This document shows positions 1-64,000 of a stretch of 64,000 nucleotides of DNA, one piece after another. The stretch is from the NCBI RefSeq assembly GCF_000182565.1, contig NW_015971556.1:186001-250000 (forward strand), given 5' to 3'. The notes below the pieces were generated by a model. The model had not been told where the DNA came from and did not search any database. It saw only the letters and a list, made by a program, of their open reading frames with translations. Numbering within the stretch: position 1 is the first letter of the stretch; each line of letters begins with the position of its first letter. The DNA is from Spizellomyces punctatus DAOM BR117. Its lineage: Eukaryota > Chytridiomycota > Chytridiomycetes > Spizellomycetales > Spizellomycetaceae. Position numbers and translations under genes: made by a program.

Positions 1-99
1 AAATATCCTCGTGCCCCGAACATCATGACCGTTATCCTTCATAAAATGTTTCGAGAAACACTTCGGCCCGGACTGGACGAAACCTTTCCTCCGTTTTAG

Positions 100-689
100 G
101 TTCGGCAGGCTGGTTCGTTGCGATATTCCTGCTCCCAAGTCAGCTAGGAGTCTGCCATTTGCGTTTGTCGAGTTTGAGGATTATCGCGATGCAGACGATG
201 CTTACAATAGCATGCATGGAAAGATGATTGATGGTGATCGAATTGATGTTGAGGTGCGTGTCTCTACGCACGTTCTGTGCTTATTTTGCTATTGCTTCGT
301 TTTATTGATTGTGATTTCGTATCCAGTTTGCAAGGAATCGACCCCTAACTACATGGCGGTACGAAGGGCGTGCTCGTTCCCGCTCACGCAGTCCCCCTCG
401 GAAACGTTCTCGCACTCCACCTCGTAGGCGGTCCCGTACTCCGCCGAAGCGCAAACGATCTCCGTCGCCTCGCAGGCGGTCCCCCTTGCGCAATTACAAA
501 GAAAGATCGCCGCCACGCACGAGGCATGGGTCCCCTCGCCATCAAAGCTCATCCCCGCCCAATTGGGCCGATAGCAGTGCCTGGAGTGACAAAGCTACCA
601 AGGACGAGGACAACAATCTTGCTGGTGGATGGGGCTCCCCCGGTGGCGAACACCCGCGTACTCCTCCACCGGAAAGTGGGGGCTGGTAG
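100..689 (+). CDS. SR-type splicing factor, 3' part (RRM end plus RS tail)
   Basis: Partial gene; its 5' exons lie outside the window or in the unresolved first 100 bases. An exon from 100 (after a TAG acceptor at 97-99) to 253 encodes the second half of an RNA-recognition motif, with an RNP1-type LPFAFVEFED and then the helix DADDAYNSM. A 73-nt intron (254-326) keeps the frame and leads to a tail rich in RS/SR/SP dipeptides (RSRSRSPPRKRSR), ending at TAG 687-689. An RRM followed by an RS domain is the layout of SRSF1/SRSF2-like proteins, which bind exonic enhancers and recruit spliceosome components in the nucleus. The RS tail is short and the last 40 residues are Gly/Pro/Ser-rich. Which SR paralogue it is cannot be decided. 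Confidence 0.85.
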
Positions 690-1783
690 CCGGTTGTGGA
701 TACGAGTCCAGGCTGTCAGTCATATACTCATGCGATGGAATATGACCGCAGTTTAGCATTGCTATTTATCATGGTTTGTAATCTACTCACGGCGTGATTC
801 CGGTTGGTGTTGTGTTGGTATCCTTTTACTGGTAGCAATCATGTGACGTGGGTTAACTGGGGGCACGTATGAAGAGCGAATTATCATGTGGGCTACTGGA
901 AGGCGCTGTGAATGTGGTCTATTAGCGAAAAAAGTCGTGCGTGATTGGTCCGCTGGTTATTAATTGCATTTATCGATACAATATATGTCTTGGTTTTCCT
1001 CGTGCAAATGTTTGCCCTTTTCTTACAGATAGTGACTTGGTGTTCCTTGGAGCTGTTTTTTGGGGAGCTTTGAAATGTCGACGTGTTCTGATTACGTAAC
1101 GCGTCGTGTCATCAATTTGACGTAAGGAGAAGTGATTTCCGAATCTCACCTGGTTTCGTTTTTCAGTTTCCATTTGTGTGAACCTTCAAACTCCCCGTCA
1201 ACTTGCTCTTTTAAGTTTTTAAAAAAGATCAAAACAAGATGATGTGTTTTGGTTTCCTCCAAGAGCCAAAGAGATCGATTGACCGAAAGTCCGACCAGGA
1301 CACTTCCACTTATTAGGAATTTGCGTAATGGGCAATTACTAACATTACATGCTGCGCAGGAAGGAATGCCATCCGATTTCCTGGCAACGGACCTGATGGA
1401 AGGCAGCAGGGAACCCGCATGACTCGCATGACGGCATTAGGATTTCTCATGTTCTTTTGGAAAGACTCCACGTTTTTGTCAGGAATATGACACACAATGA
1501 TGAGATTTCTGGTTTCGTCATGTGTTTTTTTCCCAATGGAGAGAATATATGGAGAAACGAGCAAGCATAAAAAGGGGGGCCTGGACAGGTCTTCCATCCA
1601 TCGCCAGACTCCCAATTTCGAACAGATAACATCTGACAACTTTAAACCTTCATTGCTCCTTTCTTACGTGGTTGTTCCCGCCAACCAGCATTTTCTACAC
1701 CTCCTTTCACCTTGATCCCGCGCATCCACATTTAACGTCTCCCAAACCACAACGTCCTAGCTACCTATAACCTATTCATAAAA
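690..1783. other. Intergenic region, no gene seen
   Basis: Contains the 3' flank of the SR-protein gene and the promoter side of the next gene. ORFs here are short and have no recognisable protein features. No repeat or RNA gene was seen. Confidence 0.6.
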
Positions 1784-2390
1784 ATGTAAGTCGCCTTGCT
1801 GAGACCACTCACCGAAAAACACCACTCACTCACACCATGTTCATCACATAGGGCCGTCTTTACTTCCTACCGCAAACAAATGTGGTCAGCTGTCTACACC
1901 CTCTTCTGCCTATGGGGTGTAGCATGGCTCATCGCCTACTTGTTCCGCTCACTCGTGTCAAACCGGAAAGGAACGGGCACCGCTGGAACGTTGGGCCAAA
2001 CTGAGAGTGCTGGAACTGTGACGGGAAACAATGTCACTGGGCCCGGAAAACATCCTATGGTAAAGTTCTTTTTTGTTTCCGCACTCTTGATCGCTCCATT
2101 CATTTCATTTAATAAACTTCTCTTTTCTTTTTAACTAGCACTGGCGCGCAACCTCTGCAGCTCGCATCGCTCAAACCTCCTTCCTCATGGCCCTAGCCGC
2201 AACCACCATCAGCGAATTCGGATATGGAATCACTCGAGCCTCATCTGGACTCTTGTGGGCATTTTTCGCATTGACTGTTTTGCACATCTTTGTTGCCGCT
2301 GCTGTGAGGAACTTGGGCGTGCCGATCGCGTTGGGTCTCCCACAGTTTCTCTTGATTGTTGTTATCATAGGATTGGCTTTTAGGGATTAG
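1784..2390 (+). CDS. Small multi-pass membrane protein; start codon split by an intron
   Basis: Three exons: 1784-1785, 1852-2059 and 2139-2390. The initiator is split AT|G: the first two bases sit before a consensus GTAAGT donor at 1786, and the G follows the TAG acceptor at 1849-1851. Unspliced, ATG would be followed at once by TAA. The second intron (2060-2138) is phase 0. The spliced product is 153 residues. It has a hydrophobic segment near residues 12-35 (YTLFCLWGVAWLIAYLF), a Gly/Thr-rich polar linker, and three hydrophobic stretches in the C-terminal half, ending in LLIVVIIGLAFRD. I do not recognise a family. It is probably a membrane protein of unknown role. Confidence 0.7.
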
Positions 2391-2877
2391 GCATAGTTTC
2401 TTTTTTTGAGTTTTATTTTTTGGGATATGTTTGTTTTTTTTTTGGCAAAGTGTGCGGGGGATATGAGTTTGGTTTACCGTAATGGACGGGAAGGAAAAGG
2501 GTTTGGTATCCTTTACGTTTTTCGGGCTGGTTATCCCGTGTCTCTTGTCAATATCTGTATGCTGAGACTTGGGATTCCCTTCTATCCGTAGTATTGTAGG
2601 TTTGTCGTTCTAGTTTAATTCAAGTTTCATGCATCATTGTTCTAATTTCATAGGCTGATACTGCCAAAACGCAGTCGTGCTTACCAACATCATCGCTTTA
2701 TTCAATCAGCAATGTGGCGCAGTTGATGCGGCTTAGACTGCAAAACAACCGGCTCGATCCGCCCTTGCCAGCTATATATTGCGATCGCGACTTACGTACG
2801 TGGGAACTTTGCTGTTCGCAATTTTCCCACCGACTGAAATCTCTGCGATATAGCATTACTCAGTTTCTGTTGAAGTC
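2391..2877. other. Intergenic region, no gene seen
   Basis: 3' flank of the small membrane-protein gene and promoter side of the next gene. No coding signal beyond short random ORFs. Confidence 0.6.
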
Positions 2878-4605
2878 ATGTCCCCCCCTCCCGATAATAG
2901 CGTAGCTCACAGCCCTTCAGAAAAGGATTCGTCCTCTGAACAACCCAGCTTGTCCGCCCGCGACTTTGCTGCCACGTCAGCCGTGACCGACACTCCAGCA
3001 AACAATGACCCAACCGGTCCTTCTGGCGAATGGCAAATCGTTCAGAACGTTGCCGGTCGGACCTCACAAGAAAACGACAGTAAGAGTCTGGACACAGCGA
3101 AGACCGAGTCCGCAACGTCGTCATCGCAAAGCACAAATGTCAGTCCCTCCGCACCATCTACTTCAGGTCCTACTGAAGTAGGTCCTGAGACAACAACCAA
3201 GACACCTGTGGATCGTCCCCTTGAGGCTCCGTCCATTCTTCTGGAATCGCGTACTATTACTGCTGAGATTGAATTTGACGTCGATCTGGAGCGTAAAACC
3301 TGGTACAGGAGTCCCGCGTTTGGCCATCCCCGAGAGGAATGGAGGGTTACTTTGGACCAGGATCGGAAGACGGAGCAAGTTGGATGTTTCCTAGATGCAA
3401 TCATTGGCTCTGACGAATATGAGAAACGCTCTGTAGAGTTCACTTTGAGTTGGAAGCTGAAATCTGATCGCGAATACTTACATAGTAAAAAGATTGAATA
3501 TTCCTTCGGCTGGCGTTCCACTGATGATCCTGGTCGGGGTGCTCCTGAATGGATTCCATTATCGGTCTTTCCAGCGAACGTGATCATTAAAGTGGATCTG
3601 GCTCCCAAGAAGATTGTCGACAAGGATGTGAAAGTCGAGATTCGTGCCAACCCGGAGGCTGTCGAGCCAGAAAAGGTCTTGACTATCGCGAAGTCGAAGC
3701 TTTACGCAAAGGGCAACTTGTTTAGTTACATGTTTGAGAGTGGTGGAGAAGCTGTGGATGGATGCATATTCGATGAATCAGTAAACACTTTCAAAATTAG
3801 TGGATACTCTGTCGTGGCAGTCGAAGAGATGATCTTACACCAACGCGAGGATGCCTTTGCCTACATGCCGAAAGCGTACGAAATGGACGAGTTGAAGGAG
3901 AGAATACGTCTGGCAAGGTTTTTTGGCGCCCGGGATTGGCTTTCAGAACTGGTTGCCTCTTTTCGTCAGGATCATCTGAATCACAAAACCGTAATGGAGC
4001 ATCTCATGTTTGCTGTCGCAGATGGGGAAGAGAAATGGGAGCTCAGCAAGGAAATCTATCAGGAGCTATGCATGAAGTACATGGACAGGTATCCAAGCCG
4101 TTACAGCACCACAGGACACTTTAATAGACTGCTCCCGGTGAATCTGAAGCCGAGAGAAGCCTTGCAACTTTTCGAATTGGCTTTTGACTACGCAAACATC
4201 GGCCTTGAGAATACTTGCTTGGAATTTATCGACACCAATAACTTGAGCAGGGAATGGAGGGGGTCATACGCTTTTGCCAATTACGGAGTGATGACCCTGA
4301 TTCCGTATATTGTAGAACGTGGTTTGACCACCCTAATGCCTGAATGCATCGAAGGTCTCAAACATATTGAAGGTGAATATACGGATCGTGAATACTGGCT
4401 GGAGGGATTCAAGTATTGCAAGCGATTCTCCGGAGTGGCAGTCGTTAGGAATCTGTCCGTTGCGGCACAAAACAATTGTCCTCGACTCGCGCGCATACTG
4501 TTGAAATGGGCCAAAGAGAATCTGCAAGAATTCAAGAAGGAGAAAGGTTTCAAGGATGCCGTTGCCGGTCTTCCCAGTGCTATGGTCGTGGAACTTTTAG
4601 CTTAG
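2878..4605 (+). CDS. MATH-like / BTB-BACK-like protein, intronless
   Basis: A single-exon ORF of 575 residues. The first 120 residues are Ser/Thr/Pro-rich and probably disordered. Residues of about 125-250 form a beta-rich block (for example WRVTLDQDRKTEQVGCFLDA and FTLSWKLKSDREY) resembling a MATH/TRAF-like fold. Residues of about 320-575 are helical (LARFFGARDWLSEL, LENTCLEFIDTNNL) and recall the end of a BTB domain followed by a BACK domain, as in Cullin-3 adaptors. The BTB core itself is degenerate or missing. The assignment rests on pattern resemblance only, and an undescribed fungal family is equally possible. The lack of introns is unusual among its neighbours. The ATG at 2878 is the first in frame. 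Confidence 0.6.
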   Translation: MSPPPDNSVAHSPSEKDSSSEQPSLSARDFAATSAVTDTPANNDPTGPSGEWQIVQNVAGRTSQENDSKSLDTAKTESATSSSQSTNVSPSAPSTSGPTEVGPETTTKTPVDRPLEAPSILLESRTITAEIEFDVDLERKTWYRSPAFGHPREEWRVTLDQDRKTEQVGCFLDAIIGSDEYEKRSVEFTLSWKLKSDREYLHSKKIEYSFGWRSTDDPGRGAPEWIPLSVFPANVIIKVDLAPKKIVDKDVKVEIRANPEAVEPEKVLTIAKSKLYAKGNLFSYMFESGGEAVDGCIFDESVNTFKISGYSVVAVEEMILHQREDAFAYMPKAYEMDELKERIRLARFFGARDWLSELVASFRQDHLNHKTVMEHLMFAVADGEEKWELSKEIYQELCMKYMDRYPSRYSTTGHFNRLLPVNLKPREALQLFELAFDYANIGLENTCLEFIDTNNLSREWRGSYAFANYGVMTLIPYIVERGLTTLMPECIEGLKHIEGEYTDREYWLEGFKYCKRFSGVAVVRNLSVAAQNNCPRLARILLKWAKENLQEFKKEKGFKDAVAGLPSAMVVELLA

Positions 4606-5171
4606 TACTTGGACGGGCATATGTTAGGATCTATTATTGCGCGAATTATATGTTAGGGTGGTGGATTGCAGAATGTCAGGGAGAATAATGTATATCATTG
4701 AGTTGTATATCGCTTAGTTTGTATATCGCTTAGTTGTATGTCGCTTAGGTGTTATGAAATAAGAAGTTGCTGTATATGTGCTATTGTACTGACGACTATT
4801 TATTTATCGAGTTTGTTTAGCACTTTTGTCCTAGACGGCGTTGAAGGGAAGAATGTCATGCAATTATTCGTCTTGCCTCTCACCCACAGAAATCTGCTCG
4901 GCCGCAATTACTTGTTGCCTTTTCGTTCAAGCACCACGGAAGCATAATGCGAGAACACATCGACTATGGTGAGCATGTTGCAAGTGATCGCGCGCGCTAA
5001 GCCTCATAACGTAAGCCTCAAAGTGGCTTAATCGGGTTGAGCTTCGGCCAGTACCGTCTATGCAAATGTGCTTGGATAAAAGAACCACAAAGCATTAAGC
5101 GATTCTCTACACATTTTCCCCAATCTACATATAAAAAAAAATAAAAAAGAGAACATATCCATAAAGAAAGG
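4606..5171. other. Convergent intergenic region with a short tandem repeat
   Basis: Lies between the 3' ends of two convergent genes. Around 4702-4748 a unit close to TTGTATATCGCTTAG occurs three times in a row with small changes. Nothing else was seen. Confidence 0.6.
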
Positions 5172-8100
5172 CTATCCACCCCCCATTGACTCTCTCCTCT
5201 CACCCCCAACATCCCCACTCAATTGTCGCTCTACAGGTGATATAGGCACCGATTCGCGGCGCTTACTGGATTCTTTCAGAAGGAAGGAGATCCACATATC
5301 CGTAAAGGACTACATGAAACCGGGCGTTAGATTCCAAATTATCAAATACGAAACCCCATTTGGACATACCTCTCCCACAGCCTCCCTTCTCTCCACCTCA
5401 CCCGCCCCCCGACTCCTCACCAATCCCACTCGAACTTTTTCCTCCTCCTCAAACTTCAACACACTCGAAATGACGCTCAAAATCTCGAACCTCTTGGTAT
5501 CACCCCTGGGAGCAGACAGGAAGGACACAAGGAGGTTGGTGATGAGGCGTCTGTCCACGTTTTCTTCAGAGGCGGCTGCGTCTCGCATCCGGCGCATGGC
5601 TTCGGAGAGATGCGCCTGGAGTTGGATGACTAGGCAGAGTATGTGTGAGATGAAAGCCTTCCAATGAACTACAATGTCTTTTTGAGTAATTACCGTCATG
5701 TCGCAGTTTACCAATCACAACATTCTTTTCCTGCAATTCAGCCTGTATTCGTTGCAAGCTTGGCGCATCCATTCCAATTTTCTCTAACCGTTCCTCAGCT
5801 TTGGAAGCTCGGTCCTTGTATCCCTCCAATTCAGCTTGCACGCTCTTGAGCCGCTCATACACATCCTCAACGGCACCCGCGATTTCCCGCTCTTTAGAGA
5901 TTTGAAATTCCTCCAGGACGCGTTGGAGGTTAGATGCCGCAAAAGCTTCGCGTTCTTTTTCAAGTCGGAGTCGCTCCATGTCTTGTTTAATGGTTTCCAT
6001 TGTTTCGTGCATCTCGTTGACCCGCTCGAGGGCAGCGCGAGCTGCATCCCTTTCCTGAGCAGCAGCTTCCTCCCACTGCTCACGGTCACGTTCGAGCGTC
6101 TCAATTTGCCGAATGTATTCTTTGATGACGGTTTCCTGGTGAAGCGCATCCTGGACTTGGGCATCCTCTGTTTCCATTAAATGAGACCGGAGACGATCAA
6201 GCTCGCGTTCCAGGCGGCCGATACGTTCGCCGGCGGATTCAAGGTCAACGTGGAGACGGGCAGTTTCAGTCATGGAAGATGAGGCCTTGGAGCGAAGTTG
6301 GTCATTGGTGGCTGTTAGCTGGGCAAGTTGGTTTTGAAGCGCCTCATTTTCTTGAGAGAGGAGTTGGACTTCCTGCCGCAGTTTTTGCGATGTTTCCTGT
6401 CCACCAGAATATTAGATGCATGGTATGGGACGACTGGTTCATCAAACTTTACCAGCTCTGCCTGCAGTTTAGGCGCAATGGCATTCTTCATGGTCGTCAA
6501 CTTATCCATCAACATTGTTTTCTCGGTGCCGAGTCTCTTGACGTCCTCCACAGCAGCGTCATATTTGGCTCGCAGGTCCGTCAAATCCTGTCCAGATCCT
6601 GACGCTTGTTCTAATTCATTGACGAGGTCAGATATTCTCTTTTCGTACTCTGGATTCCCATTTGTGAGTAAACAATCTTTATCGCCCATCTACGTAAAAA
6701 GACGTACCAGCTTTGATCTGCTCGTTCGCGGCCATCAATTCCGCCCGGACCTGTTCGACCCGTTCCGACACGCTATCCCCTTGTTCCATAGCCCCTTTTC
6801 TGAGCTCCTTTACCAGTTCTCCAACCTCCAAAAGCTGTTGTTTAACCATATCCGGAACACCATCTTGTGCACCAGAACCAATCTCCTCATTATGTAAAAT
6901 AGCTCTACATAAAGCCAAAATTCCTTCTTCAGCAGTTCCAAAATTGTTTTCTGCCTGCAAAGTCTCAAGGCCACGCTGGGCCTGTTCCAAAGCCACCGAT
7001 AAGGTATCCCTCTCCCGTTGTAACGCATTAAACGATTGCGAAAGTTTCGCTATCTTGTTTTCCAACTCCCGTTCCCGGTTCTCATCCGAGCGGTGTCTCG
7101 CCAAGAGATCCTCCAATTCCGCAATCCGCATAGCATCCTCCTGTCGTCCTTTTACGTAGGGTCCAACAATTCTAGCCAGATCAGATTGGTGTTCTTGGTC
7201 TTCTTTTTCTAATATTTCCTGGAATTCGGCTTCAGTGCGTTCTGCAGCGGATCGGAGGTCCTGGATTTGGTTGCCAAGAATTGTGATCGTTTGGTGGGCG
7301 TTGTCGAGGCTTGCGGCTTTTTCGTCGAGGGCGGCCTGGAGGTTTATGAGGGTTGCGTCTCTTTCGGCGAGATTAGTCTGGAGATCTTGAAGGGTTGCGT
7401 CTCTTTCGGCAAGGGCGGTCTGGAGGTTTTGAAGGGTTGTTGCTTGTTCGTTCGTATGATGAGAGGTATCATTCAGTGCAGTTAGCTGGTGCTGGAGTGA
7501 CTGTATTTCAGCGTCTTTGGACGAAAGCTCGTTCATCACACGCTCGTACTGGTCCTGCAACTTTCTCACTTCCATTTTGCTCTCCTCGGCTATTTGAGAC
7601 GCCTTCCGAGCACCTTCCTTCGCCACCTGACACTCTTCTTCCAACTCCTCGCAGCGCCGACGTGTATCTTGCAATTCCGTTCCCTTCTCCGAAAGGGTTT
7701 GAAGTAGCTCCCGTTCATTGTGCTCTAAACCTTCGATGCGAGCCTGGAGATCCGTATCGATTCCAGGCACATCTAAATCCCATGCATTCGCGACAGTTGA
7801 GTCAGATTTGGATTGCTCAAGCTGTCGAGCCAGAGCATCTTGGCGTGCCTGACTCTCCTCCATCATTGCTTGTAATCGCCCATTCTCATCCGTAAGTCGT
7901 TGTACCAAATCGGACAGCGACTGGTGTTGGTCCTTGTATTGGCTGACGGAAATGAGTTCATTTTCTAATTGGGTATTTGTTTCGGCGATGGCGGAAAAGC
8001 GGGCTTCCAATTGTTCGTGGGCAGTTTGGATTTCTGATAACTGCTGTCGAACCTTGTGAGTTTCTTGCTCAGCGGCCTCCCGGGCAGTATTCGCATCTTG

Positions 8101-9228
8101 TTCAAGCTTGTTATCCAATCGTAGACGAGCAAGCTCCTCGGTCAGTGTGTCCAGTTGACCGGTCTTTGCAGCATCTTCATCCCGAACCTTCTCCAATTGT
8201 GAGGAGAGCTCGGTAACATATGAATTTAGCCGTGCAATTTCATTTTGTGCTTCTTTGGCTGTTGAGTCTGCTTGAGCATGTTCAGAACCTAATGCATCGA
8301 TCCGTCGAACCAGTGCTTCCTCTCGTGCAATGCTCTCTTGGTACTTTTCTTCTAATTGCCGTGTATACTCTTTTACCGCGTCCAACTCTGGGCGCAACGT
8401 TTGTGCTTCCGTTCCATTTTCGTGTACAGGAGCTCTCGAGGCAGTTTCCGACTTTAGTTTCTCCACCTCACTTTTCAACGCTGCAACCTCTTTCTCTATC
8501 TCTCCCTTTTTCTTTTCTGTATCCCCAACCCTTTGATTCAATGCGGCATTCTCTCCAGTCAAATGCTTCAAATGCTGCACTGCCTTTGCCAATTTTGCCC
8601 GATACGACTGTATTTGTTCTGCTTCCGATAATTGCCCGGGAACAGGTGATGGGGGTGGTTGGGGTGAAGAATGGGTCGAGGACGATCGAAGCTGGGCAAT
8701 GCGCGCTTCAAGGCCTTGGATGTGATGATCTTTTTGTAAAAGCTGGGCAGCAAGGTCGGTTTGAATTCGGGACAGCTGCCGGGCGGATGTAGTGTGTAAG
8801 TCGTGGAGCAGTGTGGTGAAGGGTTCGCGTGTTTTCTATATATTTCGGGTTTTGTTTGTCGGCACTTTTTGTTTGGTTTTTTTTTCTTTTACAAAGCCGG
8901 CCCCCAAATCACTCAACATGACATGTCCCATGTCGTGAAACACATATCCCTCCGTCGCATTCGCAATGCACGTCCGCCAAAAACAGCACACCTCTACATG
9001 TCGAAACAAAATAAAACTCACCTCCTCCTCCAAATCCCGGTTCCGTCGTTCCAGGGCCTCAGCCCTCGAATCTCCAAAATCTCCACCAACATCCCACCCC
9101 TCCCCTCCACGCACACCATGTCCCTGCGACGCATGATCGTCATTCAAGGCCGTCTCTGCGATCGATTGGACCTTGGATGCAAATGAGCCGATACTCCCTG
9201 CCAACTTGTTGGTATCAAACCATGACAT
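5172..9228 (-). CDS. RUD3: Golgin RUD3/GMAP-210 homologue (ALPS motif, coiled coil, GRAB domain)
   Basis: Six exons (9022-9228, 6708-8835, 6453-6649, 5694-6396, 5370-5629, 5172-5309) join in perfect phase to give 1210 residues. The first 30 residues (MSWFDTNKLAGSIGSFASKV) look like an amphipathic lipid-packing sensor, which supports starting at 9228 rather than at an upstream in-frame ATG at 9354. Roughly residues 55-1095 are almost continuous coiled coil. The C-terminus carries a clear GRAB (GRIP-related Arf-binding) domain: NVDRRLITNLLVSFLSAPRG, then DTKRFEILSVISSVL, and SFTDMWISFLL in the last exon. Rud3/GMAP-210 proteins sit on the cis-Golgi, bind Arf1-GTP through GRAB and tether vesicles. 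Size and layout fit the family. Confidence 0.93.
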
Positions 9229-9968
9229 TTCAGAGCTGTGTGCGGGAGGATGGGGATAAGATGCTTGCGGGTGAGAAGCGCGGATGCCAGAGGCATGCAG
9301 ATGCCTTAAATGTCGTCTCGTCGCCCCGTCAATAGAGTTTGTTGGCGCGTTCACCGTTTCCGTCCCAGAGCTGGCTGTGTACTAAACCACCGAGTGCGCA
9401 GTAAAGTCTGATTACGATAACAATTGCCGACTCGCCGGAGTTTTTCCTCGGTTATCAAGTGTCAAAGTATCCTGACATGCGGCGCTTGACAAATTTCTTG
9501 GGTGAGTTATTGTTAATCCACGCTCACCCAACTTCTCCAATCCTCCCAAATCACGCTGACGAAATCTACGCAGGATTACCAACCACATGGATTTAAACTC
9601 CATCCTGCGCTCACGCTGCCCCTGATTCGTATCAATCAGCGGCAATGAGGGTTCCTACCGCACCACGGCGCCGAGACATCCATTCATGGGGACGAGACAG
9701 TGGGTTGGGAGATTAGGGTTGTGTTATTTTTGAGTGGGAGACGGGTATAGTGTCACTTGGGGTTTTTAAGGTTACAGATCTACAGCTCAATGTCTAGACG
9801 GTGGCAGGCCGCTGAAGAAATGAGGGATCGGAAGCTTCTTTGACATTTTCAGTTTTTTTTTCGGACGGCACAGAGTAAATGTGAGGGATATAAAACAACC
9901 TGCAGAGGACGACCAGTCCCTGCCGTGGACAAGTCAGTACTCCCAGGACCCATTGACCACAGAAGAAT
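9229..9968. other. Divergent promoter region between RUD3 and the EEP-fold gene
   Basis: Separates two head-to-head genes. It carries a TATA-like element near 9889 serving the plus-strand gene. ORFs in this stretch have no protein-like features. Confidence 0.6.
9889..9896 (+). promoter_or_regulatory. TATA-like box
   Basis: The sequence TATAAAAC lies about 75 bases upstream of the ATG at 9969, a plausible core-promoter distance if the 5' leader is short. Confidence 0.5.
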
Positions 9969-10901
9969 ATGGCTTTCTACAAGCGAGCCAAACTGCCTCG
10001 CAGCGACTCTGCGGAAACCATCGTCTCAGGCGTTGATCACCTCACGGTCTACACCCATAACACCGCCTGCCTCCCCGTTGACCCAGCCTATCACCAAAAC
10101 ATCACCCGCCTAACCTCCTTCCAGCAATCCATTGAAGAAAGCACATATGACATTGTCGCCCTCCAAGAGATATTCGAAACCATCCATCCTCCCTCCGCAG
10201 AGCTCATGTCGCAAGAACTTCACCATAGCATCACAGGCAGAATCCGAGTAATTATGAAAACATTCAAAAAGAACGGTCTGGGAACGACAAAGCACAAACG
10301 ACGACGCTTGAGTTCGTTTCACAGTATAGGAACCCGGTTCAATAAGCAGTTCTTTAGGAGGATTGATGGGGGGTTGTTGACGTATTCTCGGTGGGATTTG
10401 TGTACCAAGGGTCGAGAGCGGTCCAGGTTTGTTCCCTTCAAGGTCCAAACGGATCCCATGGAGCGCGGAATGCTGCTGAGTGTCGTGCAAGTTCCGGGAC
10501 ACTCACCGATCCTCCACATCAACACCCACCTTTCCCCCGACTACCACCCCGAATCACAACGAATTCGGACGCTCCAGATTCTCGAAATCATTCATGAGGT
10601 CTCTACGCGATACGCGGCACTCTCATCTCGGATCATCCTCACAGGAGATCTGAACATCGACCTCCACGGCCCGCAGAAGAACCAGTTGGATCTGTTGATG
10701 GCTGGACTGCAGTTGACCACGTTGAACGAGAGTCGATTGCCACCTGTCACATTTGTTGGGAACGAGAAAGATACGCATGCGGCTGTTTTGGACTATGTGT
10801 TAGTAAGTGAGGCGTTGGGTGAGATAGTTGACCTACGGGCAGTTGACGGAGCCATGTTTGGAGATCATGTTCCAATGGTTGCAACGGTTGCGCTCAAGTA
10901 A
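9969..10901 (+). CDS. Endonuclease/exonuclease/phosphatase-fold hydrolase (nSMase/DNase I-like)
   Basis: A single-exon ORF of 310 residues with the ordered motifs of the DNase I/inositol-phosphatase/sphingomyelinase superfamily: YTHNT near the N-terminus, the metal-binding glutamate in VALQEIF, INTHLSPD, the catalytic block LTGDLNID, LDYVLVS, and the terminal Asp-His pair in MFGDHVPM. These residues bind Mg2+ and activate water for phosphodiester cleavage. Substrate choice cannot be read from the sequence; a neutral sphingomyelinase-like or nuclease role is likeliest. A basic stretch (KHKRRRL, residues about 104-110) could be a nuclear-targeting or membrane-binding patch. No signal peptide or transmembrane segment is seen. 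Confidence 0.85.
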   Translation: MAFYKRAKLPRSDSAETIVSGVDHLTVYTHNTACLPVDPAYHQNITRLTSFQQSIEESTYDIVALQEIFETIHPPSAELMSQELHHSITGRIRVIMKTFKKNGLGTTKHKRRRLSSFHSIGTRFNKQFFRRIDGGLLTYSRWDLCTKGRERSRFVPFKVQTDPMERGMLLSVVQVPGHSPILHINTHLSPDYHPESQRIRTLQILEIIHEVSTRYAALSSRIILTGDLNIDLHGPQKNQLDLLMAGLQLTTLNESRLPPVTFVGNEKDTHAAVLDYVLVSEALGEIVDLRAVDGAMFGDHVPMVATVALK

Positions 10902-11063
10902 ATGGGAAAAGTTGTAAAGCTCGTTGTACATATGTGTGTAGTAGAGCTCGCAAGGTATATAGGTACTGCGCTTCGGGATTCGTTATTGTGCATAATATCT
11001 TAGACAAGACGTAACCAGACAAGACAACAATTATGAATTGCGCAAAGTCGAGCGAGACATTGT

Positions 11064-11540
11064 TCAGTCAAAGAGGCCTAAAGTAAACAGTTCATTAGGA
11101 ACATGTCCAGACCTTACCCAAAAGCACATCACGCTCACCAAACCCCATATCTTCATCAGATTCCTCCTCCACCTCCGGCTCCTTCTTCTGTTCCTCCGGT
11201 TTCTTCTCTTCCTCCCCCTTGACTCCATGTGCCTCTCCACCACCGCTTCTTACAGCCCCCAAAACAGCCTTATCCATAAACGCCTTGAGCTCATCAGTCG
11301 GCTTCACACGGAGAGCTTTTGCAAACGTCTCAGGCCAAATAGGGTCAATCTGAATATGAGCTGACTCGAGGAGAGCCTCGAGGTTTTCAGTCTAGAAGAA
11401 CAATCGTGTGAGAACGTGAGAACGCTTGAGTAGTGAAGAAACGACAAGGACTACAGCACAGTAACAGGTTTGTTGGCGTCAAGAAGAAGGAGTGAGGCGT
11501 AGACGCAGGACGCTTCGGCAGTCGATAGGTTGAAAGACAT
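11064..11540 (-). CDS. RPP1: 60S acidic ribosomal stalk protein P1
   Basis: Three exons (11460-11540, 11139-11391, 11064-11077) give 115 residues. The N-terminus MSFNLSTAEASCVYASLLLL matches the P1 dimerisation helix. The central part holds NLEALLESAHIQIDPIWPETFAKAL, followed by a Lys/Glu-rich hinge. The tail EESDEDMGFGLFD is the conserved GTPase-centre tail that recruits elongation factors. The last exon is a 14-nt microexon encoding only GLFD and stop; its splice phase closes exactly. The first donor reads GTGCTG, which is weak; an alternative GTTACT donor six bases earlier would remove two residues. P1 pairs with P2 on uL10 to form the ribosomal stalk. Confidence 0.93.
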
Positions 11541-13343
11541 TTCAAAAGACTACAGAGAAGTGTAGTAAAGCACAGTGATATGTCAGCCTACTTGTACCTC
11601 GATTGCATTTTCATGACGTGAAGCAAATGTTCAAGCCCCCCGTTGGAGTAAACTAGCAAACCCATCAACTTTTGGCAACTTGAAGGACTGGTTTGCGCCG
11701 TAGGAGATGACTCAGAAAAATGGTATGTGCCTTCTCGCAGTTACCCAAAGACAACTAAAGCGAAACGCTCTCCCCGTGAAATGGATGTGGATGGGACCTA
11801 TATATCCATTCGCAGATCACAACATTCAAAATAGCATAAAATCATCAGAGCATATCCATACGGCAGACATTGTATCATGTAGACACTAGGGCTTGAAAGA
11901 GCGGCGCAGATATGACATACACGCATGAATAGCATGGGCATGCACCTCAAAAGCGTTTGTTACATGCTTATATTACACACACGTTTGAGAAAAGCCTTGA
12001 GCATGGACGGTAACAGGTCACCATCACTCTCCAATACCAGATTGGCCTCGAGTCTTGGCGAAAAAACATTGCCGAAGACTTGCCGAGCCAGGAAACCGCC
12101 CTACTTTTTGGCAGTGAACGTCGTAACAGATTCTCCAACGGCAATAAAATTGCCATCACACATTGGCAAAAGCACTGAAACAAGACCCAATTCGTCGTCG
12201 TCTTTCCACCAACATGCAGTCCACAAGTGTCCGATCTCGCTTTGTCCGAACATAAACAAATGCGCGTTTACATAATCTTGACTCGCGCTAGGGGAAGGAA
12301 CGCATGCCAGGAGGTGGAAACGACGACGATGATTGGGCCTTCATGGCGTGCTCAGAAGAATGACGTACGGAGGATAACGTTATCTTCCGCCGAGAATTCC
12401 GAAATGCAAAAAAAAAGCGCAGTCCCCCAGGGTTATAAAAAGGCACCCTCTCCCATATCCCCCCACTCTCTCTTCATCTTTCCTTCCGCCTCGGGATGGC
12501 ATAAAACTCGCTCCAGCCATGGGTACTGGCGTAAAACTCAACTCGGTCCAAAAGTATACCGGATAACTTTAAAGGCCGTTGTAGTAATGCAACGTGATAA
12601 CCTCTTTGAGGTGGGCGCCTGGGACTGATCGTTTGCGCGCGCCAGAAATGGAAGGAGCAACGACTCGCCGGAGCCTTCGGGTGATGATGGCATCCTCTTC
12701 GGGGGAAGGGCCTGTGATAAAGGATGAAAAGGATGAAAATAAGAAAATGATGCAAAGCAAACTCCCTTTGAAGTCCTATCCAGACACTGTATTCTCAGCG
12801 GCTTTCCCAGCAGCAAAGCACCTACCAATACTTGCACTCGCATTCAGATCAACGACAACAGACTTGCACTGAGAGATCGACCAAGGAGACCAGAAAATTG
12901 ATTTTCATCGACTTTGCCACAATGAGTGAACTCAATGCCAAAGCAGGCGTGGAAGCCAAGGTTTGGCAAACCTACGAAAAGTCCTCGCCAATGTTGCTTC
13001 ATCCGTGAAGTGAAAACGAGTCCAAAGAGGCCAGACGACCCAATCAAGGATTTCCATCGCACACTGCTAATAAAGGGCAGCACATAAAGCAGTCCAAGAT
13101 TGTCTGATAGTATTCATAAAAGGATCCGACCGCATTGGATGATCATGGTCACGCCTGTCTTTCACACAGATGAGGGTAGTGAAAGCCCACTATGCACACT
13201 CATCAACCCGAATCATATACTACGCCTCCAAAAGCTTGATGTTCCAACTCCCATCACGTTCCACATCGCAACTCTATACACCTATAAGAGACCAGTCTAC
13301 ACCAAAAAATAACTTTCAACAAAACCGCCAATGTTCCATCGCA
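11541..13343. other. 1.8-kb intergenic stretch, no gene resolved
   Basis: Holds the RPP1 promoter side and the 3' flank of the Rieske gene. A TATAAAAA element at 12434-12441 is followed by pyrimidine-rich sequence and short ATG-started frames with possible splice sites, but no joined frame looked like a protein. The longest ORFs (about 90-130 codons) lack recognisable features. A short unannotated transcript here cannot be excluded. Confidence 0.5.
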
Positions 13344-13853
13344 TCACTCCACCGCAACTCCACCAAAATCCCTCCGCCGTCCGCCTACATGCTTATTCGT
13401 CACCTCTCTACTCACTTCCACCACCGCGTCCTCTCCACTCCCCTGTACCCGCACATGATGTACATCCACAACATACGCAGAAGTATCACACTCCCCCGTA
13501 TCCCCCGAAAAAGCCCACCCATGCAAGGGGCACACAATGGCAACGCCCCATTTAATCCCCATGTCTTCAATATCTACAAGTGATCCGCGTGAGAGAGCCC
13601 CGCCTTGATGTGGGCAGATCTGTGTAGAGAGTATTAGAAAACCCTCCTAAAACAGATCTGAGATACTGTATGAGAGTGGTAAACGCACATTATTGACGGC
13701 CCAGAATTGATTCATATCTGGGCGGTAAAAGACGGCCAAGCTTTTGGTTTTGTCATTTTCGAGGGTGATTCGGACTTTTTGGCATGTGAAGGGCTCAGTA
13801 GAGGTGAAGGAGGAGAGCGGGCCGACGGGAACGTAGGTAAGTGACGACGACAT
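13344..13853 (-). CDS. Small soluble Rieske [2Fe-2S] domain protein
   Basis: Two exons (13689-13853, 13344-13619) separated by a 69-nt intron give 146 residues. Spliced, the protein has both cluster-binding boxes: CPHQGGALSRG and, 17 residues on, CPLHGWAFSGDTGEC. Each supplies one Cys and one His for a Rieske cluster. The N-terminal part (TYVPVGPLSSF, CQKVRITLEN) fits the beta-sandwich start of Rieske ferredoxin-like proteins. No oxygenase catalytic domain and no membrane helix are present, so it is neither bc1 Rieske nor a full Rieske oxygenase. It resembles the RFESD-type soluble Rieske proteins, whose redox partner is unclear. The start at 13853 gives the natural N-terminus, although the frame stays open upstream. 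Confidence 0.85.
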
Positions 13854-14378
13854 GGTGAATGCGCAAAACGACGAGGAAGACGGGAGAGCGATTTTGATCT
13901 GGGTCATGTGATGGATCGGATCGTGGTTTGATGTAGTAATCACTGCCAACAGTTTCTTCCAATTCCCGCTTCTTGAACGGTTGCGTCTGGCTGCACATAG
14001 TGCGGAATGAGCATTTATCGAAAGGCAGGGCACTGGAGACATTCAGAGATGAAACGTACGTGCGATAGTAGGCTTGTCAGTTGGGTGGAGCAACTTGTGA
14101 GAAAAGGTCAGTGGGGCGACGCTGGGTGATGGGGACTAAATGCAGCGACCGTTCTCTGGCATGTAGACAGGCAGATCTTGATTTCTTTAACGTCCTGCTA
14201 TGTATATTCAATTGGATTCATTTGTGAAGCAAGACTTTGTGACTTCTGTAGCAAATCAGCGGTATTGGCAGTGTTTAATGCCCCAGGGGTGCGAGAGGTC
14301 CATCAGATCTCCAGAAGTTAGTCCAAGGGATAGATTCCGAATTTGTTATGAGATTGACCTTTTCAATAGTTTTTAACA
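13854..14378. other. Intergenic region upstream of the Rieske gene
   Basis: Promoter side of the Rieske gene, running up to the tRNA. Nothing else was recognised. Confidence 0.6.
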
Positions 14379-14451
14379 GCTTCCTTAGCTCAGTTGGGAG
14401 AGCGTTAGACTGAAGATCTAAAGGTCTCGTGTTCAATCCACGAAGGGAGCA
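14379..14451 (+). tRNA. tRNA-Phe (anticodon GAA)
   Basis: Folds as a full cloverleaf without an intron. The acceptor stem GCTTCCT pairs with AGGGAGC (one G-T wobble), followed by discriminator A at 14451. The D arm is TTAGCTCAGTTGGGAGAGC. The anticodon arm TTAGA/CTGAAGA/TCTAA presents GAA for phenylalanine. The T arm TCGTG-TTCAATC-CACGA pairs perfectly. Box A and box B internal promoter sequences are intact. Confidence 0.97.
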
Positions 14452-14945
14452 TGCGATTCCGCTGAAAATATTTTTTCTTTGGCAATCCTCTGCGACATCT
14501 AAATTCCATATCCAAAGAGCAAAAGTCCGACAGACAAGGTAATAATGGAGATGACTCTGCAAATCTCCTCGCTGTGCCAATGACCCTCCCTTCCAGCAAA
14601 TATCACGTTAATTCTATCATAATAATCCTTTTCTGCAGTGCATCAAAGCCCAAAGCTGAGCCCCAGAGGTCCTCCTCAGACCAATTGTACAAAAGTAAAG
14701 TAGAACGTCATCCCACTGGCGCTTCCCATGTGTCATGTGATTAATTTTCTTTTCATGACGAAACGATTTCTCATTAATCCATTTTAGTATAAATGGATCC
14801 CTGTACATAATAGAACAGGCTCTCACATGATATCACATGATAATAAAGCGGTTTGCGTTCAAAATTGCACAAGGCTTCTTTGCCTTGAAGTTGTCCTCCT
14901 TCCCACGGTTGGAAATTTCCCCATCCATTTGCAACGCAGGTCGAC
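14452..14945. other. Intergenic region between tRNA-Phe and the F-box gene
   Basis: Holds the tRNA terminator and the promoter side of the F-box gene. No further gene was seen. Confidence 0.6.
14471..14476 (+). terminator. RNA polymerase III T-run
   Basis: Six consecutive T residues about 20 bases downstream of the tRNA-Phe 3' end, a typical Pol III terminator. Confidence 0.75.
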
Positions 14946-17048
14946 ATGGAAGAGTACATTGCCTACTACACATCCCAGGGACACGAGGACGACGACACAG
15001 AGCATGACAGTGGGTCTTTGCTCATTGTCTCCACCGCCCCCGTCACTCCCGCACGCATACCCTCTCCCAAGCCTCATTCGCCACCAAGTCACCACAACAA
15101 CCACCAGGGTCTCCCAAGATCAAAGAGTTTTGTACTAGAGGTAGGCATACACGCATTTAGGCAAAGAGTAGAGATGGTTGCTCACGCTTGGATGTAGTCA
15201 CCTCTTCGAAAAAGGCCGCAGGATCAAGGTCTCTTATTGCAGGGCCCGTCCGCAGCAACATCCACAATAGGGACTGCTGCACAAGCTACGTCGCCCTCCT
15301 CTTCCCCTTCTTCGTCTTTGGGCGCCATTCCCCTTCCCGCTCCTGCTCCTCTTCCAGCTAGCTCACACTCACACCACAATCTCCACTCGGTCCTCAACTT
15401 GGACCCGCCGCACGACTCGCGAGAGGACGAGCTGCAAGACCCTGCCGACGCCCGCGTGTATGGCGTCGCCCACATGTTTTTGAGCTCAAACACGGCTCAG
15501 CAGCAGCAGCAACAGCGGCAAGAATTAGACTCGGCACTGCCCCCTTCCTTGTCCTTGCCCTCAAAAAATGCGCAGATTTCAAAACGCTCCTCGTGGGTCA
15601 CAAAGTCCCCAAGAGCGGCATACCCGCCCACTCTTCAACAGTTTGATGTCTATCAACACATTGCTCCAGCCGTCGAGACGGGTGTGTCCAGTCCCATGGA
15701 CAAGGATGTCCAATCTTTCCTTGAGACCGATGCGTGCCTCAGCCCGATGGACCAGGAAAGTCTGTGGATGCACGAAACGGATACGCGCAGTGCTGCATAT
15801 AGCCCCATGGACCTGGACGAAAATAATGACTTGACATGCACGCACGAAAGCGACACGTGCACCCCCATGATTGTAAACGACGGTGATACATGGATCCACG
15901 CATCCCGCCAATCCGTTGTTTCGCGCTTCCCTCCAGAACTTTTGCTCCAAATATTCAGCCATTTTGATCCCCCTTCCCGCGACTCGGCTGCCTTTCTCTC
16001 CCCCGTCTCCACGACAGCGGCTCTGCGCGCCTGCGCCCTTGTTTGCCACTGGTGGAATAGAGTTGCCACCCGCGTCCTCTGGCGACGACCGCGCGTTTAT
16101 GACGCCTCGCGATTCGAGAAACTGGTTTTGTGCGTGGAAACTTCTCAACCCGACACATGTCCCAAACCCACCTACCCCTACGCCGAACTCGTCCAACACC
16201 TTTCCCTGTCCCAAACCCTCTCAGAACCTCATCGCCACGCAACGCGTCTCTCATCCCTCCTCACCCGCCTCTTGACTCTCCCCGATCTCCACCTTACGAC
16301 GCTCGATCTTGCCTTTTGCAAGGGCGTCTCCAATTTTGCTCTCCAGCGCTGCGCGCACGCTCTCCGTTCCCTCGTTTCGCTCAACCTCGCCGGAGGCGGC
16401 CGGAGCGAAATCTGCATTATCAAAGTCGCTCGCGAATGCACAAACTTGAAACGTCTTGGATTGGGTTGGAACGAAGCTGTCGGCGATTTTTGTGTCCGTG
16501 AGGTGGGCCGATGGTGTCCGCGTCTCGAGTGGATTGATTTAAGTGGGTGTTGGCGCGTGGGAGATGTAGGTGTGGTTGGTCTTGTTCGTGGGTTATCTGG
16601 GTCCCTTGATACACGCGTTATGGAAACCCCCTCCGTTCCTTCCAATGCCCCTCCCTCAGCGTTCATTAGTCTCCCACCCCCGCCGGCGGGGCCAGCTGCA
16701 GGACCAGCAGCCGGGACACCGATGCCCACGCTTCTTCTACACACTCCGCACCGCCCAACCCTAAAACACATTTCCCTCTCGTACTGCACAAACATTACAG
16801 ACGCCGCCATCCACGAACTTGTCGACCGCCTGGGTTCCTCCCTCCAAGTCGTCAATGTGATTGGATGCGGTGACATTGGCGGCGCCGTACGCCGTCTCAT
16901 CCGTTCCGCCCAACAACGCACACCCGAAGGCGGTGTGTATGTTGATGTGGATGCCATTCGGCGGTGTAGCGGAAGTGTCTTTGAAGCTACAAACAGAAGA
17001 ATTGTCATGAATGTACCAGGTTTTGTCCCATTTTATGACTGCAGCTAG
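14946..17048 (+). CDS. F-box / leucine-rich-repeat protein (Grr1/AMN1-like)
   Basis: Two exons (14946-15140, 15243-17048; 102-nt intron, phase 0) give 666 residues. The first 270 residues are low-complexity, with Ser/Pro/His runs and a short Gln run. An F-box follows (SRFPPELLLQIFSHF, then ACALVCHWWNRVATRVLW). Next come cysteine-containing LRRs of the AMN1/Grr1 type: LTTLDLAFCKGVSNFALQ, LKRLGLGWNEAVGDFCV, LEWIDLSGCWRVGDVGVVGL, and after a Pro/Ala linker LKHISLSYCTNITDAAIHEL. F-box proteins bind Skp1 and present LRR-bound substrates to SCF ubiquitin ligases. The substrate cannot be inferred. The LRR array is broken by a linker of about 50 residues (near residues 555-605). Confidence 0.88.
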
Positions 17049-17164
17049 ACTTTTCTTGGGTGTTTAAGATGTGTTTTTTTTTGTAAACGTCTGTATGTGT
17101 ATGCGTGTGTATTTTATCAGGGATGGGGAGAATCTACTTGTAGCTCTTTTGTACTTAGGCTTTT

Positions 17165-20100
17165 CTACAACCCGTCAAAAACACCTTTGATGACACGTTC
17201 TTGTTCTGCCTTGTACCGCTTTCCAATACCTGTTGCTGGGACGGCTGAGGGTGGACGGCCATGATATTTCAACTAGAACCCCATTTGTGTGAGCATAAAG
17301 CGTGAGTCAAAAAACACGATTCACAAAAAGGAAATACATACCGAATGCCCTTTTGGCAACACATTGTTCAACCTTGGTTCCATAAATGTGTATGCACCCT
17401 GATTTTGGGGTTCTTCTTGGAGCCAATACCAATCTACAAAAAAGGAACCCATGGAATCAATACTTTACCACTTTCTTCTTCCAAGACGATTCCAAATACC
17501 TGTAACACCGGCATACCCGTCCACAACACTCCGCAACTCGCTCCAGGGCACCGGACAAACCTCTTCAACCCTTACAAACGCCACAGCACCCTCCAACCCT
17601 CGTTGCGCACGCTCTTTAATCAAATCATAATAAATCCTCCCCGAAACAAACACGACACGTTTGGGGTTCACAGCAGTAGGGTCGGGGAGGACGGGGTGGA
17701 ATGTCGTGCCGGGTGCCATATCGGCCAATGTCGATGTCGCGAGTGGATGTCTGAGGAGGGATTTGGGTGTGGCGAGGATGAGGGGTTTGCGGTAGGGACG
17801 GTGTAGCTATGTTGTTTTCCCTTTTTGTTAGTGGATGGAAATGGTAAGACGGGCAGAGGGGGAATGTTTACCTGTCGACGGAGGAGGTGAAAGTACTGCG
17901 CTGGTGTCGTAGGATTCGCGACATGCATATTGATGTTTTCCGTTGGGCCATCGAATCCTTCATCGCACAACTACGCCAAAAGAAAACAAGAAAACGTCTG
18001 AGGAACATAAAACACATTTAAACATCACACATTTACTCACCTGCAAAAATCTCTCGACCCTCGCACTACTATGCTCAGGACCTCCCCCTTCCAATCCATG
18101 TGGCAACAAGAGCACCAACCCAGACTGTCTCAACCATTTAGCTTCCCCACTCCCCAAAAACGTATCAACAACAATCTGCGCCCCATTAAAGAAATCCCCA
18201 AACTGGGCTTCCCAAATACAGAGCCGACGGGGCGTTTCAATACTCATGCCGTATTCGAATCCCATGACTGCGAATTCGCTGAGTGATGAGTTGGCGATCT
18301 CGAGTTTGGAGGATGAAAGGGTGTTTAAGGGTATGGTTGTCCGTTCAGTGTTTTGGTCAACGAGCATTACATGCCGTTGGGAAAAGGTTCCGCGGCCGAC
18401 ATCTTGGCCTGATATCCGGACAGGGAAACCTAATACGCCCCAATCAAAGTCAAAATACACTCGGAACATAATGACACGGATAAACAACCACACACCTTCC
18501 AATAACAGACTCCCAAAAGCAAGTGCCTCGCCCGTAGCCCAATCCAACCCCTTCCCGTCTTCCAATTTCCGTAGCCGAGTATCTACATGGTATTTTTGGA
18601 TACGCGGATGCACGACCTAGTATCATCCACGTCAATGCCGTTGGTTTGTTGCAGTACAAATCAGAAAATGTACATACCGTTCCAGAAGGAGTCTGAACAG
18701 ACTTTTGCCCAACTTCTTTCAAAACCTCCACATCAACACCTAGTATTCCGTTAATACACGGTATACCGGTCTGCACATTTACATACAAGGTACATACCCG
18801 TCTGCGGTGCGCTGATGACTTGCCGTGGAATAGTCATCCCGGACCATTTACCTTTCAATGTATCCGCCTACATGCATAAAGCGGCACATTAGATCACAGC
18901 GATCGTGCAAAGAGATAGTGTGCATACCGTAGGCGTGAACGAATAACTGTCTTCTAAATGCCGATCTAATTGCTCGAAATACTTTGTACGAAGGGTTTCG
19001 ATTTCTTGTTTATCGCCTAATACCTTGTCGTTCTAGAAACCAATTACTTCAAATTCAGTATTTTACATGTACACTCGCTACGAAATGCATACCATCAACT
19101 TCTCTTCATAGAGTCTCGGAACACTCTTTCGGCCTCGAATGTTGGCGTACATGGATGGTTGTGTAAATGCTACGTAATCTCAGTCATGGAATAGATGTAT
19201 TGAATACGGATTGAAAGGCGATACATACCAGGCTCATCCAACTCATTGTGTCCCATCCGACGGTACGCAATTAAATCAATAATAACATCTTTGCGAAACT
19301 TGTTTCTGTATTCAAATGCTATGGCCGTTGCCCTTGCCACATCCTACCAAAGACAAAAAAAATCGACATCAGCCCACGCCCATTTCTCACGAAAGACGTA
19401 AACGAGAAATCAGACAAACTCACCTCGGGGAAATCCCCATTGACATGAATAACCGGACATGAAATCATTTTCGCTACATCCGAGCTATAGTAACTGGATC
19501 GAGCGTTCATGGCGGGTGTCGTGTATCCAATCTGGTTATTAACAATGACGTGCACGGATCCTCCTGCCGTGAAATGCGGGAGGTTGGCTAGACCTAGCGT
19601 TTCGGTTACGACTCCCTAAACAATAAGCCCATGAATACCACCAACAAAATCACAGAAATCCATTATACGATCCTCACCTGCCCACAAAATGCAGCATCCC
19701 CATGCATCTGAATACACATGACACGATCCCCAATGTAGCAATCCGTTTCCGAGCCGCTTTCATACAAGTACATTTGCTTTGCCCGGGCTTTGCCGAGAGC
19801 GACGGGGTTGGCTGCCTATGTTGCGTCGGTTAACAATATACGCAGATACAAAAACCATGCACGAAATAAAGAACATACCTCCAAATGAGACGGGTTATGC
19901 AACATGGATACATGAACAGGATGTTTCGCGCCATACGACAAGTCCACCGAAGTAGCTAAAAAAAATCAATCAGCATCAGCACCCGCTTCCAGCACAAAAC
20001 ATTACAAATTGAAACCAACCTAAATGCGACAGTACATCCCCACACCCTGGGATATCATCCGGAAACTCTGCGTTCCCCTTCACTTTATGAAACAAGGCTG

Positions 20101-21233
20101 TCGGGTTATATTTCAGTAGGTCTGTCAAGAGGTTAAGACGGCCTCGATGGGGCATGCAGAGGACAATATCGCGTATTCCGGCTGTAACAAACGTGGTTTA
20201 AGGCATGCAGCTTGTAGCTAGGCGGGGAAAAGGATAATACATACCATAGTTGGCTTCCTTGAACAAAGCGTCGAGAACAATCTAAGGAGCAGATTAGAAT
20301 ACCGTTGATCAACGTGTCAAATGAAAAATGGGGGAAACGTACCATCATACTCTCGGCACCCTCTAATCCGTATCGCTTCACCTGCGGAAACCTTTTTGCC
20401 ATGAAATGATCAAAGACCTAAAAAGAAGGGTAACTAAAACAAATAATGACAACACAAGAACCCGACAAATACGATACCTCTGATTTGGTCAACAATTCGA
20501 AAATCCGTTTCTTGTCCCCATCTGTTAACGGTTTGACCGGATCTGACTCGACGAGCGTCGCAAACCATTTCCGTTCACTTAAATTCTATAAAAGAACTTA
20601 ATACCAAAGTATCCCACTTGTAAGCTAGAGTCACGTACCGGAATGTGCGTAAACTCAAATCCAATCCTCCCACAGTAAACGTTTCGCAAATGTGTCATAA
20701 TCTCTTGCAAACTCGCTTGCTGCTTATCCATGTGGAGGATTCCTTCTAATGTATACGTTCCTTCCGATAAGCCGTATCGGGTGGGATCCAATTGAAACAC
20801 ATGACTATATAAAGTTAGTGTTGGACTATGGAGGCATTACATTAAGATGACTTACTCGGCAGGCGTTAATCCCAAGGGATCAAGATTGGCAACCCGATGC
20901 CCATGAACACGATACATGTGTACAAGACGAACAAGATTGGCTTGTGCATTCCTATTTTGCTTTTCTTCATTCGTATCTAAACAGAGCGTCAACACACAGC
21001 GTCAACACACAGCGTCAACACGGGACATTCAATTCCATTCCATATTGCAATTCCCACATACAATCAGGCATTTCAAATACCCTCGGCGTCCGAAACCCAT
21101 ATATATCCCGGTCGTAATTGTATCGTCCCACTACAGTGGCATGAAAACTCCGTACCGCGCATCGTGGAAATCTTATTGCCGGTAGAACGCGGACTAGGCG
21201 GTGCATCCTAAGAAGCGACATGCTGCTCCTCAT
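17165..21233 (-). CDS. DHTKD1: 2-oxoadipate/2-oxoglutarate dehydrogenase E1, DHTKD1 type, mitochondrial
   Basis: A heavily split gene with well over a dozen short introns, starting at 21233 and ending at TAG 17165-17167. The N-terminus ([20 protein letters not shown]) is Arg-rich and looks like a mitochondrial presequence. [15 protein letters not shown] is the start of the E1 body. Thiamine-diphosphate motifs are present: [10 protein letters not shown] near 19690-19710 and [17 protein letters not shown] near 19510-19550. Later blocks include [46 protein letters not shown] and [20 protein letters not shown]. The C-terminus is [17 protein letters not shown]. The [10 protein letters not shown] block and the N-terminus favour DHTKD1, which decarboxylates 2-oxoadipate in lysine/tryptophan breakdown, over OGDH itself. 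Exon borders were not all fixed. Confidence 0.92.
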
Positions 21234-22214
21234 GTCAGTAACGTAATGTCTACATGTTCTCCCATGTCAGACCCTTGATAATACCTTGCAATCTCTACAC
21301 GGAATGCCCCCGTTCGCGGATTCCTTTCAAACGTCCCTTAAATGCGCAGACCTTTAAGAAGCCGCGCATCCCAATTTTGGGCTACAACGTCGCCACGAGT
21401 TTTTGGTGTCGTGTCACCTGAGCAGGTTTCCCGTTTGTGGATTTACATCGTGGACGCTTTTTGTCCGGAAATGGCTTTTGGCCGACGATATTTGCATTGC
21501 AATAACGGACGGATTGGAGTGGTATGAGATGTATTTAATTGTTATAAAGGGTTGGAAGACTGTTGGTATGTTTCTATGGATTCTTCTCCGGTAAAGTCCA
21601 ATGAAAGGCTTCTTGGACCAACCTCCTTTTGAATGGCTATTACATGGACGGGTAGGTCATTGTCACTGCATCCAGTAGGGACTTTCAAGTTACCACGCTC
21701 AATCGTAAAACTCACGCTTGCTAGATTGGTATTTCAACATGGCTCCTGTTGGCTAGCTCTGGTTAATAACGGGGAGCAATTACATAATGTCAACATATAT
21801 GTATTCATCTGTCGCTATGCTTGGGAACATGTCCAATTGGGTAAAAGTTCTGGATTCATGCTCGGAAAGGATAAGTGAGTGGCTTGGAGGATGTTGGTGT
21901 ATAGATGCCATGCGTTAAGAGCCATTCAAAGGTCGGCCTCCGTTAATGGGTCCAACGCCCATACTTGCAAAAAAATCAGCAATCATTTCTGCTATGTTCT
22001 TTGAATCCCATACATGGCTGGGTGCGGCGAGTGCGACAGCACTTTCACTGAATACGACATGACCAACGGGAGGAAGAAGCCTTCGTTCGACCGACTGTAC
22101 GCTTTAATGCCTGAACTTTCGTCATGAGATGATCGAGCTGCACGTGACTCTGTTCATCATCGAAAGATCACCCCCAAACCCCGTCATGTCGCTGGTTACC
22201 ATCACAAAGCCATC
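21234..22214. other. Divergent intergenic region, no gene resolved
   Basis: Almost 1 kb between the DHTKD1 start and the MAPEG start. ORFs of 60-80 codons are present on the plus strand, but none shows a motif or splices convincingly. Confidence 0.5.
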
Positions 22215-22725
22215 ATGCCCTCCACTACAACTCTTTACAGCCTAACAGCTCTCTCAGCTCCCGTCTTCGCCCTCGGAGCCGGAATCTCCCTTCTCAGAAA
22301 CCAACAGAAGCGCCCTTTCGGAACCAAAGACGATCCAACAGATCCTCTGACCAAACTGGTCGTTGCGCACCGGAATGCAACAGAGTACGCTGGAGTGCTC
22401 GTCCCCCTTATTCTGGTTGTGGATGCGAGGTGCCGTGGACGTGCGGTTGATGGGATCGTGATTGGAGCGGTTGTTTGCCGGAGTTTGTGAGTGTTGGGTT
22501 TGGTATGGCATATCAGATTATGTTGTTGATTTGCTTGCTTTAGGGTTATTGCATCGTTGGCCACCTGTCGATCTTTGACTGAGGTGGGCATTGGGAGGTT
22601 GGTTGGGGCTTGGGGAACATGTGAGTATACCTTTGCTTTTACTCTGTGCAATGTGATGCTGAAACTCGGCAATTTTCGTAGATATTTTTGGAGGAATTTT
22701 GGCGTTCCTTCCTCTCTGTTTTTGA
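22215..22725 (+). CDS. MAPEG-family membrane protein (microsomal glutathione S-transferase-like)
   Basis: Three exons (22215-22486, 22544-22620, 22682-22725) join in phase to 130 residues, the usual MAPEG size. The first helix (TLYSLTALSAPVFALGAGISL) leads to the family hallmark HRNATEYAGVLVPLIL, with the conserved Arg, Asn, Glu and Pro between helices 1 and 2. Two more hydrophobic segments follow (GIVIGAVVCRSLVIASLA and YIFGGILAFLPLCF). MAPEG proteins are trimeric ER or mitochondrial outer-membrane enzymes that use glutathione in detoxification or lipid-mediator metabolism. The stop at 22723-22725 depends on the acceptor at 22680-22681; phase and hydrophobicity both support it. Confidence 0.8.
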
Positions 22726-22952
22726 GATATTTTAATGTAGCCGTCGGTCTAGATCCAGAGTCTTGTATGCAATGGCTTGGGTCTTGAGAATGTTTGAAAC
22801 GCACTCATCATCGAAAATGTTTGGATGTAATCATGCCAATTTGTCAAATATATTCGTGAATATTGCCACGTGCAATGCTGGCAAATACGTAAACCATATT
22901 TCACATCCAGGTACTCGCTCGTCCATTAATCAAGAAATCTGTTTCCGGGTCA

Positions 22953-25003
22953 TCACCGCCCAACTGCAATGTCGCTTTTCCGAGCACCAATGTCGCCATT
23001 CACATCAACACCGTGCTTCCCATCGGCCCGATCTCCAAAGCTACGAGCGAGTTTCCCCACTTTTGAATGGTTCCAGCCCTGTCATATCTCAATTAGCTTG
23101 TTGAATCAAGCCCGCCTTGACAACTGGTTAGCTTACCGCAATGTACATTGCGTATTTCCAGCGGCTGGTTCGGGAAAAGACGGTGGACGCCACCCAGTAA
23201 AGCAGCTCACCATATGAATCTGTGGCGGTATCGTCAACACAACCCACAACAAAAACTAGACCAGCAAAGCAACTTACAAAAGGCCAATCCAGTCTCCTCC
23301 CACCTATTATATCCTCCCCACAACCTACTCTTCACACCCTCCTCACCAACCCATTTGCGGCTTTTGGCATCCACCGAAGACTTTGCTTTACGCTTTGTAA
23401 CCCATGTGGCCGCCTCCATAGGCGTAGGGCGCGTAGCGGGGTCCAGTAGGAAGGTTAGTAAAAGTCGTGTTAGGACACCAATATGAATGTGTCCCGCAGT
23501 CGCGACGGCATCAACATAGGCCTTTGGTAAAGAAACATTGAGATGGCTTGGTCATGTTTTTGTAGAAAAACAGTGAAGACTTACATCGTTGAGGAAAAGC
23601 ATCGTGGGATATTTTGGTGGAAACGCAACACAAAAGAGATTGGGAGGGCGGAACTCGCCTCCTTGTGGCCCTTTCCAAATCTCATCGTCGACAAAGCCAC
23701 TATCAGGGTGTTTGAATCCGGTTGCAAAAAATACCGTGTCAGCTTCCACGTCCGCGGTGCCGCCCTCTTCAGGGAATACAGCAGGTCGTGATATCATGGT
23801 TTGACTGTCCCAGGCGACGCCGGTAACTTTGACTCCAGTAGATGTAAATGTGTCCAGTTTTCCGCGGATGTAGCGAATCTTGTTATTGCGGATTAGGTCT
23901 AGGTAGCGGGTGTTTAGACAGGGTGTCGAGGCGTAGAAGGGACGTTTAGGTGTCATGCCCTGGTTATTATGTGAGATAATGCTTGCGGCCAGCGTGAAAA
24001 GGGACAAGAGCACTTACGTGGAGTTCAGAGCCGTACCAAAAGCGACGGAGAAAGATTTCAAATAGGAAGCCCAATTGAGCTGGGAGCATGCTTGCGATGC
24101 TGCTCAGCAGAACCCCTCTCGGCATACTACCAAGGGCAGCAGCAACAAGAGAAATATTAGCCAGCGCAACCAACACTGAACCGGGAAATAAACCACATAC
24201 ATCCACTTGTCATGCCTCGCAATAACCGTCACCTCGACCATGCCTTCTCCGCTACCCAACTTGGTCTCGTCCCCGTCCAACTTTTGCAATACATAATCGA
24301 TCACCTCCACAGCACTGGCGCCACTGCCGACAACTACAATCCGTTTACCACGGTTCAAGTCCAAATCAACCTTGTCCATCTGTGATGAATGGGCTTTGAG
24401 GCCAGCGAAATCGTCCAGGCCCTTAAACGGGGGAATAAGAATGTCCCCGCAGGTACCAACCGCAGATATAACAGCGTCGTACTCGTCCGTCCCATTGACG
24501 GTGTAGGTTTGGGTGATTGCATCGTAAGTGACCGATGTAACAGGAGTATTGAACCGAGTGCGGGAGGGTAAATCATACATTTCCCAAATCCTTCTCAATT
24601 CCACCAAAATCTCATCCCTGGATGGAAATTGGGTTCGGAATCTCACAGCAGGATGAAATCTATAGAATAGGGCTTGAAACTGTAAGGCACTTGTCTTGTT
24701 CACTCTGGCCCATACACCGCCGACTTGGTCTCCTTTTTCATATATGGTACATTCAACAGAGGATCGTATGCAGGCTGCACCGGCTGACACTCCCGTTACG
24801 CCCGCACCAATGATGGCTACCCGCGGTCGGGCGCTCTGCGGTTTGGTGCTCTTGGAAGGGAGCCAAGGGTACCAGCCTTGGTTGGCTGCCCAAGCAAGAA
24901 GACGGGAGACACCGGTTGCGAGGAAGAGGTTGATCCAGACAAAAAGGGAGATGATGGTAGTGGCGATCGACGCGAGGGTGAGACGAATGTGAAGGAACGT
25001 CAT
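22953..25003 (-). CDS. Membrane-anchored flavin-containing monooxygenase (FMO/BVMO-like)
   Basis: Six exons (24201-25003, 24018-24126, 23585-23959, 23278-23521, 23137-23219, 22953-23078), all in phase, give 579 residues. An N-terminal hydrophobic segment (residues 8-30) may anchor it in a membrane. The FAD-binding Rossmann motif is VAIIGAGVTGVSAG (from residue 62), followed by the charged fingerprint CTIYEKGDQVGGVW. A second dinucleotide (NADPH) motif is RIVVVGSGASAVEV, and ATGF appears in VFFATGFKHPD, as in class B monooxygenases. Such enzymes put one oxygen atom onto N, S or carbonyl substrates. The FMO signature between the two folds is diverged, so the substrate is open. The tail of about 40 residues (last exon) is polar. 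Confidence 0.87.
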
Positions 25004-25549
25004 GGTGCTTGAATACGGTGCTTTCGAATGGTGGTTGGAATACCAGAAGTGATGGTGAAAACAAGGGCGATGGTGCTGCTTCCAACCCTTTTAAATTTAT
25101 ATGCATCTCCCCATCTCCAAAAAGCAGAACCTTGCCAATGTTGAACCCGCGCGTTGATCGGTGATGACATCACGCGGTAATCCTCGAAATTTCCTGCAGG
25201 CGTCCAAAGTCGCTCGTCACCTTACGAAAACGTCGATTACAAGCTGCTGTTCTATTACGAATAATCTTGGAAGAGGCTGGCAGATGATGGACACTTGGCA
25301 AGATATCGAATCTTCCAAATTATAGAAGGATTTAAAATGTTTTTTTGTGAAAAATAATATTGCAATGAATCTTTTGATAAGATCCTCAGGGACACTAGCC
25401 ACGCGATCGACAAATGACGGAGCACTAGTGAAAAGATGCACAAACAAAAAGCAACGAATTTCTCTTAACAGTTCCGTAACCACATTTTATTATTCCACTT
25501 CTTTCACCAAAGCTTTAGGCTCAACGCTTGCACACAATTCACACCAAAC
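25004..25549. other. Divergent intergenic region
   Basis: Promoter side of the flavin monooxygenase gene on one flank and of a tiny ORF on the other. Nothing else was seen. Confidence 0.55.
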
Positions 25550-25822
25550 ATGTCAAACGCAGATGCAAATCCCGTTCGCAATTCTGGAGTCGATTCCTGG
25601 ACCGGCCTGCTGAATCCAGCTCATCCATCCTCTTTCCCGGCCTACTTTCCAGAACGATACCGGGAAAGCAGCGCGGGAACCTTTAATTCCTTTTCGGTAC
25701 ACGATGTGATACCTCCTGTATATCAGCCCAAGGACGAGGGATATACCTCTGCTCAAGTAGATGGCGATGACAAAATGAGAAATGACAAGAGAGAAAAGGA
25801 TGAGGCAGGGGAGAGCGCTTGA
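25550..25822 (+). CDS. Possible small protein of 90 residues
   Basis: An uninterrupted ORF with acidic, polar composition (start MSNADANPVRNSG, middle HPSSFPAYFPERYRES, end DKREKDEAGESA). No motif, signal peptide or membrane helix is visible. The residue make-up (Pro/Tyr/Ser-rich, then charged) looks more protein-like than the surrounding random ORFs, and the ATG has an A at -3. No homologue is recognised, so this is a candidate only. Confidence 0.4.
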   Translation: MSNADANPVRNSGVDSWTGLLNPAHPSSFPAYFPERYRESSAGTFNSFSVHDVIPPVYQPKDEGYTSAQVDGDDKMRNDKREKDEAGESA

Positions 25823-26154
25823 TCTCTGTAGTTTCCCTTGGACAATAATTGTTTGCTGGTCTGCGAGCACGCTGTATTTGGATTCGTCACAGTCCAGTTA
25901 GTCGGATGTATCACGAATACGACGTTTCAACAGAAAATTTCAAGAATATCAATAGTTGATACTCAATACAGTCGCACGTTGGCTATGATCATACGTTTGG
26001 ACCATGTAGCACCATTATAGAATGATTTGGTTTATTTGACATTCCTGCACGTAAAAACGCGGCAATTGAGGAGGAAGTTGGGCACGTCGTAGACTTGCGG
26101 GATGGTCAGTAGCGTTGCATTCATATCAATAGATGCCCTGAATACATAGAACTG

Positions 26155-26311
26155 CTATTTGCATCTGTTGCTAAATGTCTTGGACCTTGATTGTTAATTT
26201 ACAGGAGCCAGGGTCCTAAGGGACTGCCATAGTGAAGACACTATTTGCATCTGTTGCCAAACGTCTTGGACTCTGATGGTTAATTTAGACGAGCCAGAGC
26301 AGAGTCCTTGT
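26155..26311. repeat. Tandem duplication, 86-bp period
   Basis: Two diverged copies start at 26155 and 26241 with the shared opening CTATTTGCATCTGTTGC. They stay alignable through GTCTTGGAC, a TTAATTTA block and GAGCCAG. The second copy fades after about 70 bases. No coding content. Confidence 0.8.
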
Positions 26312-27336
26312 GAAAAAGAAAGGGACTTACTGAGTGCATCGGGACATTCCGCGGAGCCTTGGGTCGCTTGGTAGCTCTGTGCAAGCTTACAGCATGGGAT
26401 GATAAGCGACTGTCACCCAATCTAGCACCCAATCTGTCCAAACATGCACCTTTTCTTTGGATTACATCAGTGACCGACTGTTTTTTCTGTTTTCTGATTA
26501 TTTAGCCAAATATTCCTTACCACAGGCATGATCAACGCCCATAGGTGGTTCTGCGCGTTTTTCTTTCTGTCGCCGTGGCAAGCGCTGCCACTTTTCCACT
26601 GGCAAATGGGTGCCACGATGCCCATGGTGAACAGAACAGTGTGCAACAAGCCATATGCCGAAACGAGGCCTAACTCTTGAATATTTGTAAACTATTAAGC
26701 TTTTTGGGTTTACTTCAATTCGTGGAACGTGAGGCTGAGCATGGATGTGTAAGCAAGGCAAAAGTTTTTTCTTCTAGATTTAAGAATTTTATAACTTTCC
26801 ATCCCAACTTCCCCGAGAGACCAAAGCCAACACCGACGGGCGATGTCAGCAAAAATGCAGCCAGATATGCCCCGCGGATGGTATCGTGCAAGCTCATCGT
26901 GTGCAAAATATCTGGCCAATATCTCACACAATCTTCCAAAATACACATATAATACGTAGCGTCGGCGGTCCATAATGTATAGTGTAAGTATGTTCAAGCG
27001 AAAACGTGGGTAGCCATCAGCGACGAGGAATTCCAGGCAGTCGTGCACCAAGAAGCAGTTGCACCAAAGACCGCTTTCCACGTCCATGAAAAGGTCAGCG
27101 ATCCCCGGGCGGAGTTCAGTTCTTTTGTCGCAAGTTTACTCGCAAAAAGGACTGAAGAAGATGGCTGATTCCCACGATCAAAGCTGGTGCTTTGTCGTTG
27201 CAATTTTCTGACAATCCCAGAATGACCTAATCCGACCGATGCAAAAAAAAACAGCACCACGATCGGGAACGAAGCGGACTGTCAAAGTTCCGCTTTTACC
27301 GGTTTGTTTATTTCTTTCGCCCAGTCCTTTCTCGTC

Positions 27337-27345
27337 TATAAAAGG
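27337..27345 (+). promoter_or_regulatory. TATA box of the secreted-protein gene
   Basis: TATAAAAGG lies 79 bases upstream of the ATG at 27416. It is the best TATA match in the window, and the leader would be short. Confidence 0.65.
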
Positions 27346-27415
27346 AGGGCCCCAGGATGCCCTCCCTTGCTGAACAAGATCTGCCAGCAGCGTAGACCTC
27401 GTAGAAACTTCCCAA

Positions 27416-28177
27416 ATGCTTGCCATTCTACTGCTCGCGATTCTTTGCGCCGGTGCGCTTGCACACCCTCTCTCGCCTGAGGCTCAGTCCAACGATGTCA
27501 TTTACGACATCAACGGACATCCCTATGTTCCCTACGGGTTACGGGCCGGCCTCAATGAAAGCCAAGTGATTTGGTCCTCTCGCCAGAACGGCCAGAACCT
27601 TACCACCCGCGGGAGCAACTCCTGGGCTCTACTCGTATCGCAGAAGACGACCTCGGTGTTTATTACGAAATATAATACCAATTACTGTACCAATTGCGGC
27701 CAATGGCTCAGCCAGCAGCCACGCACATCGGACAACAAGCTTCGATGGATTGCAAATGACCTGTGGTCCAAATGCGCAGATCGTGGCTGCGTCGATGAGT
27801 GGTCCGGACATGGCTACAAACTCACGGTCAATGCCAAATACTGGGGATGGGATTGGCGCAATGGCTTGACGCAAAGTATCTTGAAAACTATCGAAGAGGC
27901 ACTCAAATGGGAGGTGTACGACAGAACTTTTGCGACTGGCCGTGCCACGTGGGGGGCCGAAAGAACCATTAGTTTGACGAGTAGCAAGTTCCTGAGCGCC
28001 GTGGTGTACACTGACGGGAAGCCTTCTGCTTGGATGGACTTGACGATTCAAAATGACGAAAAATCAAACTGGTTTTGCTTGTTGTCATCCCAGATCGCGC
28101 AAACTTTGAGTGGATACGTTAGCCCAATTATGGCCGGATTGGCCGGTGCTGGTGGTGATATTTTGTGTAGCAGTTAA
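27416..28177 (+). CDS. Secreted protein of unknown function, 253 residues
   Basis: A single-exon ORF. The N-terminus MLAILLLAILCAGALAHPLS is a textbook signal peptide with likely cleavage after ALA. The mature part starts with a small charged region, then VIYDINGHPYVPYG. It holds cysteines at NYCTNCG, SKCADRGC, WFCLL and the C-terminal ILCSS, so disulphides are likely. Tryptophans are frequent (WGWDWRNGL). No catalytic motif or known domain is recognised. A strong TATA box and no introns suggest a strongly or conditionally expressed secreted protein. It could be an enzyme of a fast-evolving family or an effector-like protein; nothing in the sequence decides this. Confidence 0.75.
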   Translation: MLAILLLAILCAGALAHPLSPEAQSNDVIYDINGHPYVPYGLRAGLNESQVIWSSRQNGQNLTTRGSNSWALLVSQKTTSVFITKYNTNYCTNCGQWLSQQPRTSDNKLRWIANDLWSKCADRGCVDEWSGHGYKLTVNAKYWGWDWRNGLTQSILKTIEEALKWEVYDRTFATGRATWGAERTISLTSSKFLSAVVYTDGKPSAWMDLTIQNDEKSNWFCLLSSQIAQTLSGYVSPIMAGLAGAGGDILCSS

Positions 28178-28670
28178 GAGCATTTACTTTCATGCGCTAC
28201 CTCATAGTTAGATGACATATGGGCGGTATTCACTGCCCTCGTCGCAATATTTAGAAATACATACTCTATAGAAAATGATACGCCTTTGCTTTTCTGGAAG
28301 TTATTGTAGCTGCCCAAACGTGTTCAGAGTAGTCGGCTTGCTGGTGATTGCCGCCGAGCGACTTATTATGATGGATGTACCTAATTTGAAGCCTTTTGTT
28401 TATTTTACAAGCATCACAAGCGAGCAGACACATATATACTATTCAATATGCTGTAATCAAGGAATTCATCACTACAATGTCACTGAAATGTCCACAAGCG
28501 TTGAAACTGAGTAGACATAGATATGCTATTTCAATACGCTATAATCATGCAAAGCATCACTGCTGTTCACTTAAAAGTTTACAAGCGTTACAAGCAAGCA
28601 CGCACGGATACAGATATGCTATTCGAATTTGCTATAGTAAAGCAGCTCAGCACTGCGATTCACCTAAAAA
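28178..28670. other. Convergent intergenic region largely made of repeats
   Basis: Between the secreted-protein gene and the 3' end of the minus-strand coiled-coil gene. Its right half is a degenerate tandem repeat, listed separately. Confidence 0.6.
28406..28670. repeat. Degenerate tandem repeat, three units of about 86-92 bp
   Basis: Units begin near 28406, 28492 and 28579. Each has an opening close to ACAAGCGTTACAAGC, then ATATGCTATT, a second GCTATAAT-like block, a GCATCACT-like block and an A-rich end. A fourth opening (TTACGAGCAC) at 28671 coincides with the stop codon of the minus-strand gene, so that gene's 3' end runs into the array. Confidence 0.75.
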
Positions 28671-30516
28671 TTACGAGCACCATGCCCGGCATTTTACCAA
28701 CACAGTTTTCTCATTCCTCAAACCGGGAAAGTAGGCGAAGTCAAACTGCACATTTGTCTTCTTTCGAGCACTTTTTATCTCCATAATTTCGGGGTCAAGT
28801 TGAGATGGAGTGAGTGGCAACATTCCTCGTGGAACCTTGTCAACATATTGTTCAAGAAACTGTACGTATGTATTGCAGTTCGGGTTTCTGGGCGGTGGTA
28901 GGAACGGCGTAACACCTAAAGCACCACATTGAAGCCTTAGGTGCATACACCGCTGAACGATCTCTTCACGCTGTGTTTCATTGTCTCGGTTGAGAATGTG
29001 CGCCATTAGGAGACAATCCAACTTCTGAGTTGTTTGATCAACCAAGGAATCCACATCTTTTTTCCAATTATCAGGCAATATTTTAGCATCGTAAGCATCA
29101 CTCATTCGCTTCCAATAGGATCGGAGAAATGCCTCATCGGCATCTTTGCGGCTTTGCTGTTCCTGCTCAGTAGACGGACCAATCTGGCGAAGGTAGCTTA
29201 AATCCTCCGACAACTCATTGAACGCAGTAAGAACACGCATTAGAATCTCGGATACTGCGGCTTCCACGACGCAGACCGCTTCGTTCTTGTCCGTAACCTT
29301 TCGCGCAACCCCATGGGCGACAAATGTATTTCGGAGACCCTCCAGCGCTCGAATCTGCTGCTTATCGCACTTTTTTGCCTTTGGATTGGTGACCAATGGA
29401 GCAATCCAACTATGCACCTCGGTAAACAATTCCTCAAAATTTTGGATGAGCTGAGTAGGATTCCATTTTGAGTCGAGTTCGTAAAAACCTTTTGAGGCGC
29501 TGGTCACGCTGAGTTGACATTCCAGAGTCGCTAAAGCTGATTCCTTCCACTGGAGTTCTTCCACTAATTGCTGGTGTATTGTTGCGTCCCTATCAGCACA
29601 GACTCGAATAGTTTCGATGGCTTGTTGCAACCCGTCTTCCAAGTAGTGCAATTGTTGAGAGATGGCATATTTTTTTGCTTCTAGGCGTCCAACGACAGTT
29701 TTGTAACTATGCAATTTCGCAGTCAACTCCTGGTTTTCGCATTCAAGTGCTTTGATCCGCTCGCTATGAGCCGAGCAAGGGTTGTCTATCATTTGAAACT
29801 CATCCGTGTCTCGTTCATCGTCCCTCAAAAGGTCAAATCGCTCGCGTGAGGGAAGTCGTGTACACACCCTGCAGAGCTCGCTCACAATCTTTTCATTGTG
29901 TAGGCGACGGATTTCGGGAAGAAGGTGGTTCTCGACATGTCTCCGAAGCTCGGCAGCCGTTGAATCAAGGCGATTCACCAATGAAAAAATTGGCATATTC
30001 CCGGTACGGACATAGGCTAAAAACTGCTGCAAATCAGATTGCAGGAAGACATGAGTCCGAGGAGCAGCAGCCGCAGCTTTGAGCTGATGGTTTTCCACAA
30101 AAGCAACAAAGCTTGGCCGAAGGTCCGTCATCCACAGCGGCGTGGAATCATGTATATTTCTCAGCGCAATTTCAGTCTTCAACTGTGAACTTTCCAAGAG
30201 ATAGCTCACAATGTTTTTATCCTCTGGTCCAAGATAGGAGAGCACTATTTTCCGCGTGCCCGAGTTTTGAGAGAGATCTTCAATCGTCTGTTCAATAGAA
30301 GCGCAACCCAGCTATTCCATTTTACTAATGCACAAAAGTTTGAAGGTTTCATTTACTTACCCTTGGGAAGTTCTCCAAGGGAATCAAGATGTCACGTGGA
30401 TTCTAGGAAGGCAATGCGGTTGGACATTAGGGATTTGTTTATCTTGCCAATTCTACCTGTTCCTTCACACGAGACGAGCTGCCTACAAGTCGATCTTTAA
30501 TTATGCCGAAGAACAT
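28671..30516 (-). CDS. Coiled-coil protein of unknown function
   Basis: Three exons (30457-30516, 30361-30403, 28671-30277) join in phase to 569 residues. Exon 1 gives MFFGIIKDRLVGSSSRVKEQ and exon 2 contains RDILIPLENF. The acceptor of exon 3 at 30278-30279 was chosen because it is the one that restores phase without a stop. The protein is helical, with a Leu/Glu/Gln-rich coiled coil near residues 180-275 (ERIKALECENQELTAKLHSY) and a C-terminal globular-looking part containing VTPFLPPPRNPN. No domain is recognised. It is head-to-head with the HSPA12-like gene (497 bp apart), which may mean shared regulation but proves nothing about function. Confidence 0.75.
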
Positions 30517-31012
30517 TTGGACTTTGTCTGAATTTTAATAGATGGTTGACGCTTTGTGCTGTGATTTGGATAGATGGTCGTCACTCCCTTCAACGAATGT
30601 GAAGAGGTTAGGAAGTTAGCCGCAGATGAAATGTTCTCTCAAATTCAGCAGCTGATGCTAAACAAAACCTTTCCACAATAAGTGCTGAACCTACTGAGGT
30701 AGCAAGCTTTGTGACCTGGCATTGAACGAGCTTGGAACTCTATCTCTTTTTCTAGCTGGTAAAATAAGACGTGTTAAGCTCTCACACGTTGTCGAGACCC
30801 CATTTTTGCGTCGAACGTCACCAAAGCAGCATCATCACCATCATCATTCGATTCTATTACCGTGTTTGCAAGGGGTCTGCATCGCAATGATGCAACTCAA
30901 CAGTATCAAAACTTGGGAAATAGTACAAGCTTCCGAGTCTTCCCCTTGCAACCAAGACATTCTACTTCTCATACTTCAATTCTCTTTCACATTTTGTTTC
31001 AGCAAACAGATA
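30517..31012. other. Divergent promoter region between the coiled-coil and HSPA12-like genes
   Basis: Only promoter-type sequence. An in-frame upward extension of the Hsp70 ORF here contains a run of six His codons (CATCATCACC-type repeat) but lies upstream of the better start at 31013. Confidence 0.55.
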
Positions 31013-33326
31013 ATGTCGTTCACAAACCACACGGGTCTTCTGGTTGCCAGTGGACACAGAGTTGTTGTTGGGTTGGATTTCGGGGTTACCCATAGCGGAT
31101 TCGCATATGGTGGGAAACGGCGATGTTCTCATGTTTCCACGTAAACTTACTCATGCCCATGTCTTTGTAACCAGCGCATGTGGCGGATGCTAGCAAAATT
31201 GAAGGGTGACTTTCTGGAAATGAGGACAAGTCGCGAAGTTTGGGTAAAATCCATTGACACTTTTTGATGGTGTTGCAGGTATTATGAGTGGGATGACCAG
31301 ATCATGGTAAGTTAGAATTCTCGCAAAGCCCATATAGCTACTCATTTCGGTATCTGACATTTGACATGCTAGCCATACTGCAAAACCCTTACCGCGCTCC
31401 TCTATGACAAAACGGCCAAGAAGACAATTAACTGGGGGTGAGTTGAACGCATTGCTAAGTACTTTTGCCCGCATTATAACCCCAGAGCTGATGATTAAAT
31501 GCAGATATACTGCCCTGAAGGAGGCTACCACAGGCGATCATCCTAACCAGAAAGTCTTATTGACAAAATTCAAGTTTCTTCTGGAACCAACGGCCGCCGA
31601 ATACATGGAGGATCCCATTCCAGATGATGTGGAACCTTTGGATATCATCGCAGAATATTTGAAAGAGATGCACACGCTGATCATGACCAAGCTGCAAGAA
31701 AAGTTTGGTTCCACGTTGCAGAATGAAGATGTGCATTATGCGGTCACTGTACCCGGTAAGGATTCTCAACAGCTGCGTGGCTACATTTTTTCTTAACCAA
31801 ATCTATTCTAAATTCATTAGCTATATGGAGCGAGCAAGCAAAAACGAATCTACGCAAAGCTGCTGCTATGGCTGGCCTCATTTCTCCTGCTGAAGTGGTG
31901 TCCCCTCGTTTGGTCCTTGTACTTGAGCCGGAAGCTGCTGCAATGTATTGCTGCAAAAAGGTTCCCGAAGCGCAACTACGTAGCAATGAAAACATTATGA
32001 TTGTAGACGCAGGTGAGTAACAGGATAAACATTGTAGGTTCTAAACATAATTACCTACTATTGGTACAGGGGGCGGAACTGTCGATATTGCGGTCGAAAA
32101 ACTCATTATTGGCGCTGAGCGAACAAGGTTGAGTGAAGTAACCAGAGGCACAGGTGATCTGTGTGGATCCACCTTTGTCGATCGACGATTCCTTGATTGG
32201 CTCAGTAGCAAAGTCGGCGCTGATGCATTGACAGAAATAAAAATTGATAATCCAACCGCATACCAACAAGGCAAGCTATAAATGATTGCCAGTATCCTGG
32301 ACTTACCACTCATCGTATCTCTTTAGTCCTACGCGGCTGGGAAACATTGAAGCGCCAATTCAAAGGAGCTGAATCTTTCAATTCCAGGGACCATATGACG
32401 TTTTCAATCCCAGGAGCGTTGTATAACCTAATGGCTGATGAGGAAATGGAAAAGTTAGAAGAAGAGCAAGACGGAACCGCCGACGATCTGTTTATTACAC
32501 TCAAGGATATGCAATCATTTTTTGACCCAGTTGTCGAGCAAGTTCTGCGCTTGATTGAGGAACAGCTTGATCATTGTCCTGGAAAAAGATGCAACAAACT
32601 GTTTCTTGTTGGAGGATTTTCGGTACGTATCCAGCGAGGCTATACTTTAGATCTCAAATTAAGCATTTGTGATAGGCGTCCCCATATCTGAGGAAAGCTA
32701 TGTCCGATAAGTTTTCTGAGAGTTTTGACAATGTAGTCTTTCCTACGGACCCGGGAGCTGCAATTGGTGGGTACCCCGGTGTTCACATCTATAAGAGCAA
32801 TGCGAGTTCATTGTCGTTGTCTTTAGTCCAAGGTGCCGTTCTGTATGGCCTCAACCCTGACAGCATCCAAGCACGTCGCTCCCGGTACTCGTACGGCATG
32901 AAACTTTGCGCATCCGAAGCGGAGTACAGCAGGAAATCTCGAAAGACCTCGAACCGCAGCGACATATTCATTAACCAGGAAACGAATGAGTCGATGGTGA
33001 CTATGTTTTCTCCTGTGATGGTCGCCAATCAGCTCGTCGAGATTGACGATTTTTATTCCACGAAATGTTTTCCGCTGTATTCTTATCAATTGGGAGTGAA
33101 CATCGAAATCTCTGCAACTGCTGCTACTGTTGACCGCGAAACCTCGTATTCGGATGTGAGGGGTAACTTCGTTCTCGGCACTCAAATGATCGAAGGCATA
33201 CCGCGCAATGGCGACAGAAGCGTTACCGTGTACTTTTACTTTGGGCTTACCGAGCTGACCGTAATTGCAAAAGTCAATGCAACCGGAGCCGAAAAGCGAC
33301 AGATTGTGAATTTCACAGCACGTTAA
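31013..33326 (+). CDS. Atypical Hsp70 (HSPA12-like) ATPase
   Basis: Nine exons (31013-31109, 31175-31205, 31279-31306, 31373-31437, 31505-31755, 31821-32012, 32070-32270, 32327-32622, 32676-33326) give 603 residues with exact phase throughout. The actin/Hsp70 ATPase motifs are intact: phosphate-1 VVVGLDFGVTHSGFAYA, phosphate-2 IMIVDAGGGTVDIAVE and adenosine motif LFLVGGFSASPYLRKAM. After the nucleotide-binding domain comes a C-terminal half that does not resemble the canonical Hsp70 substrate-binding domain and has no EEVD end. This matches the HSPA12 type, which fungi often carry in many copies. The intron at 32271-32326 starts with GC instead of GT. The cellular role is unknown. Confidence 0.9.
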
Positions 33327-34052
33327 CCGGTCAAGCAGTGTCTGGCATATCAACATAGTCCTGCAGGATAGGAAATTATGTATGTAGTATCTCATGGCAT
33401 TCCTTTGTTCTTGCTACAAGTTCTGTATCGTACATCCTCAACAAATAGCAAACTTTATGTCATCAGTGCTCAATGTCCTTTGTCCAAGCCTTGTTTCACT
33501 CTCATGAGAATTCAACAGCACTCTTGCGACCCTTGCCCATCAGGAGTTGTTTGGGTAGAGCCGACACCCAATGGGGAATGTTGACTATAACCATTCCCAG
33601 CGGGAGTTTCAATCGCCCGTAGTAGGTATCTCGTCTTTTAGAATGTATTCTTACGGCATTCAATCACAGTGTTCTAAGCGACTGAGATACCTCTGCGGAC
33701 AACAGGAGCTGATAGTGTTGCAGACGAAGATGTGCCAGGTTTGACGACTGCTATTTATCAATATTTACTACTCAAGGTTTTGCTATCAAACAACTTGGGT
33801 TTTGATCTCCAGTGAGGCTGATACTAGCGATACTATCAAATAATCCTTCAGAATAATGTTACTTACATGGTGATTCCCAATTTACAAGCAGATGGCAGAT
33901 GAAAGTCGCTGCGAGATGCGAGCGGCTGGTATATTAATAAAATGTGCCACCCGTGCCACATGGCTCAGTTTTCGACAATGTTATACTTCTTTTTGACAAA
34001 GAAACTCGGGCTTGCACAAGTTCCATTTCTGCTGGAACAGAATACTTGAACC
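33327..34052. other. Intergenic region, no gene seen
   Basis: 3' flank of the HSPA12-like gene and promoter of the zinc-knuckle gene. One 68-codon ORF here shows no protein-like features. Confidence 0.55.
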
Positions 34053-35368
34053 ATGACCAGAGTAACCAAAATGGCGCGGAAGACGCACGAAGAGGCGTCC
34101 GGGTTTGTGGTGACACCTCTTTTGCCAAAGTCCAACTCGACAGGGGAGCAGCCGGATAGTACTAAGAAGCGGAAACGTAAGGAGGAAGTCGTGGCTGCTC
34201 CTACAGAGGCGAAAAAACACAAGCACGCCGAAAAGTCTTCCAAGGAGGAAAAGAAAAAGCGAAAGGAAAAAAAATCTCCGGAGGGAACGAGTGACGGTCC
34301 GAAGGTAGCGGATAGTACAGAAGTCAGCGAAAAGACGCCCAAGCCGAATAAGAAGAGAAAAGGAGAGGACAATAGCCCTGCGGTTGGTGAGAGACAGACA
34401 GACAACACTCCAGCTGCTCCATCTACAGGTGGATCCGCTCAAAAGAAAAAGAAGATGCGCCATCGATCAAAAGCTGAGTCGACACAGGGTGCCGGTACAT
34501 CTGGGGGAAAGCGGGGTAAGGGAAAAGTAGCCGAGGATGGTCTATCAAAGTATGGTTAGTATCCGTACATACCTATGAGGCCGACCGAGAGCAGCCGACT
34601 AAATGGTGGGTGGTTTTTAGAGAGGGAAGCCCTCAGAAGACGAACAAGGAGAGAAGCAATGAGGGAGAAGAAAATGGTATGCCAGTAACGATCTTTATTC
34701 TTATGAAGACACCCTGATATCGATTGCTTTCAAGGTCTGCTACCTTTGCAGAAGCATGGGGCACTCCATAAAATTCTGTCCGAAAGCTACGGAACAAGAT
34801 AAACAAGCCGTATCCGGAATTTGTTACAAGTGCGGTTCTACTGCCCACAAATCATCAGAATGCAAAAAAATGGTGGATCCTAGTAAGTGTCCTTATACAA
34901 TAGCTAATTTACTCATACAATTACACACCAGGACAATTTAATCATGTTTGGCGGTCACCTTATTTTAGAGAACCCATATCCTTTTGCGCACTGTTTTGTT
35001 TGCGATCAGCAAGGCCACTTGGCAAGTTTATGCCCAAAAAATGAACGGGGTCTGTATCCGAACGGAGGCGGTTGCAAATACTGTGGTTCAGTTAGGCACT
35101 TGGCGAGGGACTGTAAGCCTGCGTTGCAGGGTACGTAAATGGTTGTTGTGCATGGTACATGAATCACAGGCTTAACTCAATCTCTGTCCGGGTATCGTTT
35201 CTAGAAGCTGGGATTACCACGCTAGGCACCATCGATCTCAAGCAAGGTGGTGACGATGACGATGTGTTCGTAGCGCTACATAAGATGCAAGGTGACAAAG
35301 AAAAGGCGGCTGAGACTACAAAGCCAGGTACTAGGAAGTCTTCAAAGAAAAAGGTCGTAAAATTCTAG
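34053..35368 (+). CDS. ZCCHC9: ZCCHC9-like zinc-knuckle protein
   Basis: Five exons (34053-34554, 34621-34676, 34735-34882, 34969-35130, 35205-35368) give 343 residues. The N-terminal half is very Lys/Glu-rich with several nuclear-localisation-like clusters (KKRKRKEE, KKKRKEKK). Four CCHC knuckles follow: CYLCRSMGHSIKFC, CYKCGSTAHKSSEC, CFVCDQQGHLASLC and CKYCGSVRHLARDC. Between knuckles 3 and 4 is GLYPNGGG, the spacing typical of ZCCHC9. Family members bind RNA in the nucleolus and are linked to rRNA processing. An in-frame second ATG at 34071 could be used instead. The Fanzor element sits 120 bp downstream. Confidence 0.9.
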
Positions 35369-35490
35369 GTTAGTGGTGCCGGTATGGGAGAGGAGCTTGC
35401 TGAGCTGTTGAAGTTAGTGATCGATTTAATCATGCATTTACGGGTAGTTTGAGGTAGCTTTTGACTGATAATGATAATTTATGAGAGTTG

Positions 35491-35517
35491 CATAGTGCGG
35501 AGCCGATGGGTATTGGC
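35491..35517 (+). repeat. Terminal inverted repeat, left
   Basis: 27 bp opening CATAGTGCGGAGCC; exact reverse complement of 37608-37634. Confidence 0.93.
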
Positions 35518-35587
35518 GGCACCAGGGATTGAACCGCGCGACAACCGGTTCGGAAAACCTAATCTAACCAATCTACGTTCTACGCTA
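35518..35587 (-). ncRNA. Candidate guide-RNA (omega RNA/fRNA) region with tRNA-like boxes
   Basis: The stretch between the Fanzor stop codon and the left inverted repeat, read on the minus strand, has a box-B-like GGTTCAATCCC (35525-35535) and a weak box-A-like TAGCGTAGAACG (35576-35587) overlapping the stop codon. In characterised TnpB/Fanzor systems the guide RNA overlaps or follows the 3' end of the ORF and runs out through the element end into flanking DNA, so this is where it should be. The tRNA resemblance is partial: acceptor and T stems do not pair well. Transcription by Pol III is speculation. Confidence 0.4.
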
Positions 35588-37472
35588 CGGCTGGAACACT
35601 CCTCCTGCTGAACACTTCTGGTCTACAGTGCCCATCCAACATTGATCTCACAATCATTAGCATGTTGCAGGTTGACAGCGTATCTCGATTCCAGTAGCGC
35701 ATTCCCGATGTCCAGGCTTGCTGCAAACAGTTAGGGTTGGTACAACCCAGCAATCCGTGGACTTTTTCAACCTTGCCTTCTCGTCGTCGATAAGGTCTTG
35801 AATGAGCTCGTGTTTTGAAGCCTTTTTTGAGGAAGTCGTTGGATGAGGCCAAACAGCGAGGGCAAACAGATGAGGTCTTGTACTCGTCGAGAAGGAAGCA
35901 GTTGATCCTGTTCCGCTTAAAGAGGGTGCGCCAACCTTTCGTCTTTGATGAGATCTGAAATCTCGCAGTTCGACCGGCGTCGCTCCAATCACCCATCACA
36001 ATGGTGAAGTTTTCACCGTACTTGTTGTGCAAGTTGGATATGAGGTTCGATTCGCTCTTCTGACGGTTTATAGATGCATGCCATTTCCATCGAGTATGAG
36101 CAGGGTGGGCATAGAATTCCTTGCGACGATCCCAATCAGCGCGGCGAACGAGAAGGTAACGCATGAAGTCTATGAGGTTCATCGTCTTGTGGCTTGAAAT
36201 ACGTGATTCTATGAGGTCAATACCGCCGGCTTTCATTGCTTCCCGCTCCCTTGCAAATCGCCGGCTGCCTGTCTCCATGGCTCGCTGGTTTGCGGTGTAG
36301 CGAAACGTTGTACCATTGCTGTCTTGGCAGTAGAGAAGATCGCGCTTGTTTGGGTCAATAACGACAAAGTTCTCTTGACAAGCAGATAAGTTGTTTTCCA
36401 CATAAAGCGCTTTAACCTCTGCCTCCATCGTGTTTGCTGACTTTTTCCCTCCGCTGCGCTTTCCATACTTGTCTGCTTCTGGGTGCTTTAAGTATACAGA
36501 CACCGAGGTTCCGTCCGTCGTGATCGAGCCTTCAAACCACATTCTACGACGAGATCTAAAAGCCTTGTTCTGCAGATTACAGACGCGCAACCATAAATCG
36601 ACCTTCTCTACGGCTTCTGCTTCTTGGCGGGTGATGCAGAGGATGTGGGCGTAGAGAATGACCGTGTCGATGCGAATATGGGACTGAATCAGAGACCGAC
36701 GAAGAGGGATTGCACTGAACCGACGGAAGCCATGTCGTTCATACAGCCCAGAGAGTTTGCAGTATGCAGGAAAGAAAGCGAGAGGGTCTACAGCAACCGA
36801 ATATGCGAGCTGCTGGTCAGAAAGGGGAATGAAGGACCACATCTCTTCTAGAAGTTCACTCTCTTTAGCAGTCAAGTCATCAAGTGACTCGGGCACAATA
36901 TCAAAAAGGAAAATTGACTTCAAGTAGCGTAGCCGAGCAAAGAAAGCTTTCCGCGCTTCACTCTTTGGAGGCCCTTTCCGTCCCTTCACGTCGAGCCGCA
37001 GATTGATATACCGAAGGAGCATCTGCATGAAATGCTCTTGAACGTTGACTTTCAGGTTCGTCATCATACTCACTGTCAGGTAATTGACTGATTGCTGCTC
37101 GCCTCGTAGATTTGGGTGAACAAAGCCGACGATTTGGCAGTACCGTTGAACATATGGCAGCAAACAATCCCGCCATGCCTTCTTTGCTTCCTTTCTTGGA
37201 TGCCAAGCCTCCCCCTTGTTGAGAAGGTAGAGAATCGCTTCGATGGTCTCCTCATTCACGGTGAAGGATGGTGCAGATAGGGTGTAGAATTTGAGAGCGT
37301 GGGAAGCGTGGGAAGCGAGTTGATGGATGATGGCGATGTAATCTAGAAGACGCTGCCGGTAGGTCTCATTAGGCAAGAAAGCCTTTGCAAAGGACGTCTT
37401 GTTGCAGGTATGTAAGGTGGGTTTGTCGAGTTTTTCGAGCCTTTCGAGCTTTTGCTTTTTCTTTGGCGGCAT
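35580..37472 (-). CDS. Fanzor: eukaryotic TnpB-like RNA-guided endonuclease
   Basis: An intact intronless ORF of 630 residues. A basic start (PPKKKQK) looks like a nuclear localisation signal. The C-terminal half carries a split RuvC nuclease: RuvC-I at VVIDPNKRDLL (Asp373), GDWSDAG (494-500), LDEYKTS with Glu530 just before a zinc ribbon (CPRC 537-540 and CTNPNC 577-582), and RuvC-III in YWNRD (Asp597). A glutamate directly ahead of the zinc ribbon is the rearranged catalytic arrangement described for Fanzors. The N-terminal 300 residues would bind guide RNA and target DNA. Fanzors cut DNA next to a short motif under guidance of an RNA made from their own element. All expected key residues are present, so the protein is probably active. 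Confidence 0.9.
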   Translation of the reverse strand: MPPKKKQKLERLEKLDKPTLHTCNKTSFAKAFLPNETYRQRLLDYIAIIHQLASHASHALKFYTLSAPSFTVNEETIEAILYLLNKGEAWHPRKEAKKAWRDCLLPYVQRYCQIVGFVHPNLRGEQQSVNYLTVSMMTNLKVNVQEHFMQMLLRYINLRLDVKGRKGPPKSEARKAFFARLRYLKSIFLFDIVPESLDDLTAKESELLEEMWSFIPLSDQQLAYSVAVDPLAFFPAYCKLSGLYERHGFRRFSAIPLRRSLIQSHIRIDTVILYAHILCITRQEAEAVEKVDLWLRVCNLQNKAFRSRRRMWFEGSITTDGTSVSVYLKHPEADKYGKRSGGKKSANTMEAEVKALYVENNLSACQENFVVIDPNKRDLLYCQDSNGTTFRYTANQRAMETGSRRFAREREAMKAGGIDLIESRISSHKTMNLIDFMRYLLVRRADWDRRKEFYAHPAHTRWKWHASINRQKSESNLISNLHNKYGENFTIVMGDWSDAGRTARFQISSKTKGWRTLFKRNRINCFLLDEYKTSSVCPRCLASSNDFLKKGFKTRAHSRPYRRREGKVEKVHGLLGCTNPNCLQQAWTSGMRYWNRDTLSTCNMLMIVRSMLDGHCRPEVFSRRSVPAVA

Positions 37473-37607
37473 GATGATATCTGAAAAAGATGAAAGCCTG
37501 GGAAAATGGGCACGACAACTTATATAGGATTTTTTGGATCAAACCATAGTTCATGAGTCTACATCGAGTAAAATTATGATTAAATTGGTTGGAATCTATG
37601 TACTAGT

Positions 37608-37634
37608 GCCAATACCCATCGGCTCCGCACTATG
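37608..37634 (-). repeat. Terminal inverted repeat, right
   Basis: 27 bp ending GGCTCCGCACTATG; exact reverse complement of 35491-35517. Confidence 0.93.
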
Positions 37635-37973
37635 TATCTACACATCGTGGTGATTTTCCAAGTTATCTGCATGCGCTGCCATTGGAGTCTTCTTGCTAGA
37701 TATTTGATGTTCAAGTAACTACGTCTGACGCTAGTGTCCTATATGTTAGTGCCCTAATGAGCTGAGATTCAACAGAAGAATATTGCCACAATTTGATATA
37801 ATGGGAAAGAATGGCCCGAACATATATTCTCGCTATTGATTCTGCCTTTTACTCGCAAAGACCAAGTTGACAGAGAAATTAGATATCTACATGCACGCAT
37901 ATCTGCAAAAAATATACTACAATAATGCAAACATCGGAGTTTCCAAATCATGAAATATTCGCCGTTTATATCC
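37635..37973. other. Intergenic region between the Fanzor element and the next gene
   Basis: AT-rich, no gene. Begins at the element's right border. Confidence 0.6.
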
Positions 37974-39603
37974 TCAACCTTGCCGTATCTTCTTCATTCG
38001 ATCTGTCTCGGTCCCGCCATCGCGTCGACGTTTAGACCATTGTGGATTGTAAGAAACCTGATATTTGGCGCCCACGGCAAAGTCCTCAATTACCGGACCG
38101 CTATAATCGTCTTGTCCAGGCGATAAAAAATCCTCAAGCGTATATTGTTCTACAATGCGGACTTTGAGTTGCGATGTTCGCCGCCAAGGCAGTATAGTCC
38201 ATACCTTCTGGTTCCTCCGCGACAAGTACAGGAGAGGTGGGGTTTAATGATACGTTACGTGAAGAGTCCATACTGAAAAATAAGCGATTACGTCAACTCC
38301 AAAGTGCCAATGATTATGACTCTAATTACGGGACCACTCACCCGTCGTTTATGAAAGCAACCTCCCCAAGCAAGGGCTCATCTCCCTGACTTTGCGTTAG
38401 GTCAATGCCTTCTACCATAACCATCCCTCCGGGTGACGACTGCTTGCTGAGAAGCGATCGTCGTTTGTCTGGCAGCGGTGTCGTATGTTGCCATTTTTTG
38501 TAAGGCCGCGTGACAACCTTATCGTACACCCCGGGTTTGCCGTTCGGATACGTTGATTTAGCCCCTTCTGCATAACGTCCTTCGCCCAGTCCTGATGTCT
38601 GCCTTTGCTGCCGCGGGCTCACCGGCGACGCGGTTGATGAAGCATCGCCTGTTCTCTTTGATGGAGTAACCTCCGGTCTTCGACCTTCAGCAGACTGTTC
38701 GGTGATCGGCTCCGACTGTGGTAGCGTTAAAGGCGATGAAGGGAGACTAGGATTTTCCGCGCTTTGTACAGAGGGAGCGAGGTGTTTTAATGGCCTTCGT
38801 AAAGTTTTTGGTGTGATATCAACCAAAACGCTTGTCGTTCGAGAAGCAGCTATTCGGCGGGGTGACGAGGATGTTCCCGTAGCCCTACCTAATATCGAAC
38901 TTGTTGGGTTCGTTTGTTTTGTACGCAGCGCACCGGAGCTATCAGCAAGGGTAACAGTTTCTTCTGAATTCAACGGTGAAGACGCTGAACGGACGAATAG
39001 TAGACAACATGAGCCTTCTGGAGCCGAAAGCGTTCATGTCCCAGACCGAGCACACCTGTAGCGTCTAGGATATTGACAAGCCCGTCTTCCTGCGACCAAG
39101 TTTCTACCCCTGACGGCACCGCTTCGACGGACACAATCTTGGAATGCGTACCCTGAGCTGAACTCTGTATCGACCCTGGCTTTGGACTCTTTTTGACAGC
39201 AAGGCTGACGAAATGTTGGGCAGCTGTTGTTAGCTGCCCTTTTCCTGTCAGACTTTCAAATCTTTCAACTGCCTCTTTGACCGTTACAGAAACCGTCGGA
39301 GGAGCCACGTCCTGTGTCGCTTCGTCTTCCGACCACACTTCAGCTCCGTCGGGTTCTTTTTCGTCTACTTCTTCCCCATCATTCGGAAATGTCTGACTCT
39401 CCGCAGCTGCAAAAAGGAGACCAGGATATCTTTAGATTCATGCTCGCGTGTTCTCGTGCCAGTCAGTTGCCGTCGGGCCGGCTCAGATCGCCGCAGTTAC
39501 CTCTAGCGTCGGTTACAATGCTATTCGAAGTTTCTTGCTCCGTTTCCTCATCTTCAAAGCCTCCTAGACCAGAGAGTCTAAGCACACGCTTTAGCAATGA
39601 CAT
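37974..39603 (-). CDS. Mostly disordered protein of unknown function
   Basis: Five exons (39501-39603, 39056-39406, 38342-38963, 38205-38272, 37974-38161), all in phase, give 443 residues. The N-terminus is MSLLKRVLRLSGLGGFEDEE, followed by an acidic stretch (EEVDEKEPDGAEVWSEDEA). A possible short helical domain spans residues about 65-105 (VTVKEAVERFESLTGKG, QHFVSLAVKK). Residues of about 150-350 are Ser/Thr/Pro-rich with many SP/TP sites, as in CDK-regulated nuclear proteins. The C-terminus (YTLEDFLSPGQDDYSGPVIED, then KRRRDGG) is the most conserved-looking part. I recognise no family. It is head-to-head with the KH-like gene, 279 bp apart. Confidence 0.75.
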
Positions 39604-39882
39604 TGTGCTGGCGGTCAGTCCATAAAGTTGCGTAGGATGAACGAGGAAACCACGCGCTTTGGTCGCCTGGCGAAGTCACACGCGTCATGAAACCTCTCTG
39701 GGAAAGCTTTGGGTAAGCAGCTGCCGAAAGTCTATTTCGCTCCAAATTTCCCATCCGCCTGTCATCTCATCTGTCAATCCCCTCCTGCATAACGGAATCA
39801 CCCAAGAGGTAATATTCTGCGGATATTTTTCTCCCCAACGAATGCTTATTAACCGCCTTTCAGTTCCTTCATATCAGGCAAC

Positions 39883-42871
39883 ATGTCAACGAGCTCATCC
39901 AAATTCAGGGAGCACGTCATCCCTTTGCGAGAATTGACAATGGGAGATGTTCTCACAGTGGACCGTGGCGAACTCATCAAGTAGGTATCAGAACCAAGCT
40001 GAACTTTGTTGCACGGCATCTTCCATGGAGTCCTCACTGTTTCAGGCAATTGAGGATGACCCACTCTGTAGCTATTGTTTATGACGACAACAATGTAAGA
40101 TTAGCAATGTTCGCCGACAATGGGTCTATTTAGGACCTCTTGTGAAGTTTGTTCTTTTTGTTATAGCTGAAACTGTGGCTTTTTAGGCTATACGAGTATG
40201 GGGCCGTCAACAAGATGTGACGGATGCGTAAGTAGCACATCTGATCTATTTTGCACATGCGCTACTTCTGAAGATATCGCATGCAGTCTGCAAGAGTTGA
40301 TGGTACATGTGGAAAAGTGGGAATTGGACGCGGCTGCATCTAAGCGTCGTGATACCGCCCAGCCTGCCTCAGAAGCCTCAAAAGTTATTTTGTTGGCTGA
40401 CTGTAGGCCGTCTTCGCGCCAGACAGGAACTAACCGCGGCATGCCGCATGCCCCAACCGCGGAGGGGAAAGTCTCGAAGCGGGGCGGGGGAAGCGAGGTC
40501 GTTGACGGAACAGTGGAGACTACAAACACGGCTGCTATAAGCATTGTTACATCTCAGTCAAAGTCAGTCCAACACACTACGCCAATTCAAACAGGCCATG
40601 TGACTCAGACTGAGCAGGACCACAAAGCAATATCTAGCAAAGCTCCAATGACGAATGCCATATCTCCCACCAAGAATGAATCAAACCAGAGCGGCGTAGC
40701 ACACCGGACACCACAAAGCTCAAAGACAAACACGACTTTCGACAAGGTCGTTAAGCTCGACAGAAGGGTACTAGAAAGCTCGAGGGACTTGCTTCTGGAG
40801 CAACTACGGCATATTGGAAAGAAAACTAGTGCAGACTGCACGTTAGATGATAGTCTCGCGGTGCGTATAGTTTCTCGTTCATACTAATACATCACACTTA
40901 GCTGAACGTAATCCGGATAGATTGTTGGGGTAAATGGCAGGTCCACCGTGGAGCGGAGTGCAGAAAAAGCCACTGCAAGCCTCGAAGCCTGGCAAAGGTT
41001 AAGGATTATGGCTATCGAGGTAAGTCACTGGCCACGATGGCGTAGAAGGTATTCTAAGTCCCAACGCGTTCCCTAGCGGCAAATGAAACGGACCCCGAGT
41101 CCGAGAGAAGCTTCTGCAACCACTCCGACGACCGCTACGGCGACGACGATGGAGGCTGGGGGAGCACAAGGACTTCACTCGATGACGTTCCCCGATAATT
41201 CCGTTGAACGCGAGGAAATGGAGCAAATCTTAGATGCGTTATCAATACACTTTATGAAATTCGACAGGATATGGGAGCAACATCCACGCGGCGCAGATGT
41301 CGAAGTTGAGTATAGCAACGGGGTCAGTAGACACTTGCACACTAAACTTCCTTAAAGACGAAGTTCTAACGTTGGACCAGTCATTTAAGATAACTGGCCC
41401 AGCTGAAGTGGCCGATGAAATTCATCAGTCATACCAAAATTATTTCGCTGAAGTGGCTCGACCAGCACTGGTATGTCGCAATTCACATAGCTGCCTCCTC
41501 AACGTTTTCTTACCATATAAGTCTCCAGGAAACCCTTCGAAGTGAGCAACAAGTTCTTTTGGATGAACAAACGGCTTTGAATCTTGCAAAGGAAGAAATG
41601 GACGCGCCGTTCAATGATACCAGAGCTCACAGGCCACCAAGCGATATCTCTCATCAGGAGCATGGTCCAAGAGAGCAGTCGTCAGCAGGTCCAAGTGGTT
41701 CATCGAAGCCCATTGTTGAAATTATTCCGCCTTCATGGCCCGTTCCTCCGGTGCATGTAGCTGCGCCTGAGCGCGAAGAAATGAATGGTAAGTAGCAGCC
41801 GCGTGTCTTTTATGCCGCAACCAAGAATGTAACATTTGACAGCCTCAGCGGCGCGAGCATCAGAGCACCAAGCGACTACAACCGCCGCTGATGTGCATTT
41901 AGAACAACCTAGTAGGGAAGCCCCCCAATACCCTGTTTATGTACCACACAAGATGAAAGGCAAGGGCAAATGTACACTGGACGCCATTTCGACCACCAAG
42001 GACGCATCTCCTCCATCAGAAGCGCTGCCACAAACCTCTTTGCCGTCTGCAAAGGAAAATGGTTTTGATTCGGAGGAGGCAATCGTCACCAGTAAGCCTG
42101 CTCCCCCTGAGCTAGCGAGAAATCAGCCAATAGCGGTCATATCCTCCAAACCAATAGCAAGCGGCCTTGCTCCATCAGCGGAACCCGTTGAAAGTAATGC
42201 AGCGCCAACACTTGACTCCGCAACATCACCACAAACAACGGAAGCTTACAAGATCGCCTTGCCAACACGGACGGATACCCCTTCGATAGATGCGTCGATC
42301 ACGACCCTTGGTTACGTCTCATCGCTTTCCAAGTTGCAAGCACTCAGGAGCGATAACCTGGCAAGATTCTTCCGTTTGCCAATTGAGATGCAGACCCTGG
42401 ATACATCCTCGTTTCTGCATCTTCATGCCGTGGTGAAGCGCATTGGCGCGGTAGTCGGTGTTAATGCTGGAGTTTACGACAAGCAGGTACGTTTGGCGCT
42501 TTCCATTGAATGATACATTGGCTTGATCCTTTGTTCCTTTGCAGAGATTGTTTTTCATTGCGTACACGCACGAAGTGCTGGAAGAGGCGACAAGAAAGGT
42601 TGATGAACACATCGCTGCGGTGTGGATGCGACCTGAGATGGACGTTCCATTCGCTGCGAGAACTCCGCCGTTAAGTCCGCCGTTAAGCGTCGTCCGCACT
42701 CAATCCGGCGCTCAAGCGTTTGAAGTGAACACCCTCGTAAGTTCACCATCAAATGGGAGTAGCCCTCACATGCAGCCCTATGGTATGCCTCTAACGACTA
42801 TGTGTGGACCGCCCTATTCTTTGCATCCTTACCAACCCATGATGCGACCGCAATGGTACTACCCGTCCTGA
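39883..42871 (+). CDS. KH-like repeat protein (putative RNA-binding)
   Basis: Ten exons (39883-39980, 40046-40094, 40187-40227, 40287-40860, 40921-41019, 41077-41322, 41381-41470, 41529-41787, 41843-42486, 42545-42871) join with exact phase to 808 residues. Several segments look like diverged KH modules without a clear GXXG loop: residues about 20-72 (GELIKQLRMTHSVAIVYDDN, IRVWGRQQDVTDALQEL), about 240-285 (LLLEQLRHIGKKTSADC, IVGVNGRSTVERSAEKATAS), and a C-terminal one near residues 645-725 (FHLP-type hydrophobic helix, RLFFIAYTHEVLEEATRKV). Between them lie Ser/Thr/Pro-rich linkers. The tail ends PYQPMMRPQWYYPS. KH folds bind single-stranded RNA or DNA, but this assignment is by pattern only and the protein may be a new family. 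Confidence 0.75.
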
Positions 42872-43279
42872 GGCCATATGTGACTTGAAGGGAAATGTGT
42901 TGGCGTATTGCGAAACCTATGTATTAAACAGAAAGGGGCGTAAAGATCCTCTTTAGCATCAAGGACGCCTAGTTAAGGGGTCAACTCCCTAGTAGCCGAG
43001 GAATTTGCAATTAGTAACTCGGATCGTTTTGAATTCGACCAGCAGTAAGAGCTTTGACATACGTAGCAGATATCTTGCTTAATTTTGCATAGAACTTTCT
43101 TCTGAAAATAACAACTGTCTTCTGAGCAGTCGAAGTATATAAATAAGTACATTGCACGCCAAAAATCATTGGCACCTCACACCCACTACAGGATATAGCA
43201 TATCTACAAGAAACCAAAGCGCCTGTACCGTAAAATATGATAAAACCCCTCTTCTAATCACTAAAATAGGTATAATGTA
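42872..43279. other. Convergent intergenic region
   Basis: 3' flanks of two convergent genes. No coding or repeat signal. Confidence 0.6.
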
Positions 43280-44598
43280 TCAAGCCCGACTTCTCCACCA
43301 TTTGAGTCCAGCAACACTCGCCGTCGCTGCCAAAATCAGAGACGCCCCCAAAACGGAAGTAACTTGTGGAACTTCATGGAAGAATACGAGACCAAAAATG
43401 AAAGCAAAGACAATGTCCAGGTTTCGCATGAGAGTAGCTGGACCGGCGTTGGCCAGTTGTAAGCCCTAAGAAGAGGAAATATAAGCAACGAGCTAGCGAT
43501 CGTCGCTCAATAAGCATGTAGACTTTACCGCGTTTAAGAAGCATTGCGCCACAAATGCAGACAAGCCAACCGAAAGCATAACAAGCCATTGTAGTCGAGT
43601 CCATTCTCCCAGAGGGACAGCGTCTTGAAATAAGGCTAGTCCTATTCCGGAGAGTATTGTCGACATGGCTCCGAAATACGTGACATGCACCATAAATGAA
43701 CATCTCCCCCCAATTTTGCGAACAAGGCAGTAGGCAACAGCACTCATCAGCGCACCACCAAACGCGGCCAATGCTGCCCATGACGTGTGGGTCTCGCCGG
43801 TTGCAGAGTGGTGGGTATCGGCCGGAGATCCAAATAGGATCTCGGGACGAGAAACAAGCGCGACACCACATAGACATGCTGCGGACGCAAAGATATCGGG
43901 GCCAGTCAGTGGCTCGCCGAGGACTATACGCGCCAAGATCGCAGTAAATGCGGGGCCAGTAAAGAAAATTGCTAGGAGAACACGCATCTCAGCTTGCATC
44001 AACTGTGACTTGAATCTAGACCAAAGAACCTACTCATTCCATCTCCCAGAGGCATGTTGACAATCGTGAAAAAGTAGAGTCCCAAACCTGCAGCATAGTC
44101 AGCATGGATGTCAGGCATTAACACGTCAATGAGATAAACAGTACCCGTTGCTCCAGCTGTGCCTCGTGCGACGAGCCATGCTCTATTTAGCGTAGGAGGT
44201 CCCCAAGGGGCAACACCAAGATAAACGCAGGAAATGGCACCGAGAACAAATTGAATTACCGAGCGGACGAGAACAATTTGCAGGAATGGGAAAGATGCGC
44301 CAGAAAGTTTCACGAGGACGGACATGAGAGAGAATAAAAGTGCAGATAGGGCCTAATGCCGACAAATAAAGAGTCATTTTACTAGTTTCCTTCTGGCCTT
44401 GAACCAAAAACTCGCATGTACCGTAAACGATAATCCCAAAAGTTCTTTACTGCCTTCTTGCGGAGCTGGAGGCTTGTCAAGAAGGGGCTGTCTTTCAGCA
44501 GCATCTTCGTCTGCAGGAAGAACAACCGCCTCGGCGGGTTCTGGAACTGGACCAGGAGCGATATCCACCTCCATCTCGTTGGCATTGTGCAATGACAT
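43280..44598 (-). CDS. EamA/DMT-superfamily transporter
   Basis: Four exons (44422-44598, 44034-44352, 43529-43971, 43280-43465) give 374 residues. A polar N-terminus of about 55 residues (acidic, then ERQPLLDKP with a dileucine-type sorting signal) precedes ten hydrophobic segments in two EamA halves. Diagnostic stretches include VKLSGASFPFLQIVLVRS, FTIVNMPLGDGMTIFFTGPA, FTAILARIVLGEPL and LFQDAVPLGEW. Members are drug/metabolite or solute-carrier-35G-like transporters; substrate unknown. The QPLL motif suggests delivery to the vacuole or an endosomal membrane. The acceptor at 43972-43973 was chosen over one 21 bases upstream because it restores the canonical MTIFFTGPAF and a normal 62-nt intron. 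Confidence 0.9.
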
Positions 44599-45344
44599 TG
44601 TGTAAGGTGGGTAGTGCCGTAGCAATGAGGCCAATTGTTAATTTCACACTAATGGGTTTTATAAAATCTCGTTGCAAAAAAAAACCAAGAATGCGCGATG
44701 CTGGCTTCCGGTCACGTGACAAACATCGATCAAGCCTCACATGTCAATCTGGTGGGTTTTCAGAAGGCAACCTTCTCTGACTGTTGGTTGGCCGCGTGCC
44801 CATCAATGTGGCCCGTCGAGAATACCAGACGCAAAGTCCATAGCCTTGCAAGTGTTGGTGATTGTCGACATGGTCTGACAACGATGGACATGCGGCCATC
44901 ACGGCTGTTGGACATTTGGAAACAATGTCGTCCTTAAATGCATCCAAAGATCGATATCGGGTGCTATGGTTTGAACACTGTAAAACTAAAACCGGGGAAA
45001 GAAAGCGCGGCGGGGGGGAGATCAAAATGCCCACATCGCCCAATCTCGTGCAAGTGCTCTTTACATGACTGTGCCGTCAATTGCAACCAATGATTTGAGT
45101 TTTCACGAGCACTGCAAGTTGCGACGTCACCCCGCGCCCGCTTGTTTTTCAAACCGATACTTGTTTAGCCTCATTTGCACACATTACCACACACGGGTGA
45201 CGTTGAACACCGAATGCTCATCTGAGCAGCATCTGGGAACAAGACCGATCTCATTGTGCACAGCAGTGTATGTACTTAGTCCTGCGAGCCAATCCACGCA
45301 CGATTTAGCATTCCAACCTTGGTCGGTCCCAATCACAGGTCATC
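44599..45344. other. Divergent promoter region between the EamA transporter and GUT2 genes
   Basis: No gene is supported. ORFs of up to about 100 codons overlap on both strands without recognisable features. Confidence 0.55.
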
Positions 45345-48125
45345 ATGTGGCGAAATCTTAAAAGACCTCTGGCAGTCGTCGCGGCAACTGCGACAGCTGG
45401 CGGTGCAACAGCAGCAACACTATACGCGTTTGGTGGTGAAAAGGAGAGCCATGCTTTCCCAGCACCGGGCTTTTTACTTCGTCACCCGCTGCACGCGGAA
45501 GCCCAAGGTCAAACAATTACTGACAAGGACAAGCAGCCGCATTCTTTGTGGACTCCTCCTTCAAGGAAGGAAATGATCAACGCCTTAAAGGGCGTACCAA
45601 AGGACGCAGCCCCGGGAGTAAAGGGACCTGGCGGCGAATTCGATCTATTAATTGTCGGTGCGGGTGCAACTGGCAGCGGTTGTGCTGTAGATGCCGCGAC
45701 GCGAGGACTGAAAGTTGCTTTGGTGGAGCGAGATGATTTTGCTTCCGGTAAGAGAAATAAGCAGACTGCATCCTGCTGGGCAACGACCTTGTACGGTTAT
45801 ATGTGCCCTACGAACGAGTTTGTTTACATGTTTGCTTCCTCACCATAGGAACCAGTTCAAGAAGTACAAAACTGGTTCACGGAGGTGTACGATATCTAGA
45901 AAAAGCATTCTGGGAATTGGATTACGAACAGTACAAGCTCGTAAAAGAAGCACTCCACGAGAGAGGCGTTTTCTTGAAGATCGCTCCCTTCCTTTCTTAC
46001 CAACTGCCCACCATGATCCCGCTCTACAAGTATGTAAAGTGAGGCTCGAGCGGTTGGGAAGCCGTTTCTTATTCTTTTCCTCTCAGGTGGTGGCACTTGC
46101 CGTATTACTGGGGTGGTTGCAAAGCTTACGACGCGCTAGCCGCTTTTAGTGGTGATGCTCTCTCCCAGAGTTACTTTCTAAGCAAGTCAAAGGCCCTCGA
46201 GGCGTTCCCTATGCTGAAAAAGGAGGATCTTGTGGCCGCCCTTGTGTACTATGATGGTACGTTATTTAGTTTTTTGAACGCTTGCAGGAACCGCCTAACC
46301 GGAATGGCATACAGGTGCACACAACGATGCACGCATGAACGTGGCGTTGGCTTTGACAGCGGTGGCTCACGGCGCAGTCGTAGCTAACCATACCGAGGTT
46401 GTAAAGATCTTGAAGAAGAAGAGGACAACGCTCTTGGGCAAATTCAACCTTGGGGAAGAAGAGATTTGTGGTGCCATCGTGCGAGACAACTTAACTGGTG
46501 AAGAATGGGAGGTCAAAGCCAAGGGAGTCATCAATGCTACTGGACCCTTCACTGATGGCCTGCGCAAGTTGGACGCTGGAATATCGACTGCAGAAATTGT
46601 GGCGCCTAGTGCCGGTGTGCATATTGTGCTGCCTAATTACTACAGCCCACGTAACATGGGTCTGATCGACCCGGCGACAAGCGACGGTCGTGTTATCTTC
46701 TTCTTGCCTTGGCAAGGAAGTACCATCGCCGGTACCACCGGTAAGGCAAATGTCTGCCTTGCTCGTTTTGTCGCATTTTAATAACAGATAATTGTTCCCA
46801 GACTCACCTACCGAAGTGACTCAGAATCCAATTCCAACCGAAAAGGAAATCAACTGGATTCTTAGTGAAATCCAGAACTATCTGAGCCCAGAAATCAAAG
46901 TTCGGCGCGGTGATGTGCTTGCCGCATGGTCCGGAATTCGTCCTCTTGTGCGCGACCCTCATGCCAAGAACACCGCGGCCCTAGTCCGTAACCATATGAT
47001 TAATGTGAGCCCTAGCGGCTTGCTCACTATCGCCGGTGGTAAATGGACTACCTACCGTGAAATGGCACAGGAAACTATTGATAAAGCTATCCAAGTGTTC
47101 GGTGCGTATCACAGTGGACTCGCGCTACGAGGGAAGGCGTTTTAATCAACAGATCTACTCTAGACCTCAAGCCAACTGGCCCTTGTGTGACTGAACATGT
47201 ACTCCTCGTCGGCTCCCACAACTGGTCAAAGAATATGTTCATCAAGCTTGTACAACACTTTGGTTTGGACACAGAAGTTGCCCAGCACCTTGTTGGCGCA
47301 TATGGTGATAGAGCATGGGCAGTAGCCTCGCTGGCGTCTTTGAGTGGCAACAGATGGCCTCTTGTGGGTAAGCCATTGGCTGTCGGTTACCCCTATATCG
47401 AGGCGGAGGTTCGGTATGCTGTGCAGAGAGAATATGCGTGCACTGCGGTGGTAAGCAAGCTACTCTGACGCCCGTCACTTCTGCATTAGGAGTCTTACCG
47501 AAAAATACTCTTTATAGGATGTCATTGCACGTCGTACCCGACTGGCGTTCCTGAACGCGCAAGCAGCCCTTGAGGCACTACCACGGGTGATTGATATCAT
47601 GGCTGCTGAACTGAACTGGAACGAGGCCCGCAAGAAACAGGAATACGAGCAAGGCAAAGATTTCCTCAAGTATATGGGCCTGCGTGAACCTGGTGCAGTC
47701 TCATTCCCCATGCCGGATGATGGCGACATCACGTTCTACGAGCGGACACATTTCCGCCCTGACGAACTAGCGCGATACCAAGCAGAGTTCAACAAGCTTG
47801 ACTATGACAAGGATGGTCACATCAGCGAGAAGGATTTGAGTCGCGTGTTGAAACAGCTTGGTGTGAAAATGACTGCCGCGGAGATGGAGGGTGTGATTGC
47901 TGAGGTGGACTTGAACAAGAATGGCTCAGTGGAGTTCAACGAATTTTTGGAGGTAGGCATTGTTCTATCCCGTGTTTTTGCCATGCCAGCATCTGATGTA
48001 TTTCTCCACTCTAGGTTCTGGCCGCCGTAAAGGACTTCCGTGCCCGCTCCAAATTCGCAGAGATTGTGTCAGACTACGAAAAGCGCGAACAGCTCAGCAC
48101 TGAACGCAGCGGCGGAGGCGTATAA
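45345..48125 (+). CDS. GUT2: Mitochondrial FAD glycerol-3-phosphate dehydrogenase with C-terminal EF-hands
   Basis: Eight exons (45345-45747, 45849-46029, 46087-46256, 46315-46740, 46802-47101, 47164-47450, 47518-47952, 48015-48125) give 770 residues. An N-terminal presequence with a hydrophobic stretch targets the inner membrane. The FAD motif is LLIVGAGATGSGCAVDA, followed by the substrate-side GTSSRSTKLVHGGVRYLE and AHNDARMN. Later family blocks are IRPLVRD and GGKWTTYREMA. The C-terminus adds two EF-hand loops, DYDKDGHISEKD and DLNKNGSVEFNE, as in animal GPD2; budding-yeast Gut2 lacks them. The enzyme oxidises glycerol-3-phosphate to DHAP on the outer face of the inner membrane and passes electrons to ubiquinone. 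EF-hands imply calcium activation. Confidence 0.96.
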
Positions 48126-48446
48126 TCTGAATGTCGGGACTGGGGAGTATCTACGGACTGGGGTACTTGGGCAACCTTTAATTTTATCTATTACTTTATT
48201 TAAGGCGGAATTCAGACCGGTTCTAATTTAGTGAGAGTTTGGAGGCGATTTGATTTCTGACCTCGTTTAATGCGTATTCTGTCAGAGGCGTTACTTTGGT
48301 TGTTGTTGTCGAGCTCAAAAATAGGTAGAAAGTAGAACGTTGCAGCGATAGTTTACTACTTGCTTTTTTTTCAATCAACTACCGTTTTACTTTACTGTCC
48401 CCTGCAACCCTTTCGACTGTACAGAACCCTTCACTTTGGAACCATA
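48126..48446. other. Convergent intergenic region
   Basis: 3' flanks of GUT2 and CDC26. No feature seen. Confidence 0.6.
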
Positions 48447-48713
48447 TCATATAATTCGCTCCCTAACATCCAATCTTCTTCTTCGCTCCCGCTCCACTGC
48501 AGGTCCAACATATCCCCTTTTGCCTCGCGAGTTTGCGCAGTCCTGCTGGGCAAACACAGAGGTCAGGTTGGTTGGTTGTTCTACGGAATTTGGGGTTTCG
48601 CGTTGGTGTTGTTCTTGCTGATGTCGTGCTGCGCGGTTGTTGTGAATAAGCTGCAGGAGCTCATCATAGTCTTGTTTGTCGAGTGTTAGCCGAGTGGGCG
48701 TTCGGGAGAGCAT
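48447..48713 (-). CDS. CDC26: Anaphase-promoting complex subunit CDC26
   Basis: A single-exon frame of 88 residues from the ATG at 48713; an upstream in-frame ATG exists, but the family motif starts here. The N-terminus MLSRTPTRLTLDKQDYDELL matches the CDC26 signature (Met, basic residue, PTRL, acidic helix), the piece that inserts into the TPR groove of APC6/Cdc16. The remainder is polar, Gln/Arg-rich and ends with a GKRGYVGPA-like element comparable to the GYKP tail region of homologues. CDC26 stabilises the APC/C scaffold needed for cyclin and securin destruction. The gene is head-to-head with VMA2, with 234 bp between the start codons. Identification rests on a short motif. Confidence 0.75.
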   Translation of the reverse strand: MLSRTPTRLTLDKQDYDELLQLIHNNRAARHQQEQHQRETPNSVEQPTNLTSVFAQQDCANSRGKRGYVGPAVERERRRRLDVRERII

Positions 48714-48947
48714 CGTTGAGGGGTGGAATTTGTCAAAAGAATGAGGTTTTGCCACCTGCCTGTAAATCCCACAGCTAAGCACTCGCGTAGAGGGGGTGGT
48801 CAGCCATCCGAGATAGCTCTGCCGGCATCAAGCAATTATACCATCTCTCATCGCCCGCCTTTTCTCGCGCGTTTACCTCAACGTCGCTTCCATATCCTGT
48901 TGAGTTCGTTAGACTAGTGACAGTTTACAGCCTTCATCCTATTCGGA

Positions 48948-51172
<2,225 letters not shown>

Positions 51173-51369
51173 AGGTTTAGTGACACGCGGTAGAAGCTTT
51201 CTTTATGTCCTTGAATAACATGTCGCGTGTTCTTATGCTATTCACCCACGGCCGTCCACTGCAAGCTCTTTACACAATGCATGTTTCTCAATGTTTTGCT
51301 GGAGATATTATAGTTACACGTGTTTGCCGTTAAATAATTGGTGACTATGTGCAAAGGTGATGATCTATC

Positions 51370-52982
51370 CTAATGGTTTGTATCCTGAAAGAAATTTTGC
51401 TGGACGATATGCCGTATACATTGCAGGATAATATTCTTCTCTTTTCTGATATCCGCCTCCAGAAGCTGTAGAAAGACAGAGAAACCGATAATGAGGAACT
51501 AAAACGCTGATGCACTTGGCAAATCGAAAAATAAAAAACGCACCATTTTCAGTAAGGGGCGTCTCTTTTGCTGCACAATTGGCGCGGTCGAACGTGGTTT
51601 TTTGGGTTTTGCTTCAGGCTTTTCATGTCGAAAGGTGCATTCATCCCCTTTCAAACATTTCCCGCGAACAAAGTATTTACAGAGCCGTATGGGTCGCTTG
51701 GCTTGTTTCCGTGGTTCAGCGTCATTTTCTCTTTGTCCTTCAGCTTCAGATGTGGAAGAGGACGAAATAGCGTCGTCGTCCGAAGCGTAGGCGGATATCA
51801 TACCGAGAACATTTTCCTCCTGTGGCGTGAAGAATGTTGAGCGCAAGTACGAAATACGAGGCATTATAAACATGAATATGCACCTTGGGTGGCTTCGTGC
51901 TGGATGACGTGTGTGTGCCTTCATGTCCACGTCCACGCCCTCGCCCTCTTGGACCCCCCTTCTCACCTCGAATCACCTCTCCGCGTGCTATTCGTTCTTC
52001 TTCTTCTTGTTGCTGTGTAAAAAAAAAAAAAATTAGGGGCGAGTCTAGCGTCAGACGAACGAACAAAGGCCCAACCTTCTTGCGAATGTTCTCATCCGTC
52101 GGGTATCGCTTCTTCCTCTCTGCAATCCATTTCTCAATGTCCTCGGGAGCTTCGAGGGAGACAAACGTTTTTCTGTACAATGTACAGTCATCAGTCCTCA
52201 TTGACACAACACGCAAATAGTGCAATAGATACATACTTGACCCCGTCAATCATAGCGTGCACTTCCTCTTCATGTAATCTGACCGTTTTTTTTGATGCTT
52301 CAAAATCACATTCAGAACATTTGACGTGAGTTTGGTTGTGGGTTATGTATTGAGAACGGGCATCGAAGGATTTTTCGCAAGTGTCGCAGCGGAACCTGCG
52401 TAAAAAATACCATATGAACACATGCTGAGGTGTAACTGGTAGTAAACTTCAGCTTTACCTTCTATCGGGAACAGCTGGTGGAGGTGCATTTTGATAGTCG
52501 TATGTTACTGTAGGCACTGTAGGGACTGTATGAACTGTAGGGACATTTGAAACTCCATTCGCGAAGGCTCCCATTATCGACTCCCAGCTGTTCATCTGCT
52601 CCATGGCATTTAGTCCCATGGGCACCGAGAACCCAAACATTTGCTGTTGCTGTTGCTGCTGTTGTTGGAGATAGAGCTGCTGTTGCTGGATAAACAACTG
52701 TTGCTGGTTGAACGGAAGGTATTGTTGGGAGAACTGCGGTGCGTACTGCTGGGAATACTGGTAAGCATGTTGTTGGGGATATTCTTGCTGATACTGTGGT
52801 GCCGTGTTTGGTTGCGCTGATACTGACGTTCTCTGATATGGTGCATATCGGTTGTCCTGAGAAGAGTGTCGAGGAGACTCTTGTTGTCGATCCCGATGTC
52901 GCGGGCCACTGCGTGCAGAGTATGTAGGTGGAGGCCCGTATCCATGTGGATGACCAGATCCCGAAGACTGCGATTGTGCCAT
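51370..52982 (-). CDS. NUFIP1: NUFIP1-like box C/D snoRNP assembly protein
   Basis: Six exons (52459-52982, 52237-52395, 52076-52172, 51884-52012, 51544-51819, 51370-51465), all in phase, give 426 residues. The N-terminal 175 residues are Gln/Tyr/Pro-rich with a run of nine Gln. A C2H2-type finger follows (FRCDTCEKSFDARSQYITH). Then comes the NUFIP1 core helix LEAPEDIEKWIAERKKRYPT, an RGR-rich stretch, a CCCH finger (CKYFVRGKCLKGDECTFRH), and the C-terminal LLEADIRKEKNIILQCIRHI. NUFIP1/Rsa1 proteins bridge Snu13/15.5K and the R2TP-Hsp90 machinery during snoRNP assembly in the nucleus. The extra CCCH finger and C-terminal helix resemble plant-type NUFIP proteins. One intron donor reads GTTGGG, which is weak. 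Confidence 0.9.
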
Positions 52983-53122
52983 TGTAAAAAGGCTCTACCA
53001 AAAGAAAAACTCGACCAGAAAAGCTCAAGTCTGAGATGAGCTGGTCAGTGGCACAGCAGTGTCGGTTACGTGATCGAATTCTCTGCCTTCCAAACGTTTT
53101 GTCACCTCCCACCAACCGTCCA

Positions 53123-53458
53123 ATGACAGAGCCCCCTGCACCATCTACCAGTTCCTCCGTGGAGAGTCGTGAATCCACTATAGCTAAACTAAAAAGCGAA
53201 CTCATCCATCTCGCCAGTGCGCGAGAGAAAATAGAAAGTGACCTAAGGAGACTCTGCACCGAGGAAGGTCTCCTTTTGGTGGCCATTGATGAGGTCAAGC
53301 AGAGGATGAGAGGAAGGGATGCTGACACAGATAGTTCTTACGATGACATGGGGAATGAACAGAGTATGTGGAGCAATATGTTTGGTACCGGCGTGAATTC
53401 ACTGGACATTGGGGATCTACCGGGGATACATAGGAATGGAAGTCCTTCTCGTCAATAA
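53123..53458 (+). CDS. Small coiled-coil protein, unknown function
   Basis: A single-exon ORF; starting at 53123 gives 111 residues. An in-frame ATG at 53036 would add 29, but it lies only 53 bp from the divergent NUFIP1 start, too close for a leader. Residues of about 15-65 form a clear heptad coiled coil (STIAKLKSELIHLASAREKI, LRRLCTEEGLLLVAIDEVK). The rest is acidic and Ser/Gly-rich (DADTDSSYDDMG). No known domain. Confidence 0.6.
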   Translation: MTEPPAPSTSSSVESRESTIAKLKSELIHLASAREKIESDLRRLCTEEGLLLVAIDEVKQRMRGRDADTDSSYDDMGNEQSMWSNMFGTGVNSLDIGDLPGIHRNGSPSRQ

Positions 53459-54029
53459 TGTGATTGAGAAGAAGTAGTGCTACGAGTCTTACTAGGTGCA
53501 GGCCACCAGTTTCATAGATAAAGTTGTTCCACTGCAGCAATTGAGTTAGAACCAGACTAAGGTTATATGATGGGCAATAGCACTCCTTCTGTCTGGAATT
53601 GTCTGCACGACATTTCTTTTGCTGATCAGACAGGAACTTCCCTCTGCGCCGAATCATCTTAGTTTTTGGTGAACAATATCAGTTTCCAGCTTTTTTCCAA
53701 TCCAGTACATTTCCATGACAGATAGATGGTTGTATATAAATATTGGAATGCAGTAAATTTAATCTTACATTGTAGGAATCCTTAACTCAACTGTCAATTA
53801 GGAAATCCGCCGGTAGCAGCAGGATGCGGGATGCAATGTGTCGGATATGGCTACTGAATGAATTGTTCAGCATACCGGTGTCAACAGACCCCTTGCTGCA
53901 TTGCCAGGCGGAGCTCAGCAGATATATCTGTCTTAATGCGCTGGAATGGCCGTGATACATCGTCCCAGGGAGCCGTGCGACGGTGTTGGTGAACTGTCTC
54001 TAACTCGAGCCATGCCGCTTCAGTCCAAT
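53459..54029. other. Convergent intergenic region
   Basis: No gene, repeat or RNA was recognised. Confidence 0.6.
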
Positions 54030-55120
54030 TCAAATTACTCCCTTTCTTGCTGCACTCCAAAGTTTATACAGCATTTTCCACCGGGCAAGTTTAACCTCAA
54101 ATAAGTTAAAGTTGGCCTTTTCTAGTGCTTGCAGATATGCATCACAGGGAATCGCGGCTAACAGAGCAGGCAGAGCGGACATTGGGGTGTCTTTCAAGAA
54201 GGAGCGGGCGGTAATTAAATGATCGTTTGCTGTCGTCGCCACTTCAAAGGCGACCTCTTCAAGTTCATGACTGGGTCCGTTACGGAATACATCTTCCGTG
54301 GATAGCGAGTGCTTAATGGGTTGATCATAGATTGATCAGAGGCACATTTGGATGCGCTGAACTAAACTTCATTTATACCTTTGCCATAATTTCAGATGGC
54401 AGATAAAATCGCCTTTCTTTGACATGGAAGGGCGTTCCACGGAGGATCGTTGTAATTCCGCCAGCTTTGCCTACATGGCTAGCTGCATGGTCGGCATGAT
54501 GGTCCCGGATCCCTAGAGTCTCTAGCAAAAGGTACAGCACGCTGGAAGCTGTATTCTCAGCGTAGTTCTCCAAATCCTTTATAGTTGGGTATTGAGGATC
54601 TTGAAGATTCGCTTCCTGTGATGGCAGCCATTCAGTAAACGCGTTTGAAGGAGGTAACAGCCACTGCCCATACCCTTGCAGTCAAGATGCGCTTGAACCA
54701 TGAGTGTGAAAGTGGTGCTACATCCATGGAGTGGGCGAGCAACATCGTAACGGGATGATTAGGAGGTCGTCCCTATTCACGGTTTGCTCAGCGACCTCGG
54801 AAACAGAAGGTCATGGTGTGGGCCTAGCCTACCGCGTACGTCTTTTCTATAGCGTCTCTCCACCAATCTATCCTCATCTTTCCCAAGTTTGGATTCTTCA
54901 CATTCTCCCGAATAAGTGCCGTCTCCACATTGAAAGCGCGAACCGCCCAAGCACCAGTTCGTGCAGCGGGCGGTATGAACAATGTCGCTACATAGTTCTC
55001 ATAGTCGCTGTTCCTCAAAAGTTTTTTTGCATATTCTTCTGCATTCTGATAGGTCGAGGTCGACTGCGATCTCCTACAGATGGTGACAACTTGACGGCGC
55101 GTTGAATGAAATGGCGACAT
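54030..55120 (-). CDS. NDUFAF6: NDUFAF6-like mitochondrial complex I assembly factor (phytoene/squalene synthase fold)
   Basis: Four exons (54833-55120, 54674-54772, 54379-54615, 54030-54311), all phase 0, give 301 residues. An Arg/Ser-rich presequence ([20 protein letters not shown]) precedes the isoprenoid-synthase-like body: [94 protein letters not shown], and the end [17 protein letters not shown]. The prenyl-diphosphate-binding Asp clusters of true synthases are not kept, as in NDUFAF6, which acts early in building the Q-module of complex I. The start codon overlaps the predicted start of the next gene head-to-head. Confidence 0.92.
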
Positions 55121-58100
55121 GTTTCAACAGTTGCCGATCTCGAGGAAATGTCGCCTGGTTGCAACAGCTTCACAAGGATTTTGTGGAACACGTGACAAAT
55201 CTCCCCGGCTGTCTGGACAACTTTGCGCTTGCTGAGATTGCAAAAGATGGCACGATTTCAAGTGCATTGAGTATCAAAGAATGCTTCAGCATCTGGGCAA
55301 GTCGACGATGGGATCCCACTGGTAGGATTGATTCGGTCACATTTTGCAGCGATCGCAATTCTTGTTGTCATGCAACTCGTAGGGTGTAGGACCCAGTTGG
55401 GTGTGGTTCGAAAGGCGCCAGTACGACACGGACGTTTGCCTGTATCATACTGGATGATGAAAAAGGAAGCGGAAACGAGCTCGATAGCCCATGAATCTTT
55501 CACTCACATCGTTGCTACAGTCGTGACTCTCAACTTTTTACACGGCGCAGTGACAATATACCAAAAAACCCGTCCCTTTTCATTTTTGACGATGCACGGA
55601 AATAAAGCAATCCGGTGTCGACGACGCCCTGACGCTGTGAATAAAAATCCAGGAAAACAGGAGCAATCCCCCGGATGGTTGGGCAAAAGTCCGTGTGTTG
55701 TCCGGACGGCACGTGATGGCCGATTACCAAATACGCGTCCCAAGGAAGATCTGGTGTCGCTGCACAACGGAATCCTCTAGCTAGATCAGCTATGCAGGAG
55801 GAGAAGAGGGTCTTCCCTTTGGAAGTTGAAGGGGAAGACAATGCCGATGAAAATCTGCCATACATTAGACTGCGATATGCAGCAAATACTTTGGCCTTTG
55901 ATTTCGTATGTGACACCTCCCTTTGAAAACACATAACAAATCTCTTCATTTTTATTCATCGTAGACCTATGCAAATTGCTCGCAATTTGAGCCTTCATGG
56001 AGATATCTGTTGGCGTACTTGGAATCATACGAACCTAGCTTGCGGTCCTTCGCATTGCAGTGCATCGGCATGGCGTCAAAGTCCATATCACGGACCTTGA
56101 TATCATCAGAACTACGGCAGAAGCTTGTGTCGATTTTGATCAAAATGGTGGCTGGAGACGAGGTACTTAGAATGCTGAAATATTTTCTCGGAGTATCGTA
56201 GCTTCTTGTTGCTTTTGTTCTGTCATGTAGCTAATGTGAAAGCGTGGCCCTAACAGGTCTGGCAGAATCGATGCTTAGCTGCGCGAATTCTGGGAGAATC
56301 GGTATCTGTAATGCTATCACACGACTTTCCTGCAAAGTTACGGAAGTTTGCTTTTCAAACCGTCCTCACACAGTTATCACGGGCTTTCCCCGCCGACTTA
56401 GATAGTGCCCTAAAACAAGATCCGACCATACTGGACAATTCGCACTATGTTCCACCACACCTATTTCGATGTAGGATCCATTTCTTACATGCCGCTGCCT
56501 ATTTTTTTGAATGCCCAGAGGCCTTGACCCCGGACGTCCTCGGATATGTGGATCGACTCATATCGTGCCTCCTCGGTCCGAAGGTTCACCATTATCTGCA
56601 GGCCGCGGCAATACATGCCATACATGCTCATTTGCCTGTGACGAATCGAAATAGAATCCGGGTGGAGAAACTTTTCCGAAAGCCGATAGTTGCGCTTTCT
56701 CAGGATTTTTTAACACCGGATGGTACAGAACCGGAGACTGGACAGCCACCGAAACAAGCGTTGCACCCCATCATTACAAAGGAGCTTGCCCTCTTCTGGG
56801 CAGTGTGGTATCAGAGACCAAAGGACTCGCAACTTGTCGCCATCGTACCAAATCCTGAACAGATGAGTCGAATGTTTGAGGGATATGCATTCCGAAGATG
56901 GCAGTGGTTGGTGGCGGAGAACTTTACTATTGCACAAGATTCTCAACCACATGCGCTAGACGTAGAGGCCAAACGGAACGCCTTGCGTAAAACTATAGAC
57001 TGGCCCCAAAGCAGAGCGGTGTCAGCGATGCTCAACGTCAAACTTTTTGCACCTTTAAAAACAATCACTGTAACAGATCCAGGTGGGTGAGGCCCTCAGG
57101 TAGCATTTGAATTAGCATCACGATCTTCAGGGGCGTTCCATAAGCTAATCTCTTGGTCAAGCCAGCGACAGCCCTCAGTCGATGGATAATGTCGAAGAGC
57201 CAGATGAGACGTTTGACATACCAGATCCTACGATGCTGACGTTCAGCATGAACCCACCGATTCTCCTTTTCAATCGTTATCCGTTCCAAAAGGACATATT
57301 TCTACAAAATAAGTCAGTTTCACACGACACCGCATTCCGCTTGCAGGTTGGACCTGCGCGGTATTTTCAAGCCTGGCCGACGATTGGAATACTCCCAAAA
57401 GGGGAATCCACAGTTGTTACCGTGCGATTTACCCCTTGCCCCCATATTGTACGGAAGAATCCGGAAGTTGCGGGCTTCATTCGCATCCGTACTGCTGACG
57501 GTTTACCGATGGAAAGGTAGGAACAAAGCTGCTTTTCCACCATCAGATTACCTAGCCACTCAACACCTCAATGTCAGGATCTCGTTGCGCGCGTATAATA
57601 TGCCGGCTGTCAAGGTTTACCCGCAGATACTCGACTTTGGGATGTGCCCTAAAGGGGACCACCGTGTGATGAATTTCACCATTGCCAACCTCCTGCCAAT
57701 CGACTGTCCAATAGTCATGCTGACGACTCCTTCCGCCAGCAGCTCGATGTTTCAGATATCACCCACCCAGACGGTCTTAATGCCGAAGGAGAGGAAATTA
57801 TTCCAGATAAAATTTTGCCCCACAATGGAAGGAGTTCTCCTGGACCAGTTGCTGTTAGTAGCTTTTGGGGGGGAAGTGTACCGGATACGTTTGGACGCAG
57901 TATGCGGTGAAGCATTGCATATATTGGATACCAAGCTGGATTTCGGCCCAACAGACATCTACTATAATGCTGTCGTCAAACGAGTGACCCTCAAAAACCG
58001 CGACAAGAAGCCACTTCCTGTCAGTTTTGAAGCAAGCACAGATGAGCTGAAGTTGAATAAGGATGTTCCCATCGTACTTGCACCCTACGAAGAAAAGCGA

Positions 58101-61100
58101 GTTGAGGTCGAATTTTTGTCTTCGATCACCGGGTCTCGCCAAGAATCGCTAACGTTTCAGGCTCCACATACACTTCCACATCCTATCGAAATCCTGGCAT
58201 TCTCTGGGCCGGCGATTTGGGTACCGGTGATGGAAAACATTATTTTTCCTTCAACTCCAACCTTTCAAGGCGTGTGTGTGCAGATCCCTTTGGTTAACCT
58301 AACCAATGCACTGTCACAATGCCTCATCACAGTCCCCGTTAGTTCGCCCTTCAACTTGCGGCTTGTTGATCCTGAGTTTGCCAATCGGAAACCGGCGAGC
58401 GGTGGCATACTCATTGAAGCGAAATCATACGAAGGACCGGACTGCATAGGGATGTCACTTACCATTGGGGCTCGTCTGACGGCCGTGATTGAGGTGGAGT
58501 TTCTGAGCACAACATGGGGATCATTCAAAACTCCTCTGTCTATTAGTATGGTGAAGCCGAGAAAGTGGCTAGTCACAACAATGATGCTTAATGCGATTGC
58601 TGTCAATGAACTATACCTTTCTCGTGAGAAGCCAACCGATTTCCTGCGACGGTTTCTTGCAAATCCCTCTGCAGAACCCGCGACCGGTCTTCTAGTCAAA
58701 CGAAACACGGATGCACGTTCAGATTCAGGCACGGCAACCAAAACATCGGAAATTTTTGAACTCGACCCTCCTCTTCAGACGGTATTTGGTGCACATTTAA
58801 GTGGGCGATTTGAAGATGTTTGCGAGTTTGTGACCATAACGAACATCACCAGTGTCACCCAAAGATATCACATTGTTCTATCAGAGCATTTTTATACTGA
58901 TATGCCGCTTGATGGGGAATTAGAAGGGATGGCGAGCATCGAAATTTTGTTGCGCCTTGACACAGCGTTCTTCGATGAAATTGCTGCCCCAGAAGCCCTT
59001 CACCACCTTGTCATTGGATCAATCACGATTTTTGATGAGAATGAAAAGAAGCTTGGGATGGTCAGTAGTGCATTGCATGGCATTATGGGCGATCTAGTAT
59101 CGTTCGAATGTAGAGAGTCAGTAGATACCATCAAATATCCCTCCCTAAAGGTCATGGAGAAGTTCACGAGAAGGTTCCTACTACGTAATAGAGCCCCCTT
59201 TGAAGTCGTATGGGACGGCCGCTTGATATCTGTTGGGCAGCAGGGCGTTGGACTTCAGGCAGACGGTCTGCCTATGATTGTTCCAACCAGCTCGAACGCC
59301 GCGGAATGGTGTCCCTTCAGTTTGTCAGTGCCCCGTGTCAGTTTAAAACCTTTTGAGTTTTACACCGTTGATATAACTTTCCAAGCTACTAGCTCTGGGG
59401 AGTATCGCGCGAAGCTTTTTATGGAATATGTGGATCCTGTAACTCATGTTGTAAATGCGGAACATCTGCGAGGGAAAACAAAGCGTAGTTTGCGCCAGCT
59501 CCTGTTTTATTGCTCCGTTGGAAATCGCGATTTGGCTCACAATCCGGAGATTTTGACGCATGGAGACACACCCATTGGCGAAAGCCAGTCATGTTCCTTG
59601 ACCTTGATCAACAATCAACCTTTAAACATGCAATTAGCACTTGGTGCGACATCGCCATTTAGGCTTCTGGATACGTGGGCGTCGCTGGGCAAGCAATCAA
59701 AGTGGGAACTTCCGGTCTTTTTCGAGCCGGTAAAAAGCAAGGCGTACAGCGACCTGATTACACTGTGCTTCGGAGGAGTAACACGTACTCTTTCTGTCCT
59801 TGGAACTGGCGGGAGGTCAGGACTGGAATCAAATCTAGCTCAACCCATACGAACGGATTATTTGGAACCTATGGTAAATGACGACGGGGATGAGCAACCG
59901 ATCATGCCAAGCGCATCAAATATCATTCGATTCGGATTTGTTGAGCTCGGCCACCCGAAAAACAAAATCTTTGTCCTGACCAATACTGGCACTTTTGACT
60001 ACGTCGTGAAGAATATTACGTTAAGCGAAGATCAGTGCCTAACCTGGAAATTCTTGGAAGACAGCGGGGGTGATAACAGTTCATCTGCACAGTCTGAGCC
60101 TTGGAGTGCTAATTTTGGATCTGAAAAGTTGGATGATATTGAAAATGACTGGGATGAAATAGATTATCGTGCACGAGAAACCGGCGGCACACCAAGTTCA
60201 AGGGCAGGGTTTGACCGTGGGTCGATCACTGCATCGTCTATAACGGCAGCCCCGCGTCGGCGTCGGTACAAGTCTATTTCACATTCAATGGTGCCTACGG
60301 GTTCTTCCAAGTTATTTCCTTTCCGCTTGCCTCCTTATCAGAAATGTGGTATTCTCCTCACGTTTGCAGGATTTGAAAAGGTATATAGTTGTCTGCCGTT
60401 TGTATCCAATACAATATCTGAGCGAAGTCGCATTAGGGTGAGCGTAACATTTCAATCAAAGTTGAAGTCGAGCGAAGCAGTGGCGAACCAGAAACATACA
60501 TGTTCTGGGTATCTGGAAATCTCCAACCAGCGCTTCAATTATGGGAGAAAAAGATTGAATATGGTGTCCGCGCCGTCCATGTTCGACATGCAAGTATTTT
60601 TCCTTCCCTTAACCTCCCCGATTTGTTATTAACGTAGGTATCTTATCACCACAGAAAGCAGAGATAAAGTTTACGAACACAGGTACAGTCCCACTACCAT
60701 GGAGCCTGACACAGGAAAGCACCAAATACATAGCAATAAAGAAGTTTGACCCGGCCCCACTTCCGAAGGATCTGAACAGCATACCGTCTCCCATATCATA
60801 TTTCCCCAACAATGGAAAGCTGCTACCAGGCTGCACCCAATCAGTTGACATTGCTTTTACCCCAAGTCTCGCTCAATATGAAGTCTTCAGCTACTTTACC
60901 CTCCGAACTGAGGATTTCGCAGAGGCTCCTATTATCGTACATGGTGTCGGTGCATCGTCTCGTCTCACGATAGACGTAGAAGAACTGGACTTCGGGGTAA
61001 TAAGAGTCGGAACAAATAAGGCCTTCAAGCTTAGCTTGCGAAATAAGGGTATTCTGCCCTTGAAGTATTTTGTAGAATGTTCCAACATCCAGTTTGCAGC

Positions 61101-64000
61101 GGATCCAGAGCAAGGACTATTGGATGGAGATGGACGGGTGGATATAACGGTCAAATTTACGCCCAAAACTGTTGGACAGCTCACCGCCTTTTTGCGCATC
61201 TTACCTCACTCTGCCGAAGGATATAATGTGGAACCTCTCATGGTTTCACTACGCGGAATGGGAAGCTATCCTGAACTTGTTGTGCTTACCAGGACAGTTG
61301 ATTTTGGCACGGCTTTGTTCATGACGCGAAACGTGCAACCAGTGAAAGTGCAAAACAAAGGGGCAGCCGAAGCTCATATCGTCTTTAGCTGCCACCATCC
61401 TGGTATCAGCTTAGACGGTGGAGAGAAAGGGGTGACAGTGGGTCCCCACACTGTCAAAGACATCAATATAGTCTATACCCCCCAAGTGGTTGAGGTGTTG
61501 AACGTCAAAGCATTTTTGCGGTCATCGGATAGCAGGGGCGATCATTTTATGCTGACTTTAGATGGATCTGTGGGAGTGCCCAAATTGACCTTCGAGCCTA
61601 CGGACATTTTAGAGAATCTGGACTTTGGTGTCTGCGCCGTTAACGGCATTTACAAGAAGACATTTAAAATGGCCAACGAAGGTAACATCAGTTTACCTTA
61701 TGCCCTGAGTCTGGCGCACATGAAGACAGTCCAGCATGATGCCGAAGGACATGCTATGTCCAAACCCAACTCACCTCGACGTAATGTTATCAATATTGAA
61801 CCGTCATCCGGAATCTTAGCGGTGGGAGAAGTTATTGGAGTTACCATCACCTTCATTCCGGATGGTCTCGCAGAATACGAGTACAATCTCAATCTAAATT
61901 ACGAGTTCCGCACTTCGACTGCTATTGTTAAGGGAACAGGAGGCAGAGCAGTGTTGAAAATTGACTCACCACTACGACTCATCGACTTTGGGATCTGTAG
62001 ATTGCGGAGAGTCTTTAAGAAGCCTTTGACCATATCAAATACGGGAAATTTGGGCGTAGAATATCACCTGCGACCAGAACCAACTGACGGTGATTGGACT
62101 GTTTATAAGGATGAATTCAAGAGGAAGTCACAACTGAAATCCCCACAGACTGTCGATGTAAACGAGCAACCACAGGCTGATATAGTTGAAGACGCCGTCA
62201 AAACCGAGACGGAGGTGCCTGAGGAGCCATTCTGGGTCTCGCAGCTTGCTGCACTCGGCTTCACTTTAAAAAACCCCAACGGATATTGCAAACCTTACGG
62301 GAAAACGGATATCATAATTCAATACTCTCCTTCTGTAGAATCGCTTGTGGCAACACGGCTGCGAGTTTACTTTGGCGAAGAGTTTGAGGATGTCGAAATA
62401 TGCGGTCGGGCGTCCGTCCCTCGATTAACAATTTATGGCCCGTCCAACGAGTTGCTTGGGGGTGCTCCGCAAGAGATTCGAACGGTGGATCTCGGGGTCC
62501 ACCCGATCAACTCGGAACACGTTCATACGTTGCAGTTAAGAAACGATGGGCCGTTCGGGGTCGATTACCTGGTTCAGCCTATTGGTATCCGGGAATTTGA
62601 TGTGCAGCCACTTCGCGGATTTATTCTTCCTGGAATATCGAAGCCTCTTCGAGTTTACTTTCGACCCAATTCGGAAAACAAGTTCCAAACTACTATGAAG
62701 GTGCTGTGGGAGAAAGAGCCACTACGCTTGCACCTAGTGGCAAGAGGCGGCATCGGCAAACTAGAGATTGTCTACGCAGATGAGAAGGACCTGGCCATAA
62801 ACGGACTAGACTTTGGCATGGTGCCTTTCAATAGCTCAGCGGAAAAGCACTTCTTCCTGTATAACGTGGGAATGGTTGAGATCTCGATGCAGGCGGATAT
62901 CGACAATGATGAATACGCCATGTCCATCTTAGGTGATCCCACGCCGTACCATCCGCAAAAAAATGTGAAGCCCCAGTCCCCTACCAAACGTACGGTTTGG
63001 AATTGGTATTCTACGTTGCGAACGGTGATACCTCCTGGCACTGGAGTTGAGGTTGTAGCTCGCTTTATTGCGCGATCGCCCACAGTTTCGGCGGGCAATG
63101 TGCAGGTCAGATCTGAAGGCGGCTCCTTTATCGTACCAATGCGAGGGAAAGGAGGCACCATTCAAATTTCCCATAAAGGCGATCTTAACATGGGCGATAT
63201 TGCAACTAACTACACTTACTCTCGTAAAATTGTCATCGTCAATAGCGGATCTATACCATCGAGTTTGACAGCCGAGTGGCTAGTTGTAGGTCATTCAAGC
63301 GAACCATCCTCGGCGTTTATTCAACTGGCGGACAATTTCACTGCATTGGACCCACGATCTAGGTGGGCAAAACAACAACTTTGCCGGGAGCGCGGAGTTG
63401 CGGAGATTACCATGAATGCAAAGGATCGCTGGCGACTGATTGCTCTTATGATACGGAAGGCAGAAGTATTGGAAGACGATACTATCAGCGGGGATCCCCT
63501 TAGTAAACTGTGGGGATCAACCCTTGGAAAAATCCGAACCTTAATGCAGCAAACTCCAGTCGCCCAGCAACCTCCTTCGGCAGCCAATACAAGTAGCTCT
63601 CTTAACTCTCAGGTGGACAGTAGCGCTACAAATAGTGCGACCAGTGTCCAGCCAGGCCGCGCAAGCTTGACCGGGGGCCCTAGTCAGAGCGTTTTGCAAA
63701 AGAAGGGTCTTCCCGCTCACTATTCCGCTCAATTCAAGCGCCGTCAAATGTTTTTCCATCTTATCACGAACACACAGCTGACGAGCCAATCACTACCTAC
63801 GACAAGACCGTACATTAAAGTGGAGCCAGCCACATGCATTCTGCCCAGCTATGGAGAAGTCACCTTGAACGTGGAGATCAACTTGGCTACTGAAGACACA
63901 TTCTTGGCGACTCTCGTGATTCGACCAAGCGTGCTAAACACTCCTCCTCACGAAATCTCCCTCACGGCTACACCAAAGGCGGTAAATATAGTCTGTGACG
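55111..64000 (+). CDS. Giant HEAT plus ASH/MSP-repeat (HYDIN-like) ciliary protein, 3' truncated by the window
   Basis: Proposed exons are 55111-55321, 55745-55905, 55965-56162, 56257-57086, 57166-57516, 57578-60593 and 60655 to beyond 64000, giving at least 2700 residues. The N-terminal 400 residues are helical and HEAT/armadillo-like (SLRSFALQCIGMASKSI, LAARILGESVSVML, LRKFAFQTVLTQLS). Then come many ASH/MSP beta-sandwich repeats with the recurring pattern LDFG followed by a hydrophobic fold (YPQILDFGMCPKGDH, TKLDFGPTDIYY, EELDFGVIRVGTN, LRLIDFGICRLRRVF, NGLDFGMVPFNSSA). Such arrays are typical of axonemal proteins (HYDIN, CFAP47, CFAP65, DLEC1). The exact orthologue is unclear. The 424-nt second gap is long for this genome, so the first exon joint is tentative. 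Confidence 0.82.

Follow-up and report, generated by a model that had tools for sequence, protein, structure and literature searches.

A Fanzor open reading frame between identical 27-base inverted repeats raises the question of whether the locus is a recently moved and fully working element, and of how such an element moves. The frame lies in the window, by which we mean the whole stretch of 64,000 nucleotides from Spizellomyces punctatus DAOM BR117 that was analysed, on contig C20 of the 24.0-Mb assembly. The answer that we consider highly probable is that the element is a non-autonomous SPu-1 (SpuFz1 family, Fanzor1), which is moved in trans and restored by guided cutting.

The window element and its family

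Without its TA duplications the element spans 35495-37630, and its parts are collected in Table 1. The Fanzor1 frame runs from ATG to TAG through 630 uninterrupted, intronless codons. Its product matched SpuFz1 of PDB 8GKH with 1215 bits over residues 2-630, at 83.5% identity across 641 aligned columns. In SpuFz1 numbering, for which we followed the available text of PMC10432273, the catalytic residues D383, N385, E541 and D606 were all present, as were the conserved cysteines 548, 551, 586 and 591, which we assigned to the zinc ribbon. This confirmed the sequence-only reading of an intronless 630-residue Fanzor with all RuvC and zinc-ribbon residues. The same reading had proposed a likely functional RNA-guided nuclease, and the open frame with its full set of catalytic and zinc residues agrees with that proposal, so that the window copy is presumably active. 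Across the family, none of the 15 sequences aligned lacked D383, N385 or E541; D606 was present in 14, and the remaining one had a gap. A Pfam search of the window frame gave no significant domain with the library copy used, and PF26935 appears in the precomputed annotation of most database relatives. The public gene model (P0001) has 592 amino acids, and its splicing removes 38 residues, among them E541 and two of the zinc-ribbon cysteines. Elsewhere in the window (57348-60632) a large open reading frame encodes HYDIN/CFAP65-like Ig domains, a flagellar gene that is expected for a zoosporic fungus.

Table 1. Features of the element and their positions in the window
Feature	Position	Strand	Basis
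Whole element, SPu-1 / SpuFz1-type, with TA duplications	35493..37632	-	ends, TA on both sides, at least 39 other genomic places
Fanzor1 open reading frame, 630 aa	35580..37472	-	translation; match to SpuFz1 of PDB 8GKH
TATA-box-like CTATATAAGT	37518..37527	-	read from the sequence, function putative; about 50 nt 5' of the Fanzor ATG
Left-end inverted repeat, 30 nt, full length	37601..37630	-	identical in many siblings, few mismatches in others
CATA at left end, TA duplication plus conserved CA	37631..37634	-	equals published SpuFz1 target-adjacent motif (PMC10432273)
Right-end inverted repeat, 23-nt core alone	35495..35517	+	inner part of family repeat deleted
TA target-site duplication, right-end side	35493..35494	+	end comparison
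Guide-RNA (omegaRNA) scaffold, predicted, 66 nt	35493..35558	-	homology to 75-nt scaffold in available text of PMC10432273
Deletion junction inside stem 2, CC replacing CGGGTGCTAGT, net -9 nt	35518..35519	-	right-end comparison
Predicted 15-nt guide TGCAACTCTCATAAA in flanking DNA	35478..35492	-	position deduced from available text of PMC10432273

The sequence-only reading had proposed a genome search for sibling copies, and a search with the element returned 40 main places including the window, that is at least 39 siblings with 81-91% identity over at least 0.75 kb, a lower bound since the best 40 of 129 candidates were scored. Together with three loci found by end pattern, 43 loci were examined. 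A frame of at least 600 amino acids was present in 14 and absent from 29, many of the latter being partial. The frame of sibling L023 (C17:213599-215857) was 100% identical to 8GKH over 637 amino acids, and on this sequence identity SpuFz1 proper is L023.

The window element thus belongs to a known family, SPu-1, the prototype eukaryotic Fanzor family, and is one more annotated copy of a textbook case. According to the part of PMC3627910 available, Bao and Jurka described SPu-1 from the same species in 2013, with 17 full-length copies, nine of them with intact frames; like the window copy, the elements are about 2,100 bp long and have a single frame of about 630 amino acids, long terminal inverted repeats and TA duplications, whereas the right repeat of the window copy is 9 nt shorter. 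In the S. punctatus DAOM BR117 genome, Saito et al. (2023) counted 42 loci, 19 of them full-length, and demonstrated the SpuFz1 guide RNA, the target-adjacent motif (TAM) and RNA-guided double-strand cleavage biochemically, together with the structure (PMC10432273, available text). The window copy resembles SpuFz1 of that paper and of PDB 8GKH in its catalytic residues, CATA and scaffold layout. Its scaffold differs in length (66 nt vs 75 nt), a shift toward the engineered scaffold of the same authors, which was trimmed to 52 nt.

Terminal repeats and the guide-RNA end

The same 27 bases, CATAGTGCGGAGCCGATGGGTATTGGC, stood at both ends of the element (35491-35517 and 37608-37634), which is far beyond chance. 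With up to 3 mismatches, this pattern matched 39+33 times in the 24.0-Mb genome, and the reversed control gave 0 matches. The 27 bases are made up of the 23-nt family repeat (35495-35517 / 37608-37630), the TA target-site duplication and CA. Of these, CA is characteristic of the family at the Fanzor left end (37633-37634) alone, and at the right end it is there by chance. The perfect 27-bp repeats of the sequence-only reading are therefore real as identical letters but not as a repeat unit of that length. When inverted repeats of about 30 nt were looked for at both ends, the left end had 30 nt and the right end just the 23-nt core; the right-end repeat of the family is longer than that of the window copy.

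TA stood outside the repeat in all 30 left ends and all 31 right-end-type repeats examined. CATA was found in 27/30 left ends vs 2/28 right ends (the window copy, L009, and L028; Fisher p ~1e-10), the right-end count omitting L052 and L054, which were retrieved for carrying CATA, as well as an inverted left end in L026, and the left-end count including L050, which was retrieved through a CATA-bearing pattern. Both the left-end CA of the SpuFz1 element and CATA as its TAM are already published (PMC10432273, available text). The asymmetry of CATA would fit the demand of a nuclease rather than a transposase acting on near-equal repeats. L026 (C17:395632-401955) is a rearranged copy, in which an inverted left-end fragment adjoins the right end.

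The predicted fold of the window copy has stem 1 and a shortened stem 2 in a guide scaffold placed immediately before the flank. Among the 31 Fanzor-type scaffolds folded, 29 were 74-75 nt long, the window copy had 66 nt and L013 had 54 nt. Between CCTGGTG and GCCAATACCC, 29 other right ends carried 10-11 nt, nearly always CGGGTGCTAGT, where the window copy has CC (an extra match of this pattern in L022 lay elsewhere and was due to chance, and L013, L031 and L050 were unmatched). The 9-nt loss cut the right repeat of the window copy to its 23-nt core. The predicted fold kept stem 1 and, at the base of stem 2, six pairs. In the SpuFz1 structure, C40-G70 of stem 2 was uncontacted and non-essential, and trimming left activity (PMC10432273, available text). 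Since the loss falls in this dispensable tip, the guide made by the window copy is probably still usable, whereas the short right repeat may make the copy a poorer substrate for transposition. In L013 (C3:1635364-1637475) the loss in the stem-2 region is larger than in the window copy, and the right end is a natural 54-nt scaffold with CTGGTGCGGGTGTCCGCACTA at its end, near the engineered 52-nt SpuFz1 scaffold.

A guide of 14-15 nt follows the scaffold in SpuFz1 (PMC10432273, available text). CATA plus TGCAACTCTCATAAA is presumably the pre-insertion site of the window element. When the guides of 17 elements were compared as CATA plus 12 nt with at most 1 mismatch, no target was found within the 363 kb of partly self-overlapping sequence scanned.

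In the mechanism that we propose, a DDE transposase supplied in trans would carry the element from one TA site to another. The guide RNA bound by the Fanzor would come from the right end of the element, and its last 14-15 nt would be copied from the flank. Excision of the element would leave a restored site consisting of CATA and the guide sequence; the Fanzor would cut this emptied site, and repair from a sister copy would put the element back, presumably also in vivo. Left-end CATA would be kept because cutting of the emptied site depends on it. The SpuFz1 literature consulted, in the parts available, did not demonstrate that an element is retained better through its own SpuFz1, and Saito et al. 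termed its biological role unknown (PMC10432273, available text).

Age, constraint and competing readings

The nearest sibling of comparable length, among the best 40 of 129 candidates, was L014, with 90% identity over about 1.87 kb aligned. A tree of 30 copies placed the window copy with L014 (support 99/100), on an end branch of 0.054 changes per site vs a median of 0.065. Far younger copies were L011 and L012, with end branches of 0.006 and 0.014. The identical ends are no clock for the insertion because the 23-nt core was near-identical in all copies compared. With a 90% identical nearest sibling, an end branch near the median and a shortened right end, the recent mobility that had been read from the sequence was not supported.

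The dN/dS of the window copy against 13 siblings was 0.13-0.30, which places the Fanzor protein family under constraint; among the siblings the median was 0.15 and the range 0.11-0.28. The value for the window copy and L014, 0.30, was the highest of all pairs. Private changes of the window copy numbered 10 nonsynonymous and 1 synonymous, compared with 121:71 pooled over the 13 siblings (Fisher p = 0.10), in a count that favours conserved sites and serves for comparison between copies alone. L018 (10:2) and L019 (12:1) resembled the window copy in this respect. The private changes and the dN/dS with L014 hint at relaxed constraint on the window copy and speak against its full activity, but neither is significant. 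The annotated 592-residue splice model, which lacks E541 and two zinc-ribbon cysteines, also speaks against full activity.

It is hardly credible that the locus is a pristine and recently moved element, fully mobile and of a kind not known before. Its open frame and identical 27-base ends would suit such an element, and recently separated siblings such as L011 and L012 do exist in the family, but the family is published, the distance to L014 and the end branch are those given above, and the right end has lost 9 nt. We regard it as possible, but on the unlikely side, that the copy is an inert relic, immobilised by the right-end deletion, with a drifting Fanzor whose open frame reflects slow decay. 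The short right repeat, the 10:1 private changes and the top-ranking dN/dS with L014 would all fit this. Against it stand 630 codons without stop or frameshift, where 29 of the 43 loci (many partial) have no frame of at least 600 amino acids, the retention of all catalytic residues, the non-significance of the private-change excess, and the preservation of stem 1 and the basal stem-2 pairs.

A separate account concerns the guide RNA, which RNA polymerase III might transcribe from tRNA-like boxes at the right end instead of its being cut from the Fanzor transcript. The right end carries TAGCGTAGATTGG and GGTTCAATCCC, which we take to be A-like and B-like by the A- and B-box consensus, and 27 of 30 Fanzor-type loci had the B-box form GGTTCRANYCC close to the right end. 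In the Fanzor-less siblings, or ghosts, the form was found by eye in 0/6 right ends (GGTTTATTCCC, GGTTCATTCCC, GGTTCACTCCC), and a TATA-like sequence is present instead. The box bases moreover coincide in part with one strand of stem 1, and window positions 35300-37800 gave no Rfam match up to E = 10. We set the boxes aside, since they were absent from the six ghost right ends compared, and consider this origin of the guide very unlikely. A literature search on Fanzor with Pol III and tRNA returned nothing relevant.

Right-end types and the mobilising enzyme

The six ghost right ends compared (L057-L061 and one inside L011) had the core CTTTTCCGAACCGGTT(G/C)TCGCCGGTT in common with the Fanzor copies, and the sequences diverged beyond it. 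In every right-end type, the segment that follows CCTG paired with the final bases ahead of TA into a helix: GTGCGG/CCGCAC in the Fanzor type, GTGTATTG/CAATACAC in ghost type A, GTGTAG/CTACAC in ghost type B and GTGTGCG/CGCACAC in ghost type C, of which there was one example. As modelled by these helices, the four right-end types are one guide-RNA core with compensating changes in stem 2. In the genome, the A-type repeat pattern matched 4 places and the B-type repeat 66+43.

Covariation was scored in an alignment of 16 of the 37 folded scaffolds, in which L013 was misaligned in stem 2 and scored as a gap. All 8 basal pairs of stem 2 were formed where both letters exist, and three pairs were changed on both sides. 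The whole structure gave 14 compensated cells and a covariation score of 0.201, each reached by 0/500 shuffles, with 0-3 compensated cells in slid controls; these cells are sequences and not events, with roughly three independent changes behind them, in a structure derived from the same sequences. The 3 pairs changed on both sides (reached by 176/500 shuffles) and the 7 further pair types (470/500) were not exceptional. The region past stem-loop 1 has been suggested to be non-critical and perhaps unconstrained (PMC11423790, available text). The compensating changes between end types suggest that the basal stem-2 pairs are constrained nevertheless and maintained in nature.

Ghost Spu-1 elements were described in PMC10432273; as in the window family the guide-RNA core is common, whereas ghosts lack a Fanzor gene and have other end repeats. 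The available text of that paper gives one ghost repeat with seven differing positions, whereas we found three ghost end types, each with a compensated stem 2. The Fanzor1 elements of insect viruses (NAR 2023, PMC10711439, available text) also have terminal inverted repeat and target-site duplication inside the guide scaffold, in other hosts. Covariation between end types was found neither in the main text of PMC10711439 available nor in a literature search.

In ghost L057, the TATA-like TTTCTATATAAACCC was followed by a short frame (with a GT-AG intron in one reading) and then by the scaffold. The segment before TTTCTATATAAACCC matched the start region of the Fanzor elements L019, L023, L026 and L036 and of L050, in which, by eye, the matched segment is followed by a TATA-like sequence and then by the opening codons of the Fanzor. 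L011 (oriented ~1080-1720) likewise had a TATA-like start region, a short frame with a possible small intron and the scaffold, with the reading frame broken. Ghosts, judging from these two bodies, would be internal derivatives in which promoter and guide RNA have been retained. The L057 frame was considered as the start of a transposase and rejected, as its spliced 56-aa reading had no relative and the frame is broken in L011.

A TA duplication fits a Tc1/mariner enzyme, and the window family has such a duplication. The window element contains no transposase, as the sequence-only reading had noted, and Saito et al. report none within SPu-1 ends (PMC10432273, available text). DDE_3 (PF13358) matched two places in the genome, and 3 of 14 control genomes also matched. 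One place was an open 408-aa frame (C3:533518-533943, minus), the other a short match with an internal stop (C5:992487). PF03184 and PF01359 gave 0 places in the genome and likewise 0 in the controls, so that this result does not establish their absence.

Among 100 of 109 matches listed, type-B end repeats flanked the C3 frame at C3:530859-530883 and C3:534733-534757. The DDE_3 gene is faced by the tips of both and hence does not simply lie within one of these elements. The repeat at C3:534733-534757 has an adjacent scaffold core and is thus a ghost right end; for that at C3:530859-530883 no scaffold core was seen among 100 of 138 core matches listed. By our own post hoc estimate, which assumes even spacing of 109 repeats in 24.0 Mb, the chance of repeats flanking a gene within 0.8 kb and 2.6 kb is about 1 in ten thousand. 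The C3 frame (Tc1-type), known here from its profile match and the positions of the repeats, is only a lead to the SPu-1 mobilising enzyme. A homology search with L057 returned neither the C3 nor the C5 place in the best 40 of 209 candidates, which neither supports nor excludes the link. A promoter module at C5:995289, 2.7 kb from the second DDE_3 place, was not counted as a further link, since it also lies ahead of some Fanzor frames and may be an ordinary neighbour.

These observations can be joined in a wider proposal, which as it stands we consider improbable. The C3 Tc1-type transposase (~533.5 kb) would act in trans on SPu-1 and on every ghost type. Both this enzyme and stem 2 of the guide RNA would hold the tip of the terminal repeat in place, so that no end could change unless the RNA changed in compensation. 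One nuclease would then serve end lineages that run in parallel (Fanzor, A, B and C). Copies with a trimmed stem 2, such as the window copy and L013, would be sources of guides that move poorly.

The trimmed scaffolds of the window copy (66 nt) and L013 (54 nt) amount to a natural experiment that mirrors the engineered trimming of SpuFz1. If the transposase lead is true, the best-studied Fanzor would have its missing mobilising enzyme, and element retention by RNA-guided cutting would become testable.
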